A stretch of 64,000 nucleotides of DNA from Umezawaea tangerina (GTDB lineage Bacteria > Actinomycetota > Actinomycetes > Mycobacteriales > Pseudonocardiaceae), in NCBI RefSeq assembly GCF_003002815.1, contig NZ_PVTF01000006.1:496001-560000 (forward strand), read 5' to 3'. Under the pieces are notes generated by a model. The model ran no database searches, was not told the origin of the DNA, and worked only from the letters and a program-made list of their open reading frames with translations. Both the position numbers and the translations under genes were made by a program. Below, one piece after another: positions 1 to 64,000 of this stretch. Every line of letters begins with the position of its first letter. The first letter of the stretch is position 1.

Positions 1-470
1 AGGGCGTAGAGGAAGAAGGTGGACATGACCAGCGGGTCCGGTCGGATGCCCAGGACCAGGGGGAGTGCCGGGTCGACCAGGACGAGGTGGGTCACGGTGT
101 CCGGGTTCGCGGCGGCTTGCAGGATGGAGATCATCCCGCCCATCGAGTTGCCGACCAGCACCACCGGCTTGCGGACGACCTCGCGGAGGAACCGGTTGAG
201 CAACTGGGCGTTGGCCGCGACCGTCGTCCGCCGCCCTTCGGGGTTGGTCAGCCCGAACCCGGCCAGGTCGACGGCGAGGACGTGCGCGTGCCCGATGAGC
301 CGCGGGGCGAGCAGGCACCAGTTGAGGTGCGACCCGCCGAGCCCGTGCACGAGGACGATCGTCGGCGCGTCCGGGTCGTCCGGTCCGCCGAAGTCCACGT
401 AGTGCACCGGGCCGGCAAGATCCGCGTAATGGCTGGTCCCGCCCCAGTTCGCCACGCTCATCGCTGTCAT
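1..470 (-). CDS. alpha/beta hydrolase, truncated by the window start
   Basis: Reading the minus strand from ATG 470 (or ATG 461, same frame) gives an alpha/beta-hydrolase N-terminal half that runs off the window. An oxyanion-type HGLGGSH lies near residue 43 and a nucleophile elbow GNSMGG near residue 107, followed by LVLVDPALPL. The acid and histidine of the triad lie outside the window. No clear Shine-Dalgarno precedes either ATG, so the mRNA may be leaderless. A near-palindrome overlaps the upstream start. The fold is certain; the substrate is unknown. Confidence 0.85.
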   Translation of the reverse strand, partial: MTAMSVANWGGTSHYADLAGPVHYVDFGGPDDPDAPTIVLVHGLGGSHLNWCLLAPRLIGHAHVLAVDLAGFGLTNPEGRRTTVAANAQLLNRFLREVVRKPVVLVGNSMGGMISILQAAANPDTVTHLVLVDPALPLVLGIRPDPLVMSTFFLYA

Positions 471-483
471 ACCGACCAGTATG
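468..483. promoter_or_regulatory. palindrome, candidate TetR-type operator
   Basis: CATACCGACCAGTATG is an imperfect palindrome (6 of 8 half-site positions match) overlapping the start of the hydrolase gene. Its core TACCGACCAGTA resembles the TACCTACTGGTA at 8175-8186. The short symmetrical form is typical of TetR-family sites. No TetR gene is in the window, so the assignment is inference. Confidence 0.35.
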
Positions 484-514
484 TCGCTTGGGGCTACCAA
501 CCGGTAGTCGAGCG

Positions 515-1390
515 TCAGGGCGTCTCCGCCGGTGGGCCGCCGGGGTACCCGTAGAGGCCGGGACCGTCGACGTCGACGGTGTCGAGGAACGCGGTGGACG
601 CGGCGTACGAGCTGGCGACCAGCTCGGCGGTGTGGCTGAAGTCCAGCGGCGTCACGGGCTGCACGGGCGGGCCGGGCAGGTAGAGGACGGGGACGTCGGC
701 GGAGGCGAGCTCGACCTCCAGCACGGCCTGGTTGCGCATGCTGAGGGTGGCCCAGAACAGCAGCGTCTCGGCGAGGGTCTGCGGCACGGTCGGCAGGTGT
801 CCGGGGAACGCACAGTCCAGCACCACCAACGACTTCGCCCCCATCGCGAGGGCCTGGCGGATGGGCACGTTGGCGAGCACGCCGCCGTCGTAGAGGACGC
901 GCCCCTCGTGGTGCACGGGCGGGTAGACGCCGGGGATGGCGCTGCTGGCCAGGATCGCGGGGACGAGCGCGCCGGTGCGGATGATGACCGGCTGGCCGGT
1001 CATCGAGTCGACCGCCACCGCGCCGAACGGGAGCCGCAGGTCGGCGAAGTCGTCCACCCCGCCGAGCCCCTGGGAGATCACGTCGGCCAGCCCGGTGTTC
1101 GGGAACAGGTGGGTCTTGCCGGTGCGCAGCGTGCGGAGCTGGGCGATCGGGCCGCCGGGGAACACCCTGGCGCGGGTCATCCGCTCCCAGATCAGCGCCA
1201 GCCGCTCCGGCGCCTTGTCGGGGTCGAGGGCGAGCAGCGAGCCGTTGACCGAGCCCACCGACGTGCCCACGACCAGGTCGGGGGCGATGCCGTGCTCGGC
1301 CAACGCGCGCAGCATCCCGACCTGACCCGCGCCGAGGCTGCCGCCACCACCCAGCACGAACCCGACCGGGCCGGGGAGATCCGGCGTCAC
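515..1390 (-). CDS. patatin-like phospholipase (RssA type)
   Basis: This 291-residue protein is a patatin-type acyl hydrolase with a Ser-Asp dyad that would cleave lipid acyl esters. The glycine-rich oxyanion loop GGGGSLGAGQVG is at residues 14-25, the nucleophile motif GTSVG at 42-46 (Ser44) and the DGG motif with the catalytic Asp at about 168. There is no signal peptide, so it is probably cytoplasmic. I chose GTG 1390 over an upstream start at 1417 because it overlaps, as GTGA, the stop of the small ORF before it. That ORF starts with a near copy of this protein's first residues. Family assignment is firm; substrate is unknown. Confidence 0.9.
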   Translation of the reverse strand: MTPDLPGPVGFVLGGGGSLGAGQVGMLRALAEHGIAPDLVVGTSVGSVNGSLLALDPDKAPERLALIWERMTRARVFPGGPIAQLRTLRTGKTHLFPNTGLADVISQGLGGVDDFADLRLPFGAVAVDSMTGQPVIIRTGALVPAILASSAIPGVYPPVHHEGRVLYDGGVLANVPIRQALAMGAKSLVVLDCAFPGHLPTVPQTLAETLLFWATLSMRNQAVLEVELASADVPVLYLPGPPVQPVTPLDFSHTAELVASSYAASTAFLDTVDVDGPGLYGYPGGPPAETP

Positions 1391-1518
1391 GACGGCGGTC
1401 CCGCGGTGACACGGCACAGGTCGTGCACGGCCAGCACACGCTGCACCCCGACCTGACCCGCGCCAAAACCGCCGCCACCCAGCACGAACCCGACCGGACC
1501 GGGGAGGTCCAGCGTCAT
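1387..1518 (-). pseudogene. 43-codon duplicated fragment of the patatin N-terminus and LLM C-terminus
   Basis: The ORF starts at ATG 1518, overlapping the LLM stop as ATGA. It encodes a near copy of the patatin N-terminus (MTLDLPGPVGFVLGGGG against VTPDLPGPVGFVLGGGG). It then ends with VTAGPPS, the same seven residues that end the LLM protein, and its stop overlaps the patatin GTG. At DNA level 1316-1420 repeats at about 1447-1550 with a period of 128-131 bp. A tandem duplication of the LLM/patatin junction explains all of this. The fragment lacks a nucleophile and is unlikely to be an enzyme, but it keeps the translational coupling. Confidence 0.75.
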
Positions 1519-2321
1519 GACGGTGGTCCGGCGGTGACGCGGTGCAGCACGGCCTCCGCCGTGGTGGCCCAGTCGGACTCGACCCACCAGGTCGCGCCCG
1601 CGTCCGCCCAGTCCCGCACGGAGTCGCCGGGCTCGGTCACGCCCTCCGCGACCACGTCGTAGCCCTCCCACGGCAGGCCGATGTCCGCGCGTTCCCGTCG
1701 GGCCGCGGTGACGACCTCGGCCAGTTCGGCGGGTGTGCCGGGACCGCGGGCGCCGTTCGGGTCGAGCACGTTCGGCACCAGCCCGTCCCAGCGGACCGCC
1801 CGGCCGAGCGAGACCGGGCTCGGGTGCGCGCCGACCACCCACACCGGCACCCTGGGCCGCTGCACGGTCGGCGGCGGCGGGAAGAAGTCCGTCTCCTTCA
1901 CGGAGTAGCGCTTGCCGTCGAACGAGAACGGCTGGCCGTGCATCAGCCCGTCGTAGACCGCCAGGCCCTCGTCCACGAGCAGCGCGCGCTCGGCGCGGCC
2001 GGTGTCCGGCTCGAACGCGGTCCAGCCGGGGTGCGGCGCGCCGAGCCCGACGGTGAGCTGGACGCGGCCGCCGGACAGCCGGTCGAGCGTGCCCGCCTTG
2101 GAGGCGAGGTCCCACGGTTTGCAGCGCGCCAGCGGGGTGAGCATCGTGCCGAGCCGGATCCGCTTGGTGCACATGGCCGCGGCGGTCAGCGCGACCCACG
2201 CGTCGACGCCCCACACCGCCTCGGCGAGGAACACCCCGTCCCAGCCGTGCGCCTCGGCCAGCACGGCCGCCTCGGCGACGTCGGGTGCGTCGAAGAAGGG
2301 CAGCACGACACCTGCTCGCAT
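1515..2321 (-). CDS. LLM-class F420-dependent oxidoreductase
   Basis: The 268-residue TIM-barrel protein belongs to the luciferase-like monooxygenase superfamily. Members in actinomycetes usually use F420 or FMN. Recognisable blocks are AEAHGWDGVFLAEA near residue 22, RIRLGTMLTPLAR near 55, TLDRLSGGRVQLTVGLG near 78 and PVWVVGAHPS near 160. The start ATG 2321 follows GGAGGT at good spacing. It heads a coupled set with the duplicated fragment and the patatin gene. A paralogue of similar length is at 56440-57261. Cofactor choice and substrate are inferred at family level only. Confidence 0.88.
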   Translation of the reverse strand: MRAGVVLPFFDAPDVAEAAVLAEAHGWDGVFLAEAVWGVDAWVALTAAAMCTKRIRLGTMLTPLARCKPWDLASKAGTLDRLSGGRVQLTVGLGAPHPGWTAFEPDTGRAERALLVDEGLAVYDGLMHGQPFSFDGKRYSVKETDFFPPPPTVQRPRVPVWVVGAHPSPVSLGRAVRWDGLVPNVLDPNGARGPGTPAELAEVVTAARRERADIGLPWEGYDVVAEGVTEPGDSVRDWADAGATWWVESDWATTAEAVLHRVTAGPPS

Positions 2322-2627
2322 GGCACACCTCCGGCGAGCACGGTAACCCGGTGCACCGGAACCCGCCGCCGGTCGCGGGGCATGTCACGCCCGGCATTTT
2401 GTCTCGCAGGACAACTGCGCGCGGCAGGCGATCCGGGCGTACCGGACAACGCCCGAGAACATGAGATTTCCTCCGGTTGACGAACGCCGCGGTGAATTGC
2501 CCGACGCCGGCGAGAACAAAGCGGCCGGACCGCGCGCGGAATGTGGTCCCAACGGCGCAGTGAATTGCTCCGTCGACCCGACACCCGACCGACCGCCGGC
2601 ACGTGAGGGCGGGCACAATGCCTGTCC
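2322..2627. other. divergent intergenic region between the LLM gene and tex
   Basis: This stretch holds the starts of two divergent transcripts and the small cysteine-rich ORF on the minus strand. A short direct repeat, GTGAATTGC, occurs at 2492-2500 and 2560-2568. I could not identify a convincing -35/-10 pair for either side. Confidence 0.4.
2385..2462 (-). CDS. 25-codon cysteine-rich small ORF, possible leader peptide
   Basis: On the minus strand GGAGG stands 7 nt before ATG 2462, an ideal ribosome site, and the frame runs 25 codons to TGA. The peptide ends in the cluster CRAQLSCETKC, with four cysteines in the last half. It lies 63 nt upstream of the LLM gene on the same strand, so it would be read first on that transcript. 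Cysteine-rich upstream ORFs acting as attenuators are known in actinobacteria. Whether this is one, or a free small protein, is inference. It is short enough to be chance, but the ribosome site is strong. Confidence 0.45.
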   Translation of the reverse strand: MFSGVVRYARIACRAQLSCETKCRA

Positions 2628-4946
2628 GTGACGACTTCCATTCACCAGAGGATCGCCGACGAGCTCGGTGTGCGCGCGGGGCAGGTCACAGCGGCCGTCG
2701 ACCTGCTCGACGGCGGGGCCACCGTGCCGTTCATCGCCCGCTACCGCAAGGAAGTGACCGGCACGCTCGACGACACCCAGCTGCGCACGCTGGAGGAACG
2801 CCTCGGCTACCTGCGGGAGCTCGAGGAGCGCCGCGCCGCGGTGATCGACTCCGTCCGCACGCAGGGCAAGCTGGACGACGCGCTGCACGCGCAGCTCCTC
2901 GCCGCCGACTCGAAGGCGCGGCTGGAGGACCTCTACCTGCCGTTCAAGCCCAAGCGGCGCACCAAGGCGCAGATCGCCCGCGAGCAGGGCCTGGAACCGC
3001 TCGCCGACCAGCTGCTCGAGGACCCGTCGCACAACCCGCAGGAGCTGGCGGCCGGGTTCGTGACCGAGGAGGTCGCGGACGTGGCGGCGGCGCTGCAGGG
3101 CGCCCGGTCGATCCTGGTCGAGCGGTTCGGCGAGGACGGCGACCTCATCGGCGAGCTGCGCGAGCAGATGTGGACGCGCGGTCGGCTGGTCTCGAAGCTC
3201 CGCGAGGGCAAGGAGGAGGACGGGTCGAAGTTCTCCGACTACTTCGACTTCTCCGAGCCGTTCACGAAGCTGCCCTCGCACCGGATCCTCGCGATGTTCC
3301 GCGGGGAGAAGGAGGAGGCGCTCGAACTGGCGCTGGAGCCCGAGGAGGCCCCGGAAGAGGGTCCGACCAGCTACGAGACCCGGATCGCGCAGCGGTTCGG
3401 CATCGCCGACCGCGGCCGTCCGGCCGACCGCTGGCTCAACGACACGGTGCGCTGGGCGTGGCGGACGCGCATCCTGATCCACCTCGGCATCGACCTGCGG
3501 TCGCGGCTGCGCCAGTTCGCCGAGGACGAGGCCGTGCGCGTGTTCGCGTCCAACCTGCGCGACCTGCTGCTCGCCGCACCGGCGGGCACCCGCGCCACGA
3601 TGGGCCTGGACCCCGGCTTCCGCACCGGCGTGAAGGTCGCCGTCGTGGACGCGACCGGCAAGGTCGTGGCGCATGAGACGATCTACCCGCACGTGCCCGC
3701 GAACAAGTGGGACCAGTCGATCCACACCCTCGCGGCGCTGGCCAGGAAGCACGACGTCGAGCTGATCGCCATCGGCAACGGCACCGCCTCCCGCGAGACC
3801 GACAAGCTCGCGGGCGACCTGATCAGCAGGCACCCGGACCTCAAGCTCACCAAGGTCATGGTGTCCGAGGCGGGCGCGTCGGTGTACTCGGCGTCGGCGT
3901 TCGCGTCGCAGGAGCTGCCCGGCCTCGACGTGTCGATCCGCGGCGCGGTGTCCATCGCGCGCCGGTTGCAGGACCCGCTGGCCGAGCTGGTGAAGATCGA
4001 CCCGAAGTCCATCGGCGTCGGCCAGTACCAGCACGACCTCGCCGAGGCGAAGCTGTCGAAGTCGCTGGACGCGGTGGTCGAGGACTGCGTGAACGCGGTC
4101 GGCGTCGACCTGAACACCGCGTCGGCACCGCTGCTGACCCGCGTCTCCGGCATCACGTCCGGGCTGGCCGAGAACATCGTGCTGCACCGCGACTCCAACG
4201 GCCCGTTCCGCTCGCGCAAGGCGCTCAAGGACGTGGCGCGGCTGGGCCCGAAGGCGTTCGAGCAGTGCGCGGGCTTCCTGCGCATCCCGAACGCCGACGA
4301 CCCGCTGGACGGCTCCACGGTGCACCCCGAGGCCTACCCCGTGGTGCGGCGGATGCAGGAGGCCGTGGGCGGCGAGTCGGTGGTCGGCAACGTGGCGCTG
4401 CTCAAGTCGCTGCGGGCGGAGAGGTTCGTAGACGAGACGTTCGGTCTGCCGACGATCACCGACATCCTGCGCGAGCTGGAGAAGCCCGGCCGCGACCCGC
4501 GCCCGGCGTTCAAGACCGCGACCTTCGCCGACGGCGTCGAGAAGCTCGGCGACCTGCGGCCCGGCATGGTGCTGGAGGGCGTGGTCACCAACGTCGCCGC
4601 GTTCGGCGCGTTCGTCGACATCGGCGTCCACCAGGACGGCCTGGTGCACATCTCCGCGCTGTCCAACGACTACGTGAAGGACCCGCGCGACGTCGTGAAG
4701 TCCGGCGACGTGGTCAAGGTGAAGGTGATGGAGGTCGACATCCCGCGCAAGCGGATCGGCCTCACGATGCGGCTGCAGGACGAGCCGGGCAAGCCCAAGG
4801 AGCAGCAGCAGCGCGGTGGCGGCGGCCAGGGCAGGCCCCGCGGCGGTGGCGGCGGTGGCGGCCAGCAGCGGCAGCAGCGCCCGGACCGCGCCCCCGCGGG
4901 TGGGGCGATGGCCGACGCACTGCGGCGCGCCGGACTGGGCAAGTAG
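2628..4946 (+). CDS. tex: Tex-family S1 RNA-binding transcription accessory protein
   Basis: The 772-residue protein matches Tex/YhgF along its length. It has the helical N-terminal region (residues 1-200), a YqgF/RNase H-like domain from [18 protein letters not shown] (about 325-430), helix-hairpin-helix elements ([15 protein letters not shown], about 490-560) and one S1 domain ([20 protein letters not shown], about 645-715). Tex proteins bind nucleic acid and affect transcription and stress tolerance. The tail after the S1 domain is unusually rich in Gly, Arg and Gln (RGG-like) and probably disordered, adding RNA contacts. The start is GTG 2628. The gene is followed after 22 bp by a flavoprotein gene. 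Confidence 0.95.
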
Positions 4947-4968
4947 TCGGACGACTCCAGGAGGCAGC

Positions 4969-6576
4969 ATGGGCCGGCCTGCACCGGGTGGGGACGACGT
5001 GGACGCCGTGGTCGTCGGATCGGGCCCGAACGGGCTGGTCGCGGCGAACGTCCTCGCCGACGCGGGCTGGTCCGTGCTGGTCCTGGAGGGCGCGGACACC
5101 CCCGGTGGCGCGGTGCGCACCGAGGAGATGACCGCGCCGGGGTTCCGCAACGACGTGTTCAGCGCGTTCTACCCGATGGGCGCCGGGTCGCCGGTGATCC
5201 GCGGGCTCGCGCTGGAGGAGCACGGGCTGCGGTGGGTGCACGCGCCGGAGGTGCTGGCGCACGTGCTGCCCGACGACCGGTCCGTGCTGCTGTCGCGCGA
5301 CGTCGACCGCACGGCCGAGTCGGTGAGCGCGTTCGCACCCGGTGACGGGGACGCGTGGCGGGCGGAGTTCGCGCTGTGGCGGCGGATCCGCGACGACGTG
5401 CTGGACGCGCTGCTGCGGCCGTTCCCGCCGGTGCGGGCCGGGCTGGGGCTGCTGAGGTCGCTGGGCACCGCGGAGGCGTTGCGGATGACCAGGATGCTCA
5501 CCCAGCCCGTGCGGGCGGTGGGTGAGGAGAAGTTCGCGGGCGAGGGCGCGCGGCTGCTGTACGCGGGCAACACAATGCACACCGACCTCGGACCCGACCA
5601 GTCCGGCGGCGGGGTGTTCGCGTGGCTGTTGACGATGCTGGGGCAGGAGATCGGGTTCCCCGTGCCGCGAGGCGGGGCGGGCGAGCTGACGAACGCGCTG
5701 GTGCGGAGGCTGGAGAGCCGCGGCGGGCGGGTGGAGTGCGGTCGGCGGGTGACGAAGGTGCTCCAGGCCGGTGGTCGGGCGATGGGGGTGCGGGACGCGT
5801 CCGGCACCGACGTGCGGGCGCGGCGGGCGGTGCTGGCGGACGTGCCCGCGCCGAACCTGTACCTGGAACTGCTGGACGTCGGGTCCTTGCCCGCGCGGTT
5901 GGTGGACGACCTGCGGCGGTTCGAGTGGGACGACGCGACCATGAAGGTGGACTGGGCGTTGTCCGGGCCGATCCCGTGGACGTCGCCGGACGCGCGGTTG
6001 GCCGGGACCGTCCACATCGGACCGGACGTGAACGGGTTGGCGGGCATCGCGAACGACCTGGCCTGCGGGAGGACGCCGCGGACGCCGTTCCTGCTGCTGG
6101 GGCAGATGACCACCGCCGATCCGAGCCGGTCGCCCGCGGGGACCGAGGCCGCGTGGGTGTACACGCACGTGCCGCGCGGGGAGCGGTGGTCGGCGGACCG
6201 GCTGCGGCGGCGGGTGGATCGGATCGAGCAGGTGGTGGAGCAGCACGCGCCGGGGTTCCGGGATCTGGTGATCGGGCGGGCGGTGCAGGGGCCCGCGGAT
6301 CTGGAGTCGCGGAACGCGAGCCTGGTGGGTGGGGCGATCAACGCTGGTACCGCTGGGATCCACCAGCAGTTGGTGTTCCGGCCGGTGCCGGGGTTGGCGA
6401 GGGCTGACACGCCGGTGGATCGGTTGTTCCTGGCGGGGTCCTCGGCACATCCGGGGGGTGGGGTGCACGGGGCGCCTGGAGGGAATGCGGCTCGGGCGGC
6501 GTTGGTGAGGGACGGGTGGGGTGGGGAGGTGTACGGGGGGTTGATCCGGGGGTTGAACAGGGCGGTTTATAGCTAG
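4969..6576 (+). CDS. FAD-dependent oxidoreductase, phytoene desaturase / PYROXD2-like
   Basis: This 535-residue flavoprotein opens with a dinucleotide-binding fold, VVVGSGPNGLVAANVLADAG (about residues 14-33), followed by the acidic end of beta2 and PGGAVRTEE. Near the C-terminus FLAGSSAHPGGGVHGAPGGN is the FAD-contacting motif seen in phytoene-dehydrogenase relatives. The longer open frame reaches back into tex. ATG 4969 is preferred because AGGAGG precedes it by 5 nt and it avoids that overlap. No carotenoid synthase is nearby, so a role in carotenoid synthesis is not supported; the substrate is unknown. Confidence 0.88.
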   Translation: MGRPAPGGDDVDAVVVGSGPNGLVAANVLADAGWSVLVLEGADTPGGAVRTEEMTAPGFRNDVFSAFYPMGAGSPVIRGLALEEHGLRWVHAPEVLAHVLPDDRSVLLSRDVDRTAESVSAFAPGDGDAWRAEFALWRRIRDDVLDALLRPFPPVRAGLGLLRSLGTAEALRMTRMLTQPVRAVGEEKFAGEGARLLYAGNTMHTDLGPDQSGGGVFAWLLTMLGQEIGFPVPRGGAGELTNALVRRLESRGGRVECGRRVTKVLQAGGRAMGVRDASGTDVRARRAVLADVPAPNLYLELLDVGSLPARLVDDLRRFEWDDATMKVDWALSGPIPWTSPDARLAGTVHIGPDVNGLAGIANDLACGRTPRTPFLLLGQMTTADPSRSPAGTEAAWVYTHVPRGERWSADRLRRRVDRIEQVVEQHAPGFRDLVIGRAVQGPADLESRNASLVGGAINAGTAGIHQQLVFRPVPGLARADTPVDRLFLAGSSAHPGGGVHGAPGGNAARAALVRDGWGGEVYGGLIRGLNRAVYS

Positions 6577-6922
6577 GGGGGTGTGGGGGGGCGGGGGGCA
6601 CCCCGGGCGCCGAGTGTTCTATGGTTCCCGAACCTTGTCAAGACGGTAGGGCTGTCTTGACAAGGTTCGGGAACCATAGAGATGGCTTTTCGGCGGGGTG
6701 CGTGGGGGGAGTGTGGGTGGGGAGGGCATCCGACGCTCCGCGACGGACAGGGCATCCTTGGCTGCGCCGTCGGACCAGGCATCCTTGCTGCGCTGCGGAC
6801 AAGGCCCCAGGCGCTCCGCGCCGGATGCGCGCTGGCGGGCTGCGCCCATCGTGGTGTTGGCGTGCTCGCTGCGCTTCGGATGGGCGCTGGCGGGCTGCCT
6901 GTTGGGTGGGGGCCTGGAGGGG
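6577..6922. repeat. intergenic repeat block, part of a dispersed family
   Basis: The 346 bp between the flavoprotein and binding-protein genes carry no gene. After the hairpin at 6619-6679 come degenerate 23-27-bp repeats built on GCATCC...CTGCG and CGGAC cores (6725-6850). Bases 6797-6849 match 20077-20127 in inverted orientation at about 50 of 51 positions. It is therefore one member of a repeat family with a second copy 13 kb away. Confidence 0.75.
6619..6679. terminator. 26-bp perfect-stem hairpin, probable bidirectional terminator
   Basis: Bases 6619-6644 are exactly complementary to 6654-6679 around a 9-base loop. The hairpin sits between two convergent genes, the flavoprotein ending at 6576 and the binding protein ending at 6923, where a bidirectional terminator is expected. 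The inner arms contain TTGTCAAGA/TCTTGACAA, also present in the hairpin at 20399-20455. Confidence 0.75.
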
Positions 6923-8152
6923 TTACTTGGCGCGGGTGCCCTTGGCTTTGACGAGGTCGGATTCGAAGAGGTTTTCGGTGACGGCCAGGCCGCCCTTGGT
7001 CTTGTCGTCGGGGCGGGCGATGTAGGACTGGGTGGCGGAGGGGCGGCCGGCTACGGAGAAGCGGAGGGGGCCGGTCAGGCCGTGGGTTTCCACGCCGTTG
7101 GTGGCCTGGAAGGCCCTGATGACGCCGTCGCGGGTGAGGTCCTTGTCGGCGCAGGCCTTCTCCAGGACGGCGGCGAAGGCGGTGGCGACCACGTAGCCGT
7201 GGTTGACGGCGCCGTTGGGTTCGACGTCCGGGTAGCGGGCCTGGAAGGACTTGGCGACGGCTTGGGGGCCTGGGGCGTCGGCGCCGTAGGGGGCGATCGG
7301 GGAGACGACCTGGACCTGCTTCATGACGGCGGGAGCCGCTAGGGACTTGAGGATGGCGGGGTCGTAGCCTGCGACGTTGACCAGGAAGGGGACGTTCCAG
7401 CCGAGGTTGGCGGCGGCGATGACGGCCAGTGCGGTCTGGGCGGGGCTGGTGCTCAGGACGACGGCCTTGGCGCCCGCGGCCTTCATGGCGGCGATCTGGG
7501 TGGTGAGGTTGTCGGCGGTCTCGGTGACGGACCTCTCGACGAGGGTGAGGTTCCACTGCTGGGCGGCGAAGGTGCTGCCCTCCAGGGCGTTGGAGCCGAA
7601 GTCGCCGTCGACGTGGACGTGGCCGATGGTGTCGCCGTCGGCGATGGCACCGGTGCGCTTGAGGTGGTCAAGGCCGTTCATGACGTCGATGTCGTAGGTG
7701 CCGCCGACGATCATCATGTTGGGGTTGCCCAGCAGGGCGGCCGACCAGGAGACGGGGGCGGCCAGGGCGCGGGTCTGGATGAGGTCGGGGGCGATGGCGG
7801 TCGTCATGGCGGCGCCGGTGAGGTCGAGGAAGCCGAGGACCTTCGGTTCGAGGTCGAAGTAGCCGTCCAGGGCGCGCTGGACGTTGAAGCCGTGGTCCTT
7901 CAGGACCAGCTCCACCTTGCGGCCGCAGATGCCGCCGCGGGCGTTGAGCTCGCCGATGAACAGCTCGTAACCCTTGATCCGGACCAGGGCGGTCGGCGAG
8001 AACGGGCCGGACATGTCGGTCAGCACGCCGAGCGAGATGGACTCGTCGGTGACACCGGGACCGGACTTGACCTCGACGGACTTCACGCCCGACGCGCAGG
8101 CCGTGGCGGTCAGGACGACCGTCAGAGCGGCGGCAAGGGCGTGACGGAACAA
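6923..8152 (-). CDS. substrate-binding lipoprotein of branched-chain amino acid ABC transporter type
   Basis: The 409-residue protein is a periplasmic-binding protein of the LivJ/LivK class (type I fold) anchored as a lipoprotein. A lipobox TATAC lies at residues 15-19 after a short hydrophobic signal, and ISLGVLTDMSGPFSP opens the ligand domain. The start is TTG 8152: GGGAG precedes it at 6 nt and an in-frame TAG lies two codons upstream, which excludes longer starts. No permease or ATPase gene is next to it, so it is an orphan component. The ligand could be an amino acid or another small acid or amide. Confidence 0.88.
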   Translation of the reverse strand: MFRHALAAALTVVLTATACASGVKSVEVKSGPGVTDESISLGVLTDMSGPFSPTALVRIKGYELFIGELNARGGICGRKVELVLKDHGFNVQRALDGYFDLEPKVLGFLDLTGAAMTTAIAPDLIQTRALAAPVSWSAALLGNPNMMIVGGTYDIDVMNGLDHLKRTGAIADGDTIGHVHVDGDFGSNALEGSTFAAQQWNLTLVERSVTETADNLTTQIAAMKAAGAKAVVLSTSPAQTALAVIAAANLGWNVPFLVNVAGYDPAILKSLAAPAVMKQVQVVSPIAPYGADAPGPQAVAKSFQARYPDVEPNGAVNHGYVVATAFAAVLEKACADKDLTRDGVIRAFQATNGVETHGLTGPLRFSVAGRPSATQSYIARPDDKTKGGLAVTENLFESDLVKAKGTRAK

Positions 8153-8174
8153 GAGCTACTCCCACCAGAGAAGT

Positions 8175-8186
8175 TACCTACTGGTA
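8175..8186. promoter_or_regulatory. TACC-N4-GGTA palindrome, candidate operator
   Basis: TACCTACTGGTA lies 23 bp upstream of the binding-protein start, in the expected promoter region. It follows the same TACCnACYRGTA pattern as the site at 468-483. A TetR-type repressor is the likeliest user, but none is encoded here. Confidence 0.35.
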
Positions 8187-8288
8187 GCAGTCTATTCATC
8201 TCAAATGGCAAAAGTAGATGTTAATGTGATAGGTACCACCGTGATGAACTATTGACGTACGACTCCCGTACCCATCCACAGTGGACAA

Positions 8289-8319
8289 ACGGCGCCCCCC
8301 GGAAACCGAGGAGCGCCGT
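8289..8319 (-). terminator. terminator hairpin after the YCII-LuxR gene
   Basis: ACGGCGC at 8289-8295 pairs with GCGCCGT at 8313-8319, with a further inner CGG/CCG pairing around AAA. It lies just downstream of the minus-strand gene ending at 8325, in the position of an intrinsic terminator. Confidence 0.6.
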
Positions 8320-8324
8320 CTTGC

Positions 8325-8867
8325 CTACAGGTAGGACCGTTGACCCTGCCCCCAGGACATCGCCGCGGCCAGCTGCGCGCGGCGACCGATCTCCAGTTTG
8401 CGGTAGATGCGGGTGATGTGGAGTTCGACCGCGCGGGTGGACACCGAGAAGTGCTCGGCGATCTGCCGGTTGGTCTTGCCCTCCAACATCATCAGCGCGA
8501 TCCGCCGTTCGTGCGGCGTGAGCGGGTCGTGGTCGATCGAGTCGACCGCCTGCCCGTCACGTGGACGCACCAACGCGGGCTCGGGACGTTCCACCTGCGG
8601 TACGCCCATGAGGACGTGCCACTGGCGAACGCGGAGCTCCGCGATCACGTGCGACCGGATGTACGGGTCGGCTCGGATCAGCTCGCGGACCGCCTGCTCG
8701 TCCGAGGCCTGGCACAGCAGCATCGCCGCCGTGCCGTCACCGACCAACCCGCCGCCGATCAGGACTCCCTGATCGGCGAGACGCTTCCAGTAATCACGAT
8801 GTGCCACATGAATCGATCTGCGCACGTCGCCAGCGTCCCTGAAAATCATCTCAATGATGAAAGCCAC
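8325..8867 (-). CDS. YCII-domain / LuxR-type HTH fusion regulator
   Basis: The 180-residue protein joins two parts. Residues 1-95 resemble a YCII-related alpha/beta-barrel-like domain (MAFIIEMIF..., with a conserved His near residue 20 and LIRADPYI near 75). Residues 110-175 form a LuxR/FixJ-type helix-turn-helix (LTPHERRIALMMLEGKTNRQ, then VSTRAVELHITRIYRKL). There is no receiver domain. The YCII part probably senses a small ligand and the HTH binds DNA; that split is inference. The start is GTG 8867. It neighbours the orphan binding protein, whose promoter faces away. Confidence 0.8.
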   Translation of the reverse strand: MAFIIEMIFRDAGDVRRSIHVAHRDYWKRLADQGVLIGGGLVGDGTAAMLLCQASDEQAVRELIRADPYIRSHVIAELRVRQWHVLMGVPQVERPEPALVRPRDGQAVDSIDHDPLTPHERRIALMMLEGKTNRQIAEHFSVSTRAVELHITRIYRKLEIGRRAQLAAAMSWGQGQRSYL

Positions 8868-8997
8868 TGGTTGATCCCCATTTCATTCAGCGGCCGATAA
8901 CAACAACTCCCCTACTTAACTGCGGTCATTTTGTCTAGTCAAGTGATGCAGATCACAGTACATATACCGAAGCCATATGAGGGGCATAGCGACGGGG

Positions 8998-9471
8998 TCA
9001 GTGGAGTCGTTTGACGAACCAATGATCCGCGTACGGACCCTCTGAGAAAGCAGGGACCTCGGCGTATCCGTGCCGTGCGTAGAGGGCCCTCGCCTCGACC
9101 AGGTCCTTGCGCGTGTCGAGCCGGATCGTCCCCGCCCCGAGCTCCGCGGCGGCCCGCTCGACGGCCTCCAGCAACGCCGCTCCACCACCCCGGCCCCGCC
9201 GGTCCTGCCGGACGAACACGCGCTTGAGCTCCACGGTCCCCGCGTCCACCCGCCTCAGCCCCGCGCACCCCACCGCGACCCCGTCGACCCGCGCGACCAG
9301 CAGGAGGTCCAACCGGTAGTCCTCGCCGTCGGCCAGCTCCGCGTCCACCTCCTCCTCGGTCGAGGGCCTCCCCCAGTAGCGACCGATGATCTCCAGCAGG
9401 TAGCCGCGCAGCAGCGCGGTGGCGTCGGCCGAGCCCACCGGCTCCACCGCCACGGTCCAAGTCGTCGTCAC
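8998..9471 (-). CDS. GNAT-family N-acetyltransferase
   Basis: The 157-residue protein carries the GNAT core: motif [21 protein letters not shown] (about residues 90-109), where the R-x-x-G-x-G/A segment grips the acetyl-CoA pyrophosphate, then AIRLDT-like beta5 and ARALYARHGYAEV typical of the C-terminal part. I start it at GTG 9471, which gives VTTTWTV and the usual N-terminal length; the open frame continues upstream into the hydratase antisense. The ribosome site is weak. The acceptor amine is unknown. Confidence 0.88.
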   Translation of the reverse strand: MTTTWTVAVEPVGSADATALLRGYLLEIIGRYWGRPSTEEEVDAELADGEDYRLDLLLVARVDGVAVGCAGLRRVDAGTVELKRVFVRQDRRGRGGGAALLEAVERAAAELGAGTIRLDTRKDLVEARALYARHGYAEVPAFSEGPYADHWFVKRLH

Positions 9472-9555
9472 GCCGTCATCGTCACCGCGCTGTCCACCGG
9501 TTTTGGCGACGTCGCCGACCGTATCGGGAGCCGGACGCCGTGAGAAGGTGGCCCG

Positions 9556-10329
9556 GTGGTGAAACTCGAACGCGACGCGGCAGGCCTGGCCGTGCTGACC
9601 ATCGACGCTCCCCCGCTCAACCTCTACACCGCCGAGCTGCACGACCAGCTCATCGCGGCGGTGGCGGAGGTCGAGGAGGACGCGCCCCGCGCGCTGCTGT
9701 TCCGCGCGGAGGGGAAGGTCGTGAGCGGTGGGGTCGACGTGTCGCTGTTCGCGGCGCAGAGCACCCCCGCCGAGGCGAAGGTGCTGTTCGACCGGATGCT
9801 GGAGCTGCCCGACCGGATCGCCGCGCTGCCGTTCCCGACCGTGTTCGCCGCCCACGGCCTCACGCTGACCTGGGCGTTCGAGGTGGCGGTGGCGTGCGAC
9901 CTGATCCTGGCCGCGGCGCGGGCGAAGTTCGGGCTGGTGGAGAAGGTCATCGGGCTGACCCCGACGATGGGCGGCACGCAGCGGCTGGCCGCGCGGGCCG
10001 GGGTCGGGCGGGCCAAGGAGTTCGTGATGACCGGCGAGCGCTACGACGCGGCGACGCTGGAGCGGTGGAACGTGGTCAACCGGGTGCTGGCCGACGACGG
10101 CTTCGACGACGCCGCCCGCCAGTTCGCCTCGACCCTGGCCGCGGGCCCGACCAGGGCGCACGCGGCGACCAAGCAGGTCGTGGCGCACTTCGAGCACGGC
10201 GGGGTGCCGGAGGCGAACGCGCACGTCACGTCGATCGCCGCCGACCTCTTCACCACCGAGGACCTGCCGAACGCGGTCCGCTCGTTCCTCGCCGACGGGC
10301 CCGGCAAGGCCACCTTCACCGGTCGCTAG
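9556..10329 (+). CDS. enoyl-CoA hydratase/isomerase family (crotonase) protein, divergent
   Basis: The 257-residue protein has the crotonase fold, shown by FPTVFAAHGLTLTWAFEVAVACDLILAA (quoted here only for its position, residues 94-121, given in two parts: FPTVFAAHGLTLT and WAFEVAVACDLILAA) and GLTPTMGGTQRLAARAG near 138. It is atypical: the usual oxyanion-forming Gly-Gly-Gly before the ELAL helix is TWAF here, and SGGVDVS replaces the common C/SAGADI. It may hydrate a CoA ester poorly or do another crotonase reaction. The start GTG 9556 has AAGGTGG upstream. It converges with the kinase gene, 3 bp apart. Confidence 0.82.
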   Translation: MVKLERDAAGLAVLTIDAPPLNLYTAELHDQLIAAVAEVEEDAPRALLFRAEGKVVSGGVDVSLFAAQSTPAEAKVLFDRMLELPDRIAALPFPTVFAAHGLTLTWAFEVAVACDLILAAARAKFGLVEKVIGLTPTMGGTQRLAARAGVGRAKEFVMTGERYDAATLERWNVVNRVLADDGFDDAARQFASTLAAGPTRAHAATKQVVAHFEHGGVPEANAHVTSIAADLFTTEDLPNAVRSFLADGPGKATFTGR

Positions 10330-10332
10330 GCC

Positions 10333-11880
10333 CTAGCGCGGGTCGAACGTCGAGGACGCGTACCAGGCGAGCGCGGAGCGGAGCTCGCCCACGTCGTGGC
10401 CCTGGCGGGCCTTGCCCTTCTCGTGGGACACCGGGTAGGCGCGGTAGCCGCCCTTGTACGGCTTGAACGTGCCGTAGCCGAGGGTCTCCGGCTGGCCGGC
10501 GGCGTTCACCAGCCAGACGACCAGCCACGGCTTGCCGTGCCGGTACATGACCTTGACCCTCGACACGGCGTACCAGGGCAGCTTGCGCTCCTTGGTGCCG
10601 CACGACACCACCAGCCCGTCCGGGCCGATCTCCAGGCCCAGCTGCGGGCCGAGGCCGCCGACGAGGAGCCGGATGGTCCACAGCGCGAACACGACGGTGA
10701 TGACGAGCGCGGCGGCCCTGATCATGTCGCCTTCCGGCGACTCCTGGAGGGCGAGCCCCACCGCCGCGACGAACGCGGTCATCGCGGCCCAGCCCAGGTC
10801 CACCGCCCTGGACCGGCGGAACCGCACGCCCACCGGCTGCGGCTTCTTCGGCTGGCCCGTGGCCGGAGTGGCGGGGATGACCTTGTCGACCACCGCCCGC
10901 ACGGCCTTCTCGACCTGCTTCGCGGTGATCGGCGGGATGAGCTTCGCGGGCGCGGCGGGCGGGTCCTCGACCATCAGCCTGGTCGGCGGCTTGCTGTTCG
11001 GGGTGGGCAGCGCGCGCAGCTCGGTGTGCCGCTGCTCGACCAGCGTGCGGATCGGCGCGGGCAGCCACGTGTCGTCCAGGTGCGGCACGTCGATCACCGA
11101 CAGCAGCCTGGCCGGGGTCGGCCGGTGCGCGGGCTCGCGCACCAGGCACGGCACTATCAGCGGCACCAGCGCCGGCGGCACATGCGACAGGTCGGGCTCC
11201 TGGTGCACCACGCGGTAGACCAGCGCGGACGTGGAGCCGTCGCCGAACGGGCCGCGACCGGTCGCGGCGTAGACCAGCACGGCGCCGAGCGCGAACACGT
11301 CGCTCTGCGGGCCGATCTTCGTGCCGACGACCTGCTCCGGCGAGAGGAAGCCGGGGGTGCCGAACACGACCCCGGCCTCGGTGAGCGCGGTGTGCTCCAA
11401 CGCCCGCGCGATGCCGAAGTCGATCACCCGTGGGCCGTCCGCGGCGAGCAGCACGTTGGAGGGCTTGAGGTCGCGGTGCACCAGACCGGCACCGTGGATC
11501 GCGACCAGCGCCTCCGCCAGCCCCGCGGCCAACCGGCGCACGGACTGCTCGGGCAGCGGCCCGTGCGTCTCCACGGCCTGCTGGAGGGTCGGCCCGACCA
11601 CGTACTCCGTCGCCATCCACGGCCGGTCGGCGTCCGGGTCGGCGTCGACGACCGCGGCCGTCCAGAAACCGCCGACGGCGCGAGCCATGTCGACCTCGCG
11701 GCGGAAGCGTTCGCGGAACAGCGGGCTCTCGGCCAGCTCGGCTCTGGCGACCTTCACCGCCACCGGGCGGCCACCACGGGATCGACCGAGGTACACCGAA
11801 CCCATCGCGCCCCGACCGAGTGCTCTGAGCAGCACGTAGTCCCCGATGCGCTGCGGCCCGTCCACGGGCAGTGGCTGCAC
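10333..11880 (-). CDS. membrane-anchored Ser/Thr protein kinase (PknB type)
   Basis: The 515-residue protein has an N-terminal Hanks-type kinase domain. The P-loop GRGAMGSVYLG is at about residues 22-32, the VAVK lysine at 43, the catalytic loop HRDLKPSN near 133 and DFGIA near 150. The domain is followed by a linker, two hydrophobic segments (about 365-380 and 390-412) and a C-terminal domain reminiscent of bacterial PH-like domains (GLEIGPDGLVVSCG). There are no PASTA repeats. GTG 11880 is chosen over the longer frame because GAGGAGG stands 8 nt before it and the kinase domain begins at once. Substrates are unknown. Confidence 0.9.
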   Translation of the reverse strand: MQPLPVDGPQRIGDYVLLRALGRGAMGSVYLGRSRGGRPVAVKVARAELAESPLFRERFRREVDMARAVGGFWTAAVVDADPDADRPWMATEYVVGPTLQQAVETHGPLPEQSVRRLAAGLAEALVAIHGAGLVHRDLKPSNVLLAADGPRVIDFGIARALEHTALTEAGVVFGTPGFLSPEQVVGTKIGPQSDVFALGAVLVYAATGRGPFGDGSTSALVYRVVHQEPDLSHVPPALVPLIVPCLVREPAHRPTPARLLSVIDVPHLDDTWLPAPIRTLVEQRHTELRALPTPNSKPPTRLMVEDPPAAPAKLIPPITAKQVEKAVRAVVDKVIPATPATGQPKKPQPVGVRFRRSRAVDLGWAAMTAFVAAVGLALQESPEGDMIRAAALVITVVFALWTIRLLVGGLGPQLGLEIGPDGLVVSCGTKERKLPWYAVSRVKVMYRHGKPWLVVWLVNAAGQPETLGYGTFKPYKGGYRAYPVSHEKGKARQGHDVGELRSALAWYASSTFDPR

Positions 11881-12119
11881 CTGGCATTCCTCCTCGACAC
11901 CGACGCCACCTCCAGAGTAGAGCGAACCGACCCCTACTCGTGGTGACCAGCGACTTTCTCCTGCGGTCCGGTGCGGGTTCCCCGCTCCCACCTGGCCGAA
12001 ACGGTTAGTTTCGGTCAACACTGAAGTCATAGTGATCAAAACCTGAGTGATGTCTCACGCCGGGTACTAAATCGATTCCTCCCAGGCAGGGAGGTTGCGA
12101 GGATGGAGGAGTGGCCGTC
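11881..12119. other. divergent promoter region, kinase / sugar efflux transporter
   Basis: These 239 bp separate two divergent genes. The part around 12005-12075 is clearly more AT-rich than its flanks, as expected for promoters. No palindrome or promoter pair stood out well enough to call. Confidence 0.4.
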
Positions 12120-13292
12120 ATGAGTGGAACTCCCGCCCCCTTCCGCCTGGCGTCCCTGGTGCCGCTGGCCGCGGTCAGCACCGCCGTCGGCCTCGGGACG
12201 GCGCTCGCGTTCCCGTTCATGTCGCTGTTCCTGAGCACCGAGGTCGGTGCGAGCCCGGTCGCGCTGGGCGCGTTCCTGCTGGTGATGCCGCTCGCGTCGC
12301 TGGTGGCGAGCACCTGGCTCGGCAGCGTGTCCGACGCGCGGGCGGTGCGCCGCACGCTGCTGATCGTCGGCGCGCTGGCCGGGACCGCCGGGTACGGCCT
12401 GTTCGCGGTGCTGCGGAACTACTGGGTGCTGCTGGCGGTGTCCACGACGCTCGGCGCGGTGGCGTCGTCGCTGCTGCCCCAGATGTTCGCCTACGCCAAG
12501 CAGGTGCTGGAACGCGGCGGCTCGACGAAGGCACCGCTGATCATCACGGTCCTGCGCACGCTGATCTCGCTGGCCTGGGTGGCCGGGCCGCCGCTGGCCG
12601 CGCTGCTCGTCGCGCGAGCCGGGTTCACCGGGCTGTTCGCCGTCACGGCGCTGGTGTTCGCGGTGGTGGCGCTGCTCAGCTTCCGGCTGCCCGAGGTGGC
12701 CGCGGCGCCGCCCGTGGAGGAGGTGGTCGAGCCGGTCGTGGTGGGCCCTCGGCCGAGCCTCCCGCTGTCCGTGGTGGCCTTCGTGCTGCTCCAGGGCGCC
12801 GTGACGCTCGGCGTTATCACACTTCCGCTGTTCATGACCGAGCAGTTGCACGGCACGACGACCGACGTCGGCCTGGTGCTGGGCCTGTGCGCCGCGCTGG
12901 AGATCCCGCTGATGATCGGCCTCGGGGTGCTGGCGACGCGGGTCGACCACCGCAGGCTCGTGCTCGTGGGCGCCACGGCGGCGCTGGCCTACCACGCGTG
13001 CATGCTGCTGGCCCAGGACACCTGGCAGGTCGCCGCGGCGCAGGTGTTCAGCGCCACCGTGATCTCCGCGGTGATGGGGATCGGCATCTCGTACTTCCAG
13101 AGCCTGGCGCCGGACCGCCCCGGTTACACCACGACGATGTTCACCAACTCGACCACGGTGGCGTCGATGCTCGCCGGTCCGCTGCTCGCCGCCGCGCAGC
13201 TGCTGACCTACCGGACCGCCTACGGCATGTCCCTGGTGATGTCCGTGCTCGGTCTCGCGTTCCTGCTGCTGGCCCGCCCCCGGACCCGCTGA
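12120..13292 (+). CDS. MFS transporter, sugar efflux (SET) type
   Basis: The 390-residue membrane protein shows about twelve hydrophobic segments in two halves of six, the MFS pattern. Features such as LGTALAFPFMSLFLSTEVG in TM1 and the loop LGSVSDARAVRRTLLIVGAL after TM2 resemble the SetA-type sugar/IPTG efflux family. The central loop (about 190-215) is Pro/Glu-rich. I use ATG 12120, 8 nt after GGAGGAG, rather than the GTG at 12111, which lies too close to that site. The exported compound is not evident. Confidence 0.85.
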   Translation: MSGTPAPFRLASLVPLAAVSTAVGLGTALAFPFMSLFLSTEVGASPVALGAFLLVMPLASLVASTWLGSVSDARAVRRTLLIVGALAGTAGYGLFAVLRNYWVLLAVSTTLGAVASSLLPQMFAYAKQVLERGGSTKAPLIITVLRTLISLAWVAGPPLAALLVARAGFTGLFAVTALVFAVVALLSFRLPEVAAAPPVEEVVEPVVVGPRPSLPLSVVAFVLLQGAVTLGVITLPLFMTEQLHGTTTDVGLVLGLCAALEIPLMIGLGVLATRVDHRRLVLVGATAALAYHACMLLAQDTWQVAAAQVFSATVISAVMGIGISYFQSLAPDRPGYTTTMFTNSTTVASMLAGPLLAAAQLLTYRTAYGMSLVMSVLGLAFLLLARPRTR

Positions 13293-13303
13293 GCACGGCG
13301 GAG

Positions 13304-13544
13304 GGGACCCGACGCCACCCCTGCCGCGGCGCCGAGCCCCCTCCGGGTTTCCGTGGGAGCTCCCGCCGCCCCTGCAGCGACAAGAACCCCTCCGGTTCGG
13401 TCCGGGTACCGCCGCCCCTGCAGCGGCGGCACCCCGACCGGGTTCGGTGGAGGATTCACCGCCCCTGCAGCGGCGAAACCCCCTCCGTGTTCGGTGGTGG
13501 TCCCGCCACCCCTGCAGTGGCGGAACCCCTCCGAGCTCCTGGAC
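13304..13544. repeat. five imperfect tandem repeats of about 47 bp
   Basis: The core CCRCCCCTGCAGYGGCG recurs with CCTGCAG starting at 13371, 13417, 13464 and 13511; a degenerate first copy (CCTGCCG) starts at 13320. Spacing is 46-51 bp. Each core is itself an inverted repeat (CCGC...GCGG) around a PstI-like CTGCAG. Between cores lies a conserved ACCCC-CTCCG-GTTCGGT stretch. The array fills the gap between two convergent genes, so it may provide transcription termination by stacked hairpins; that is inference. Confidence 0.75.
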
Positions 13545-14858
13545 CTAGCGGTGCCCTCCCAGGCCGGTCCACTTCAGGCCCGCCCGGCTGAGCACGTCCG
13601 GGTCGAGCAGGTTGCGGGTGTCGACGACGACGGGCTGGCGGACCAGACCGGCGACCTTCGACCAGTCGAGCGTCCGGAACTCCGGCCACTCGGTGAGGAC
13701 CACCAGCGCCTCGACGTCCTTCGCCGCGAGGTACGGGTCGTCCACGACCTCCATGCCGACCGCGGCCGACGAGCCGACGCCCATCGCCGGGTCGTAGCCG
13801 ACCAGGTCGGCGCCCGCCTGCTTGAGCAGCGCGGCCACCGCGAGGGCGGGCGAGTCGCGCAGGTCGTCCGTGCCCGCCTTGAAGGTCAGGCCGAGCACGC
13901 CGATCCGCAGGTGCGACAGCGACCCGTTGCGCTTGCCCGTCACGGCGAGCCGGATCTTGTCGACCATCCGCTGCCGCTGCCGGTCGTTCGTGTCGATCGT
14001 GGCGCGCAGCAGCCGGAACTCGAAGTCGGCCGCGTCCGCGACCTGGAGCATCGCGTGCGTGTCCTTCGGCAGGCACGAACCGCCCCAGCCCGGCCCCGGC
14101 GACAGGAACGACTGGCCGATGCGGCGGTCGTAGCCCATGCCCTCGGTGACGTCGGAGATGTTCGCGCCGAGCCGCTCGCACAGCTCCGCGACCGCGTTGA
14201 CGTAGGACAGCTTCATCGCGAGGAAGCAGTTGGCCGCGTACTTCACCATCTCGGCGCTGGCCGCGTCGGTGAGCACGGTCGGCGCGCCGAGCCGCGCGTA
14301 CAGCGCCGCGACCCGCTCCGCCGCGTCCTGGTCGTCGCAGCCGACCACGATGCGGTCCGGGTTCAGGAAGTCCTTCACCGCGGAGCCCTCGCGCAGGAAC
14401 TCGGGGTTCGAGACGACCGAGATGTCCGGGCGTCCCAGCAGCTCCGAGGTCAGCACCGTCGTGCCGACCGGGACCGTGGACTTGTTCACGATGACGCAGC
14501 CCTCGGCGAACACCTCGCGGCATTCGTCCACAACGGACTCGACGGCCTTGAGGTCCGCCAGGCCGCCGACGCCCATGGGCGTGGGGACGCAGAGGAACAC
14601 GACCTCGGCGCCGCCCTCGTGCGCGGTGATGGCGTTGGAGGCGCCCACCACGAACGAGAGGCGGCCCGAGGCGATGCCCTCGGCGACCAGCTCGGGGAGA
14701 CCGGGCTCCAGGATGTCGACCTCGCCGCGGGACAGCCGTTCGACCTTGTCGACGTCCACGTCCGCGCACACCACGCGATGGCCGAGGGAGGCCAGGCACG
14801 CACCCGTCGTCAGGCCGACGTACCCCGTCCCGATCACTGCGATCCGTCGGATGAACAC
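13545..14858 (-). CDS. ugd: UDP-glucose/UDP-GlcNAc 6-dehydrogenase family protein
   Basis: The 437-residue enzyme belongs to the UDP-sugar 6-dehydrogenase family, which oxidises C6 twice with NAD to give a UDP-uronic acid. The Rossmann motif GTGYVGL is at residues 10-16, the KSTVPVGT block near 125 and the thiohemiacetal cysteine in GGSCLPKD at Cys262. The start GTG 14858 has GGGGAG upstream. It lies at the edge of the glycan locus. It could make UDP-GlcA, or UDP-GlcNAcA as WbpA does; the latter would fit the WbpB/E/D-like genes further right. Sequence alone does not decide. Confidence 0.92.
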   Translation of the reverse strand: MFIRRIAVIGTGYVGLTTGACLASLGHRVVCADVDVDKVERLSRGEVDILEPGLPELVAEGIASGRLSFVVGASNAITAHEGGAEVVFLCVPTPMGVGGLADLKAVESVVDECREVFAEGCVIVNKSTVPVGTTVLTSELLGRPDISVVSNPEFLREGSAVKDFLNPDRIVVGCDDQDAAERVAALYARLGAPTVLTDAASAEMVKYAANCFLAMKLSYVNAVAELCERLGANISDVTEGMGYDRRIGQSFLSPGPGWGGSCLPKDTHAMLQVADAADFEFRLLRATIDTNDRQRQRMVDKIRLAVTGKRNGSLSHLRIGVLGLTFKAGTDDLRDSPALAVAALLKQAGADLVGYDPAMGVGSSAAVGMEVVDDPYLAAKDVEALVVLTEWPEFRTLDWSKVAGLVRQPVVVDTRNLLDPDVLSRAGLKWTGLGGHR

Positions 14859-14913
14859 CTGCAGTCACTCCCCTAGTCCTGTGTCTGGCGGTCGGCGCGC
14901 GGGCCGACGTTGG

Positions 14914-16254
14914 CTACAGCAGCGTCGTCGTGCCGTGGGCGACCGACGACGTGTACGCGTTGGTGCCGGGGAAGCTCGCCGTGTACCCCTTGAGCAGGAC
15001 GCCCACCGTGACCAGGAGTCCCGAGGCGGAGTCGCACCGAGCGGTGCCCGTAGCGTCCGTGATCGCGGTGCACAGCGGGTTTCCCTCGACGGTGCGGAAG
15101 ACGACGGTCTCGCCAACAACCGGGGCGCCGGTGTGCTGCTCGGTGAGCCGCGCGTCGATGCTCTTCACCGACAGCACGCTGGGCAGCGTGATCGCGAGCT
15201 TCGCCGAGCCGCCGGTCAGCACGGTCGCCGCGGCGGGCACGAAGTGCACGGCGACACCGACCGGCTTCTCACCGACGGGGATCGTCGCCGTGACCGCCCT
15301 GGTCGCCGTGTCGATCACCGACACGGTGCCCGAGGTGAAGTTCGTGACGTAGACCTTGCCGTCGTCGGGCGTGAGCGCGAGGCCGATCGGCCTGCCGCCC
15401 ACCGGGATCGGCGCACCGTCGACCACGGAGACGTTGGGGTTGCCCACGTTCTCCAGGTTGAGCACCGACACCGTGTTGGATCCCGAGTTCGTCACGTAGG
15501 CGCGCTTGCCGTCGGCGGTGATGTCGACGCCGTACGGGACCTGGTTGACCGTGACGATCCGCAGCACGGACTTGCTGGCCGTGTCGACGACCGCGACGTC
15601 CTCGGAGTTCTTGTTGACGACCAGCAGGCGGCTGCCGTCGGGCGACACGGCGAGCGAACTGGGCCTGCTGCCGGTGTACACCGACGCGGTCACCGTGTTC
15701 GTCGTCGCGTCGACGACCGTCAGCGTCGTCGGGCCGGTGACGTCGTTGGCCACGTAGACGGTCTTGCCGTCCGGGGAGATCGCGACGCCGTCCGGGCTCG
15801 GGCCGACGTTCACGGTCTTGACGACGCTGAGGGTGGCGACGTCCACAACGGACAGCGTGCCGTCGCCGTAGTTCGTGACGTACACGAAGCCGCCGTCGGG
15901 CGCGACGACGACACCCGCGGGCTTGGAGCCCACCGGGATCCTCGTGTCGACCGAGTTCGTCGGCGCGTCGATCACCGAGAGCGTGTTGTCGCTGAGGTTC
16001 GTGACGTACCCGCGGGTCCCGTCGAACGCGACGTCCGCCGTGTACGGCGAGCTGCCCGCGTTGTCGGTGACCGTCCTGGTGATCGAGTTGTCCGCCGTGT
16101 CGATCACCGAGACGCCGCCGCCGTTGTTGGCGACGTACCCGAGCACCCTGCCCACCGGGGCCGCGGACGCCGCGGGCGTGGCGACGAGCGCCGACACCAC
16201 CGCGGCGACGGCTAACACCGTCGTCGAGCGACGGGAACGATCGAGTACTGGCAT
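14914..16254 (-). CDS. secreted YVTN-type beta-propeller protein with Ig-like C-terminus
   Basis: The 446-residue protein has a Sec signal peptide (RRS, hydrophobic core, cleavage likely after ASA at about residue 31). Some seven propeller repeats follow with the pattern GYVTN...VSVIDTATN...TIPVG..P.GVAV, spanning roughly 35-345. The last 100 residues look like a bacterial Ig-like domain (TGAPVVGETVVFRTV). It is exported, and with no anchor seen it is probably released or held at the wall by contacts. ATG 16254 is chosen for AGGAGG 6 nt upstream. Binding partner is unknown. Confidence 0.88.
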   Translation of the reverse strand: MPVLDRSRRSTTVLAVAAVVSALVATPAASAAPVGRVLGYVANNGGGVSVIDTADNSITRTVTDNAGSSPYTADVAFDGTRGYVTNLSDNTLSVIDAPTNSVDTRIPVGSKPAGVVVAPDGGFVYVTNYGDGTLSVVDVATLSVVKTVNVGPSPDGVAISPDGKTVYVANDVTGPTTLTVVDATTNTVTASVYTGSRPSSLAVSPDGSRLLVVNKNSEDVAVVDTASKSVLRIVTVNQVPYGVDITADGKRAYVTNSGSNTVSVLNLENVGNPNVSVVDGAPIPVGGRPIGLALTPDDGKVYVTNFTSGTVSVIDTATRAVTATIPVGEKPVGVAVHFVPAAATVLTGGSAKLAITLPSVLSVKSIDARLTEQHTGAPVVGETVVFRTVEGNPLCTAITDATGTARCDSASGLLVTVGVLLKGYTASFPGTNAYTSSVAHGTTTLL

Positions 16255-16316
16255 GTGGAGCCTCCTGGCGCGCTGAACCCGACCTATCCCGGACATCGCG
16301 CGCCGAACCGTTGGTG

Positions 16317-17681
16317 TTAGCCGCTTTCCCGCATCGAGGTGTCCTCGATGGAGTGACGGCGGTCGGCGGCGAAGGCGCGCAGCACGTCGTCGTCGGTCAC
16401 GTCGACCAGCCTGTTGCCCCACTTGTCGAGCGCCGCCCCGTCGACCACCGCGGGCCCGTCCGGGAACGGCCCCCTGGAGCGGAAGCCCAGCAGCTCGTCG
16501 AACACGCCGACGTAGCTCTCGGCCTGGGGCCGCCAGTCCAGCACCTTCTCGCAGCGCCGCCGCCCGGCCGCGCCGAGCTCGCCGCGCCGGTCGGGGTCGT
16601 CGAGCAGGTCCAGCAGCGCCTGGGCGAACCCGTCCACGTCACCGGGTTCCACGTAGACCGCGCAGTCGCCCGCCGACACCACCGTCTCGGTCAGCCGGTA
16701 GGCCACCACCGGGACGGCGTAGGCCATGTACTCCATGGTCTTGTTCATCGTCGACACGTCGTTCAACGGGTTCAACGGGTCCGGCGAGACACCGGCCGAC
16801 GCGGTCGAGAGGTAGCGCGAGATCTGCTCCGGGCCGACGCGGCCGGTGAACTCCACGTAGTCGTCGAGCCCCCAGTCGGTGCTCTGCCTCTTCAGGTCCT
16901 CCAGGCAGTCGCCGAACCCGAGGAGCGCGAAGCGGACGTCGGTGCGGCCGCGGTCGAGCACGATCCGCTTGGCCACCTCCAGCACGCCGTCCACACCGTC
17001 CTGCGGGCCCATGATCCCCAGGTAGGCCACCAGGTGCTTGCCGCCGCGGCGCAGGGAGTCGTCTCCCGCGACCGGCCGCATGACCGAGGTGTCCGGGCCG
17101 GAGCGGACGACGGCGGTGTGCTCGCGGGGCACGTGACCGCGTTCCCAGGCGATCCTCTGGTACGAGGTGTTGGTGGACGTCACCCGGTCGGCGGTGTGGA
17201 ACGTCCTGCGCTCCAACCACTTCAGGATCGCGAGCTGCGCGCGCCCGGCGACGCCCTTCGGCTTGCCGAAGCGGGACAGGAAGACCTCGGGGTTCAGGTC
17301 GTGGTGGTCGAAGAGGAACCTGACCCCCATCGTCCGCCACAGCAGGGCGAGCGCCCAGTAGGTGTCCGGCGGGTTGCAGGCCTGCATCACGTGGAAGCGG
17401 CTGCGGCGCCACACCTTCCGGCTCAGCCAGGCCGTGCGCAGCCAGCAGTACAGGAACTCCCAGGCGTAGCCGAGCACGCCCTCGGCCTGCGGCGGCGGCC
17501 GGTACTTGTACAGGTGCACCGAGTCCAGCACGGCGTAGGCCGGGTCGTCGGGCCCCTTCGGGCAGATGACCGAGACCTCGTATCCCGCGTTGACCAGTGC
17601 CCGGCACTCCAGCCAGACCCTGCGGTCCAGCGGGACCGGGAGGTTCTGCACGATGATCAGCACATGCGGCGCGCGTCTCAC
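16317..17681 (-). CDS. glycosyltransferase family 4
   Basis: The 454-residue GT-B enzyme fits the GT4 family, which moves a sugar from a nucleotide donor with retention. The N-terminal part (VLIIVQNLPVPLDRRVWLEC) is the acceptor-side Rossmann fold. The C-terminal part has GIMGPQDGVDGVLEVA near 235 and SPDPLNPLNDVSTMNKTMEY near 315, whose Asn/Glu stretch takes the place of the usual E-x7-E donor motif. The start GTG 17681 follows AAGAGGG. A probable member of the surface-glycan assembly set; linkage unknown. Confidence 0.9.
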   Translation of the reverse strand: MRRAPHVLIIVQNLPVPLDRRVWLECRALVNAGYEVSVICPKGPDDPAYAVLDSVHLYKYRPPPQAEGVLGYAWEFLYCWLRTAWLSRKVWRRSRFHVMQACNPPDTYWALALLWRTMGVRFLFDHHDLNPEVFLSRFGKPKGVAGRAQLAILKWLERRTFHTADRVTSTNTSYQRIAWERGHVPREHTAVVRSGPDTSVMRPVAGDDSLRRGGKHLVAYLGIMGPQDGVDGVLEVAKRIVLDRGRTDVRFALLGFGDCLEDLKRQSTDWGLDDYVEFTGRVGPEQISRYLSTASAGVSPDPLNPLNDVSTMNKTMEYMAYAVPVVAYRLTETVVSAGDCAVYVEPGDVDGFAQALLDLLDDPDRRGELGAAGRRRCEKVLDWRPQAESYVGVFDELLGFRSRGPFPDGPAVVDGAALDKWGNRLVDVTDDDVLRAFAADRRHSIEDTSMRESG

Positions 17682-17857
17682 TGAACCCTCTTCCTGAGGT
17701 GAGCTGACGCTTCGTAGTCGCTCGCGGAGGGCAAAGGGTTACGGCTTCCGGCGAACATCACTGCCTGGCCGCTCACGGCTACGCGGCGTACCGCCAGCCG
17801 GTGTAACGCTGAGTGCATCCCGTTCCGATATCCGGGTCAAGCGGAAGGTGGTTCGGG
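17682..17857. other. divergent promoter region, GT4 / MFS transporter
   Basis: The 176 bp between two divergent starts must hold both promoters. Short inverted pieces occur around 17780-17810 (CGGCGTACCGCC), but I could not assign a -35/-10 pair. Confidence 0.35.
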
Positions 17858-19081
17858 GTGTACATCGCTTCTGCGCGGGCCGGCACGCGCACGCGGCTCG
17901 GCGCGGTGCCGAAAACGGTTGTGGCGCTGGGCGTGGTCAGTCTCCTCACGGACGTCTCCGCTGAGATGATCACCGCGTTCCTGCCCGTCTACCTGCTCTT
18001 CAGCCTCAACATCGGTTACGTCCAGTTCGGACTGCTCGACGGTCTGTACACGGGCGCGACCGCGGTGCTGCGGTTGGTGGGCGGCCACTTCGCCGACCGG
18101 CTGCGCAGACCGAAGCTGGTGGCGGGTGTCGGTTACGGCCTGTCCGCCGTCACCAAGCTCGTGTTCCCGGCCGTCGGCGCGTCCGCGCTCGGCATCGGCG
18201 GCGTGATCGCCGCGGACCGCGCGGGCAAGGGCCTGCGCACCGCGCCGCGCGACGCGCTGATCTCGTTGAGCGTCCCCACCGACCAGCTCGGCACCGCGTT
18301 CGGCGTGCACCGCAGCATGGACACCGTGGGCGCGTTGATCGGTCCGGTCGTGACGTTCCTGATCCTGATGAACCTCGGCACCGCGCCGACCCCGATCTTC
18401 GTCGTCAGCTTCGGCTTCGCCCTGCTGGGCCTGATCGTGCTCGGCTTCTTCGTGCCCGAGCGCCCGAAGGCCACCGCCTCCCCCGGTCCCGCGCCGAGCA
18501 TCAGGGCGGGACTGGCGCTGCTGAAGGACGTGCCGTTCCGCCGGGCCGGTGTCGTCGCCGCCCTGCTCGGCATCGCCACCGTCTCCGACGCGTTCGTCTT
18601 CGTGCTCGTGCAGCGCACCACCGAGGTGCCGCTCGGCGTGCTGCCGCTGCTGCCGCTCGGCACCGCGCTGACGTTCCTGCTCTTCGCCGCGCCGCTGGGC
18701 AGGCTCGCCGACGTCGTCGGCCGCTGGCCGGTGTTCTTCGGCGGCCACGTGCTGCTGCTGGGCGTCTACCTGCTCCTGCTCGCCCCCGCGGGCGGGTACG
18801 GCGTGGCCGTCGCCGCGTTGATCATGCACGGCCTGTTCTACGCCGCCACCGACGGCGTGCTGTCCGCGTGGACCGGCGCCATGATCCCGCCGTCGCTGCG
18901 CGGCTCCGGCCTCGCCGTCGTGCAGACCGGTCAGGCGCTGGCGCGGCTGGTGTCCTCCATCGGCTTCGGTTTCCTGCTCCAGTACGCGGCGCTCGGCACG
19001 GCCGTGCTGACGGCCGTCTGCGCCCTCGCCGTGGCCCTCGTGGCCGTGCTCGTGGTGACCCGCAAGGAGACGACGTCGTGA
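17858..19081 (+). CDS. MFS transporter
   Basis: The 407-residue membrane protein has around twelve hydrophobic segments and the MFS loop signature GGHFADRLRRPKLVAG after TM2. GVIAADRAGKGLRTAPRDAL near 110 matches a subgroup of MFS proteins often found beside cell-surface genes. GTG 17858 is preferred to the earlier in-frame ATG because AAGGTGG stands at correct distance and TM1 then begins close to the N-terminus. Its stop overlaps the next gene's GTG, so the two are translated together. Substrate unknown. Confidence 0.85.
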   Translation: MYIASARAGTRTRLGAVPKTVVALGVVSLLTDVSAEMITAFLPVYLLFSLNIGYVQFGLLDGLYTGATAVLRLVGGHFADRLRRPKLVAGVGYGLSAVTKLVFPAVGASALGIGGVIAADRAGKGLRTAPRDALISLSVPTDQLGTAFGVHRSMDTVGALIGPVVTFLILMNLGTAPTPIFVVSFGFALLGLIVLGFFVPERPKATASPGPAPSIRAGLALLKDVPFRRAGVVAALLGIATVSDAFVFVLVQRTTEVPLGVLPLLPLGTALTFLLFAAPLGRLADVVGRWPVFFGGHVLLLGVYLLLLAPAGGYGVAVAALIMHGLFYAATDGVLSAWTGAMIPPSLRGSGLAVVQTGQALARLVSSIGFGFLLQYAALGTAVLTAVCALAVALVAVLVVTRKETTS

Positions 19082-20043
19082 CGACCCGCACCCGGACCGC
19101 GCTCGGCGCGCTGCTCATCGTCGTCGTCGTGCTCGCCACCGGCGTCTACCTCTGGCAGGCGGGCGGCCCGTCCGGCACCGCCGCCGCGGCCGCGCCCGGC
19201 GGCGCCTCGATCACCCTCGTCGACCAGCGCGACGGCGGCGACGCCGTCTCCACCACCGACCCCGGCCAGACCGACGGCCCCCGCACCCCCACCGGCCTGC
19301 GCTGCCAACGCGTCTACACCGCAGGCGGCACCACCGTCTGCCTCCGCCTCGCGGGCATCGGCCCCAGCTTCGAGGCCGCCGTCATCGTCGGCGGCGCCGA
19401 GGTCAAGACCATCCCCCTGCCCGGCGTCCCCAGCCGCGCACGCGTGTCCGCCTCCGGCAAGGTCGTCTCCTGGACCGTCTTCGTCACCGGCGACTCCTAC
19501 GCCTCCGCGGGCGGCTTCTCCACCCGCACCGGCTACTACGACCTCCGCGACGGCACCCTCGTCGAGTCCTTGGAGACGTTCGCCCTCACCGTGGACGGCG
19601 TCGCCCACACCGCGCTCGACGTCAACTACTGGGGCATGACCTTCCAGACCGACGACACCACCTTCTACGCCACCGTCGGCACCGGCGGCAGGCGTTGGCT
19701 CATCAAGGGCTCCACGTCCGCGAAGACCGCCGCCACCGTCCGCCAGGGCCCCGAGTGCCCTTCCCTGTCCCCCGACGGCAAGCACCTGGCGTACAAGAAG
19801 GCCACCAAGTGGGTCGGCCGCTGGGAGCTCGCCGTGGAGGACCTGGAGACCGGCACGGAGAAGGTCCTGCCCAACACCTCCGGCATCGACGACCAGGCCG
19901 CCTGGCTGGACGACAACACCCTCGCCTACGGCGTCCCCAGCCAACAAACCGGCGTCCCCGGCATCTACCGCGTCCAGTCCAACGGCACCACCGACCCCAT
20001 CCTCATCGCCACCGCCGCCTCCTCCCCCGTCCCCAACCGCTAA
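19078..20043 (+). CDS. membrane-anchored TolB/WD40-like propeller protein
   Basis: The 321-residue protein starts at GTG 19078, overlapping the transporter stop by 4 nt. One transmembrane or signal segment (TALGALLIVVVVLATGVYLW) occupies residues 7-26, followed by an Ala/Gly-rich linker. A C-terminal part has propeller strands such as CPSLSPDGKHLAYKKATKW and DDQAAWLDDNTLAYGV. The domain is outside the membrane. Coupling to the transporter suggests it assists or modifies the exported substrate; that is inference from context. Codon use is strongly C-ending, like its neighbours. Confidence 0.78.
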   Translation: MTTRTRTALGALLIVVVVLATGVYLWQAGGPSGTAAAAAPGGASITLVDQRDGGDAVSTTDPGQTDGPRTPTGLRCQRVYTAGGTTVCLRLAGIGPSFEAAVIVGGAEVKTIPLPGVPSRARVSASGKVVSWTVFVTGDSYASAGGFSTRTGYYDLRDGTLVESLETFALTVDGVAHTALDVNYWGMTFQTDDTTFYATVGTGGRRWLIKGSTSAKTAATVRQGPECPSLSPDGKHLAYKKATKWVGRWELAVEDLETGTEKVLPNTSGIDDQAAWLDDNTLAYGVPSQQTGVPGIYRVQSNGTTDPILIATAASSPVPNR

Positions 20044-20150
20044 CCCAAACGCACAGCGAGCACGCACCCGCCCATCGGGCGAAGCCCGCCAGCGCGCATC
20101 CGGCGCGGAGCGCCTGGGGCCTTGTCCGACGGCGAAGCCGAGGATGCTTG

Positions 20151-20357
20151 GTCGGGCGGAGCCCGATGCTTGAGTCGGGCGGAGCCCGATGCTTGAGTCG
20201 GGCGGAGCCCGATGCTTGAGTCGGGCGGAGCCCGATGCTTGAGTCGGGCGGAGCCCGATGCTTGAGTCGGGCGGAGCCCGATGCTTGAGTCGGGCGGAGC
20301 CCGATGCTTGAGTCGGACGGAGCCCGATGCTTGAGTCGGACGTAGTCCGATGCTGGC
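20151..20357. repeat. 23-bp tandem hairpin array, eight full units plus a degenerate ninth
   Basis: Units start at 20151, 20174, 20197, 20220, 20243, 20266, 20289, 20312 and 20335. Each contains a mini-hairpin TCGGGC-GGA-GCCCGA followed by TGCTTGA. Units 1-7 are identical. Unit 8 changes one arm (TCGGAC). Unit 9 changes both arms (TCGGAC-GTA-GTCCGA) and so restores pairing. The ninth unit then runs into another short hairpin, TGGCGAAGCCA. Confidence 0.9.
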
Positions 20358-20398
20358 GAAGCCAGACCTACCCCTGCCCCCGATACACAGCGCCCTCC

Positions 20399-20455
20399 TG
20401 CCCCACCCCTGTTTGTCAAGACAGCTTCACCATCTTGACAAACAGGGGTGGGGCA
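20399..20455. terminator. 23-bp perfect-stem hairpin
   Basis: Bases 20399-20421 pair exactly with 20433-20455 around an 11-base loop. It lies between convergent genes. The stem contains TTGTCAAGA/TCTTGACAA, shared with the hairpin at 6619-6679. A bidirectional terminator is the simplest reading. Confidence 0.7.
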
Positions 20456-20659
20456 TTGAGACAATCGCGCGCCGGGGGCCGGGCTTCGCGAGGGTAGGCA
20501 CAACGCAACCGAGGGCCTGAGATAGCACGACCCGACCAAGGCCAAGCCCCACCTGGAACGGCCTCCGCCAGCCCTGAACACAAACGCCCCCAGAGGTCCC
20601 CCACCCGTGAGAACCCCCCAATACACAAGGTACTCAGGGGGTCCGACAAAACTCCCGAC

Positions 20660-21415
20660 TCAAGGCCGGAACCAAGCCGTCCGCCAAGCCCTCCCGAAAC
20701 CCGACAACCCCGAAACCGACATCCCCTCATACCCCACTGCCCTCAACGCCCCCACCAACGACCGCGTCACATCCCCCCGGTCGAAAGTAGGCCGAGGCGT
20801 CAAATCCCCCTCAGGCACCTCGAACCCGTCGTGCAACAACACCACCGCCCCCGGATGCACCGCCGGCAACGCCCGAGCAGCCACCTCCTCAGCCGCCCCG
20901 TCCACCCAGTCCGCCACCGTCGGCCCCCACACCACCGGGTCCAGCCCGGCCCGGCGGGCCGCCAGGAACGTCCCCAGCGACTGCGACCCGTAGGCGGGCC
21001 GGAACAGCCGCACCCGCCGACCGGCCACGGCTTCCAACCGCCGCTTCCCCTCCACGAGCAGCCGGTGCACCTCCCCCGCGGACCTCTCGGTCAACCGCGA
21101 GTGGTCGATCCCGTGCAGCGCGACCTCGTGCCCCTCGTCCAGAACCCGCCGCAGCAACTCCGGGTGCGCCTCCGCCCGCTCCACCAGGACGAAGAACGTC
21201 GCCGACAAACCCAGCTCCGCCAACGCGTCCAGCACCGCGGGCGTCCCGTCGGGGTCGGGTCCGTCGTCGTAGGTCAACGCCACGACCCGAGCATCGGTCC
21301 GCACGCCGCGCAACGACCCGACAGGACTCAGCACGCCGTCGGTGGCGCGTCGGACGCGGCGCTTCGCCGTGGGCGACAACGAGCCCGCCACCCGCGAGGC
21401 CAAGGAGCCGATCAC
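20660..21415 (-). CDS. polysaccharide deacetylase (NodB / CE4 family)
   Basis: The 251-residue protein has the CE4 motifs: TYDDGPD near residue 51 (catalytic base and metal Asp), HGIDHSRLT near 100 (metal histidines), RPAYGSQS near 137 and LLHDG near 215. Such enzymes use a divalent metal to remove N- or O-acetyl groups from polysaccharides. The start is GTG 21415, overlapping the stop of the glycosyltransferase gene as GTGA. A basic amphipathic N-terminus rather than a clean signal peptide is seen. As the last gene of this operon it probably tailors the polymer or its precursor. Confidence 0.9.
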   Translation of the reverse strand: MIGSLASRVAGSLSPTAKRRVRRATDGVLSPVGSLRGVRTDARVVALTYDDGPDPDGTPAVLDALAELGLSATFFVLVERAEAHPELLRRVLDEGHEVALHGIDHSRLTERSAGEVHRLLVEGKRRLEAVAGRRVRLFRPAYGSQSLGTFLAARRAGLDPVVWGPTVADWVDGAAEEVAARALPAVHPGAVVLLHDGFEVPEGDLTPRPTFDRGDVTRSLVGALRAVGYEGMSVSGLSGFGRAWRTAWFRP

Positions 21416-22530
21416 CGCGCCACCCCCGAGGCGATCTCGACGACCTGCCGGGCGGCCCGCTCCCACGTGTAGTGGGCGGCCACCTCCTCCGCGCCCACGA
21501 AGGCGTTGTCGTACACCGAGTCGTCCAGCAACAGCTGCCCCACCACCTTCGCCAGCTCCTCCTGCTCGTCGGTGGACACCAGGTCCCCGGCCGTGATGAT
21601 CTCCGGCATCGCGAACGCGTCGCGACCGACGCAGGGCAGTCCCCGCGACAGCGCCTCGACGAACGCGATCCCGAACCCCTCGAACCGCGACGGCAGCACG
21701 AAAAGATCATGCGAGTCGTACAGGGCGGAGATCTCCGACACCGGCAGTCGCCCGAGGAAGTCCACGCCCGGCGGCACCGCACCGTTCATCGGCCACACCT
21801 CGGGCCCGACGACGGTCAGGGTGATCTCGGGGTCGACCTCGCGCCGCAGGATCGCCAGCGCCCCGACGACCTGCTCACCGCCCTTGGTCGGGAAGTCCTT
21901 GCCCACCATCAGCAACCGCCGCCGGGGACCGGTCATCCGGCGGTTGTGCGCCGCCGCGATCCCGGCCGCCTCACCGCGGGCCGTCACGCCGGGGTTGACG
22001 ACGTGCACCTTCTCGCGCGGCACACCGGTCACCTCGACCAGGTGGTCGGCGAACCACGAGCTCATCGCCAGCACCCCGGCCGCGCGCGCGTACACCGCCC
22101 GCTGCCGCTCGGCCGAGCGGACCACGTCGGCCCGTGTCAACGACGGGAAGTGGCTCAGCCCGCCGGGCCGGTCGACCAGGTCCAGCAGCACGTCGTAGCT
22201 GAGGTCCTGCAGCATCAGGTAGGGCCGGTCGAACGTCGTCAGGTCCTGGATCTGGAGCACGACGTCGCAGGGGTTGCGCGCCGACGAGCGCCGCAGCGTC
22301 CACTCGTCGAACCGCCGGGTCGACGCGGCGTGCCGCCACATCGACACCCACTGCCCGTCGACCCGGCGCGCGTGCGCGGCCTTGAAGGCGTTGCGCAGCA
22401 ACGGCGGGTGCTCGACCCCGAGGTCGACCACGTCGACCTGCGAGCGCAGCGCCTCGCGCAGGTTCCACGGCGTGTGCGACCAGGTGAGCTCCGGTCGCGC
22501 GTCCCAGCTGCAGGCGAACCCCAGCCTCAT
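21412..22530 (-). CDS. glycosyltransferase family 4
   Basis: The 372-residue GT-B enzyme shows GKDFPTKGGEQVVGALAI near residue 215 and the donor-binding segment DLFVLPSRFEGFGIAFVEAL near 285, with the two Glu residues of the E-x7-E motif (EGFGIAFVE). The start ATG 22530 overlaps the polymerase stop as ATGA, and its own end overlaps the deacetylase start. It adds a sugar during repeat-unit assembly; donor and linkage unknown. Confidence 0.9.
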   Translation of the reverse strand: MRLGFACSWDARPELTWSHTPWNLREALRSQVDVVDLGVEHPPLLRNAFKAAHARRVDGQWVSMWRHAASTRRFDEWTLRRSSARNPCDVVLQIQDLTTFDRPYLMLQDLSYDVLLDLVDRPGGLSHFPSLTRADVVRSAERQRAVYARAAGVLAMSSWFADHLVEVTGVPREKVHVVNPGVTARGEAAGIAAAHNRRMTGPRRRLLMVGKDFPTKGGEQVVGALAILRREVDPEITLTVVGPEVWPMNGAVPPGVDFLGRLPVSEISALYDSHDLFVLPSRFEGFGIAFVEALSRGLPCVGRDAFAMPEIITAGDLVSTDEQEELAKVVGQLLLDDSVYDNAFVGAEEVAAHYTWERAARQVVEIASGVAR

Positions 22531-23855
22531 ATCCCGACCCCCGCCTTCACGTCGACCAGGACCGGCGCGTCGACGAGCTGGCCGCGGCGGGCCAGGCGCC
22601 AGAGCGCTCCGATGATGCCGATGAACAGGAACAGCACGCCGCTGATCATCGGGAAGCCGAGTCCGTCGAAGGTGACGAACGCCAGCGCGCACACCGCGAT
22701 CGAGGCGGCTAGCGCCTGGCCGAGGTGGCGGTTCTCGTCGTCGTTGGCGCGCACCCTGATGCCGCGGGCGGTGACGAAGCCGATGACGAACAGCAGGATG
22801 AGCGCGGTCAGGCCGAAGAAGCCGGTCTCCACGATGCTGCCGAGGAACTGGTTGTCCAGCGTGATGAACGCCTTGGGCAGGAACGTGCCGAAACCGCGGC
22901 CGAACCACGGCGACTGGTCGATGAACTGGCCGACCACGACGTAGTCGTCGGTGCGGCCCTGGATGCTCGGGTCGTCCGACCAGCCGGTGAACAGACCGGT
23001 GATGGTGCCGACGAGTCCGGGGATCAGCAGTCGCAGCGCGACGACGAACACCGGTGCCACCAGCAGGGCGATGCCGCGCCGGACTCCGGACCAGCCCGCG
23101 AACAGGACGATGAACGCGACGAACATGCCGAGCGTGGCCGAGCGGGACACCGACATGGGGCTGGCGAGTCCGATGAGGACGACCGTGCCCCACCAGAGCC
23201 AACGCCTTTCCTTGACGTAGAAGGCGAGGTGCAGCGCGATCGGGAACACCATCGCCAGCACCACGCCGAACTCGATGGCGTGCGAGGCGGTGGCCGACAC
23301 GCGGCGGAAGTTCGACCGGTCGGACACGTTGCCGATGTCGTAGTTGATCTTGAGTCCGGGGATGTGCCCGTACAGCTCGGCGACGTTGAACCCGGTGGCG
23401 AACTGGAGCAGGCCGATGAACGCGATGATCCCGGTGAGGACGACCACCGTGCGCAGCAGCAGCTCCACGCTCTTGCGGGACTTCAGCATGTCCGCGGCCA
23501 CGAAGGCGATGCCCATCCACGACATCGTGGTGAGCAGCGCCCGGTCCGCGCCCGAGAGCTGGTCGGCGGGCAGCGGGTTCAGCGTGCCCAGGACGTAGGA
23601 CAGCAGGATCGACAGCACCAGCAGCCCGACCGCGACGCGGGCGGGCTGGAGGTTGGTCTTCACGCCGGAACCGGGCAGCAGCCTGGTGATGAGCCAGAAC
23701 ACCACCAGGCCCATGCCGACGACGCCCGCGGGGGTGCCGCTGGCGCCGAGCGGGCCGATGATCAGCTGGGCGGGCAGGCAGAAGAGCAGCACGGCGAAGA
23801 AGGTCAGCAGACCTCGTGCGTCGCCCTTCTCCTGCCTGGTCGGGAATCCGCGCAT
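22527..23855 (-). CDS. O-antigen ligase / Wzy-type polymerase membrane protein
   Basis: The 442-residue protein has ten or more hydrophobic segments and one large extracytoplasmic loop (about 160-205, GFNVAELYGHIPGLK then RSNFRRVSATASH), followed by SPMSVSRSATLGMF. This pattern is typical of the Wzy_C/O-antigen ligase superfamily, which joins lipid-linked repeat units outside the membrane. It sits between a Wzz-type protein (4 bp upstream) and a glycosyltransferase (4-nt overlap). Polymerase rather than ligase is inferred from its Wzz and flippase neighbours. Confidence 0.85.
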   Translation of the reverse strand: MRGFPTRQEKGDARGLLTFFAVLLFCLPAQLIIGPLGASGTPAGVVGMGLVVFWLITRLLPGSGVKTNLQPARVAVGLLVLSILLSYVLGTLNPLPADQLSGADRALLTTMSWMGIAFVAADMLKSRKSVELLLRTVVVLTGIIAFIGLLQFATGFNVAELYGHIPGLKINYDIGNVSDRSNFRRVSATASHAIEFGVVLAMVFPIALHLAFYVKERRWLWWGTVVLIGLASPMSVSRSATLGMFVAFIVLFAGWSGVRRGIALLVAPVFVVALRLLIPGLVGTITGLFTGWSDDPSIQGRTDDYVVVGQFIDQSPWFGRGFGTFLPKAFITLDNQFLGSIVETGFFGLTALILLFVIGFVTARGIRVRANDDENRHLGQALAASIAVCALAFVTFDGLGFPMISGVLFLFIGIIGALWRLARRGQLVDAPVLVDVKAGVGI

Positions 23856-23859
23856 GGCG

Positions 23860-24915
23860 TCAGTCGCGCTGGGACGGCCGCGCGCTCACCTCGAGCTCGG
23901 TCCGCGGCCAGGCGACGTGGTCGGGGTTTGGGATCGGCTTGATCCGCTGCGTCTCCTCGGCGATCCGGGGCCTGCGCATCGGCGGCCGCGAACGCTGCGC
24001 GGGCTGCGGGTCGGTGACCGGCGCCGACTTCACCGTGGGCGCCGCCTGCGGACTGGGCTTGGGCTGCGGGGCGGGCTGCGGCTGCGGAGCCGGTGGCGCG
24101 GCGGGCTTGGGCGCCTGGCCGTTCTGGGCGACGCCGTTGGTGGCCGGGGCCGGAGCGGCCTCCTCCACCTCGTCGTCGAGCTCGTCGTCGTCCAGCTCCT
24201 CGACGACCTCCACGACCTCCTGCGCCGCGGTCGCCTTCGCCCGGCGGCGGGTCTGCACGCTCTCCCGCAGGAACGCGATCAGCACGGTCAGCGCCAGCAC
24301 GACGACCGCCATGCCCGCGAGCGCCCGCATCTGGCTGCCCCGCTGGATGTCCGCGTGCGTCGGCGTCGTCACCGGGCTCGTGGTGATGAGCAGGTTCTCC
24401 GGAGCCTTGAGGTCGACCTGGTTCTGGGTCAGCAGCTCGGTCATCGACTTCTCGATGACCTGCGCGGTGCGCAGGGCCGCCGCGCGGTCCTTGGAGTTCG
24501 CGGTGACCTGGAGCATCGGCGCCTCACCCGGCACGATGTCCACCAGGTACTCCGCCGTGCCTCCCTTGCCCACCATCTCCTCGACGGTGGACTTGTCGTT
24601 CATCCGCCGGGCGGTGATCTCGGCGACGATGCCGAGCGACCCGCCGAACCCGAGGTACGGGTTCGCCTGACCGGCCTGCGACGACCCCACCTGCGCCGGC
24701 ACCAGCAGCACGTCGGACGCCTTGACCTCGTAGGTCGGCGGGACCATGAAGAAGATGCCGATCGCCGCGGCGACCATCACCGAGACGCCGACGGTCACCA
24801 CGACCCACTGCTTGCCGAGCACCTTGAGGGCGCTGACGAAGTCGACGTCCGTGCCGGGGGTCTCCCGAGCACTCGTGAGCACCACTCGACGCCCGCGCTT
24901 CCTGTCCTGGCTCAT
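23860..24915 (-). CDS. Wzz-type chain-length / capsular polysaccharide co-polymerase
   Basis: The 351-residue protein has two transmembrane segments (about 38-58 and 192-212) around an extracytoplasmic domain, the Wzz topology. The second is followed by a long Glu/Asp-rich and Pro-rich cytoplasmic tail (EELDDDELDDEVEE, then PQPQPAPQPKP). There is no Walker motif, so a tyrosine-kinase partner would have to be elsewhere; none is in the window. The start ATG 24915 overlaps the AsnB stop as ATGA. It should set polymer length together with the Wzy-type neighbour. Confidence 0.85.
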   Translation of the reverse strand: MSQDRKRGRRVVLTSARETPGTDVDFVSALKVLGKQWVVVTVGVSVMVAAAIGIFFMVPPTYEVKASDVLLVPAQVGSSQAGQANPYLGFGGSLGIVAEITARRMNDKSTVEEMVGKGGTAEYLVDIVPGEAPMLQVTANSKDRAAALRTAQVIEKSMTELLTQNQVDLKAPENLLITTSPVTTPTHADIQRGSQMRALAGMAVVVLALTVLIAFLRESVQTRRRAKATAAQEVVEVVEELDDDELDDEVEEAAPAPATNGVAQNGQAPKPAAPPAPQPQPAPQPKPSPQAAPTVKSAPVTDPQPAQRSRPPMRRPRIAEETQRIKPIPNPDHVAWPRTELEVSARPSQRD

Positions 24916-26771
24916 TCGAGCACCTCCACCCCGTTGGCCCTGGCCAGCTCCCGTTGCCACACTTCCAACGACAGGAGGGTCCACAACCGCGGCTGTTCGT
25001 TCCTGCTGCCGGAGTCGTGCTCCGCCAGCAACGTCCGCACGGCCCGCCGGTCCAGCACCTCGCCGACGAACGACGAGGGGCCGGTCAGCAGGTCGTGCGC
25101 CATGTCCCTCAGGCCGTCCCGGAACCAGGCGTCCAACGGCACCTTGAACCCGGACTTCCTGCGGTCGACCACCTCGTCTGGCAGGTGGGCTCGGGCGACT
25201 TCCTTGACCACCCACTTGGTGACGCCCTTGCGCACCTTCACCGAGCTGGGCAGCGTGAACGCCAGCTCGACCAGGCGGTGGTCGAGGAAGGGCGGGCGGA
25301 GTTCGAGTGACGCGGCCATCGACATGCGGTCGCCGCGTTCGAGCAGGTTGTCCGCGAGCCACGAGTGCGAGTCCGCGTACAGCATGCGGTGCAGGGCGTC
25401 GCCCCGGCCGCGCTCGTACGGGCCCGTGGCGCTGCGGGCCGCCGGTCCGCCGAGCAGCGCGTCGCGCTCCTGCACGGTGAACGGCGCGAACCAGCCGCGC
25501 ATCCGTTCCGCGGCGGTGGGCTCGGCCATCGCGCGCACCGCGACACCGAGCCGGGCCCGGCCCGCGGGCAGCGCGCGTTCCAGCCGGTGCAGGGCGGGCC
25601 CCCGCAGCGCGGCGGGCACGACACCCGCCCACCGGGTCGCCTGCGAGAAGCGGTGCTTCGGGTAGCCGCCGAACAGCTCGTCGCTGCCCTCGCCGGACAG
25701 CACCACCTTCACGTCGCGGCGGGCGAGCTGCGCAAGCTTGAACACCGCCACGTCGGCGGGCTCGGACAGCGGCGCGTCCCGGTGCCAGCTCAGGCTCGCC
25801 CACGACTCGCGGAAGTCGTCGGCGGTCACGATCACGTCGTGGTGCTCGCTGCCGACGATCCTCGCGACCTTGTGCGCCCAGTCCAGCTCGTCCACGCGGG
25901 GGTCGCCGAAGCCCGCGGAGAACGTGTGCAGGCCCGCGCCCTCGCGGGCTCGCGCCACCAGCGCGGTGATCAGGCTGCTGTCCACGCCGCCGGAGAGGTA
26001 GGCGCCGACCGGGACGTCGGCCACCAGCGCGTCGCGCACCGACTCGTCGAGCGCGTTCGCCACCAGCCGCACGGCCTCCTCGGGCGTGTGCGCGGCGACG
26101 ACCGGCTCGCGGGGCAGCTCCCAGTAGGGCACCAGGGTCACGGCACCGGTCGCGCTGAGCCGCAGCCGGTGCCCCTGCGGCACCTTGCGGACGCCGTCCA
26201 CCAACGTGAAGGGCGCGGGCACCGACCGGTGCGCGAGGTAGTCGTGCAGGCTCGCCCGGTCGACCTCGCGGGACCCGATGACCGGGAACAGCGCCTTGAT
26301 CTCCGAGGCGAACGCGAAGACCTCGGAGTCGACGTAGTAGTACAGCGGCAGCACGCCCATGCGGTCGCGCACCAGGTGCAGGTCGCCGGTCTCCGCGTCG
26401 TGCACCGCGTAGGCGAACTGGCCGCGCAGCCTGCGCACGCCCTCCACGCCGTAGCGCTCGTGCAGCGCCAGCAGCACCTCGGTGTCGCCGCCGGTGCGGT
26501 ACGGGTAGTCCACTTCGGACCGGAGCTGCCGGTAGTTGAGGATCTCGCCGTTGAACGCGACCGTGCGCTGCCCGTCGTGGCTCGCCATCGGCTGCGCCGA
26601 CGAGCCCAGGTCGATGATGGAGAGCCTGGTGTGCGCGAAGCCGATCGAGCCGGACGTCCAGATCCCGGAGTCGTCCGGTCCTCTGTGGACCAGCCGCGAC
26701 GCCATGGCGCGCAGCAGGTCGGCGTCGACGGGCGCACCGTCGAGCCTGCGGTACCCCGCTATCCCGCACAC
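24912..26771 (-). CDS. asnB: glutamine-hydrolysing asparagine synthase family amidotransferase
   Basis: The 619-residue protein has a class II glutaminase domain starting with the nucleophile Cys2 (VCGIAGYRR) and a synthetase domain with the PP-loop SGGVDSS at 260-266. GTG 26771 places Cys at position 2, as the family requires. The gene overlaps the preceding glycosyltransferase by 13 bp. In surface-glycan loci such enzymes often amidate sugar carboxyl groups instead of making asparagine. The dehydrogenase genes here would supply uronic acids. That role is inference; plain asparagine synthesis remains possible. Confidence 0.92.
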   Translation of the reverse strand: MCGIAGYRRLDGAPVDADLLRAMASRLVHRGPDDSGIWTSGSIGFAHTRLSIIDLGSSAQPMASHDGQRTVAFNGEILNYRQLRSEVDYPYRTGGDTEVLLALHERYGVEGVRRLRGQFAYAVHDAETGDLHLVRDRMGVLPLYYYVDSEVFAFASEIKALFPVIGSREVDRASLHDYLAHRSVPAPFTLVDGVRKVPQGHRLRLSATGAVTLVPYWELPREPVVAAHTPEEAVRLVANALDESVRDALVADVPVGAYLSGGVDSSLITALVARAREGAGLHTFSAGFGDPRVDELDWAHKVARIVGSEHHDVIVTADDFRESWASLSWHRDAPLSEPADVAVFKLAQLARRDVKVVLSGEGSDELFGGYPKHRFSQATRWAGVVPAALRGPALHRLERALPAGRARLGVAVRAMAEPTAAERMRGWFAPFTVQERDALLGGPAARSATGPYERGRGDALHRMLYADSHSWLADNLLERGDRMSMAASLELRPPFLDHRLVELAFTLPSSVKVRKGVTKWVVKEVARAHLPDEVVDRRKSGFKVPLDAWFRDGLRDMAHDLLTGPSSFVGEVLDRRAVRTLLAEHDSGSRNEQPRLWTLLSLEVWQRELARANGVEVLE

Positions 26772-29056
26772 GGGCGGCCTCCCTCGGCCAGGTCGACGAG
26801 CTGCCGCGCGCGCGAGTCCCACGACGCCGGGAGCACCGACTCGCGCAGCCGCTCGCGCGACACCGGGGCGCCCTCGACGAGCGAGACGCCGACCAGCTCC
26901 ACGAAGCCGTCCGGGTCCTTCGCGACCCGGACCCGGTCGGCGTAGTGGTCGATCTCGGGGAAGGCGGTGGTCACGATCGGCAGTCCCAGGGCGAGGTACT
27001 CCTTGAGCTTGATGGGGTTCGCGTGCTTGATCCAGTCGTTGTCGAGCCACGGCATCAGCGCGACGTCGAACGCCGTGCCGTAGGCCGGGATCTGCTCGTA
27101 GGGCTTGAACCCGAGCCAGTGCACGTTGGGGTACTTGGCGAAGCGCTCCATCGAGCAGGTCGCGTCGCCGATGAGGACCAGCGAGGCGTCCGGCAGCGAG
27201 GCAGCGACGTGCTCCAGCAGGTCGAAGTCGACGAGGTAGTCGTCCAGGCTGCCGAAGAACCCGATGATCGGCCCGGAGATGCCCGCCAGGTCGGGCGGGA
27301 TCTCGGCGGCCGGTCGGCGGCGGAAGTGCTCCAGGTCCACGCCGTGGTCGAGGAAGTACGACCGGTCGCCGGTGGCGTCGTGCTCCTGGTCCTGCAACGC
27401 CCGGCTGACGTAGAGCACGTGGTCGGAGTGCTCCAGCAGCTCGTCCTCCAGCGCGGCGATGGTCCGCTGGTCCGACTCGGGGAACGCGGAGTGCCGGTCG
27501 GACCGGTTGAACAGCAGCGACCTGCGCTTCATCGGCGACACCACGTCCCACGCCGTGGGGATGGTCGCCACGACGACCGGGCTGCCCATCCGCAGCACGG
27601 CGCAGACCGCGCGCACCTGGGCGCGCACCAGCACCGAGTTCAGCTTGCGCAGCCACGGCTTGCCGTAGAACGGCAGCGGCAACGGGGTCATCACGTGGAA
27701 GCCGGGGACGTTCGGCAGCGGCCTGCGCACCAGCATCGCCACGCTGCGCGCCTTGCGCAGGATGCGGCGGAGGAACTGGGTGCTGCGACCGGGCAGGGGC
27801 ATCCGCAGGCCGATGCTGTTGACGAGCAGCACCTTGCGCCGCTCGGCCACGCGGGTCAGCAGCTGGAAGTCCGAGTGCGCCCGGTTGTGGTACCACCAGT
27901 CCTGGGCGGAGAAGCAGAGGTAGCTCGGCGCGTCCGGGTCGATCGCGCCCGCGGAGTCGAGCGGGGCGGGCCACCGCCTCATCCCGACCAGCCCGCGCAA
28001 CGCCGCGCGGTGCCTGGTCCGCGACGCGGAGTCACCGCGCACCGAGCGCAGGAGCTCGTTGAACGCCACGGCGAACCACATCGGGACGGCGCCGACGAGC
28101 CCGAAGCGCTCCCGGTGCAGCCGCACCTTGTTCGCCGCCATCAGCGACCACAGCCGCGGCGAGGACTCCAGCTCGCCGCCGAGGTGCACGGCCTTCGCGG
28201 CGGGCTCGTAGCGCACGGCGAACCCGCCGCGGCGGGCCCGGAGCATGAACTCGGTCTCCTCGGAGTAGAGCAGGTAGCGGTCGTCCAGCGCGCCCAGCAC
28301 GTTCAGGCACTCCCTGGTGACCAGCCACGCGGCGCCGGACACCCACTCGGCCTCGCCCGCCTCGCGGTAGGCCTCGGGATCGGCGACGGTCTCGCCCAGC
28401 AGGCGGTACCGCCCGGCCCGCGTGCCGCCCAGGACGGCCTCGGCGAGCGTGCGCAGGACCGTCGGCGCCCGGCGCAACGACTTCTGCGGGACGCCGTCGC
28501 CGTCCACAAGGGCCGGTGCGACCACGCCGACGCGGCGGGCGGCGGCCGCCCGCAGGAGCGCGACCGAGCCGGGGGCGAGCCGGATGTCGGCGTTGAGCAC
28601 GAGCACGTCGCAGTCCGGGGACGCGGCGATGCCCGCGTTCACCCCGGCGGCGAAACCGTCGTTGGTGGAGCGCGCGACGACCGTCGCGGTCGGAGCGACC
28701 CGCGCCACGACCTCGCGGGTGCTGTCGGTAGAGGCGTTGTCCACCACCACGACGCGGGACTCGCCCGCGCCGCTGAGCGCTTGCGGAAGCGCCGCCAGGC
28801 ACCCCTCGACCACGTCCGCGCTCTGGTAGGTCACGACGACCACGGCCAGGGGGCGGACGAGTCGTCGGGGTTCGGCAACGGGGAACTGCTTCACGGCCAC
28901 GTCCTCGGAAAGCCACGACGCACGGGTGCGGTCCCGGTGCGCGAACAACTCGGCATCATCTCTTGCTAGATCGACCAAGAAGAGGGCGTCGTTACGCTCC
29001 GTCCACCGTCCGGACCAACGACTACGCGGAGTTCCCCGGACGTCCACCTCGGTCAC
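26759..29056 (-). CDS. bifunctional glycosyltransferase, GT2 domain fused to GT4-like domain
   Basis: The 765-residue protein has two transferase modules. Residues 70-310 are a GT-A/GT2 domain of rhamnosyltransferase type: LAVVVVTYQS, VVVDNASTDST, DVLVLNADIRLAPGS with the metal-binding Asp, and YLLYSEETEFMLRARR. Residues 380-755 are a GT-B domain with GPIIGFFGSLDDYLV, WLGFKPYEQIPAYGTAFDVA and ANPIKLKEYLALGLPIVTT. It could add two successive sugars. The start at GTG 29056 lies only 4 bp after a strong hairpin, so a downstream start is possible. Confidence 0.88.
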   Translation of the reverse strand: MTEVDVRGTPRSRWSGRWTERNDALFLVDLARDDAELFAHRDRTRASWLSEDVAVKQFPVAEPRRLVRPLAVVVVTYQSADVVEGCLAALPQALSGAGESRVVVVDNASTDSTREVVARVAPTATVVARSTNDGFAAGVNAGIAASPDCDVLVLNADIRLAPGSVALLRAAAARRVGVVAPALVDGDGVPQKSLRRAPTVLRTLAEAVLGGTRAGRYRLLGETVADPEAYREAGEAEWVSGAAWLVTRECLNVLGALDDRYLLYSEETEFMLRARRGGFAVRYEPAAKAVHLGGELESSPRLWSLMAANKVRLHRERFGLVGAVPMWFAVAFNELLRSVRGDSASRTRHRAALRGLVGMRRWPAPLDSAGAIDPDAPSYLCFSAQDWWYHNRAHSDFQLLTRVAERRKVLLVNSIGLRMPLPGRSTQFLRRILRKARSVAMLVRRPLPNVPGFHVMTPLPLPFYGKPWLRKLNSVLVRAQVRAVCAVLRMGSPVVVATIPTAWDVVSPMKRRSLLFNRSDRHSAFPESDQRTIAALEDELLEHSDHVLYVSRALQDQEHDATGDRSYFLDHGVDLEHFRRRPAAEIPPDLAGISGPIIGFFGSLDDYLVDFDLLEHVAASLPDASLVLIGDATCSMERFAKYPNVHWLGFKPYEQIPAYGTAFDVALMPWLDNDWIKHANPIKLKEYLALGLPIVTTAFPEIDHYADRVRVAKDPDGFVELVGVSLVEGAPVSRERLRESVLPASWDSRARQLVDLAEGGRPCAG

Positions 29057-29060
29057 GAGA

Positions 29061-29094
29061 ACACCCTCGGTACCACCAGTGGTACCGAGGGTGT
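29061..29094. terminator. 16-bp-stem hairpin between two minus-strand genes
   Basis: ACACCCTCGGTACCAC at 29061-29076 pairs with GTGGTACCGAGGGTGT at 29079-29094 around two bases. It lies 52 bp after the beta-helix lipoprotein gene and ends 4 bp before the annotated GT2-GT4 start. It could terminate the first gene or act in the leader of the second operon. Confidence 0.65.
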
Positions 29095-29146
29095 GCGTCC
29101 CGTGCGCCCCAAGGGATCGAACCCGAGGGGACCCGGCCCTGGCGGG

Positions 29147-30262
29147 TCAGCCCTGGGCCTTGACCGCCTTGCCGTTCTGGTCCACGTTGCCGCCGCCGTC
29201 GGCGTTGCCCGGCAGCGCGTTGTGGAACGGCGCGTACTTGTACTCCGTGGTGAGCACGTTGTCCTTCACCACGAACGGCGGGGACGCGGCCGCGAAGATC
29301 AGGTGGTTCGAGCGGGTGATGTAGTTCTGCTCGATCGTCCAGTTCTTGCTGACCGCGTTCGAGCCCGACCCGGCACCGGGGTCGTTGTAGATGCCGATGC
29401 CGTTGTGGGTGTAGTCGCCGTCGCTGCGGATGCCGTCGATGTAGTTGTGCTTGACGACACCGTTGCTGGCGTTCGGGTTCATGTTGATCACGTCGGTGTG
29501 ATCGCCGCTCTGGAAGTACGTGTCGTGCAGGAAGTTGTCCTGGATCAGGTAGGGGCCCTGGCCCTGGACCATGATCCCGATGTTGAAGCCGGAGATGTCG
29601 TTGCGCAGGAACGTGCCGCTGCGGTAGGCGACGATGCCGTTGCCGGACAGGCCCTTGCCGTTCGGCGCGATCGTCGTGTCCTGCACGGTCACGGTGCCGT
29701 TCTCGATCCACAGGGCGTGGAACTCGCCGCCGTAGACGCGGGACTGCGAGACGACCAGGTTGGTCGAGTCCGGGAGGTCGATGTGCAGCATGCCCGCGAC
29801 CAGGTACTTCTCGATGCGGTAGGGATCGGCCTGCGACCCGCTGCCGGGGAGGCCCTGCTTCTTGATCCAGTCCGCCGTGACGAGCTGGTCGCCGCGGAGC
29901 TCCTTGAGGTCGGAGGTCCGGACGCCGGTGTTGGAGGCGTTCGGCCAGCCCGTGAGGCCCTGGGTGGGCGCGGTGGGCGGCTTCGGGAGCGCGGGCGGTG
30001 CCACGACCGCCGAGGAGGAGCTGGGGGCGGCGCTGCTGCTCGACGGGGCCGAGGACGCCGTGGAGGAGGGCGCGCTCGACGAGGTCTCGGGCGTGCGCAC
30101 CGGGGAGAGCACGGGACTCGACGTCGAGGCCACCGGCCGGGCGCGCGCCGGGCTGCAGGCGGCGACACCGAGCACGGCGAGGACGAGGAGTGCGGAGGAG
30201 GCCAACAGCTTGCGGGTACGACGACCGTCGTTGACCTGTCTTGACGACGTGCGGGGATGCAC
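29147..30262 (-). CDS. lipoprotein with right-handed parallel beta-helix domain
   Basis: The 371-residue protein has a lipoprotein signal with lipobox LGVAAC near residue 36 and a Ser/Ala/Pro-rich spacer (about 45-95). A NosD-like parallel beta-helix follows, with repeats such as NLVVSQSRVYGGEFHALWIE, GIVAYRSGTFLRNDISGFNI, YLIQDNFLHDTYF and GVVKHNYIDGI. Such helices bind or cut polysaccharides. The start GTG 30262 follows AAAGGTGGG. Placed inside the glycan locus, it may handle the exported polymer as lyase, epimerase or binding protein. No catalytic signature was identified. Confidence 0.82.
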   Translation of the reverse strand: MHPRTSSRQVNDGRRTRKLLASSALLVLAVLGVAACSPARARPVASTSSPVLSPVRTPETSSSAPSSTASSAPSSSSAAPSSSSAVVAPPALPKPPTAPTQGLTGWPNASNTGVRTSDLKELRGDQLVTADWIKKQGLPGSGSQADPYRIEKYLVAGMLHIDLPDSTNLVVSQSRVYGGEFHALWIENGTVTVQDTTIAPNGKGLSGNGIVAYRSGTFLRNDISGFNIGIMVQGQGPYLIQDNFLHDTYFQSGDHTDVINMNPNASNGVVKHNYIDGIRSDGDYTHNGIGIYNDPGAGSGSNAVSKNWTIEQNYITRSNHLIFAAASPPFVVKDNVLTTEYKYAPFHNALPGNADGGGNVDQNGKAVKAQG

Positions 30263-30601
30263 GAGGAGAGCCCACCTTTCGTTGGCCAGTTCGATGACCG
30301 GTTCATTTCCCCCGCGACCGGCCAGCGCACCACGGCGTCGTTATGCCGCGGTTACCGTTTAGGCGGTCGAACGGTAACCCAAGGTCGGGACCGTCGCATT
30401 GCGCCGAACGGGCCAATCCGGCCGCACACCCGAGAATGGATCACTAAAATGCGAGGCATCATCACAATGAATTGATCTACCAAATTGCTGGTCAGAGGCG
30501 AAGAATGGGATTCAGGACCCCTAAAAGGCGCATCACACCCCTCCCCGGACCCGTTAGACCAGTGCTTCTACAACGCTTTGCACACGCAACTGAGATGGTC
30601 G
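30263..30601. promoter_or_regulatory. 339-bp intergenic region upstream of the beta-helix lipoprotein gene
   Basis: Both flanking genes are on the minus strand, so this should carry the lipoprotein promoter. It is more AT-rich than its flanks. A perfect 10-bp inverted repeat, GGTTACCGTT (30350-30359) and AACGGTAACC (30370-30379), lies about 90 bp upstream of the start and could be an operator or hairpin. No gene is seen. Confidence 0.5.
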
Positions 30602-32071
30602 TCACACCGCACCCGCCTCAGCTTCCCGACCTGCGGGTTTCGCGGTCTTGAGAGCTACGAGACCGCGCCGCATCGGATACACCACGGGCAGGTACAGCGC
30701 GAGCCCGCCGACGCCGCCGACGACCAGCACCAGCAGGTCCGGGTGGAGCTCGCGGGTCGCGAAGTACGGCACGACGCACAGCAGCACCGCGCCCAGCGCC
30801 GGGCGCAGCACCGCGGAGCCGAGCAGACCCGGCCGGATGCCCAGCCCGGTCAGCGCGACGAGGAACGCGGGCAGCACCACCACGACCGCGACGGCCATGT
30901 GCGCGATGCCGACCCCGGCCACGCCGTGCAGGTGCGCCCCGATCGCCAGCGCGGGCGTGAGCACCACGAGCCACAGCGCCTGCAGGCCGAGGGTCTGGCG
31001 CGCGCGGCCGACCGCGATGAGGACGTCGAAGCACAGCTGCAGCGCCACCCTGGCCAGGCCCAGCACCGCGAGGAACACCAGCGCGGTCGCCGCGCCCGCC
31101 CACTTGTCGCCGTAGACGAACCGGATCGTCGGCCCGGCCATGATCGCCAGCAGCCCGCAGATCGGCACCGCCGCGGCCATCAGCAGCCCCATGGACCTGG
31201 CGAACGCCGCGCGCAGCGCCACGAGGTCCTCCTGGAGCCGCGCGAACGCGGGCACGCTGACCCGCGCGACCGGGATCGACAGCAGCGTCACGGGCCAGCT
31301 GGACAGGTTGAACGCCAGCACGTAGAGGCCCAGGGTCTCCGGGCCGAGCAGGCGGCCGATCACCACGTTGTCCACGTTGACCATCGCCACCGCGAGGATC
31401 GTCGCCCCGGCCAGCGGCAGGCCGCCGCGCAGCAGCTCCTTCGCCACCGCCGGGTCCCAGCCGGGCCGGTAGCGGACCGGGGTGAACTTCAGGTGCAGCA
31501 GCCCGTTCACCAGGTTGCCCAGCAGCCTGCCCCACACCAGCCCCCACACACCGAAGCCGGTCAGCGCCAGCACGAGCGTGAGCCCGGTCGTGACGACGAA
31601 CCCGGTGAGGTCGGCGTAGGTGCGCAGGTCCTGGCGGAACGAGCGGGTGAGCATCGCCGACGGCACCGCGAGGGCGCCGTTGACCAGGATCGCGAACGCC
31701 AGCACCCGCACCAGGTCCGTCGCCTCGGGCGCGCCCAGCGCCGTGGCGAACGCGCTCGCGCCCGCCTGGAAGCCCAGGAACAGCACGACGCTGAACCCGA
31801 AGATGACCGTGGTGGCGGTCGAGGCGACCTTGGCCACGTCACCAGGCCAGCGCACCAGGACCTGCTCCAGGCCGAGGTCGTTGATGTTGATCAGGATGAC
31901 CAGCGCGACCGTCGCGACCGCGAACAGCCCGTAGTCGTTGGGCGTCAGCAGCCGGGCCAGGATGATGCCGGACGCCAGGTTCGCCAGCCGCGAGAGGAAC
32001 GTGCTGGCGAAGCTCCAGCGCATCCCCTTGCGGACCAGCGTCCCGAGCTCCTCGGTCGACTCGGTGCTCAT
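30602..32071 (-). CDS. Wzx-type polysaccharide flippase (MOP superfamily)
   Basis: The 489-residue protein has about twelve to fourteen hydrophobic segments. The N-terminal signature LVRKGMRWSFASTFLSRLAN, then GIILARLLTPNDYGLFAVA, is typical of the polysaccharide transporter branch of the MOP superfamily. It would flip undecaprenyl-linked repeat units across the membrane. The start ATG 32071 overlaps the acyltransferase stop as ATGA. It is the last gene of the eight-gene coupled run. Confidence 0.92.
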   Translation of the reverse strand: MSTESTEELGTLVRKGMRWSFASTFLSRLANLASGIILARLLTPNDYGLFAVATVALVILININDLGLEQVLVRWPGDVAKVASTATTVIFGFSVVLFLGFQAGASAFATALGAPEATDLVRVLAFAILVNGALAVPSAMLTRSFRQDLRTYADLTGFVVTTGLTLVLALTGFGVWGLVWGRLLGNLVNGLLHLKFTPVRYRPGWDPAVAKELLRGGLPLAGATILAVAMVNVDNVVIGRLLGPETLGLYVLAFNLSSWPVTLLSIPVARVSVPAFARLQEDLVALRAAFARSMGLLMAAAVPICGLLAIMAGPTIRFVYGDKWAGAATALVFLAVLGLARVALQLCFDVLIAVGRARQTLGLQALWLVVLTPALAIGAHLHGVAGVGIAHMAVAVVVVLPAFLVALTGLGIRPGLLGSAVLRPALGAVLLCVVPYFATRELHPDLLVLVVGGVGGLALYLPVVYPMRRGLVALKTAKPAGREAEAGAV

Positions 32072-33210
32072 GTCGTGACCCGTCTCCCCCTGATCGCCGC
32101 CGTCACTTCGGCGAGCGACCTGTTCTCCATGAACGGCCGTTCGAACACGCGGTGGAACAGGTAGGAGCCGCCGAGCACGGCGGCCGTGCCGAGCGCGAGC
32201 AGCAGGCCGAAGCGCGGCAGCGGGTCGTCGACCAGCGCCGACACCAGGAAGTGGTCGACGAGCCAGAGCAGCGGCAGGTGCACCAGGTAGACGCTGTAGG
32301 AGAACAGGCCGACCCCGCTGAGCACCCGGCTCGCCAGCACCGCGCGCAGCGGCGCGAACCCGCCGCCCGCGAGCATGGCCAGCACCGCGGCGGTGCCGAC
32401 GCCGACCAGCAGGTCGATCCAGAAGTAGCCGCGGTCGACCCACACCGAGCCGAACACCGCGGCCAGCACGACGAACGCGGCGAAGCAGGCGACGCCGACC
32501 GCGCCGAGCCACCGGGGAGCGGTCCGGCCCTCCTCCAGCACCATCGCGGCGGCCACGCCGAACACGAACAGCGCCAGGAACTGCGGGGTCAGGTTCAGCA
32601 CGCCGTCGAGGGGGCCGACGTTCTCGCCGACCAGCTGCGCGGCGACCACCGCCGCGGTCGAGACGACGACCATCCACAACGGACCGATGCGGCGGCGCAG
32701 CAGGAGCACGAGCGGGAACAGGAAGTAGATCTGCCACTCGATCGCGATCGACCAGAACGCGCCGTTCGGCTTCGGGCTGTCGACCACGTCCTGCACCAGG
32801 AAGAAGTGCGCGACCACGCCCTTGAGCGTGATCGCGCGGCCGGTCAGCTCCGGCGTGACGAGCCCGAACACCAGCACGGACAGCCCGAGCGCGGCCCAGT
32901 ACGGCGGCAGGATGCGCCACGCGCGCCTGCGCAGGAACCGGGCCACGCCACCGAGCCGGTACCCGCGCCGGGCGGGGGCGACGGTCAGCGAGAACCCGCT
33001 GACGACGATGAAGACCGCGACGGCGAGGTGCCCGTAGAGCAGCCAGCCGAGGAACACCGGACCCGTGTTCACCGGGTACGTGGGGTACACGGTGAACCAG
33101 ATGTGGTGCAGCACGACGTAGAGCGCCGCCACCGCGCGCACGCCGTCCAGGTGCGACAGCCGCGCCCTCGCGGGCGCGGCCACCGTCCCGGTCCCCACCC
33201 CGGCGGTCAT
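32068..33210 (-). CDS. acyltransferase 3 family membrane protein (OafA/YrhL type)
   Basis: The 380-residue protein has about ten transmembrane segments and begins the domain with LSHLDGVRAVAALYVVLHHI near residue 16, where the R-x10-H motif of acyltransferase-3 proteins is visible. AFWSIAIEWQIYFLFPLVLL near 142 is another family mark. These enzymes acetylate or otherwise acylate glycans at the membrane. The start ATG 33210 and its stop both overlap neighbouring genes by 4 nt. It probably O-acylates the repeat unit. Confidence 0.9.
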   Translation of the reverse strand: MTAGVGTGTVAAPARARLSHLDGVRAVAALYVVLHHIWFTVYPTYPVNTGPVFLGWLLYGHLAVAVFIVVSGFSLTVAPARRGYRLGGVARFLRRRAWRILPPYWAALGLSVLVFGLVTPELTGRAITLKGVVAHFFLVQDVVDSPKPNGAFWSIAIEWQIYFLFPLVLLLRRRIGPLWMVVVSTAAVVAAQLVGENVGPLDGVLNLTPQFLALFVFGVAAAMVLEEGRTAPRWLGAVGVACFAAFVVLAAVFGSVWVDRGYFWIDLLVGVGTAAVLAMLAGGGFAPLRAVLASRVLSGVGLFSYSVYLVHLPLLWLVDHFLVSALVDDPLPRFGLLLALGTAAVLGGSYLFHRVFERPFMENRSLAEVTAAIRGRRVTT

Positions 33211-33770
33211 CGCCTGGCCAACCCCTCGCCGACCTGCTCGTACTTCAGGCCGCAGGCGCAGGTGAACAGCTCGTCCAGCGCCTCGCCGCACTCGCACACC
33301 CAACCGCGCACCTTCGCCGGGTTGCCCGCGACGAACGCGTGCGCCGGCACGCTCTTCGTGATGACGGAGCCCGCGGCGGCGAACGCGTGCGCGCCGATCG
33401 TCGTGCCGCACACCACGACCGCGCCCGCGCCGAGCGTGGCGCCGGACTCGACGCGGGTCGGCAGCAGCGCCTCCGGGCCCTTCTTCACGTGGGCGCGCGG
33501 CCGCAGGTCGTTGGTGAACAGGACGTTCGGGCCCAGGAAGACGTCGTCGCCGACCGTCACGCCGTCGAACACCAGCACGGCGTTCTTCACCGTGACCCGG
33601 TCGCCGAGCACCGCGCCGCCCTCGACGAAGGCGTGGTCGCAGATGTTGCAGTCCGCGCCGACGACCGCGCCGGGCAGCACGTGCGCCCAGGCCCAGACCC
33701 GCGTGCGCGGGCCGACGGAGTCGGACTCGCACAGCCCGAGCGGGTGCACCTTCACGGCGTCATCCGACAC
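33207..33770 (-). CDS. hexapeptide-repeat N-acetyltransferase (WbpD/WlbB-like)
   Basis: The 187-residue protein is built from left-handed beta-helix hexapeptide turns ([LIV]-G-x4), for instance AHVLPGAVVGADCNICDHAF, GDDVFLGPNVLFTND and GATLGAGAVVVCG, with GNPAKVRG closing the helix. This matches the WbpD/WlbB group that acetylates the 3-amine of UDP-2-acetamido-3-amino-uronic acid. The C-terminus holds two CxCG pairs (CECGEA and CACGLK) that could bind zinc. Start GTG 33770 overlaps the aminotransferase gene by 11 bp, consistent with the WbpE-WbpD pairing. Confidence 0.85.
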   Translation of the reverse strand: MSDDAVKVHPLGLCESDSVGPRTRVWAWAHVLPGAVVGADCNICDHAFVEGGAVLGDRVTVKNAVLVFDGVTVGDDVFLGPNVLFTNDLRPRAHVKKGPEALLPTRVESGATLGAGAVVVCGTTIGAHAFAAAGSVITKSVPAHAFVAGNPAKVRGWVCECGEALDELFTCACGLKYEQVGEGLARR

Positions 33771-34869
33771 GCTTGCCCACCGCCTCGACCAGCGCGTCGC
33801 GAACGCGCTCCTGCTGGACGCGGGTGATGCCGGGGAACATCGGCAGCGACAGGATCTCGGCCGCCGCCTTCTCGGTCACCGGGTAGCCCTCGGGGCGGCC
33901 GTGGCGCTCGAACGCGCCGGTGGTGTGCACGGGCGTCGGGTAGTGGATGCCCGCGCCGATGCCCGCCGCCTGGAGGTCGGCCAGCACGCCGTCGCGGTCC
34001 GGCACGCGCACGACGTAGAGGTGCCACACGTGCTCGTTGCCCTCCGCGACACCGGGCAGCCGGACGCCGTCGACGTCCTTGAGCAGCTCGGCGTAGGTCG
34101 CGGCGGCGAGCTGCCGTTCGGTGTTCCAGCCGGCGAGCCGGGCGAGCTTCGCCCGCAGCACCACGGCCTGCAGCGTGTCGAGCCGGGAGTTGAAGCCCAG
34201 CGTCGGGTGCTCGTACTTGCGGTCGCTGCCGTGGTTGGCCAGCAGCCGCACCCGGCGGGCGACCTCCTCGTCGTCGGTCAGCACACCGCCCGCGTCGCCG
34301 AACGCGCCGAGGTTCTTGCCGGGGTAGAAGCTGGTGCCCGCGGCGTCGCCCCACGCGCCCATGCCCCTGCCGTGCTGGGTCGCGCCCTGGCACTGCGCGC
34401 CGTCCTCGACCACGACCAGCCCGTGCTCCCGCGCGATGGCCATGATCGGCTCCATCGGGGCGAGCTGGCCGAACAGGTGCACCGGCATGACGGCCCGCAC
34501 GTCGGCGGCGACCTCGGCCAGCGCCGCCGGGTCGAGCAGCAGGTGCTCGTCGTCCACGTCGACCGGGACGGGCACGCCACCGGCGCGCACGACGGCCTCG
34601 GCCGTGGCGACGAAGGTGTTGGCGGGCAACGCGATCCGGTCGCCCTGCTCGACGCCCGCCGCGCGCAGCGCGAGCTCCAGCGCGTCGGTGCCGTTGGCGA
34701 CGCCGACGCAGTGCGCGCGGCCCGAGTACGCGGCGAACTCCGACTCGAAGGCCGCGCAGTCCGGACCACCGACGAACGCGGTGGTCGCCAGCACCCTGGC
34801 GAAGCCCTCCGCGACCTCGTCGGCGATCTGGTCGCGCTGGATCCCGAGATCGACCAGTGGGACCGTCAC
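33760..34869 (-). CDS. DegT/DnrJ/EryC1 sugar aminotransferase (WbpE-like)
   Basis: The 369-residue PLP enzyme is of the sugar aminotransferase class. GTDALELALRAAGV near residue 60, VEDGAQCQGA near 157 and the Schiff-base lysine in SFYPGKNLGAFGDAG (Lys185) are visible. The N-terminus VPLVDLGIQ resembles WbpE/WlbC, which forms the 3-amino group of UDP-GlcNAc3NA. The start GTG 34869 overlaps the previous stop as GTGA, and it is directly followed by the matching N-acetyltransferase. Exact sugar is inferred. Confidence 0.9.
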   Translation of the reverse strand: MTVPLVDLGIQRDQIADEVAEGFARVLATTAFVGGPDCAAFESEFAAYSGRAHCVGVANGTDALELALRAAGVEQGDRIALPANTFVATAEAVVRAGGVPVPVDVDDEHLLLDPAALAEVAADVRAVMPVHLFGQLAPMEPIMAIAREHGLVVVEDGAQCQGATQHGRGMGAWGDAAGTSFYPGKNLGAFGDAGGVLTDDEEVARRVRLLANHGSDRKYEHPTLGFNSRLDTLQAVVLRAKLARLAGWNTERQLAAATYAELLKDVDGVRLPGVAEGNEHVWHLYVVRVPDRDGVLADLQAAGIGAGIHYPTPVHTTGAFERHGRPEGYPVTEKAAAEILSLPMFPGITRVQQERVRDALVEAVGKRVG

Positions 34870-36101
34870 GAGGCCACCCCCTGTCCCCTGTTCGGCGCGA
34901 GGCGGCGGACCACCGCGCGCAGCTTGTCCTTGACCGGCGCCGGCAGTCGCCGGGCCGTGAGCATCGCGACCGTGCGGGCGCCTTCGCGCGCCGTGGTCGT
35001 GCGGTTGCCGGGGGCGGCGGCCACCCGGCGGTAGAGCTCTTCCAACCCGCGCGCCGCGGGGTCCAGCCCGTAGTACCGCACGACGACGCCGCGGCCGAAC
35101 TCCCCGAGCTCCTTGCGCAGCGGCCCGTCCTCGATCATCGGCTCGATCTGCGCGGCCAGGTCGGCGGGCGTCTCGGTGCCCTTGCCCAGCCCGTAGTAGC
35201 CGTGCTGCCGGAAGTAGCCCGCGGTGCTCTCGTCGAACGGCAGCGAGAAGCCCCGCTCCCCCAGCACGATGATGGGCTTCGCGAACGCCAGCGTGCGCAG
35301 CGCGGAGCCGCCCATGCCCAGCATCACGTCGGCCGCCTCGTAGGCCGGCCTGGGGTCGAGCAGCCCGCCGGTGAGCACCACGACGTCCGTGCCGTGCCGC
35401 CGGTTCACCTCGCCGGCGCGGGCCGCGACGCGTTCGGCCGCGGTGCCCTCGCCGACGATCACGAGCCGCACGGCGTGCTTCTCGGCCAGCAGGTCGACGG
35501 CCTCGATGCTGCGCAGCAGGCTCTCCAGCTTCAGCCACTCGACCAGCCGGGAGACCGTGACGATGGTGAGCTTGTCGTCGGTGAGCCGGAACTTCTCCTT
35601 GAACGGGGCGGGATCCACCGCGCCGGGGGAGTTGAAGGCGACGTCGACCGGCGGTTCGAGGAGGTCGACCGTGCCGGTGCGGGACCGGCGCGCGTCCTCG
35701 GCGAGCTGCCGGGTGCCGAACGTGGTGGGCAGCTGGCGCGGCACGAAGCTCGGCACCACCATGCCCATCATGGTGCACAGCAACGGGACCCGGTGCACGA
35801 GGTGCTCGCCGAAGTAGGCGTCGAAGCACTGCGGCCAGTCCCACACGTGGATCAGGTCGGGCTTCTCCGCGCGGACCGCGGCGCGCAACGCGCGCATGAC
35901 CGCCGGGGACGGGTGGTTGGCCGCGTCGGGGGCGTCGACCAGCCGGAGCCCCTTGCTCCTGGCCAGCTCCGAGGCCGGGCCGGGCGCGGCGAACAGCACC
36001 ACCTCGTGGCCGTAGGTGTCCCGGATGGTCGCGGCCAGCTCGATGGCGTTGGTCTGGGTGCCACCGAGCTCCAGCCGGTGCGCGAAGACGAGGATCCTCA
36101 C
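34866..36101 (-). CDS. glycosyltransferase family 4
   Basis: The 411-residue GT-B enzyme starts with VRILVFAHRLELGGTQTNAI, whose GGT loop is typical of the acceptor domain. LTIVTVSRLVEWLKLESLLR near 205 opens the donor domain. The usual E-x7-E region is replaced by MGGSALRTLAFAKPIIVLGE, so donor binding may differ. GTG 36101 overlaps the NeuD-type gene stop as GTGA. Sugar and linkage unknown. Confidence 0.87.
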   Translation of the reverse strand: MRILVFAHRLELGGTQTNAIELAATIRDTYGHEVVLFAAPGPASELARSKGLRLVDAPDAANHPSPAVMRALRAAVRAEKPDLIHVWDWPQCFDAYFGEHLVHRVPLLCTMMGMVVPSFVPRQLPTTFGTRQLAEDARRSRTGTVDLLEPPVDVAFNSPGAVDPAPFKEKFRLTDDKLTIVTVSRLVEWLKLESLLRSIEAVDLLAEKHAVRLVIVGEGTAAERVAARAGEVNRRHGTDVVVLTGGLLDPRPAYEAADVMLGMGGSALRTLAFAKPIIVLGERGFSLPFDESTAGYFRQHGYYGLGKGTETPADLAAQIEPMIEDGPLRKELGEFGRGVVVRYYGLDPAARGLEELYRRVAAAPGNRTTTAREGARTVAMLTARRLPAPVKDKLRAVVRRLAPNRGQGVAS

Positions 36102-36775
36102 CGCGACACCGCCTTCGGCCGCCGGGCGAGCTGCCGCGCGGGCGAGCCCACCCAGGTCTGCCCGGCGGGCAGGTCCTCCAGCAGCACCGAACCCATGCCC
36201 AGCAGCGAGAGCTCGCCGACGGTGACGTTCTCGCGCACCAGCGAGCCCGCCCCGAGGTAGGCGCACCAGCCGACCCGCACGCCGCCCGCGAGGGCGACCC
36301 GACCGGCCATGGTCACGCCCTCGTCCACCTCGTCGTCGTGGGTGAGCAGCACCTGCGGCATGGCCACGACCAGGCGGCCGATCCGCTGCGGCGCCGTGAC
36401 CACGGCGCCCGCCAGCAGGATCGTGCCCGCGCCGATCTCGGTGCCCTGCGCCACGCTGGCGGCGGGGTGCACGAGCGTGGCCAGGCGTTCGTCGGGCAGC
36501 CCGAGCCGCCGGGCGATCCGGGGTCTGCTGTCCAGCGCGCGGGAGCCGGCCGTGCAGATCAGCACGGCCGTGTCCGGGTACTCGTGGACCAGCTCCGACC
36601 CGCCCAGCACGGGGGTGCCGTCGACCAGCGTCCCGTGCCGGGCGGGGTCGTCGTCGAGGAAGCCGAGCACGGTGTACGGGTCCGCACCGACCTCCGCGAC
36701 CGCCGCGAGCGCCGCCAAGCACTCGCGGGCAAGACCACCCGCACCCACCAGCAGCAGCGGACGGGCAGCGCTCAT
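36098..36775 (-). CDS. NeuD/PglD-type sugar acyltransferase
   Basis: The 225-residue protein has an N-terminal Rossmann-like domain (PLLLVGAGGLARECLAAL) and a C-terminal left-handed beta-helix (GTEIGAGTILLAGAVVTAPQ, then GELSLLGMGSVLLED). This is the layout of NeuD and PglD. It lies directly behind a DegT aminotransferase with a 4-nt overlap, as PglE and PglD do. The pair would make and acylate an amino group on a nucleotide sugar. One caution: the catalytic His of PglD-like proteins is expected near TLVHPAASV. Confidence 0.87.
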   Translation of the reverse strand: MSAARPLLLVGAGGLARECLAALAAVAEVGADPYTVLGFLDDDPARHGTLVDGTPVLGGSELVHEYPDTAVLICTAGSRALDSRPRIARRLGLPDERLATLVHPAASVAQGTEIGAGTILLAGAVVTAPQRIGRLVVAMPQVLLTHDDEVDEGVTMAGRVALAGGVRVGWCAYLGAGSLVRENVTVGELSLLGMGSVLLEDLPAGQTWVGSPARQLARRPKAVSR

Positions 36776-37923
36776 CGCACGCCACCCGTCGCCACCGGCA
36801 GGCCCAGGGAGGCCTTGAGCGCGTCGACCACGGTGTCCTGCTCCCCCGCGGTCATGTCGTGGAACAGCGGCAGGATCAGCGTCCGCCGGGTCAGGTCCTC
36901 GGTCACCGGCAGGTCCCCGCGCGGGTGCCCGCGGTAGGCCGGTTCCAGGTGCGAGGCCATGATCCCGCGGCGCGCGGACACGCCGCGCGAGGCCAGCTCG
37001 GCCAGCACGTCGTTGCGCTCCAGCGGGCTGTCGTCGGGCAGCCGCACCCAGAACGACTGGTAGTTCGTCGTGCCGTGCTCCGGGTCGCGCACCATCCGCA
37101 GACCGGGCACGTCGGCCAGCAGCTCGTGGTAGCGCGCGGCGAGCTCGCGCCTGCGCGCCACGATGCCGTCCAGCCTGCCGAGCTGCACGAGCCCGACCGC
37201 GGCCTGGATGTCGGTGAGCCGGTAGTTGAACGCCGTCTCCAGGTACTCCTCAACGACCGCGGCGCCGCCGGAGTGCCGGTCCGCCGCGCTGACGCTCATG
37301 CCGTGCTCGCGCAGCCGCCTGCCGCGCACGGCCCACTCCTCGCGGTCCATCGTGACCATGCCGCCCTCACCGGTGGTGAGCAGCTTGCGCGGGTGGAACG
37401 ACCACGCGGCCAGCAGCGCGCCGGTGCCGACCGGGAAGCCCTGGTACGTCGAGCCCGCGGCGCACGCGGCGTCCTCGACCACGTCGACCGACAGCGGGTC
37501 GCACAGCGCGCGCAGCGACTCGACGTCCGCGGGCACACCGGCCTGGTGCACGACCATGACCGCCTTGGTGCGCGGGGTGAGCACGGCCTTGACGGTGTCG
37601 GCGGTGAGGTTGCCGGTGTCCGGGTCGACGTCGGCGAAGACGGGGGTGGCGCCGGTGTAGCGGACGGCGTTCGCGGTGGCGATGAACGACAGCGACGGCA
37701 CGACCACCTCGTCACCGGCGCCGATGCCGAGCAGGTGGACGGCGAGGTGCAGTCCGGTCGTGCACGAGGAGACCGCGACGCCGTGCGCGGCGCCGACCCT
37801 CGTGGCGAAGGCCTCCTCGAAGGCCGCGACGCGGGGGCCCTGGGCCACCCAGCCGGACCTGACGGCCTCGGCGGCGGCCTGGGCCTCCTCCTCGCCGAGA
37901 ACGGGGCGCATCACGGGGATCAT
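36772..37923 (-). CDS. DegT/DnrJ/EryC1 sugar aminotransferase (PglE-like)
   Basis: The 383-residue PLP enzyme shows CTTGLHLAVHLLGIGAGDEV near residue 54, VEDAACAAGS near 153 and the lysine in SFHPRKLLTTGEGG (Lys180). It differs clearly from the other DegT protein of the operon, so two distinct amino sugars, or two amination steps, are likely. The start ATG 37923 overlaps the glycosyltransferase stop. The expected 4,6-dehydratase that would supply its keto-sugar is not in the window. Confidence 0.9.
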   Translation of the reverse strand: MIPVMRPVLGEEEAQAAAEAVRSGWVAQGPRVAAFEEAFATRVGAAHGVAVSSCTTGLHLAVHLLGIGAGDEVVVPSLSFIATANAVRYTGATPVFADVDPDTGNLTADTVKAVLTPRTKAVMVVHQAGVPADVESLRALCDPLSVDVVEDAACAAGSTYQGFPVGTGALLAAWSFHPRKLLTTGEGGMVTMDREEWAVRGRRLREHGMSVSAADRHSGGAAVVEEYLETAFNYRLTDIQAAVGLVQLGRLDGIVARRRELAARYHELLADVPGLRMVRDPEHGTTNYQSFWVRLPDDSPLERNDVLAELASRGVSARRGIMASHLEPAYRGHPRGDLPVTEDLTRRTLILPLFHDMTAGEQDTVVDALKASLGLPVATGGVR

Positions 37924-39152
37924 CGGGACTCCCCCTCGACGCCGCTCCGTGCCGTGCCTGCCATTGACCCTCCATTGTGGACTGCGAGACCGATGGCCTC
38001 GGCGAACGCGTCACCCCGGCGACGCCACGAGTGCAGCTGGGCGAACCCCTGCCTGCGGGCGACCTCGTCGGCGGTGCGCGGCGACCGGGCGGCCGCGAGG
38101 ACCGCTTCGGCGAACTCGCCGTGCGAGCCCGCCGTGATGACTATCGGCGCGCCGGGGGCGTTCGTTTCGGCGTCCTCGCACAACCACCGGGTCGCGGGCA
38201 GGTCCGTGCTGACGGCGGGACGACCGGCCGCCAGGTACTCCAACGTCTTGAGCGGGAAGGACGCCCGGTTGAACTCGGTGTCGTGGTAGGGCGTGATGCC
38301 GACGTCGATGCCCTTGAAGTAGCCGGGCAGCTGCGGGAAGGGCACCTCGTCCACGTGCCGCACGTGCGGTCTCGCGACGAGGCCCGCCCACCGCTGCGGC
38401 TCCCACGACGGGTCGCGCGGACCGACCATCAGCAGCGAGACCCCGTTGTCCACCAGGGTCTCCAGGATGCCGATGTCGATCCGCGCGGTGATCCGGCCGA
38501 TGAGGCCCGCGACCGGGTGCGGCAGGTCCGCCGCCACGGCGGGCACGTCGGCCGACTCCACGGTCCGGTAGGCGTCGGCGTGCACGCCGTTGGGCAGGAA
38601 CTCCGGTGCCGCGCCGAGACCCGCCCAGCGCGACACCAGTGCGGGCGTCACGGCCACCACGGTGCTCGCGTCGGCGAGCGCCCGGCGTTCCTCACCGCGC
38701 AGCCAGTCGCGGTCCAGCCCCATCAGCTGACCGCCCGCGACCCAGTCGTCCGTCCCGTACAGGACGGTGCGGATCCCCTTGCCCCACTTGCCGAGCACGT
38801 CGTCGAACGAGAACGACACGACGGCGTGCGGGCGGCGGCCGGTCCGGCTCAGGGCCCAGCGGATCTGAGCGCGGACCAGCGGCCAGGTGGTGGCGCGGAT
38901 GCCGGGGCGGGAGAGCCCCGGCAGCGCGACCGGTGTAAGCCTGGTGATGCCCGGTGCCGGTGCGGCGAGCCGGGGGCGGAACCCCCTGCCGACACCGGGT
39001 CGGTACCTCTCCGGTGTCAGCGGGGAGATCGGGGGGTCCACCCACAGCACGTCGGCGTACCTCGTCAGCTGTTCGGCCTGCTGCCGGTCGGCGCCGCGGA
39101 CTCCGTCCCACGGCTTGCCCGACATCATGACGACCAGCGGGAACGGGCTCAC
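37920..39152 (-). CDS. glycosyltransferase family 4-like
   Basis: The 410-residue protein has GT-B features: AGLIGRITARIDIGILETLV near residue 195 at the start of the donor domain and YFKGIDVGITPYHDTEFNRA, then FPLKTLEYLAAGRPAVSTDL, near 270-300. The last resembles TuaH/teichuronic-acid type transferases. The start GTG 39152 has GAGGTGACAG before it. It heads the eight-gene coupled run that ends with the flippase. Donor unknown. Confidence 0.87.
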   Translation of the reverse strand: MSPFPLVVMMSGKPWDGVRGADRQQAEQLTRYADVLWVDPPISPLTPERYRPGVGRGFRPRLAAPAPGITRLTPVALPGLSRPGIRATTWPLVRAQIRWALSRTGRRPHAVVSFSFDDVLGKWGKGIRTVLYGTDDWVAGGQLMGLDRDWLRGEERRALADASTVVAVTPALVSRWAGLGAAPEFLPNGVHADAYRTVESADVPAVAADLPHPVAGLIGRITARIDIGILETLVDNGVSLLMVGPRDPSWEPQRWAGLVARPHVRHVDEVPFPQLPGYFKGIDVGITPYHDTEFNRASFPLKTLEYLAAGRPAVSTDLPATRWLCEDAETNAPGAPIVITAGSHGEFAEAVLAAARSPRTADEVARRQGFAQLHSWRRRGDAFAEAIGLAVHNGGSMAGTARSGVEGESR

Positions 39153-39160
39153 CTGTCACC

Positions 39161-42100
39161 TCACCTCGTGGTTGTGAACAACTGCGCCACCCTGGACCTG
39201 AGCACTCCCACCACGGACGACACCGCCTGCGCGGGCGTGCCGTGGAAGAAGCCCGCCGGGCTCGCGGCGGCGGCGCCCGCCGAACCCGCGAACCCCTGCG
39301 GCGCCGGGGTGTTCGGCGTGTAGACGACGTCGACCCAGTAGTTCGTGTCGTTGCCGCCGTCGGGGAAGGCCGCCGACGACCCGTACTTGTAGAGGCCGTT
39401 CGGGGCTCCGCTCAGCGCCTTCGGGGCGTGCAGCGGCGTCCGGTCGACGCCGTTGAACTCGAACGTGCCCCTGGTGACCGAGTAGTGCCCGTTGGGCGCG
39501 AAGTAGCTCGCGACGTACTGCGTGTTCGCGGTCACCGCGATCGGCGTGGCGAACGTCGCCGTCTGCCAGCCCCCCGCGGTCTCACCGGTGAAGGTGACCG
39601 TGCCCAGCGAGGTCCCGGTGGCCGTCCACAGCGTCCCGGTGTGGGTGCCGGTGTTGCCCGCTCCCTTGTAGAACCGGATGCCGTTGACGACGCCGTCGCT
39701 CTCGGCGGTGAACCGGACGCCCAGCGACAGCGGGCCGTTGTCGTCGGCCGCGGCGATGGTCGGCGTGGCCGAGTCCGGGAAGATCGTGCACGGGCACCCG
39801 CTGGTCGGGGCCTGCGCCGTGGTGTAGGTCCACGTCACCGACCCGGCCATCGTGTTGCCCGGCCCGTCCTTCGCCCCGGACACGGTGGCCCGGTACGTCG
39901 TCGCGAACGCCAGCGGGGAGGAGGGCGTGAACGTCCACGTCCTGGTCGCCGCGTTGTACGCGCTGGTGCCGGCCACGTTCGCGCCGCCCGCGGTGGGCGC
40001 CAGGGTGAAGACCGGCGACGTGGGCTGGACGTCCTCGTCGAAGGTCACCGTGACCGCGCCGGTCGGCGGGACGCTCGTCACGCCGTCGGCCGGGCTGTAG
40101 CCGGTCACCGTCGGCGCCGTCGTGTCGGACGGCGCGTTGTTGGTGAACACCGCGTCCACGTAGTAGTTGCCGGACCGGTAGGAGTCGACCGGGAACCCGC
40201 CGCCCGCGCCGTAGCGGAACAGCCCGTTCTTGTCGCTCCCGCTGACCGGGGAGTGCAGCGGCGCGTTGTCGACCGCGGTCGTGAAGTAGTCGACGTCACC
40301 GGCGTAGCGGCCGACCGGGGCGTAGTAGGACACCACGTACTGGGTGTTCGCGGTGACCGCGACCGGGTTGGCGAACGCCAGCTTCTGCCAGCCGGTGGCC
40401 GACTCGCCGGTGAACGTGCCCGTCGCCAGGCGCGTGCCGCTCGTCGTCCAGAGGCTGCCGGTGTGCGTCCCGGTGTTGCCGGTGCCCTTGTAGAACCGGA
40501 CGCCGGTGATCCAGCCGTTGGTGTCCGGGGTGATCCGGGCGCCGAGCTCGACCGCGTTGGTGTCGTTCACCGACGCGGTGACCGGGGTCGTGCTGTCCGA
40601 GAACAGCGTGCACGGGCAGGCCCCGATGCCGGAGGTGGTGAAGAACCAGCTCGTGGCGTTGCCCATCATGTTGCCGCTGGTGTCCGCCGCCTTGACCGTG
40701 GCCGTGTACGTGGTGGCCGCGCTCAGCGCCGCCGACGGCTGGAACCTCGCCGTGCGGGTGGCCGCGTCGTAGGTGGTCGTGCCGGTCAGCGGCGACGCGG
40801 CGTTGATGTCGCCGTTGAGCGTGAACACGACGCTCGACGGGTTGACCGCCTCGTTGAAGGTGGCCGTGATCGCCGACGACGTCGGCACGCTGCGCGAGTC
40901 GTTGCCCGGCCAGGTGCCGGTCACCGTGGGCGCGATCGTGTCGGGGTCGGGCTGGAACACCGCGTCGACCCAGTAGTTCGCGCCGCCGCCGTTGGTCGGG
41001 AACACACCGCCGGTGCCGTAGCGGTACACGCCGGACGGGCCGTCGGTACCGGTGGCCAGCGCCCGCAGCGGGGCGTTGACCACGGCGGAGTTCAGGCCGC
41101 CCGAGGTCGCCGAGTAGTACCCGTTGGTGGTGTAGGAGACCACGTACGTCGTGCCGGCGTTGATGTGCACCGGCGAGTTGAACGCGGCTTCCTGCCAGCC
41201 GGCGGTGGACTCGCCGGTGAAGGTGATCGTGGCCAGCAGCGTGCCGGAGTTGGACCACAGGCGACCGGTGTGGGAGCCGACGTTCTGCGCCCCCTTGTAG
41301 AACCGGACGCCCTTGACCGAACCGCTCACGTCCGCCTGGAAGCGCATGCCGAGCTCGACCGCGCCTGCGTCGTTGACGGTGACCGTGGCAGGCACCGCGC
41401 CGTCGTCCCACACGCTGCACGGGCACACGCCGGGGGTGGCGGGCTTCTGCGTGGTGAAGGTCCAGGACGTCGTGCCGGACATCGTGTTGCCCGCGGTGTC
41501 CTTGGCACCGGACACCGACACCGTGTACTTGGTGTTGCCCGCCAGGGGGCTGCTGGGCGTGAACACGGCGGTCTTGGTGGCGGCGTCGTAGGCGACGGTG
41601 CCCGCCACCGCGACGTTGGCCGGGTTCTTGACCGAGAAGGCGATCGTGGCCTGCTGCACCGGCTCGTCGAACCTCACCGACGGCTTCGCGGTCGTGGACA
41701 CGCTGGAGCTGCCGTTGATCGGCGAGTCCACCGTCGCGCTGGGCGCGATCGTGTCCGGCGGCGCGGTCGTGTCGAACACCGCGTCGACCCAGTAGTTGCC
41801 GCCCTGGTAGCTGTTCGTCGGGAAGCCGGGGGTGCCGTAGCCGAACACGCCGTTGAGCGCGGTCTCGGCGGTGGCGGGGGCGTGCAGCGGCGGGGCGTCG
41901 AAACCCTTGTTGCGGAAGAAGTCCGCGTCCGCCGAGTACCTGCCGACCGGAGCGTTGTAGGACACCACGTACTGCGTGTTCGCGGTGACCTGGACGGCCG
42001 GGTTGAAGATCGCGTTCTGCCAGCCGGAGGCGGACTCGTTGGCGAAGGTCGCGGTGGCCAGCTGCTGGCCCGCCGCGGTCCACAGGCCGCCGACGTGCGT

Positions 42101-44146
42101 GCCGGTGTTGCCCGCGCCCTTGTAGAAGCGCATCCCGGTCACGTAGCCGGCCGAGTCGGTGGTGAAGCGGGTGCCGACGTTGATCTGGTTGACGTCGGTG
42201 CTCGCCTCGGTCCTCGGCTTCGCCAGGTCGGGGAACAGCGTGCACGGGCAGGTGCTCGTGACGCCGACGGTCGCGGGCGAGGCGTCGGTGTTCAGGCTGT
42301 CGTCGGTGGCACGGGCCTGGATGCTGATCGCGCCGGTGCGCGGGACGCTGCCGGAGTAGGTCCAGCTCTCCCGGCCGGTGGCCGGGTGCCAGGTCGTGCC
42401 GCCGTCGAGCGAGACGTCCACGTTGCCGACCCGGCCGCCGACGTCGGACGCCGTGCCGGTGACGGTGACGGTGTCGCCGCTGTTGACCACCGAGTTGGAG
42501 GTGGGGGTGGAGATGGTGGTCTGCGGGGCGGTGGTGTCGGTCGAGGTGCCCGGCGCGGTCAGCCCGGACATCATCGTGGTGGGCAGGATCCCCATGTCCC
42601 CGAACAGGTTCACGGTCGCCTGCTGCATCCGGACGTCGGTGTCGACGGCCGCGCCGTCGTGCTGGTCGTCCAGGCCCCAGGACCACTGCACGGTGCCCGC
42701 GCCGAAGACGATGGCGCCGCTGGCGGCCTTGTACATCGTCATCCGGTGGGTGGCCTCGCCCTCGGCGACGGACGTGCCGTAGTCCTGGATCTTGGCCTGC
42801 ACCGTCTGCGTGGTCTTCGACAGCCGCACGGCGCCCTTGGGGCGGAAGCCGTTGTCGAGGTCCTCGTCCCACTCGTAGCCGAGCGAGTTCGGGGCCAGCG
42901 TCGCCACCGCGCCGGTCGCCTGGTTCGCGACGGAGGTGTTGCGCCAGAAGCGCATCTTGCCGTCGTCGGCTGGGACCTGGATCGCGTAGCTGCAGCAGTT
43001 CACCGTCCAGATCTGGCCGGTGAGGGCGTTCTCCGGTCTGCCGCCGTCCGCGGGCGGGCTGAACCGGGGGTCGCGCCAGGTGCCCGTCCACTGGGCGTTC
43101 GGGTCGATCTTCGCGTTGGCGTGGGTCTCCTTGTAGGTGACCAGCGTCCGGTAGGCCGTGTTCGACCCGTCGATGCTGTTCTCCCAGCGGGTCTTCCAGA
43201 AGACCTCGTTGCCGCTGAAGAACGCGAGGTGCACGCCGGCGTCGCGGGCGGCCTCGACGTTGGCGCGCTGCTGGCCCGACCAGTACTCGTCGTGGCCGGT
43301 GGAGATGAACAGCTTGTGGTTCTGCAGCAGCGCTCCGGCGCGGTCGGTGTCGATGCCGGAGATGTAGCTCATGTCGTACCCGTTGCGCTCGAGGAAGCGG
43401 ATCATCGGGTACTCGGAGCCGAAGAGGAAGTCACGGCCGTCCGGGACGTCCGTGCGGGTGGAGAAGGGGCGGTTGTAGCTCAGCTTGTAGGCGCGCGAGT
43501 CGGGCTGGCCGCCGTAGAAGCTGTTGCCGCCCCAGGTGTTGTAGGCCTGCCACGTCGTGTCGGAGGTCTGGAAGACCATCTTCGCGTGGCTGCCGTCGTC
43601 GCGGACGACGAACGCGATCTGGTTGTCCACGTCCGCGTCGGTGCGCTGGAGGTGGGCGAGGTACACGCCGGACACCGCGTTCGACGGCACGGTCCAGGAG
43701 GCGGACTCCTGCCAGTTGCCGCAGTCGACGAGACCGGTGGAGGCCTGGGACAGGCAGGCGGGCTGCGAGCGGGGGGTCACCGGGATGGAGGTGGCCCACT
43801 TCCGCGCGCCCGCGCCGTTGTAGTACCCGAGGCGGTAGATGTCGATCTTGTACGGCGACGAGGTCTTGATCTTGAACTTGACGGTGTCGCCGATGTTGGC
43901 GCTCATCGTGGTCGCGAACCCCTCGATGCTCGGGTCGCCACCGCCCGTCGCGTCCCAGTTGGTGTCGCCGGTCTTGGAGTTCTCGCAGGCGACGGGGTTC
44001 ACCACCGGTGCGTCGCAGGGGGCCGCCGAAGCGGCCGTGCTCAACAACGCGATGGGAACCACCGCCGCCGCCACGAAGACCACGAAGGCCATGATCCTTC
44101 TCAGCACGGGATGTCTGCTTCCATCCGTGCCACCGACCAACGACAT
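39161..44146 (-). CDS. giant secreted protein: dimethylformamidase-like domain, Ig-like and four DUF4082 domains
   Basis: The 1661-residue protein has a signal peptide (about 1-42) and then a domain like the C-terminal part of the N,N-dimethylformamidase large subunit (about 45-520; GHDEYWSGQQR and FFSGNEVFWKTRWE are diagnostic). Next is an Ig-like domain (about 530-620). Four DUF4082 domains follow, each opening with CPCT or CPCS and containing GMRFYKGAGNTGTH-like strands. Three Big_5-type Ig domains (PxDGxxxVPxxxxVTVTFDE) alternate with them. No LPXTG or transmembrane anchor is seen. ATG 44146 has a purine-rich site upstream. It may bind or modify the surface glycan; the enzymatic role is unproven. 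Confidence 0.88.
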   Translation of the reverse strand: MSLVGGTDGSRHPVLRRIMAFVVFVAAAVVPIALLSTAASAAPCDAPVVNPVACENSKTGDTNWDATGGGDPSIEGFATTMSANIGDTVKFKIKTSSPYKIDIYRLGYYNGAGARKWATSIPVTPRSQPACLSQASTGLVDCGNWQESASWTVPSNAVSGVYLAHLQRTDADVDNQIAFVVRDDGSHAKMVFQTSDTTWQAYNTWGGNSFYGGQPDSRAYKLSYNRPFSTRTDVPDGRDFLFGSEYPMIRFLERNGYDMSYISGIDTDRAGALLQNHKLFISTGHDEYWSGQQRANVEAARDAGVHLAFFSGNEVFWKTRWENSIDGSNTAYRTLVTYKETHANAKIDPNAQWTGTWRDPRFSPPADGGRPENALTGQIWTVNCCSYAIQVPADDGKMRFWRNTSVANQATGAVATLAPNSLGYEWDEDLDNGFRPKGAVRLSKTTQTVQAKIQDYGTSVAEGEATHRMTMYKAASGAIVFGAGTVQWSWGLDDQHDGAAVDTDVRMQQATVNLFGDMGILPTTMMSGLTAPGTSTDTTAPQTTISTPTSNSVVNSGDTVTVTGTASDVGGRVGNVDVSLDGGTTWHPATGRESWTYSGSVPRTGAISIQARATDDSLNTDASPATVGVTSTCPCTLFPDLAKPRTEASTDVNQINVGTRFTTDSAGYVTGMRFYKGAGNTGTHVGGLWTAAGQQLATATFANESASGWQNAIFNPAVQVTANTQYVVSYNAPVGRYSADADFFRNKGFDAPPLHAPATAETALNGVFGYGTPGFPTNSYQGGNYWVDAVFDTTAPPDTIAPSATVDSPINGSSSVSTTAKPSVRFDEPVQQATIAFSVKNPANVAVAGTVAYDAATKTAVFTPSSPLAGNTKYTVSVSGAKDTAGNTMSGTTSWTFTTQKPATPGVCPCSVWDDGAVPATVTVNDAGAVELGMRFQADVSGSVKGVRFYKGAQNVGSHTGRLWSNSGTLLATITFTGESTAGWQEAAFNSPVHINAGTTYVVSYTTNGYYSATSGGLNSAVVNAPLRALATGTDGPSGVYRYGTGGVFPTNGGGANYWVDAVFQPDPDTIAPTVTGTWPGNDSRSVPTSSAITATFNEAVNPSSVVFTLNGDINAASPLTGTTTYDAATRTARFQPSAALSAATTYTATVKAADTSGNMMGNATSWFFTTSGIGACPCTLFSDSTTPVTASVNDTNAVELGARITPDTNGWITGVRFYKGTGNTGTHTGSLWTTSGTRLATGTFTGESATGWQKLAFANPVAVTANTQYVVSYYAPVGRYAGDVDYFTTAVDNAPLHSPVSGSDKNGLFRYGAGGGFPVDSYRSGNYYVDAVFTNNAPSDTTAPTVTGYSPADGVTSVPPTGAVTVTFDEDVQPTSPVFTLAPTAGGANVAGTSAYNAATRTWTFTPSSPLAFATTYRATVSGAKDGPGNTMAGSVTWTYTTAQAPTSGCPCTIFPDSATPTIAAADDNGPLSLGVRFTAESDGVVNGIRFYKGAGNTGTHTGTLWTATGTSLGTVTFTGETAGGWQTATFATPIAVTANTQYVASYFAPNGHYSVTRGTFEFNGVDRTPLHAPKALSGAPNGLYKYGSSAAFPDGGNDTNYWVDVVYTPNTPAPQGFAGSAGAAAASPAGFFHGTPAQAVSSVVGVLRSRVAQLFTTTR
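39320..42260 (-). repeat. four ~820-bp intragenic repeats encoding DUF4082 + Ig-like units
   Basis: The codons for the CPC motif fall at about 39790, 40612, 41418 and 42245, so the unit is roughly 806-824 bp. Within each unit the stretch coding for RFYKGxxNxGxHxGxLW is well conserved. The copies are diverged enough to be old, and they could recombine to change domain number. Confidence 0.8.
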
Positions 44147-44362
44147 GGCCGTCCGCCTCTCAAAGCCGCCACGCACAACGATTACGACCCCAGGGATCCA
44201 GCCGCCCGGCGGGACCTCGGCTCCCCAGCCGATCGGTCACGCGCCGTGATTGTCATTCGGGTTGTTGTTCGGACGAGGACCACTCATCGTTACAACGTTT
44301 GGCGGGTAGCGGGCCGAAAGTTGTTCAACCGCAGCGACATACGCCCAACCGGTCCTCTTTGG
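44147..44362. promoter_or_regulatory. intergenic region upstream of the giant secreted protein
   Basis: Both flanking genes are on the minus strand. The stretch 44230-44340 is AT-rich relative to the locus (GATTGTCATTCGGGTTGTTG) and must contain the promoter of the giant protein and the end of the epimerase transcript. CAAC/GTTG elements around 44290-44335 could pair weakly. Nothing firmer is seen. Confidence 0.35.
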
Positions 44363-45343
44363 TCACGCAGGGCGACCGGCGGACTCCGCGGCCCACCAGT
44401 CGACCAGACCCCGAAGACCGTCCGACAGCCCGATCTCCGGCTTCCAGCCGAGGTCCCGCGCGGCCGCGCCGATGTCGGCCAGCCTGCGCGTGACGCCGTT
44501 CACCTTGCGCTCGGGACCGTGCTCCAGCTCCAGGTCCGACCCCATGGCCGCCAGCAGCTCCAGCGCGAGTCCTTTGAGGCTGGTCTCCTGGGAGCTCGCG
44601 ATGTTGTAGACGGTATCCGTGACGTCCGCGCGCGCCGCGAGGACGTTGGCGCGGGCGATGTCGTGGACGTGGACGAAGTCCATCGTCTGCGCGCCGTCGC
44701 CGAAGATCAGCGGCGGCTCGCCGGAGTTGATCCGCTCCATCCACCGGATCAGCACCTCGGTGTACAGCCCGTGCACGTCCATCCGCGGTCCGTACACGTT
44801 GAAGTACCGCAGCGCCACGTAGTCCAGGCCGTTCATGGCGTGGAAGCTGCGCAGCATCCCCTCGTTGAACGCCTTCGCGGCGCCGTAGAAGGTGTCGTTG
44901 TTGTACGGGTGGTGCCGCTCGGTCGTCGGGAACGACTCGGCGAGCCCGTAGACCGACGCCGACGAGGAGGCGACCACCTTCTTGACGTTCGCGGCCGCGG
45001 CGGCCTCCAGGACCGTGAAGGTCCCGTCCACCAGGCACTCCAGCGCGAGCCGCGGTTCCTCGGCGCACTGGGTGATGCGGATCGCGGCGAGGTGGAACAC
45101 GAGGTCGATGCCCTCGGTCAGCCCGCCGACGAGGTCGCGGTCGTTGATGTCGCCCTCGACGACCGTGACCCGGTCGCTCGCCAGGGCGTCGGCCAGGTTC
45201 TCCCGGCGGCCGCGGACGAAGTTGTCCAGCACGACCACCTCGGTGGCCCCGGCCTCGACGAGCTGGTCCACCACGGCGGAGCCGATGGTACCCGCTCCGC
45301 CGGTGACCAGCGCGCGCTGGCCCGCGATGGGCTGCTGGCTCAT
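44363..45343 (-). CDS. NAD-dependent epimerase/dehydratase (extended SDR)
   Basis: The 326-residue enzyme has the extended-SDR cofactor motif GGAGTIGS near residue 15, FHLAAI near 85, SSSASVYG near 124 and the YGAAK catalytic Tyr-Lys near 148. It resembles UDP-sugar 4-epimerases and related enzymes. The start ATG 45343 overlaps the Gfo/Idh gene stop as ATGA. It probably epimerises a UDP-sugar, or one of the uronic acids, for the polymer. Distinguishing epimerase from dehydratase is not possible by eye. Confidence 0.88.
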   Translation of the reverse strand: MSQQPIAGQRALVTGGAGTIGSAVVDQLVEAGATEVVVLDNFVRGRRENLADALASDRVTVVEGDINDRDLVGGLTEGIDLVFHLAAIRITQCAEEPRLALECLVDGTFTVLEAAAAANVKKVVASSSASVYGLAESFPTTERHHPYNNDTFYGAAKAFNEGMLRSFHAMNGLDYVALRYFNVYGPRMDVHGLYTEVLIRWMERINSGEPPLIFGDGAQTMDFVHVHDIARANVLAARADVTDTVYNIASSQETSLKGLALELLAAMGSDLELEHGPERKVNGVTRRLADIGAAARDLGWKPEIGLSDGLRGLVDWWAAESAGRPA

Positions 45344-46401
45344 GAGGTGCCGCCTCCACTGCTCGTTGGTCCGTCGACCTGCTGCACGGGGACGAACGCC
45401 CCGCCGTTGGCCAGGCTCTCCGACGCCGCCTCCAGGATCGCCAGCACGCGCAGGCCGGCGCGGCCGTCGGTCAGCGGCGGGCGGCCCTCGGTGATCGAGG
45501 CCGCGAACTCCGCCATGACACCGCGCAGCGCCTCGCGCTCGGGCAGCGCGGGGGCGACCATGTCGCCGGTGCGGTAGGAGATGATCTTGTGCTCGCGTTC
45601 CCGGTCGACACCGCGGTCGTAGACCGACAGGCGCTGCGTCGGGTTCAGGTCGTCCCACACCACCGTGCGGGCCGAACCGCCGATCACCATCGTGCGGATC
45701 TTGGTGGGGGACAGCCAGTTCACGTGCACGTGCGTGATGGAACCGTTGGACAGCCTCATGGTCAGGTGCGCGACGCAGGCGTGGCCCGCCCCGATGGGGT
45801 CCGAGCCGTGCGCGGAGACCTCGACCGGCCGCACGTCGTCGGGCAGGATCGCCTCGAAGATCGACAGGTCGTGCGGCGCCAGGTCCCACAGCACGTCCAC
45901 GTCCGGCTGCACCAGGCCGAGGTTGATCCGCACCGAGTCGATGTACTGGATCTCGCCCAGCTCGCCGCCGCGCACGAGCTCGCGCAGGTGGCTCACGGCC
46001 GGGGTGTAGCAGAAGGTGTGGTCCAGCATGAGGGTCAGGCCGCGGCTCTCCGCGGCGTCGACCAGCTTGCGGCCGTCGGCGAAGTTCGCCGCCAACGGCT
46101 TCTCCACCAGCACGTGCTTGCCCGCCTCCAGCGCGGCCATGGCGACCGGGAGGTGGGTGGCCGCGGGGGTCGCGATCGCGACCGCGTGCACCTCCGGGTC
46201 GGCCAGCACGTCGTCGAGCGAGCCGGACACGGCGACCGTCGAGTACTCGCCGAGCACGCGGCGGGCGCGCTCCACGTCGAGGTCGCAGAGGTAGCGCAGG
46301 TTCAGCCCTGGAGTCGCCTGTGCGTTGCGCACGAGGTTCGGACCCCAGTAACCCGCGCCGATCACGGCGATGCCGATCGGCGTCACGTCGTCCCTTTCCA
46401 T
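45340..46401 (-). CDS. Gfo/Idh/MocA-family oxidoreductase (WbpB/WlbA-like)
   Basis: The 353-residue enzyme starts with IGIAVIGAGYWGPNLVRNAQ (NAD-binding GxGxxG) and contains VLVEKPLAAN near residue 105 with the family's catalytic EKP lysine, and a C-terminal alpha/beta domain. Together with the DegT and hexapeptide acetyltransferase genes this is the set WbpB-WbpE-WbpD, where WbpB oxidises C3 of UDP-GlcNAcA. The start ATG 46401 follows AGGAG and shares one base with the previous stop (TGATG). The pathway is inferred from gene content. Confidence 0.88.
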   Translation of the reverse strand: MERDDVTPIGIAVIGAGYWGPNLVRNAQATPGLNLRYLCDLDVERARRVLGEYSTVAVSGSLDDVLADPEVHAVAIATPAATHLPVAMAALEAGKHVLVEKPLAANFADGRKLVDAAESRGLTLMLDHTFCYTPAVSHLRELVRGGELGEIQYIDSVRINLGLVQPDVDVLWDLAPHDLSIFEAILPDDVRPVEVSAHGSDPIGAGHACVAHLTMRLSNGSITHVHVNWLSPTKIRTMVIGGSARTVVWDDLNPTQRLSVYDRGVDREREHKIISYRTGDMVAPALPEREALRGVMAEFAASITEGRPPLTDGRAGLRVLAILEAASESLANGGAFVPVQQVDGPTSSGGGTS

Positions 46402-47897
46402 CAGTAGGCTCCTTGGCCGCCGAAGACGGCGCGGAAGGTCTTCCACAAGATGAGCGCGTCGAGGGCGAGAGACCAGTCCTCGACATAGCGCAGGTCGAGT
46501 CGCACGGACTCTTCCCACGAGAGGTCGCTTCGGCCGCTGACCTGCCACAGCCCGGTCAGTCCGGGCTTCACCAGCAGGCGGCGGCGCACTTCGGGGGCGT
46601 ACTTCGCGCTCTCCTCGGGCAGCGGCGGCCGGGGGCCGACCAGCGACATGGTCCCGGAGAGCACGTTGAGCAGCTGCGGCAGCTCGTCGACCGAGTAGCG
46701 GCGCAGCAGTCTGCCGACCTTGGTCACGCGGGGGTCCTTGCGCATCTTGAACAGCACGCCGGAGCCCTCGTTGACCGACGCGAGCTTGGTGCGCAGCGCG
46801 TCGGCGTTGGTGACCATGGTGCGGAACTTGACGATCGTGAACTCCGCGCCGTCCTTGCCGACGCGGCGCTGCCGGTAGAACACCGGGCCCCGGCTGTCGA
46901 TCATCACGGCGGCGGAGACGAGCAGGAGCAGCGGGGTGAACGCGAGGATCAGGGCGATGGCGCCGATCCGGTCGACGCACGCCTTGATCGCCCAGCGGAA
47001 GCCGGTGAACGCGGGCTCGCTGACCCGCAGCAGCGGCATGCCCAGCACACCGGTCACGTGCAGGCGCGGGCCCGCGAAGTCCATGAGGGCGGGCGCGACG
47101 ACCATCTCGGTGCCGGTGCCCTCCAGGTCCCAGGCGAGCTGCTGGAGCCTGCGCGGCGTCCAGTAGGCGTCCGGGGTGACGGCGACGATGCGGTACCCGC
47201 CGCGGCGGACCTGCTCGGCCAGGTCGCGGAAGCGGCCGACGACCGGCACGCCCTCCAGGTCGATGCCGAGCGCGGCCCGGCCGTCCAGGGTGCAGATGGC
47301 GTCGACCCGCCAGCCGAGGTGCGTGGCCTTGCGGGTGCGGGAGATCAGGTCCCCGACCGTCGCCACGTTCCCCGCGGCGAGCACCGGCAGCAGGCAGCGT
47401 CCTTCGGAGCGCGCGCGGTGCAGCGGCCTGCGGAGCAGGTAGCGGAGGGGGAAGACGACGAGCGCGATGGCCGGGCCCACCACGAACACCCAGAGGCGGG
47501 CGCCGGGGATGTCCACCGCGAGCGCGCCGAAGCCGAGCGCGACCACCGACGCGAACAGCCCCCTGCCGAGCCTGCGGAACTCCTCCGCGCCCTGGCCGAG
47601 CACGTTCGCGTTCCACACCCGGCTCAGGTACAGCGAGCCGAGCACGACGGCCACCGTCAGCACCTCGAGCGTGAGGATCGACATGGGGACGAAGGCGCTG
47701 TGCCGCGCCGCCATCAGCCCGCCGAACGAGGCGACGACCAGGATGGTCGCCAGCACGTCGCCGAGGATGACGCCCCGTCGGTACCGCGACTCCCACGCGG
47801 CCACCGGCGGGTGCGTCTGCCGAGGCGACTGCACCGTGCCCGTCGGGACGATCCCCACGACCGGTCTGCGTCGTGTGGGTTGGACCTGCTCACTCAT
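46401..47897 (-). CDS. polyprenyl glycosylphosphotransferase (initiating sugar transferase)
   Basis: The 498-residue protein has four N-terminal transmembrane segments (about 42-140), a middle Rossmann-like domain (LAAGNVATVGDLISR), a fifth membrane helix near 300 and a C-terminal bacterial sugar-transferase domain. The last is marked by FYRQRRVGKDGAEFTIVKFR, SVDELPQLLNVL, MSLVGPRPPLPEE and KPGLTGLWQVSGRS. It would place the first sugar phosphate on undecaprenyl phosphate. The start ATG 47897 follows GGGGGAG. It is the first gene of the rightmost operon of the locus. Confidence 0.93.
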   Translation of the reverse strand: MSEQVQPTRRRPVVGIVPTGTVQSPRQTHPPVAAWESRYRRGVILGDVLATILVVASFGGLMAARHSAFVPMSILTLEVLTVAVVLGSLYLSRVWNANVLGQGAEEFRRLGRGLFASVVALGFGALAVDIPGARLWVFVVGPAIALVVFPLRYLLRRPLHRARSEGRCLLPVLAAGNVATVGDLISRTRKATHLGWRVDAICTLDGRAALGIDLEGVPVVGRFRDLAEQVRRGGYRIVAVTPDAYWTPRRLQQLAWDLEGTGTEMVVAPALMDFAGPRLHVTGVLGMPLLRVSEPAFTGFRWAIKACVDRIGAIALILAFTPLLLLVSAAVMIDSRGPVFYRQRRVGKDGAEFTIVKFRTMVTNADALRTKLASVNEGSGVLFKMRKDPRVTKVGRLLRRYSVDELPQLLNVLSGTMSLVGPRPPLPEESAKYAPEVRRRLLVKPGLTGLWQVSGRSDLSWEESVRLDLRYVEDWSLALDALILWKTFRAVFGGQGAY

Positions 47898-48812
47898 CGT
47901 GGTTCTCCCCCGGTTCGGCCGGTTCGGACGTGCACGTTCGCAGGGCGTCCCCGAGGACCCGCGTGGTACGGCAATTGGTTGACCGACAGCTCATGCGAAA
48001 CCGGACATCTTTGAACGCGACGAACCGGCACTTGCAAACCATCATTCGTTCGATCACCCACGGGCGTTACAGACATAGTCCGACCCGACTCGGGAATTTC
48101 CGAAAGTGACCCGGCAGGTTCACCGGGTAACCACCGGTGACACCCATTACCAGTTGGCGACGCGTTAGACCAAACCGACGAGGAGACTGCTCGAAACCCC
48201 TACAAACAGATGAGCCGCACGACATATCGTTCCGACCCGGCGGCCCGTTACAGACACTCTGCGTAGAGTTCTCCAAGTAGGCGTACGGCCGCACTTGATG
48301 GGCCGAAAGACCCTTGTCCCATGTGGACGAACCCGCTGCGCGATCACCCATTCACCCTGCGGAGGCAGCTATTCAGAGCAGCAGGCCGTGGCGTTCCCGT
48401 GACGGCGGGAGAAACGCGGGCGCCCGGTTGGCTCAGCGCGCGCTACGCGGATGATCAGCACTTAGTTGAACGATGTGGCGTACGTCATCCTCGCCTTCCG
48501 GCGCGCCGCCGCGAGAACGCGGTGAATCCGTGCGGGCGCGTTTCCGGTCACCGCCGGGGTGGATCCGGTCGGCGACTCGGCCGGGAAGATCACCGCGTTG
48601 GGACGGATGAACCAAGAAGTCGAGCAGGCCTCGCATAATCGGGGCGGCAGTATTCATCGGGAATCCATCGGGCATTCGACATCCGGATGAGGACACAGCC
48701 GTTATCCGGATGTCGGCACCCACTTGATGAGGGTGCCGACACCCACTTGACGGGAATGAGCGACCGAAAAGGAGCGGTCGGGAAAAACTGGCAACGGAAC
48801 GACGTCCGCGCC
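47898..48812. promoter_or_regulatory. 915-bp non-coding region upstream of the glycan locus
   Basis: No convincing gene is present. The part nearest the sugar transferase (47930-48320) is AT-rich for this genome and should hold its promoter and leader. The 11-mer CGTTACAGACA occurs at 48065-48075 and 48246-48256. A 7-bp inverted repeat (TCACCGG/CCGGTGA) lies near 48120-48139. The right end holds the hairpins at 48677-48740. The length suggests complex regulation of the locus. Confidence 0.5.
48677..48740 (-). terminator. paired hairpins after the S4-domain gene
   Basis: CGACATCCGGAT (48677-48688) and ATCCGGATGTCG (48704-48715) form a perfect 12-bp inverted repeat. Next to it GGCACCC and GGGTGCC form a second stem, and ACCCACTTGA is directly repeated. 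The block lies about 75 bp downstream of the minus-strand S4 gene end at 48813, the place for a terminator. Confidence 0.55.
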
Positions 48813-49043
48813 CTAGTGCGCGGCGTGCAACCGGGCGCGCTCGTCACCCACGGCGACCACGTCGCCGTGGTGCAGCTGGGCGCCGCGCCGGATCTCCAGC
48901 CTGCCGTTGACGGTGACCTCGTCGCCGTCGATGAGCTCCTTGGCGTGCGAGCCGTCCTCCGCCAGTCCGGCGAGCTTCAGGAACTGGCCGAGCCTGATCA
49001 TGTCGTCGGCGATCTGCACGTCTCGGATGGGCGGCTTGGTCAT
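48813..49043 (-). CDS. small S4-domain RNA-binding protein (YbcJ type)
   Basis: The 76-residue protein is a single S4 domain: RLGQFLKLAGLAEDGSHAKE near residue 19, then VTVNGRLEIRRGAQLHHGD. This is the stand-alone YbcJ-type S4 protein thought to bind structured RNA. I start at ATG 49043 (MTKPPIRDV); ATG 49067 in the same frame would overlap the divergent small membrane gene. No Shine-Dalgarno is seen, so the transcript may be leaderless. Confidence 0.85.
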   Translation of the reverse strand: MTKPPIRDVQIADDMIRLGQFLKLAGLAEDGSHAKELIDGDEVTVNGRLEIRRGAQLHHGDVVAVGDERARLHAAH

Positions 49044-49065
49044 CGGCACATGGTACGACTTGACC

Positions 49066-49260
49066 ATGAACAAGTGGGTATCCGTGGTGGTGGGCGCACT
49101 GCTCGTCCTGTTCGGCGCGGTGTGGACGCTGCAGGGTCTGAACGTGATCAAGGGCAGCTTCATGACGGGGCAGCAGCTGTGGACGGCGATCGGCCTGCTG
49201 GCCGTCATCGGCGGCATCACGCTGCTGGTCACCGGTCTGCGCAAGAAGCGCACCGGGTAA
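49066..49260 (+). CDS. small two-helix membrane protein
   Basis: The 64-residue protein has two hydrophobic helices (WVSVVVGALLVLFGAVWTL at 4-22 and LWTAIGLLAVIGGITLLVTG at 39-58) and a basic tail, RKKRTG. Small proteins with this pattern are common in actinomycetes. The start ATG 49066 lies 23 bp from the divergent S4 start, and no ribosome site precedes it, so both may be leaderless from one short divergent promoter. Function unknown. Confidence 0.75.
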   Translation: MNKWVSVVVGALLVLFGAVWTLQGLNVIKGSFMTGQQLWTAIGLLAVIGGITLLVTGLRKKRTG

Positions 49261-49353
49261 CCAGGAATGCACGAGGTCGAAACGTCCGCGCAACGAGCCG
49301 TGCGTGGTTCCGTCTAGCGTGTCCGTGACGGACGATGCACTCTGGGTGGCGAC

Positions 49354-50115
49354 GTGGTGGTCATGGTGGACGGCTCGGGCTTGGGTGCGGCGGGTGGCGG
49401 GCGCAGGCGCCGCCGCTCCCTGCGGGGCGAGGTCGGGCAGACCGGGGCCAGGTTCGGGTCGCCCTCGCTGCGCCGGACCATCGAGGAGGAAGAGGTCGAG
49501 CCTCCGCACGAACCGGAGCACTTGGCGGAGGCGGTCCCCAAGCCCCGCAAGGCGCGGCGCTCGCTGCGCGGCCAGGTCGGGCAGACCGGCGCGAGGTTCG
49601 GGTCGTCCGCGCTCCGGCGGACGCTGGAGCAGGAGCCCGAGGAGACGCCCCTCGAGGAGACGGCCGCGTTCGAGCACGACTTCGACTACGTGGAGCCGAT
49701 CCCGGAGCCGCAGTACGAGGACCAGCGGTACGGGGTCCCCCAGCAGGAGGAGCCCCACTACGAGGAGACCGGCAAGTCGCTGGTCCGCCCGTACGCCTGG
49801 ACGGGCGGCCGCACGACGGCGGACCACGACCTGCGGCTCGAGACCCTGATCTCGGTGACCGAGGGCGGTTTCCACACCGCCATGCGCTCCACGAGCCCGG
49901 AACAGCGGTCGGTCGTGGAGATGTGCGCGCTGCCGCGGTCGGTGGCCGAGGTCTCCGCGGTCCTGTCGATCCCGCTGGGGGTGGCCAGGGTGCTGCTGAG
50001 CGACCTCATCGGCATGGGGGTCGTCTCGGTGCACGAGACCAACGGCGGCTCGGCGGGCGGCCAGGCCGACCTCGTGCTGCTGGAACGCGTTCTCCACGGT
50101 CTCCGCCGCCTCTGA
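49354..50115 (+). CDS. DUF742 protein with duplicated N-terminal motif
   Basis: The 253-residue protein ends in a DUF742 domain (about 145-250: RPYAWTGGRTT near 146, MCALPRSVAEVSAVLSIPLG near 190, a winged-helix-like fold). The N-terminal part carries a 25-residue motif twice: RRSLRGEVGQTGARFG at about 19 and RRSLRGQVGQTGARFG at about 68, separated by an acidic stretch. DUF742 genes usually sit in conservons with a histidine-kinase-like, a roadblock and a GTPase gene; none of these is here. The start may be GTG 49354 or ATG 49363. Confidence 0.82.
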   Translation: MVVMVDGSGLGAAGGGRRRRRSLRGEVGQTGARFGSPSLRRTIEEEEVEPPHEPEHLAEAVPKPRKARRSLRGQVGQTGARFGSSALRRTLEQEPEETPLEETAAFEHDFDYVEPIPEPQYEDQRYGVPQQEEPHYEETGKSLVRPYAWTGGRTTADHDLRLETLISVTEGGFHTAMRSTSPEQRSVVEMCALPRSVAEVSAVLSIPLGVARVLLSDLIGMGVVSVHETNGGSAGGQADLVLLERVLHGLRRL

Positions 50116-50152
50116 GGCATATGCTTCGCCACCGGAAGAGGTGGTGATCATC

Positions 50153-50989
50153 GTGAGCGACGGCGCCCGCTGGAGCGCGGGGGCTGTGGCGCGCACGCTC
50201 GGCATCTCCCCCACGACCCTGCGGACCTGGGACCGGCGCTACGGGCTCGGCCCGCGCACCCGCGAAGAGGGCAAGCACCGCCGCTACGACGACATCGACG
50301 TGGCCAGGCTGCGCCGGATGCTGGAGCTCACCGGGCAGGGCGTCGCGCCCGCGGCCGCGGCCACCATGGCCCGCGGCGGCGTCGGGCCCGTCCCCGAGTT
50401 CCACGACCTCGTCAGCGCCTCGGACCGGCTGGACGCCCCGAGGCTGACCCGGCTCACCACCGCGCTCGTCTCCGCACTGGGCGTGGTGGAGGCGTGGGAG
50501 GCCGTGCTGATGCCGTTCCTGGTCGAGCTCGGCGAACGGGCGGAGGACCGGGGCGGCGGCATCGGCGTCGAGCACGTCGCGACCGACGCCATGCTCCAGG
50601 CGCTGCACCGGGTCGGGGACCCGGTCGAGAACGGCCGACTGCCCGCGCTGCTGGCGAGCGCCCCGGAGGAGCAGCACACCCTGCCGCTGGTGGCGCTGGC
50701 CGCCGCGCTGGCCGAACGCGGCTGCCCGTCGCGCAACCTCGGTGCCCGCGTGCCGCCCGCCGCCCTGCTCAGCGCCGTGCGCCTGCTGTCGCCGAGCACC
50801 GTGGTGCTGTGGGCCCACGACCGGGCGCACGCCCGGAGCGTGCCGCTGGAGGAGGTGGCCGAGGTGTCCGCGGTGCTGCTCGGCGGATCCGGCTGGGACG
50901 GCCTGCCCCTCCCCGAGGGCGCCCGGCGGCCGGTGTCCCTGCGCGACGCGGTCGAAACCGTGTTCATCATCTCGGGTGTTCCGAGTTGA
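50153..50989 (+). CDS. MerR-family regulator with cobalamin-binding-like C-terminal half
   Basis: The 278-residue protein has a MerR winged helix (WSAGAVARTLGISPTTLRTW, then DRRYGLGPRTREEGKHRRYD). It is followed by a helical and a Rossmann-like half similar to the B12-binding region of LitR/CarH. GVEHVATDAM keeps the Glu-His of the helical part, and APEEQHTLP keeps a His where the cobalamin ligand is expected, but the following Gly is Pro. GTG 50153 is chosen for AGGTGG 8 nt upstream; GTG 50141 would be too close. Light or cobalamin sensing is inference. Confidence 0.8.
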   Translation: MSDGARWSAGAVARTLGISPTTLRTWDRRYGLGPRTREEGKHRRYDDIDVARLRRMLELTGQGVAPAAAATMARGGVGPVPEFHDLVSASDRLDAPRLTRLTTALVSALGVVEAWEAVLMPFLVELGERAEDRGGGIGVEHVATDAMLQALHRVGDPVENGRLPALLASAPEEQHTLPLVALAAALAERGCPSRNLGARVPPAALLSAVRLLSPSTVVLWAHDRAHARSVPLEEVAEVSAVLLGGSGWDGLPLPEGARRPVSLRDAVETVFIISGVPS

Positions 50990-51014
50990 ACCGATATTGA
51001 ATCGAATTTAGAGT
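50986..51014 (+). promoter_or_regulatory. sigma-70/HrdB-type promoter of the WhiB gene
   Basis: TTGAAC at 50986-50991 and TAGAGT at 51009-51014 are separated by 17 bp, close to the primary sigma-factor consensus. The site lies 29 bp upstream of the WhiB start, leaving a short leader with GAGGATG as ribosome site. Confidence 0.6.
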
Positions 51015-51042
51015 GGTGACCACCGAGCGAGGATGTGGTCAC

Positions 51043-51330
51043 ATGCCCGAGTTGTCCCGACTGCCGGTTCCGGTCGCCGAATCGTGGGACTGGCAGCTCC
51101 GCGGCCTGTGCCGCGGCGTCGACAGCTCGTTGTTCTTCCACACCCCCAACGAACGCGGCGCGGCCCGCGACCGCCGGGAGACCAGGGCCAAGGAGATCTG
51201 CGGGAACTGCCCCGTGCAGCGCGAGTGCCGCGAGCACGCGCTCACCGTGGAGGAGACCTACGGGGTGTGGGGCGGGCTGGGCGAGAGCGAGCTGCGCAGG
51301 CTGATCTCGCTGGCCCACAAGCGCTCGTGA
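51043..51330 (+). CDS. whiD: WhiB-family Fe-S transcription factor, WhiD/WhiB3-like
   Basis: The 95-residue protein has the four cluster-binding cysteines Cys23, Cys53, Cys56 and Cys62 (CxxC in the middle) and the turn YGVWGGL that contacts the sigma factor. The context WDWQLRGLCRGVDSSLFFH and ERG-AR-RE closely resembles WhiD of Streptomyces and WhiB3 of mycobacteria, which bind a [4Fe-4S] cluster and sigma-A/HrdB. A basic C-terminus (AHKRS) supplies DNA contacts. ATG 51043 has GAGGATG upstream. It is probably a development or redox regulator. Confidence 0.93.
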   Translation: MPELSRLPVPVAESWDWQLRGLCRGVDSSLFFHTPNERGAARDRRETRAKEICGNCPVQRECREHALTVEETYGVWGGLGESELRRLISLAHKRS

Positions 51331-51331
51331 G

Positions 51332-51865
51332 CTACCGCCCGAGGGACTCCCGCAGCTCGGCGAACGCGTCCCCCAGGTCGGGGAGCTGGTAGTGGGCGTT
51401 GAGGCCGCTGGGGTTGGGCAGCACCCAGAGCCGGGCGTCCGCGAGGAGTTCCTCCTGCGCTCCCACCACGGCCTTCTTGCGCCCGAAAGCGGTCCGGTAC
51501 GCCGTGATCCCGACGACGGCGACCACCTCTGGCCGGTGTTCCGCGGCCATCTCGGCCAGCCGCACGGCTCCGGCGCGCAGTTCTTCGGCGGTCAGCTCGT
51601 CGGCGCGGGCCGTGGCCCTCGCCACCAGGTTCGTGATGCCCAGCCCGAGACCGAGGAGCTCGTCCTGCTCGGCGGCGGCGAACACGCGTGGCGTGAACCC
51701 GCCGCGGTGCAGCGCGGGCCAGAACCTGTTGCCGGGCCTGGCGAAGTGGTGCCCGGTGGCCGCGGAGTACAGACCGGGGTTGATGCCGCAGAACACCACG
51801 TCCAACCCCGGACCGAGGACGTCCGGGAGGAGCTTGCCCCGCGCGGCGGACAGGTCGGGGCTCAT
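51332..51865 (-). CDS. mug: G/U mismatch-specific DNA glycosylase (Mug/TDG family)
   Basis: The 177-residue enzyme has the Mug motifs GINPGLYSAATGHHFARPGN (about residues 28-47), where the Asn of GINPG positions the water, and LPNPSGLNAHY near 152. It removes uracil or thymine opposite guanine in base-excision repair. The longer open frame to 52942 is an artefact of high GC. ATG 51865 gives the family's usual length. It converges with the whiD gene, only 1 bp between the stops. Confidence 0.92.
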   Translation of the reverse strand: MSPDLSAARGKLLPDVLGPGLDVVFCGINPGLYSAATGHHFARPGNRFWPALHRGGFTPRVFAAAEQDELLGLGLGITNLVARATARADELTAEELRAGAVRLAEMAAEHRPEVVAVVGITAYRTAFGRKKAVVGAQEELLADARLWVLPNPSGLNAHYQLPDLGDAFAELRESLGR

Positions 51866-51970
51866 GCCCACATCATCCACCACCCCTAGTCGGCCGCGGA
51901 CGATCAGGGGTTGTCGGGGCCCCCGCGCCGCGCGAGCCTGGGTTTCGACACCAACCGAGGAGTGTTCGAC

Positions 51971-52426
51971 ATGAGCTGGTTCCCCAGGGCGCTCGGGGCC
52001 GCCACCGCCGTCTACAGCGCGGCCGTCATCGCCAAGCCCGAGGTGCTGACCGGGCCGACCGGCCTCGGCGACTCGCCCTCGTCGCGCACGCTGGGCACGG
52101 CCGTGGGGGTGCGCGACCTGGTGTCCGGGTTGGCCGTCGCGCTCGCGCCCTCGAGTGTGCCGCTCCGACTGGCGCTGCTGGCCAGGGTCGCGATGGACAT
52201 CGGCGACAGCGTCGTGCTCGGCCTGGCCGCTCCGGACAAGGCGACCCGCACCAAGGTCGTCGGCGTCGCGCTCGGCTGGGCCGCGGTCAACGCGCTCGCG
52301 CTGCTCGCGACCCGTGGGAAGACCGACGAGGACCAGGGCTGGCAGTGGGACCCGCGCTGGTCGGACCCGAGCTACTGGGCCGACCCGGCGAGCTGGGAGC
52401 GGGAGCGCGGCGACCAGGCCGTGTAG
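51971..52426 (+). CDS. four-helix membrane protein of unknown function
   Basis: The 151-residue protein has about four hydrophobic stretches (AATAVYSAAVIA, AVGVRDLVSGLAVALA, LALLARVAMDIGDSVVLGLA, VGVALGWAAVNALALLA). It ends in a hydrophilic tail rich in Trp, Asp and Pro (WQWDPRWSDPSYWADP). The start ATG 51971 has GAGGAG 8 nt upstream. Its last 55 bp overlap the end of the convergent ArfC-like gene. I do not recognise the family. Confidence 0.7.
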   Translation: MSWFPRALGAATAVYSAAVIAKPEVLTGPTGLGDSPSSRTLGTAVGVRDLVSGLAVALAPSSVPLRLALLARVAMDIGDSVVLGLAAPDKATRTKVVGVALGWAAVNALALLATRGKTDEDQGWQWDPRWSDPSYWADPASWERERGDQAV

Positions 52427-52803
52427 CCCGCGCGCTCGGCCTCCTCTACCGAGCGGAACCGGACGTCGCCCTTCATCCGGCGGTAGTACGGCGAGAGCTC
52501 GGTGTGGAAGATCCGCGACTTGGAGTTGCCCTTCACCGGGAGGTCCACTTCGGACTCCGGCTCCGGACGGCGCGGCCCGGGTTCCGGAACGTCCACTTCG
52601 GACTCGGTCCGCGCGGTCCTGGTGCGTGGCTCGGGGACGACCACGACGGTGGGCGCGGCCAGCGCCGCGACCGGTCTCGGGGCCGCGGCCGCCTCGGCGC
52701 GCAGCCTCCGGACGAGCGCCCTCATGGGCAGCCAGGTGAGCAGCGAGCCGGCGAGGAACGCACCCGCGCACAGCACGAACATCTGCGTGAACAACCAGAG
52801 CAC
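52372..52803 (-). CDS. ArfC-like membrane protein with C-terminal sunset domain
   Basis: The 143-residue protein has one N-terminal transmembrane helix (LWLFTQMFVLCAGAFLAGSL), an acidic/proline linker with a short repeat (ESEVDVPEPG and ESEVDLPVKG) and a C-terminal motif GNSKSRIFHTELSPYYRRMK, then FRSVEEAERAGYTAW. The last is the small sunset-type domain found in mycobacterial ArfC. GTG 52803 follows TAGGAG. It lies downstream of an ArfA-like gene on the same strand, with 211 bp between, supporting an arf locus. Confidence 0.78.
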   Translation of the reverse strand: MLWLFTQMFVLCAGAFLAGSLLTWLPMRALVRRLRAEAAAAPRPVAALAAPTVVVVPEPRTRTARTESEVDVPEPGPRRPEPESEVDLPVKGNSKSRIFHTELSPYYRRMKGDVRFRSVEEAERAGYTAWSPRSRSQLAGSAQ

Positions 52804-53014
52804 AACGAACTCCTAGGGTCTGTTTCCCGACTCCCGTCAGAGGGGAGCCGGGCACGGGGCGGTGCCCGCTGTCGTCGCACGTGGGCCGTCCGCCGTGTCC
52901 GGGGCCGCCCCTGGCCCGACCGGGCCCCGGAGTGGTGACCACGGTCCTCGACGGGAGTCTCCCGCCAAGCCACTCGCCCGGTTCGGCTCCCCGGCGGGTG
53001 TCGCGGTCACCCCG
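52804..53014 (-). other. gap between ArfA- and ArfC-like genes
   Basis: In mycobacteria the small arfB gene stands here. In these 211 bp I find no frame resembling it on the minus strand. A hairpin GGGCAC (52850-52855) with GTGCCC (52862-52867) lies in the middle and may attenuate or terminate transcription from the ArfA-like gene. Confidence 0.5.
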
Positions 53015-54049
53015 CTAGCGGACGAGGATGTCCACCTGGCGGGAGGTGTCGGTGGACTCGGGCGCGTCGTCGAGGCTGACCGCCGTCTCCACCATGGCCG
53101 GGTTCACCCCCTGTCCGAGGACGACGTCGCGGACCATGCGGGCGCGGGTCTCGGCCAGGCCGCGGGCGTCTGCGGCGGCCGCCGACGCGTGCCCGCGCAC
53201 CGTGATGGTGGCGCGCGGCGCGACCAGCAGCATCCGCGCGACCCGTTGGACCAGCACCGGCCCGTGGCCCTGCCACGTCGTGGTGTCCGGCTGGAAGCGG
53301 ATGCTGCCGTTGCCGCCGACGAGCCGGTTGATCGAGTCGCCGAGCGCGGGCAGGTCGAGGGCGCTGTCCTGGATGGACGGTCCCACCTCGATCGCCGGTG
53401 CGACGCGCAGGTTCCCGGCGGCACCGGTGAGCACGCCCCCGAACGTCGTGGCGCGCTGCTCGTCCACGACCGTCGCGCGCGCCGTCAGCACACCGCCCTG
53501 CACCACGCCGGTGAAGTCGTGGACGCCGTTGTCCACGACCGCGCCCGCGATCGAGGCGGCCACGGCGGGCGCGACCGGGAGCCGCTGCCCCGCCTTCGGC
53601 GCCAGCACGTCGGTGACCCGGTGGTCACCCGCGCGGGCGGTGACCGCCTCGACCAGCGCACTGCGCTCGGCGGCGTCGGCGGGCGTCCCCGCCAGCACGA
53701 TCTCGTTGGCGCGCACCAGGAGCAGCAGCTGGCCGGGCTCGGCGTCGTGCACCGTCACGGCGGTGACACCGGGCACCGCGGCCACGAGCGCCTGCACCCG
53801 CGCCGACTCCCGCGGCACGACACCGGACACGGTGACCCGGCGCCCGTCGACGGACACCGCGCCGTCGGCGTTCCCGGACTCGTCGATGGCGTGCGCGACC
53901 CGGTCGCCCAGGTCCCGTTCGATCCGGTGCCCTTGCACCAGCACGCCGGTCGCCGCCAGGAGCGCGGGCACGAGGACGGCGCCGACGAGCCAGGGTCGCG
54001 GTGGTCGGGGTTTCAGCACCGGGTGTTGGTACCCGATGGCGGTGTCCAA
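53015..54049 (-). CDS. arfA: ArfA/OmpATb-like envelope protein with OmpA C-terminal domain
   Basis: The 344-residue protein has a basic N-terminus, one transmembrane helix (LVGAVLVPALLAATGVLV, about 21-38) and two BON-like segments (about 50-200: VTVSGVVPRESARVQALVAA). A C-terminal OmpA domain (about 235-344) has ITVRGHASAAAADARGLAET and RARMVRDVVLGQGV. This is the order in mycobacterial ArfA. The OmpA loop GHAS takes the place of the usual GHTD, so peptidoglycan contact may differ. The start is at 54049. Role in the envelope inferred from family. Confidence 0.82.
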   Translation of the reverse strand: MDTAIGYQHPVLKPRPPRPWLVGAVLVPALLAATGVLVQGHRIERDLGDRVAHAIDESGNADGAVSVDGRRVTVSGVVPRESARVQALVAAVPGVTAVTVHDAEPGQLLLLVRANEIVLAGTPADAAERSALVEAVTARAGDHRVTDVLAPKAGQRLPVAPAVAASIAGAVVDNGVHDFTGVVQGGVLTARATVVDEQRATTFGGVLTGAAGNLRVAPAIEVGPSIQDSALDLPALGDSINRLVGGNGSIRFQPDTTTWQGHGPVLVQRVARMLLVAPRATITVRGHASAAAADARGLAETRARMVRDVVLGQGVNPAMVETAVSLDDAPESTDTSRQVDILVR

Positions 54050-54177
54050 TTGCGAACCGCGATACCGGAAATCGCAGGTTGTGGCCGCAAGTTCACCCGA
54101 CGAGGTGACACCAATCAGCCAGGATGATGATCATCACCCGTCGGCCGGGCGAACCACCGTGACACCCCGGCCGCTCC

Positions 54178-54756
54178 TCACCCGCCGGACCTGGCCCGCA
54201 GGTGGGCGCGTTCGCCCTGCCTGCCGAACAGGCTGAGCACCTCGACGGGCGTGCTGTCGGCGCTGCCGAACCAGTGCGGCACGCGGGTGTCGAACTCGGC
54301 GGCCTCGCCGGGCGTGAGCACCATGTCCCGGTCGCCCAGCACGAGCCGCAGCCGCCCGCTCAGGACGTAGATCCACTCGTAGCCCTCGTGCGTCTTGGTC
54401 TCCGGGACGCCCGACCCCCTGGAGGGGACGACCAGCTTGTAGGCCTGCACGCCGCCCGCGCGCCGGGTCAGCGGCACCATGGTCAGGTCGCCGCGCTTGA
54501 CCGGGCGCAGGTGCACCCGCGGGTCGCCGGTCGCGGGCGCGCCGACCAGCTCGTCGATCTGCACCCCGTAGGCGCGCGCCAGCGGCAGCAGCAGCTCCAG
54601 CGTCGGCTTGCGCTGGCCCGACTCCAGCCGGGACAGCGTCGAGACGGAGATGCCGGTCGCGGCGGACAGGTCGGTCAGCGTGGTCTCGCGCTGCCTGCGC
54701 AGCGCGCGCAACCGGGGGCCGACCGCGGTGAGCACGGAACTGAAGTCGTCGTCCAC
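54178..54756 (-). CDS. XRE-family HTH regulator with C-terminal cupin
   Basis: The 192-residue protein has an N-terminal HTH_3 domain (RRQRETTLTDLSAATGISVS, then TLSRLESGQRKPTLELLLPL) and a C-terminal cupin (GYEWIYVLSGRLRLVLGDRD, then VPHWFGSAD) likely to sense a small ligand. GTG 54756 is preferred, since the longer frame runs through the operator region and into the divergent gene. It is transcribed away from a flavoprotein-methyltransferase pair with overlapping palindromes between them, so it probably represses itself and that pair. Confidence 0.88.
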   Translation of the reverse strand: MDDDFSSVLTAVGPRLRALRRQRETTLTDLSAATGISVSTLSRLESGQRKPTLELLLPLARAYGVQIDELVGAPATGDPRVHLRPVKRGDLTMVPLTRRAGGVQAYKLVVPSRGSGVPETKTHEGYEWIYVLSGRLRLVLGDRDMVLTPGEAAEFDTRVPHWFGSADSTPVEVLSLFGRQGERAHLRARSGG

Positions 54757-54757
54757 G

Positions 54758-54783
54758 TTGCCATAATGGCAAAGATCTTTGCC
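54758..54783. promoter_or_regulatory. two overlapping perfect palindromes, probable operator of the XRE-cupin regulator
   Basis: TTGCCATAATGGCAA (54758-54772) and GGCAAAGATCTTTGCC (54768-54783) are both perfect palindromes and share a GGCAA half-site. The result is three TTGCC half-sites in 26 bp, alternating in orientation. They lie between the divergent starts at 54756 and 54815. Confidence 0.7.
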
Positions 54784-54814
54784 CGCTGCCCGGCCTCCGC
54801 CGCACAGTGGTGGC

Positions 54815-55786
54815 ATGAACGAGGACGTGGTGGACGTGGTGGTGGTCGGCGGCGGGGCCGCGGGCCTGAGCGCGGCGGTGGTGCTCGGCAGGGCGCGCCG
54901 CTCGGTCGTGGTGGTGGACGCGGGGGCACCGCGCAACGCCCCCGCGGCGGGGGTGCACGGGTTCCTGACCCGTGACGGGATGAGCCCGGCGGAGCTCGTG
55001 GCGACCGGCCGCGAGGAGGTCGTCCGCTACGGCGGCGAGGTCGTGTCCTGCGTGGCGACCGGCGCCCGGCGGGTCGACGGAGGGTTCGCCGTCGACCTGG
55101 CCAACGGCGACGCGGTGCTCGGACGGCGGTTGGTCGTGGCCACCGGGCTGGTCGACGAGCTGCCCGACGTGCCGGGGCTGGCGCAGCGGTGGGGCCGCGA
55201 CGTCGTGCACTGCCCCTACTGCCACGGCTGGGAGATCCGCGACCGGGCGATCGGCGTCCTGGGCACCGGGCCGATGGCCGCGCACAGCGCGCTGCTGTTC
55301 CGGCAGTGGAGCGACGACGTGGTGCTGTTCCGCGGCGCCGCGTCCGAGCTCACCGCCGAGCAGGCCGAGCAGCTGGCCGCGCGCGGCATCACCGTCGTCG
55401 AGGACGAGGTGGCCGGGCTGGAGGTCCACGACGACCGGCTCACCGGCGTGCGGCTGCGCTCCGGCGAGGTCGTCGCCCGGCAGGCCCTCGCCGTCACCTC
55501 CGCACTGCGCTCCCAGGCCGACGTGCTGCGCGCGCTGGGCCTGGAGACCGCACCGCTGGAGATCATGGGCCACCGCTTCGGCGACCACGCCGAGGCCGAC
55601 CCCACCGGCGCCACCTCGATCCCCGGCGTGTGGGTCGCGGGCAACGTCACCGACCCGCTCGCGCAGGTCGTCATGGCCGCGGCCGCCGGGGTGAAGGCCG
55701 CGGCCGCGGTGAACGCCGACCTGATCGCCGAGGAGACCGCCGCGGCCGTGGCCGAGCTCCGCTCCCGCGCGGCGGTGGCCCGATGA
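54815..55786 (+). CDS. thioredoxin-reductase-like FAD/NAD(P)-dependent oxidoreductase
   Basis: The 323-residue flavoprotein has the FAD motif VVVGGGAAGLSAAVVLGRAR near residue 9, a redox-type CPYCHGWE (Cys133, Cys136), a second nucleotide-binding motif GVLGTGPMAAHSALL near 148 and GVWVAGNVTDPLAQV near 272. These are the parts of a low-molecular-weight thioredoxin reductase, but CPYC replaces CATC, as in a group of TrxR-like proteins near methyltransferases. ATG 54815 was chosen within a longer frame. Its stop overlaps the methyltransferase start as ATGA. Confidence 0.88.
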   Translation: MNEDVVDVVVVGGGAAGLSAAVVLGRARRSVVVVDAGAPRNAPAAGVHGFLTRDGMSPAELVATGREEVVRYGGEVVSCVATGARRVDGGFAVDLANGDAVLGRRLVVATGLVDELPDVPGLAQRWGRDVVHCPYCHGWEIRDRAIGVLGTGPMAAHSALLFRQWSDDVVLFRGAASELTAEQAEQLAARGITVVEDEVAGLEVHDDRLTGVRLRSGEVVARQALAVTSALRSQADVLRALGLETAPLEIMGHRFGDHAEADPTGATSIPGVWVAGNVTDPLAQVVMAAAAGVKAAAAVNADLIAEETAAAVAELRSRAAVAR

Positions 55787-56391
55787 CCGAGGCGTTCTGG
55801 GAGGAGCTGTACCAGGCCCGCGACCGGGTGTGGAGCGGGAAGCCGAACAGGTTCCTGGTCGACGTGGTCGAGCCGCTCACGCCGGGCACCGCGCTCGACC
55901 TGGGCTGCGCCGAGGGCGCCGACGCCGTGTGGCTCGCCGGCCGCGGCTGGAAGGTGACCGCCGTCGACGTCTCGCCCACCGCCCTGCGTCGCGCCGAGGC
56001 CGCCGCCGAGGGCCTGGGCATCTCCTTCGAGCGGCACGACCTCGGCGAGACGTTCCCCGAGGGCACCTACGACCTCGTCTCGGCCCAGTTCCTCCAGTCA
56101 CCCGTGGAGTTCCCGCGGGAGGAGGTGCTGCGGCGGGCGGCCGCCGCGGTCGCGCCCGGCGGGCTGCTGCTGGTCGTCGAGCACGCCTCCGCTCCTCCGT
56201 GGTCGGGGATGGGCGGCGACGTCCGGCTGCCCACGGCCGCCGAGACCCTGGCCGGTCTGCGCCTGGAGGACGGGGCTTGGACGGTCGAGCGCGCGGACGC
56301 GCCGGAGCGCGAGACCACCGGACCGGAGGGGCAGACCGCGACCGTGGCGGACAACGTCATCGCCGTCAAACGGGTGAATTCACCGGGCTGA
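55783..56391 (+). CDS. class I SAM-dependent methyltransferase
   Basis: The 202-residue protein has SAM motif I as ALDLGCAEGADAVWLAGRGW (about residues 36-55), the acidic end of beta2 in VTAVDVSPTALRRAE near 58 and motif-IV-like YDLVSAQFLQ near 94. It is translationally coupled to the TrxR-like gene (ATGA overlap), and both face the XRE-cupin regulator. The start and length match the small-molecule methyltransferase/thiopurine-type branch. Substrate unknown; a toxic metabolite that is reduced and methylated is one possibility. Confidence 0.88.
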   Translation: MTEAFWEELYQARDRVWSGKPNRFLVDVVEPLTPGTALDLGCAEGADAVWLAGRGWKVTAVDVSPTALRRAEAAAEGLGISFERHDLGETFPEGTYDLVSAQFLQSPVEFPREEVLRRAAAAVAPGGLLLVVEHASAPPWSGMGGDVRLPTAAETLAGLRLEDGAWTVERADAPERETTGPEGQTATVADNVIAVKRVNSPG

Positions 56392-56439
56392 GGAAGGGCG
56401 TTGTAGGTTGCCCCCGTCCACGTACCTGGAGGGGATCCC

Positions 56440-57261
56440 TTGACCCGCAACGCTTTCCGCAGTGCCGTCTACCTGCCGCCGTTCGGCCCGTTCGGTGATC
56501 CGGCGGTGCTGGTCGACCTGGCCGTGCGGGCCGAGGCGGCGGGCTGGGACGGAGTGTTCCTGTGGGACCACGTGGTCGCGGGCGGACTGCCCGTCGTGGA
56601 CACCTGGACGACGCTGGGCGCGATGGCGCAGGCGACCTCGCGGGTGCTGCTGGGACCGATGGTCACCCCGTTGGCCCGACGCCGCCCGTGGGTGGTGGCC
56701 CGGCAGGCCTCCACGGTCAGCAGGCTCTCCGGCGGGCGGCTGGTGCTGGGCGTGGGACTGGGGTCCGACGAGTCCGGCGACTTCAGCCGCTTCGGCGAAC
56801 CGGTCGCCCCCGCCGTCCGGGCGTCGATGCTGGACGAGGGCCTCGACGTCCTGCGCGCCGTGTGGTCGGGCGAGGCGTGGCGGCACGACGGCCCGCACCA
56901 CCGCGTGGACCTGCCGGCATCGGCACCCGAACCGCACCCGATCCCCTTGTGGGCCGCCAGTTCCACCGGCGGCCCCGCCGTGCTCCGCCGAGCCGGGACC
57001 TGCGACGGCGTCTTCCCCAACCCGGAGGACCGCACGATGTCCCCCGCCGACGTGGCGGCCCTCGCGGCGGCGGTGCGCCCCACCGGACGGCCGTTCGACA
57101 TCGCCGTCACCGGCAACGCCAGCCACGCCTGGGAGGAGCCGAAGCACGTCGACCTCACCGGGCTGGCCGACGCGGGCATGACCTGGTGGATGGAGTCCCT
57201 GATCCACTTCGACCCGCTGGCGCTGTCCCTGGAGGTCGTCGACGCCGGACCGCCGCGGTGA
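56440..57261 (+). CDS. LLM-class F420-dependent oxidoreductase
   Basis: The 273-residue luciferase-like protein shows AEAAGWDGVFLWDHV near residue 31, VLLGPMVTPLARRRPWVVAR near 68, STVSRLSGGRLVLGVGLGSD near 89 and PIPLWAASSTGG near 165. It shares its layout with the LLM protein at 1515-2321, which suggests paralogues of one subfamily. The start is TTG 56440, 5 nt after GGAGGGG. F420 rather than FMN is the usual cofactor of such actinomycete proteins. Substrate unknown. Confidence 0.88.
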   Translation: MTRNAFRSAVYLPPFGPFGDPAVLVDLAVRAEAAGWDGVFLWDHVVAGGLPVVDTWTTLGAMAQATSRVLLGPMVTPLARRRPWVVARQASTVSRLSGGRLVLGVGLGSDESGDFSRFGEPVAPAVRASMLDEGLDVLRAVWSGEAWRHDGPHHRVDLPASAPEPHPIPLWAASSTGGPAVLRRAGTCDGVFPNPEDRTMSPADVAALAAAVRPTGRPFDIAVTGNASHAWEEPKHVDLTGLADAGMTWWMESLIHFDPLALSLEVVDAGPPR

Positions 57262-57269
57262 GGTGGTGG

Positions 57270-57304
57270 TGACCGGTCACCGCGCGCGGAGCGGCGACCG
57301 GTCA
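57270..57304. terminator. bidirectional terminator hairpin
   Basis: TGACCGGTCACCGC (57270-57283) pairs with GCGGCGACCGGTCA (57291-57304) at 13 of 14 positions around a 7-base loop. It lies exactly between the convergent LLM and monooxygenase genes. Confidence 0.75.
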
Positions 57305-57310
57305 CCGGTC

Positions 57311-58846
57311 TCACCCCGCGATGTCGCGCGGTCGCGCGTCCTCCACCGTGGGAGCCTGTGGCACCGCCTCGGAGCGCGGCTCGGCGGACGCGAGCCGCGC
57401 GACCAGGGCGGGCGTGACACCCCGGTAGGCCGCCGGGTCGATCGGGTTCAGCCAGTGCGAGGCGCGGACGCGGGCCTTGATGTCCAGGTCCAGGTCGCCG
57501 AGCACCTCGTCGACGTTGTGCATGGAGAACGGGATGATCTTCGTGCCCCGGCAGTGGTGCCGGTCGGTGGCGTCGTCCATGAACTCCAGCTGCTCCACCA
57601 CCGCCCGCCGCATCGCCGCGTCGTCCGGCAGCTCCACGATCCCGGCGACGTCGGCGGCGATCCACACCGCGGCCATCTCCGCGTTCAACGGGCTGAAGAA
57701 CGACGAGTTGTAGCCGTTGAAGTACAGCCCCGGCACGCCGATCGGCCGGATCTGCCGGTACAGCAGGAAGTTCCCGCGCTCGTCGAACAGCCGCTCCTGC
57801 ACGTCGGGGTCCAGGAACGGCACGCCCTGGGTGAACCCGGTCGCGCACACCACCAGCTCGGCGGGCAGGACGGTGCCGTCGGCCAGCTCGGCCCACGGCT
57901 TCCCCTCCTTCTCCAGCAGCCGGGTGATGACCTGGTCGCGGCGGACCGCGATGGCCCCGTCCTCGACGCCCTCGAAGAACCCCTCGGTCGCGAGGCCGAT
58001 GGCCCCGCGGACGATGTCCTCCATGTGCCCCTTGGGAACCAGCCCGAGCTTCGCGAGCCCGAACTGCCGCACCGACACCGAGCCGACCGAGTTGAGCATG
58101 CTCCGCCGCACCCCGTTGCCCGGCCCGTGCAGGAACTTCTCGAACCCGCGCAGCCGGATGTAGCGGAACAGCGCCTCGCCCATCCGGGTCAGCAGCAGCA
58201 TCTTGAAGTTCAGCACGCCCGCGATCCTGCGAGGCACCTTCCACAGCAGCTGCCGGGCGATCACGTCGGTGCTCGCGGCGACCTTGCTGATCGGCACGGC
58301 CACGTCGCAGGCCGACTTGCCGTAGCCGACGACGAGCACGTGCTTGCCGCGCGCCTCCTCGGCGTCGTGGAACTCCGTGCCCGCCAACAGCTCCCCGCCC
58401 GCGGCGGTGAACTCCTCGACGCCGGGGTAGGCCGGGACCAGCGGCTCGCAGAACACGCCGTTCGCGACGACGAGCCGGTCGAACACCTCGGCGCCGTCAC
58501 GGGTCAGCACGGTCCACCGGCCGTCGGAGGTGCGCGCCGCCGAGGTCACCTCGGTGCCGAGCCGCAGCACCTCGTCCACCCCGAACTCCGCGGCGTAGGC
58601 GGCGAAGTAGGCCTGGATCTGCGCGCCGGTAGGCCACTCGGGGTAGTCCTTGGGCATCGGGAAGTCCGACAACGAGTACTGCGCCTTGGAGCTCTGCGTC
58701 GTCACGCCGGGGTAGCGCCGGGTCTCGCTCCACACCCCGCCGACGTCGGGGGTCCTGTCGTAGACGAGCACGTCGTGACCGGCTTGCAGCAGCACCTTGG
58801 CGGTGGTGAGGCCGGCGACCCCGGCACCGATGATGGCGATCCTCAT
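57311..58846 (-). CDS. flavin-containing monooxygenase (FMO / Baeyer-Villiger-like)
   Basis: The 511-residue protein has an FAD motif IAIIGAGVAGLTTAKVLLQA at the N-terminus, GVTTQSSKAQYSLSDFPMP near 47 and a second (NADPH) motif VLVVGYGKSACDVAVP near 170. CATGFTQGVPFLDP near 335 is the ATG-type motif of class B flavoprotein monooxygenases. The usual FxGxxxH stretch appears as GTEFHDAEEARGKH. It would hydroxylate or insert oxygen into a ketone. The start ATG 58846 overlaps the upstream cupin gene as ATGA. It is probably controlled with the catabolic operon to the right. Confidence 0.88.
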   Translation of the reverse strand: MRIAIIGAGVAGLTTAKVLLQAGHDVLVYDRTPDVGGVWSETRRYPGVTTQSSKAQYSLSDFPMPKDYPEWPTGAQIQAYFAAYAAEFGVDEVLRLGTEVTSAARTSDGRWTVLTRDGAEVFDRLVVANGVFCEPLVPAYPGVEEFTAAGGELLAGTEFHDAEEARGKHVLVVGYGKSACDVAVPISKVAASTDVIARQLLWKVPRRIAGVLNFKMLLLTRMGEALFRYIRLRGFEKFLHGPGNGVRRSMLNSVGSVSVRQFGLAKLGLVPKGHMEDIVRGAIGLATEGFFEGVEDGAIAVRRDQVITRLLEKEGKPWAELADGTVLPAELVVCATGFTQGVPFLDPDVQERLFDERGNFLLYRQIRPIGVPGLYFNGYNSSFFSPLNAEMAAVWIAADVAGIVELPDDAAMRRAVVEQLEFMDDATDRHHCRGTKIIPFSMHNVDEVLGDLDLDIKARVRASHWLNPIDPAAYRGVTPALVARLASAEPRSEAVPQAPTVEDARPRDIAG

Positions 58847-59313
58847 GGCTGCTGGACCTCCGCGGGGAGCCGCAGCTCGATGCCGAAGTCCGCCATGATC
58901 CCCTTCATCGCGGAGATGTCCTTCGGACCGGGGGGCATGTCCGCCAGGGCCTGGTAGTACCGCTCCAGCCCGGCGGGCGAGACGACGGAGATGACCCGCG
59001 ACTCCTCGCGGTAGGGGTTCTTGAACGCGTGCACGACGTCGCGGGGCAGGAACAGGTAGTCGCCCTGCTCCAGGACGAAGTCCTCGCCGCCGAGGTGGAC
59101 CTCGAGGCGTCCGGTGAGGCAGATGAACGACTCGTCCTCGCGGGTGTGGACGTGCGGGGGCGGGCCGTTGGTCTCCGGCGGGATCGTGTACTCGAAGAGC
59201 GAGTAGGCGTCGTGGGTGGACTTGCCGTCCGTCTTCATCGTGATGCCGAGCCCGATCGCCGCGATCGCGTGGCCGTCGCGGGAGGGGAGCAGGTAGCCAC
59301 CGCCCAGGGTCAC
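58843..59313 (-). CDS. cupin-domain protein, quercetin dioxygenase-like
   Basis: The 156-residue protein has cupin motif 1 as PPPHVHTREDESFICLTGRL (about residues 51-70), with the metal-binding HxH and Glu, and motif 2 as GDYLFLPRDVVHAF near 84. The start GTG 59313 follows AAGGAG. It is coupled to the monooxygenase gene behind it. The palindrome at 59387-59405 lies 74 bp upstream of its start, in promoter range. It may be a small dioxygenase or isomerase of the same pathway. Confidence 0.85.
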   Translation of the reverse strand: MTLGGGYLLPSRDGHAIAAIGLGITMKTDGKSTHDAYSLFEYTIPPETNGPPPHVHTREDESFICLTGRLEVHLGGEDFVLEQGDYLFLPRDVVHAFKNPYREESRVISVVSPAGLERYYQALADMPPGPKDISAMKGIMADFGIELRLPAEVQQP

Positions 59314-59386
59314 CGGGGTCTCCTTCGGTCGTCGGGTGTGTCAGCGCTCACAGCGTGGGGTGGGGTGCCGACATCCGCCAAACCGG

Positions 59387-59405
59387 AGTCCCGCTCAGCG
59401 GGACT
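59387..59405. promoter_or_regulatory. palindrome, probable IclR-regulator operator 1
   Basis: AGTCCCGCT-C-AGCGGGACT is a perfect 9+1+9 palindrome upstream of the cupin-monooxygenase operon and just behind the IclR gene end. Its 17-bp core recurs at 60169-60185 with only the central base changed. Confidence 0.7.
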
Positions 59406-59421
59406 CTTTCTCCCGCGGTGG

Positions 59422-60189
59422 TCACCTCCTGGTGGCGTACGCCCTCGACGCGGCGGCCGCGGCGAGCCGCACCGCGGGTCCGATCCGGTCCGGTTTCACC
59501 AGGGTGGTCGGGCCGGTGACCGACAGGGCCGCGACCACGTCGCCGAGCGGGCCGAAGATGGCCGCTGCCACGCAGTTCACCCCGATGTTGCCCTCCTCTC
59601 GGTCGACCGCCCAGCCCCGGTGCGGGATGGCCGCGAGCTCGCGCAGGATCGCCACGGGCGTGGTGAGCGTGCGCGAGGTCCGCGGCGTGAGGCCCGCCGC
59701 CAGCACCGACTCGACGGTCGCGACGTCGGAGTAGGCGAGGATCGCCCGCCCCAGTCCCGAACAGTGGGCCGGTATCGTCCCGCCGACCTGGGACAGCATC
59801 GGCATCGGCTGGTGACCGGTGATCTTCTCCACCACCAGCACCTGCGCGCCCTTGAGGACGCCGAGCTGCACGGTGGTCCTCGTCGCGTTGTACAGGTCCT
59901 GGAGGAACGGCAGCACGGCCTCGCGCAGCTCGTGCCGGATCGGCGCCAGGCCGGAGAGCTCGAACAACCGGTTCCCGATGCGGTAGCGGTCCTTCGGCTT
60001 GTCCAGCCAGCCGAGCTTGATCATGCGGTCGGCGGTGCGGTGCGTCGTCGACCTGGGCATGCCGCACCGGGCCACGAGCGCGGCCAGGGTCAGCTCCCGG
60101 TGCGTGGCGTCGAACGCGCCCAGGATCGCGGCCGCCCGGTCGAGACCGCCCACTGCTTCCGAAGTGCCGTCCCGCTGAGCGGGACTCAT
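59422..60189 (-). CDS. IclR-family transcriptional regulator
   Basis: The regulator has an N-terminal winged helix (GGLDRAAAILGAFDATHREL, then GMPRSTTHRTADRMIKLGWL) and a C-terminal effector domain (VVEKITGHQPMPMLSQVGGT, HCSGLGRAILAY, REEGNIGVNCVAAAIFGPLG). Three starts are possible: GTG 60201, ATG 60189 and GTG 60153. With ATG 60189 (255 residues) the palindrome at 60169-60185 falls inside the first codons. With GTG 60153 (243 residues) it would precede the start. IclR proteins commonly bind aromatic acids and control the operons beside them. Confidence 0.88.
   Translation of the reverse strand: MSPAQRDGTSEAVGGLDRAAAILGAFDATHRELTLAALVARCGMPRSTTHRTADRMIKLGWLDKPKDRYRIGNRLFELSGLAPIRHELREAVLPFLQDLYNATRTTVQLGVLKGAQVLVVEKITGHQPMPMLSQVGGTIPAHCSGLGRAILAYSDVATVESVLAAGLTPRTSRTLTTPVAILRELAAIPHRGWAVDREEGNIGVNCVAAAIFGPLGDVVAALSVTGPTTLVKPDRIGPAVRLAAAAASRAYATRR
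60169..60185. promoter_or_regulatory. palindrome, probable IclR-regulator operator 2
   Basis: GTCCCGCT-G-AGCGGGAC is a perfect 8+1+8 palindrome at the start of the IclR gene, 81 bp before the SDR coding start of the divergent catabolic operon. It is the same sequence as the core at 59388-59404 apart from the central base. Confidence 0.7.
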
Positions 60190-60266
60190 CGTTGGCTCCA
60201 CGAGTTCACACGGGCCAGGCTAACCCCGTAGCGACCGGCGACACACCGAGCTCCAGGAGGCCCGTC

Positions 60267-61043
60267 ATCACCACTCGGACCGCACTCGTGGGTGGCGGCG
60301 CCACCGGCATCGGGCACGCGACCGCCGAACACCTGGCGCGCGCCGGCCACCAGGTCGTGATCACCGGACGGCGCGTCGACGCGCTCGACGCCGCGGTGCT
60401 GCGGCTGAAGGCGAGCACCGGCGCGGACGTGCACGGACTGGTCAACGACGTGGCGGACCCGGCGGCCGCGCAGGCGGCCGTGGACGAGGTGGAGAGCCGG
60501 TTCGGCTCCTTGGACGTCCTCGTGCTCAACGCGGGCGGCCCGCCTCCCGGCCGGATCCTGGACGTCGGCGACGAGCAGTGGCGGGCGGCGTTCGACCTCC
60601 TGCTGCTCGGGCCGCTGCGGCTGGCCCGGCTCGCGCTGCCGAGGATGGCGACCGCGGGCTTCGGCCGGGTGGTGTTCGTGACGTCGACCGCGGTGCGGCA
60701 GCCGCAGCCCGACCTCGCGGCATCGGTCGTGCTGAGGTCCGCGGTCACCGCCGCCGCGAAGCTGCTCTCGCGGGAGTACGCGGACATGGGCGTCACGGTG
60801 AACTGCGTCGCGCCCGGCGCCACGGCGACCGACCGGCGCAGACAGGTCCTGGCCAACCGCGCCGAGGCCGCGGGCCGCGACTACGCCGAGATCGAGGCGC
60901 ACGACGCCGAGAGCATCCCCGCGGGGCGCGCCGGGCAGCCGGGGGAGATCGGGGCGGCGGTGGCCTTCCTGGCCTCCGAGGCCGCGAGCTACGTGAACGG
61001 GACCGTGCTGGCGGTCGACGGTGGACGAACGGAGACGATCTGA
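60267..61043 (+). CDS. atypical short-chain dehydrogenase/reductase, apparent ATC start
   Basis: The 258-residue protein has the SDR cofactor loop ALVGGGATGIGHATAEHLAR and NAGG. The catalytic Tyr-x3-Lys is absent: where it should stand the sequence is LAASVVLRSAVTAAAKLLSR, the Ser-x-x-x-Arg form of a divergent SDR group. The ribosome site AGGAGG (60255-60260) is 6 nt before ATC 60267, which is followed by ACC ACT CGG. The usual family N-terminus MTTRTALV suggests ATC replaces ATG. A TTG at 60192 would add 25 implausible residues. It is the first gene of the catabolic operon. Confidence 0.8.
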   Translation: MTTRTALVGGGATGIGHATAEHLARAGHQVVITGRRVDALDAAVLRLKASTGADVHGLVNDVADPAAAQAAVDEVESRFGSLDVLVLNAGGPPPGRILDVGDEQWRAAFDLLLLGPLRLARLALPRMATAGFGRVVFVTSTAVRQPQPDLAASVVLRSAVTAAAKLLSREYADMGVTVNCVAPGATATDRRRQVLANRAEAAGRDYAEIEAHDAESIPAGRAGQPGEIGAAVAFLASEAASYVNGTVLAVDGGRTETI

Positions 61044-61546
61044 TGGCCGAGTCCGGACCCGACTTCAGCATGGCCGACTTCCTCGGCTCGATAGCCGACG
61101 TCGTCCGCCCCAGCACCCTGCGGCCGGTCGTCGTGCGGGCGGCGGAGCTGGAGACCCTGCCCGCCGCGCAGGTGCACAACCCCACGACGCTGTCCATCGC
61201 CGGGAAGCTGCCGACCGCGACGTTCGAGATCTTCCGGCAGACCATCCCGCCGGGCCTCACCTCGGACATGCAGCGCCACCACCACGAGACCGTGCACTAC
61301 GTCATCTCCGGCGACGGCCACAGCGAGGTCGAGGACGAGACCGGGACCTGGTCGACCGGCGACTTCGTCTACACGCCGCCGTGGACGTGGCACCGGCACT
61401 ACAACGACTCCACCGAGCACCCGGTCGAGTTCCTGACCATCGAGAACTCCCGGCTGCTCAACGCACTCGGCGTCGGACGGCGGCAGAGCGCCGGTCTGGC
61501 GACCCTCGCGGAGGCCCGCGCCCGCTTCAAGGAGGAGACCTCGTGA
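61043..61546 (+). CDS. cupin-domain protein, gentisate-dioxygenase-like
   Basis: The 167-residue protein has cupin motif 1 as DMQRHHHETVHYVISGDGHS near residue 76 and motif 2 as GDFVYTPPWTWHRHYND near 106. HHHET and the later His give a metal site. ATG 61043 shares one base with the SDR stop (TGATG). Its length is about half that of gentisate dioxygenases, so it is a single cupin, perhaps an isomerase or accessory enzyme. Expressed with meta-cleavage genes. Confidence 0.83.
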   Translation: MAESGPDFSMADFLGSIADVVRPSTLRPVVVRAAELETLPAAQVHNPTTLSIAGKLPTATFEIFRQTIPPGLTSDMQRHHHETVHYVISGDGHSEVEDETGTWSTGDFVYTPPWTWHRHYNDSTEHPVEFLTIENSRLLNALGVGRRQSAGLATLAEARARFKEETS

Positions 61547-62421
61547 GCGACCTGCCCGAGCACATCAGCATCTGGGGCGAGCTGGCGGACGTGGACCACC
61601 AGCTGCGCCACGTGCACGTCGACGGGGTCCGCACCCGCGTGCTGCAGGCCGGGTCCGGACCGGACCTGGTCCTGCTGCACGGGACCGGCGGCCACCTGGA
61701 GGCCTACGCCCGCGACATCGCGGGGCTGGCGGCGGACTTCCGGGTCACCGCCTACGACATGGTCGGCCACGGCTGGTCGGACCTGCCGGACAAGCCGTAC
61801 ACGATCGACGTGCTCTCGGCCCACCTGATCGGGCTGATGGACGCGCTCGGCATCGGCTCCGCGCACCTGTCCGGCGAGTCGCTCGGCGGCTGGGTGGTCG
61901 CCTGGACCGCCGCGCACCACCCGGAACGCGTCGACAGGCTGGTGCTGAACACGCCCGGCAACATCGCCAACAAGCCCGAGGTGATGGCCAGGATGCGCGA
62001 CAGCACGATGGCCGCCGTGCGAGACCCCAGCGACGAGACCGTGCGCCGCCGCGTCGAGTTCCTGTTCCACCACAAGGAGATGGTGACCGACGAGCTGGTG
62101 GGCCTGCGCCGGTCCGTCTACAGCCGACCGGGCTTCGTCCAGGCGATCACCAACACCCTCGTGCTCCAGGACCCGTTGGTGCGCAAGGACTTCGCCTGGG
62201 ACCCGAGCTGGGTCGGCAAGGTGGCGGCGCCGACGTTGCTGCTGTGGACCGAACACGACCCCACCGGTGGTCTCGACGAGGCCGCGATGCTGCTGGAGTG
62301 GCTGCCCGACGCCCGCCTGCACGTGATCGCGGACGCGGGGCACTGGCCGCAGTGGGAGAAGCCCGACGAGTACCTGCGGACCCACCACGACTTCCTCGTC
62401 CTCGGCAAGGACCCGGTATGA
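61543..62421 (+). CDS. alpha/beta hydrolase, meta-cleavage product hydrolase-like (MhpC/BphD type)
   Basis: The 292-residue hydrolase has the oxyanion HGTGGH near residue 47, the nucleophile elbow SGESLGGW near 108, the acid in LLLWTEHDPTGG near 230 and the His in IADAGHWPQWEKP near 262. With an extradiol dioxygenase and a hydratase next to it, it should cleave the C-C bond of the ring-fission product. The start GTG 61543 overlaps the cupin stop as GTGA, with AGGAGG upstream. Exact product unknown. Confidence 0.9.
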   Translation: MSDLPEHISIWGELADVDHQLRHVHVDGVRTRVLQAGSGPDLVLLHGTGGHLEAYARDIAGLAADFRVTAYDMVGHGWSDLPDKPYTIDVLSAHLIGLMDALGIGSAHLSGESLGGWVVAWTAAHHPERVDRLVLNTPGNIANKPEVMARMRDSTMAAVRDPSDETVRRRVEFLFHHKEMVTDELVGLRRSVYSRPGFVQAITNTLVLQDPLVRKDFAWDPSWVGKVAAPTLLLWTEHDPTGGLDEAAMLLEWLPDARLHVIADAGHWPQWEKPDEYLRTHHDFLVLGKDPV

Positions 62422-63347
62422 GCGAGATCATCGGCTTCGTGGGCATGTCCCACTCGCCCTTCGCGACCATGACACCGCCCGCGGACCCGGCGCAGCCCGG
62501 CGGCGCGTTCATGGCCGACGCCGACCGCGTCGCCGAGGCCGTGGCCCGGTTGGCGCCCGACGCCGTCGTCGTGGTGGGGCCCGACCACTTCCACGCCAAC
62601 TTCTACGACGTGATGCCGCCGTTCGTCCTCGGTGTCGAGGAGGCCATCGGCTTCGGCGACTTCGACAGCCGGTCGGGACCGCTGCCGGTCGCCTCGCAGC
62701 TGGCGTGGTCGATCCGCGACGGGCTCGCGGCCGACGGGTTCGACCTGTCGCTGTCCTACTCGCTCACCGTCGACCACGGCGTCGTGCAGAGCTACGAGAT
62801 GGTGACCGGCGGGTCCCCGATCCCGCTGGTGCCACTGGTCGTCAACACCGCCGCGCCGCCGCTGCCGTCGATGGACCGCTGCGTCGCGCTCGGCCGGGCG
62901 CTGGGCGCGGCGATCCGCGGGTCGGAGTTCGCCGGACGGGTGCTCGTGGTCGCCAGCGGCGGGCTGTCGCACTGGCTGCCGTCCAACGACCCCCGCGAGG
63001 TGGACGGGGACAGGCGCGAGTCGGTGATCCACGGGCGCAAGGACGTCCGGGCGGTCGCCGCCGTGCGCGAGCCGAGGGTGCGGGCCATGGGCGGCAACCC
63101 CGACGCGCGCGTGAACGCGGACTGGGACGACTGGTTCCTCAAGCAGCTGGTCGCCGACGACGCGGCGCCGGTCACGGCGCTGGGCGACGCGGCGCTGGAG
63201 GACAACGCGGGCAGCGGCGGGCACGAGATCCGCTCCTGGCTGATCGGGCAGGCGGCCGTGGGGCTGCCGCTGGTGTGGACGAGCTACGAGCCCGTTCCCG
63301 AGTGGATCACCGGGATGGGCATCGGCGCGACTTTCGAGGTGACATGA
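62418..63347 (+). CDS. class III extradiol ring-cleavage dioxygenase (MhpB/LigB type)
   Basis: The 309-residue enzyme has the LigB-type layout: GMSHSPF near residue 9, VVVGPDHFHANFYDVMPPF near 51 with iron-binding and catalytic His residues, SLTVDHGVVQ near 115 and VVASGGLSHWLP near 176. It resembles 2,3-dihydroxyphenylpropionate 1,2-dioxygenase, using Fe(II) and O2 to open a catechol ring meta to the hydroxyls. The start ATG 62418 overlaps the hydrolase stop as ATGA. The catechol it accepts is unknown. Confidence 0.9.
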   Translation: MSEIIGFVGMSHSPFATMTPPADPAQPGGAFMADADRVAEAVARLAPDAVVVVGPDHFHANFYDVMPPFVLGVEEAIGFGDFDSRSGPLPVASQLAWSIRDGLAADGFDLSLSYSLTVDHGVVQSYEMVTGGSPIPLVPLVVNTAAPPLPSMDRCVALGRALGAAIRGSEFAGRVLVVASGGLSHWLPSNDPREVDGDRRESVIHGRKDVRAVAAVREPRVRAMGGNPDARVNADWDDWFLKQLVADDAAPVTALGDAALEDNAGSGGHEIRSWLIGQAAVGLPLVWTSYEPVPEWITGMGIGATFEVT

Positions 63348-64000
63348 CGACCGACGTGTCCGGGACCCGCGTGGCTTCCCTGCGACTGGCTTCCGCCCGC
63401 GCCGAACGACGGCCGTGCGCCCCGGTGCGCGACCTGCTGCCCGAGGGCGACATCGCCGCCGCCTACGCCGTGCAGTCGGTGTGGGTGCGGGAGCGGGTCG
63501 CGGCGGGCGCGACCGCGGTGGGCCGCAAGATCGGGCTCACGAACCCGGCCGTGCAGCGGCAGCTCGGCGTCGACCGGCCGGACTTCGGCGTGCTGCTCGA
63601 CGACATGGCCTGCTCCGCGTACGCGCCGATCGACATCGGCAGGCTGCTGCAGCCCAAGATCGAGGCCGAGATCGCGTTCGTGCTCGCGCACGACCTCGCG
63701 GGCGACGGGGCGATCGGCCCGGCCGAGGTCGCCGCCGCGACCGGGCACGTGGTGGCCGCGCTGGAGATCGTGGACAGCCGGATCGCCGACTGGGACATCC
63801 GCATCGTCGACACCGTGGCGGACAACGCGTCGTCGGGGCTGTTCGTGCTGGGCGACAAGCCGGTGCCGCTGGACGGCCTCGACCTGCCCTCGTGCGCGAT
63901 GAGCCTGTGGCGCGACCACGAGGTCGTGTCGCAGGGCCACGGCTCGGACTGCCTTGGCGACCCGCTCACGGCCGTCGCCTGGCTGGCCACGACCTCCCGC
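63344..64000 (+). CDS. 2-keto-4-pentenoate hydratase family protein, truncated by the window end
   Basis: The first 219 codons match the 2-oxopent-4-enoate hydratase/fumarylacetoacetase-like family (MhpD/BphH). VGRKIGLTNPAVQRQLGVDR near residue 58, KIEAEIAFVLAHDL near 104 with the metal-binding Glu residues, and ALEIVDSRI near 140 are visible. It would hydrate the 2-oxopentenoate released by the hydrolase. The start ATG 63344 overlaps the dioxygenase stop as ATGA. An aldolase and dehydrogenase would be expected beyond the window. Confidence 0.9.
   Translation, partial: MTTDVSGTRVASLRLASARAERRPCAPVRDLLPEGDIAAAYAVQSVWVRERVAAGATAVGRKIGLTNPAVQRQLGVDRPDFGVLLDDMACSAYAPIDIGRLLQPKIEAEIAFVLAHDLAGDGAIGPAEVAAATGHVVAALEIVDSRIADWDIRIVDTVADNASSGLFVLGDKPVPLDGLDLPSCAMSLWRDHEVVSQGHGSDCLGDPLTAVAWLATTSR

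Follow-up and report, generated by a model that had tools for sequence, protein, structure and literature searches.

One described route for the catabolism of 3-(3-hydroxyphenyl)propionate is the mhp pathway, which comprises the enzymes MhpABCDFE and the regulator MhpR. In the portions of PMC8222616 that are available, MhpR is described as a regulator of the IclR family, and motifs are given for IclR group 1 with a layout resembling that of the operators reported below. A second system is the ifc cluster of Variovorax, responsible for meta-cleavage of the isoflavone A-ring, for which the available text lists two cupins, an α/β-hydrolase, a FAD monooxygenase and a glyoxalase-type dioxygenase (PMC11069340). 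With respect to translation starts, the accessible part of PMC5472188 indicates that experimental characterisation exists for very few non-canonical start codons: Streptomyces sigR starts with GTC, and infC with ATT in E. coli and ATC in Streptomyces, with repression by IF3.

Here we describe a cluster from Umezawaea tangerina, found in a window of 64,000 nucleotides (the whole stretch of DNA that was analysed), which is a genuine two-way gene set common to many soil actinobacteria. Taken as a whole, it likely constitutes a conserved actinobacterial catabolic regulon that combines IclR control, meta-cleavage of a catechol and a short-chain dehydrogenase/reductase (SDR) started at AUC. The initial annotation regarded the meta-cleavage cluster as uncharacterised, and our literature search agrees: in mainly open-access papers, including the available portions of PMC6710988, PMC13101518 and PMC11069340, neither the cluster nor its substrate was described.

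Architecture and conservation of the locus

The minus strand carries a flavin monooxygenase (FMO) of 511 residues (57311..58846; Pfam FMO-like, family alignment and predicted fold), the single-domain Cupin_2 protein cupin A (58843..59313; Pfam and family alignment), which is distantly quercetinase-like with a conserved HxHxxxxE motif and a later histidine, and an IclR-family regulator (59422..60201), in which both the IclR HTH (PF09339) and the C-terminal effector domain (PF01614) score above cut-off. The plus strand encodes, in order, an atypical SDR (60267..61043), the monocupin cupin B, a relative of gentisate/salicylate 1,2-dioxygenases (61043..61546), an α/β C-C bond hydrolase of the meta-cleavage product hydrolase type (61543..62421), a LigB-type (class III) extradiol dioxygenase (62418..63347) and a 2-oxopent-4-enoate hydratase (63344..64147). 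The window stops at 64000 within this last gene; the operon itself continues on the same strand with an acylating acetaldehyde dehydrogenase (64144-65052) and a 4-hydroxy-2-oxovalerate aldolase (65049-66056). Pfam and family profile matches thus bear out the gene and family assignments of the initial annotation. The coupling by 4-nt overlaps that it proposed holds for five of the six plus-strand junctions (ATGA or GTGA) and fails at the SDR/cupin B junction, which is a 1-nt overlap (TGATG); cupin A and the FMO gene likewise overlap by 4 nt. Neither sigma-70-type promoters nor intrinsic terminators were found at the locus.

Relatives were gathered by scanning species genomes with a LigB pattern, yielding 58 actinobacterial loci. 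All seven core genes are present in 50 of these, as expected of a gene set that is conserved together; since the loci were picked via a close LigB, this co-occurrence is conditional on LigB. The lower-pathway genes are more variable in placement: hydratase, dehydrogenase and aldolase all adjoin the module in 22 of the 58 loci and at least one of them does so in 27, while none lies within the fetched flank in the other 31. The SDR fell below the applied cut-offs in six loci (L052, L061, L069, L072, L074 and L077), two of which (L052 and L061) are without most of the module. The module is thus able to manage without the SDR.

The IclR regulator and its predicted operators

Operator 1, AGTCCCGCTCAGCGGGACT, is a perfect 19-bp palindrome at 59387-59405, about 74 nt ahead of cupin A. 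The 17-base core of operator 2, GTCCCGCTGAGCGGGAC, occurs exactly at 60169-60185, where it overlaps the 5' end of iclR and precedes the SDR operon by about 80 nt. The candidate starts of iclR are GTG 60201, ATG 60189 or a codon further in, and operator 2 comes directly after ATG 60189, within the first iclR codons as drawn. Across the 10.68 Mb genome, the core pattern is matched exactly at these two sites and nowhere else.

Counting sites with at most 5 mismatches over 18 positions as matches, we found that 51 of 55 loci carry the operator at the 5' end of iclR (missing in 4), against 47 of 2,320 random 120-nt windows (2%). Ahead of cupin A or the FMO gene it is found in 47 of 55 loci (missing in 8), against 138 of 2,320 (6%) in a control that took the best of two random 170-nt windows. 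The paired palindromes noted at the outset, one per operon, are hence both exact and kept in position across relatives, which supports the proposal that both operons carry matched operators for an IclR regulator; this conservation points to the binding of both sites by the IclR protein. A third operon under this control was sought in the same genome and rejected, the single site with one mismatch (contig C11, position 325285) having no obvious aromatic gene alongside. With up to two mismatches there are 16 places in the genome versus 7 for the reversed control, which leaves the two exact sites as the only convincing ones.

Probable meta-cleavage chemistry and the nature of the substrate

The chemistry encoded by the locus is best read as the meta-cleavage of a 3-substituted catechol. 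In the LigB protein the conserved TVDHG and GLSHW motifs align with VDHG and GLSH of MhpB, and their histidines are presumably catalytic. The hydrolase conserves GESLGG, HDPTGG and AGHWPQWE, from which a Ser-Asp-His triad was assigned by pattern. Downstream, the acylating dehydrogenase and the aldolase score well above their model cut-offs (453 versus 282 bits and 537 versus 286, respectively), and the hydratase falls just under its own (308 versus 350).

How far the parallel with MhpB extends bears on the substrate. The LigB and hydrolase could be counterparts of MhpB and MhpC that process 2,3-dihydroxyphenylpropionate or a compound closely resembling it, in a 3-(2-hydroxyphenyl)propionate or coumarin-type pathway: MhpB is the nearest solved relative of LigB (8k04; E 1.8e-45), and the models giving LigB its best scores are those of 3-carboxyethylcatechol dioxygenases. 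However, these scores lie below the curated cut-offs (191 versus 467, 190 versus 291, 173 versus 286 and 160 versus 549 bits), and the hydrolase is nearest to cumene- and HsaD-type hydrolases. The distribution of ring hydroxylases also speaks against such a substrate. A class A ring hydroxylase with an ABM protein, preceded by a copy of this operator, occurs in only 7 of the 58 loci, so that the absence of the usual ring hydroxylase remarked on in the initial annotation is true of the Umezawaea locus and untrue of these seven relatives. A search for an orthologue of this hydroxylase elsewhere in the Umezawaea genome ended in rejection, the best match being 44% identical. We therefore regard a coumarin-type substrate as on balance unlikely.

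Somewhat less probable still is a bicyclic aromatic substrate, flavonoid-like or indole-derived, of which cupin B would open one ring or side chain and LigB the other ring. The predicted fold of cupin B matches gentisate, salicylate and 5-nitrosalicylate 1,2-dioxygenases, which would favour a bicyclic substrate, but its TM scores against the gentisate and salicylate enzymes reach only about 0.5-0.6. Scanning the contexts of FMO homologues outside the module for substrate hints gave a mixed picture. One homologue (48% identical) lies on a Novosphingobium plasmid and adjoins catechol ortho genes, in a gene order that we take to be like that of the indole-acetate (iac) genes, and another (52%) is close to indolepyruvate oxidoreductase genes in Tsukamurella. 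Conversely, in two of three further contexts (L109 and L110) the listed ORFs include no gene of evident aromatic metabolism, and identity to the FMO homologues outside the module is low, at about 46-54%. The Variovorax ifc cluster, as far as the accessible text describes it, has comparable gene types, though of other families (PMC11069340). Any specific role for the two cupins, the SDR or the FMO is at this point a guess. The evidence speaks neither for nor against hydroxyacetophenones or phenylpropanoids, compounds put forward in the initial annotation.

The FMO and a possible Baeyer-Villiger role

The initial annotation suggested that the FMO might be a Baeyer-Villiger monooxygenase (BVMO), which would convert an aryl ketone to an ester and so ready the catechol. 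FMOs and BVMOs belong to one superfamily, and the protein has the nucleotide-binding motifs GAGVAG and GYGKSACD. However, it bears neither a BVMO nor a classical FMO fingerprint, and the type I BVMO fingerprint FxGxxxHxxxW is found in none of the 58 FMO sequences from the relatives' loci. The predicted fold (mean pLDDT 81) has FMOs as its best PDB matches; among the matches listed, ancestral mammalian FMOs and DiatB come ahead of BVMOs, with TM scores of 0.69-0.72 for the ancestral FMOs versus 0.56-0.63 for the listed BVMOs. A literature search by the name DiatB, the nearest solved FMO, returned no paper. The matches to the modelled fold do include an ancestral FMO5 (TM 0.71), and FMO5-type enzymes carry out Baeyer-Villiger chemistry without the BVMO fingerprint. 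Because certain FMO-fold enzymes perform such chemistry, we consider this role weakened rather than dismissed, and improbable.

An atypical SDR with a probable AUC start

The usual SDR motif is YxxxK. In the SDR heading the plus-strand operon a conserved SxVLR stands in its place, leaving the protein without the usual catalytic Tyr and Lys, so that its description as atypical was correct. Its probable translation start is unusual too. Searching 45 codons upstream of the Rossmann motif for canonical start codons in frame gives just two, a GTG abutting the motif and TTG 60192. On the other hand, an ATC at 60267-60269 comes 6 nt after a plus-strand Shine-Dalgarno sequence, AGGAGG (60255-60260).

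This pattern recurs in the relatives. In 23 of 52 SDR genes, the 20 codons next to the Rossmann motif contain no ATG, GTG or TTG; 21 of these 23 have an in-frame ATC (18) or ATT (3) positioned 4-6 nt after GGAG(G/A), and the remaining two (L039 and L059) have neither a canonical start in that range nor an ATC or ATT after a Shine-Dalgarno site. By comparison, a canonical start is missing in 0 of 59 LigB, 0 of 55 FMO, 0 of 57 hydrolase, 0 of 57 cupin B and 1 of 50 cupin A genes. The ATT codon is seen in three Acrocarpospora species, with ATG at the same place in a fourth (L053), and the position of the ATC is taken by ATG in L036 and by GTG in L048. These observations strongly indicate that the SDR, the first gene of the pathway, starts at the very rare AUC, or AUU in some species, and make it probable that this start is conserved in several actinobacterial genera. 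That the start is instead an ordinary codon, TTG 60192 here and an upstream canonical codon in relatives, with the ATC arising by chance, is quite improbable: no stop interrupts the frame after TTG 60192, making it formally possible in the window, and 29 of the 52 genes have a canonical codon within 20 codons, but TTG 60192 is without a Shine-Dalgarno site and only 5-6 nt from operator 2, and in 11 of the 52 an in-frame stop is reached before any canonical codon upstream of the motif.

Proposed pathway and its implications

We propose that the FMO, cupin A, SDR and cupin B would convert an aromatic compound to a 3-substituted catechol. From the families and gene order, the LigB-type dioxygenase would cleave its ring beside the hydroxyls, and the hydrolase would remove the side chain in the form of a carboxylic acid, leaving 2-hydroxypenta-2,4-dienoate for conversion to pyruvate and acetyl-CoA by the hydratase, aldolase and acylating dehydrogenase. 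IclR, acting at the operator before cupin A-FMO and at the second one, which spans the 5' end of iclR and the SDR promoter, may repress the two operons as well as its own gene for as long as no aromatic ligand is present. The SDR would be translated from AUC (AUU in some species) behind the strong Shine-Dalgarno site, and such a start would keep its synthesis low and probably sensitive to initiation factor IF3. More tentatively, and with some doubt, these features might together form a dual gate on an undescribed pathway, with IclR acting on the DNA and IF3 discriminating against the AUC/AUU start, and with the SDR serving as a low-level regulatory or scaffolding pseudo-enzyme.

If the SDR keeps AUC or AUU over several actinobacterial genera, such starts would extend beyond infC and sigR, and any gene finder restricted to ATG, GTG and TTG would misplace the start of such an SDR. 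The regulon also flags an aromatic pathway that is so far uncharacterised and for which regulator, predicted operators and gene set are defined.

Comparison with known systems

With the mhp system the locus shares a LigB-type dioxygenase, C-C hydrolase, hydratase, acylating dehydrogenase, aldolase and IclR-family regulator. It differs in having an FMO, two cupins and an atypical SDR and no MhpA-type hydroxylase, and in a LigB that scores under the MhpB-type cut-offs. Plasmid clusters of Rhodococcus opacus B4 and Thermomicrobium roseum, of the composition ABH-HpaB-SDR-cupin-VOC, hold together genes for a hydrolase (62% identical), a cupin B (50-51%) and an SDR (37-39%). In these, however, the FMO and the close LigB are replaced by a hydroxylase of the HpaB type and by a VOC protein, which in Rhodococcus, where a GntR regulator is annotated, is catechol-2,3-dioxygenase-like, and no cupin A match was found at E 1e-8. 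The Variovorax ifc cluster, likened by gene types and from its partly available description, shares a meta-cleavage pathway, two cupins, an α/β-hydrolase and a flavin monooxygenase; it differs in that its monooxygenase is of Group A and its dioxygenase of the glyoxalase type. Finally, on the available account of sigR and infC, the SDR resembles them in a probable rare start codon after a strong Shine-Dalgarno site that is kept across species, but differs in being an enzyme gene that heads a regulated catabolic operon in many actinobacterial genera.

Gene content and operon organization

The locus is a real, conserved and uncharacterised aromatic meta-cleavage regulon, marked at the sequence level by its gene set, its conservation, its operators and, in many species, an SDR that lacks a canonical start. 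All genes of the initial annotation were recovered at the same coordinates in the window: an FMO (57311-58846), cupin A (cupA; 58843-59313) and an IclR regulator (59422-60201) on the minus strand, and on the plus strand an SDR (ending at 61043), cupin B (cupB; 61043-61546), a C-C hydrolase (ending at 62421), a LigB-type extradiol dioxygenase (62418-63347) and a hydratase interrupted by the window end. In the host genome (Umezawaea tangerina; 34 contigs, 10.68 Mb) the hydratase ends at 64147, and two further genes of the operon lie beyond the window, one for an acylating acetaldehyde dehydrogenase (64144-65052), the other for a 4-hydroxy-2-oxovalerate aldolase (65049-66056). Neighbouring plus-strand genes overlap by 4 nt at five of six junctions, the sixth being TGATG; cupA and FMO likewise share a 4-nt overlap. 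A second meta-cleavage gene set lies on another contig of this genome (C2:105000-124999), with hydratase, dehydrogenase and aldolase homologues 58-82% identical and a hydrolase 32% identical; its further meta-type genes appear BphC-like in sequence.

The LigB protein is closest to MhpB, yet falls under the curated cut-offs, as does the hydrolase, which is similar to the cumene, HsaD and BphD hydrolases. Both sequence and predicted fold (mean pLDDT 87; TM about 0.5-0.6) make cupin B a single-domain relative of the gentisate and salicylate 1,2-dioxygenases, and its H79, H81, H85, H117 and H119 are invariant in 32 sequences, including the Rhodococcus, Thermomicrobium and Pseudarthrobacter homologues. 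Cupin A shows a distant likeness to quercetinase. We infer that the system cleaves the ring of a 3-substituted catechol. The predicted FMO fold (mean pLDDT 81) is closest to ancestral mammalian FMOs and DiatB. A Baeyer-Villiger role had been entertained for this enzyme; among 58 FMO sequences, taken from the window itself, from the genome search (four) and from named loci (the rest), none has the BVMO or the classical FMO fingerprint.

Conservation of the module

LigB hits with an E-value of 1e-60 or better occur in six of 397 same-order genomes, the host included. Four of the other five carry the seven-gene module (FMO, cupA, IclR, SDR, cupB, hydrolase and LigB); the fifth is represented by a 5.4-kb contig with only a 44% LigB and a 31% SDR. 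When two LigB peptide patterns were run against a species-genome collection, 116 stretches were obtained, 58 of which encode a relative, all under actinobacterial names. Scored by per-gene identity cut-offs of 45-70%, and conditional on a close LigB, the FMO, cupA and IclR genes are each present in 55 loci, SDR in 52, cupB in 56, hydrolase in 57 and LigB in 58. Conserved co-occurrence, which the initial annotation had proposed as a check, is supported, with all seven genes in 50 of the 58. Among the incomplete loci, L052 lacks six genes, L061 four, L059 the FMO and L076, whose contig piece begins within the SDR, three; the SDR is missing at these cut-offs from L069, L072, L074 and L077. Genes for hydratase, dehydrogenase and aldolase occur nearby as a complete set in 22/58 loci, and at least one of them in 27/58. 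In two Lentzea loci (L027:12662, L032:12661) these three genes adjoin a second IclR gene and another palindrome, AGTTCCG-N5-CGGAACT. A SnoaL-like gene follows cupA in Kibdelosporangium, with homologues in 15/58 loci.

Proposed IclR operators and a ring hydroxylase

The 19-bp palindrome starts 15 nt within iclR as drawn, right after ATG 60189 (operator 2, 17-base core at 60169-60185), and a second copy sits between iclR and cupA (operator 1, 59387-59405). The proposal that these are matched operators is supported by the 55 loci with IclR: allowing at most 5/18 mismatches, a site occurs at the iclR 5' end in 51 (120-nt control windows placed at random in these loci: 47/2,320) and before cupA or FMO in 47 (138/2,320), the latter being the better of two 170-nt stretches with a control built to match. 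It is absent from four and eight loci, respectively. GTCCC...GGGAC is almost invariant across 98 sites, at which IclR would act as a repressor. Operator 2 falls within the first iclR codons (MSPAQRD; region 60169-60201). Since its offset is identical in 49 of the 51 relatives having the site, operator 2 may be part of the iclR coding sequence.

The ring hydroxylase was noted as absent from the cluster. Seven of the 58 loci, namely five Lentzea, Kibdelosporangium and Rhodococcus rhodnii, have an extra operator copy (3-5 mismatches) at a distance of 72-73 or 101-103 nt ahead of genes for an ABM protein and for a ring hydroxylase of the class A flavin type; this hydroxylase therefore probably belongs to the regulon in those species. 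The hydroxylase of this extra operator-preceded operon (L019:1324-3569) has a hydrophobic N-terminus.

A probable non-canonical SDR start

The window SDR frame has one canonical upstream codon, TTG 60192, which adjoins the operator and has no Shine-Dalgarno site. ATC 60267-60269, 6 nt after AGGAGG (60255-60260), is the probable start codon. We surveyed the window and 51 named loci in which the Rossmann motif was located, looking back up to 45 codons and disregarding the two immediately before the motif. A canonical codon lies within 20 codons in 29 of these 52 genes; 23 have no ATG, GTG or TTG there, and 11 have none ahead of an in-frame stop. An in-frame ATC (18) or ATT (3) lies 4-6 nt after GGAG(G/A) in 21 of the 23, L039 and L059 having neither. 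The same test on other genes with their own motif located gave LigB 0/59, FMO 0/55, hydrolase 0/57, cupB 0/57 and cupA 1/50. The ATC place is taken by ATG in L036 and GTG in L048, and, at another place, Acrocarpospora corrugata (L053) has ATG where three congeners (L029, L049, L050) have ATT behind a similar site. Five Streptomyces loci have ATC-ATG, with the ATG usable; GTC commonly precedes the ATC, though it is not conserved. According to PMC5472188, Streptomyces sigR has a GTC start and is repressed by IF3, and Streptomyces infC has an ATC start; among the papers listed by a narrow literature search on such codons, none concerned an SDR or catabolic gene to judge by titles. SDR translation would begin at AUC and depend on IF3.

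Comparison with known systems

Where SDRs commonly carry a YxxxK motif, this family has a conserved SxVLR, and the closest solved relative of the SDR, 2z1n, shows SNIMR. Rhodococcus opacus and Thermomicrobium plasmids (L081:13995-18488, L082:9989-14622) carry ABH-HpaB-SDR-cupin-VOC clusters, of which no description was found in the literature searched. Their hydrolase is 62%, SDR 37-39% and cupin B 50-51% identical to the window genes. An HpaB-type hydroxylase accompanies them, as does a VOC protein that in Rhodococcus is catechol-2,3-dioxygenase-like. These pairings suggest an SDR-cupinB-hydrolase core that combines with varying hydroxylases and ring-cleavage enzymes. The palindrome shares its layout with the group 1 IclR motifs of PMC8222616 and, in our own comparison, departs from them at three positions.
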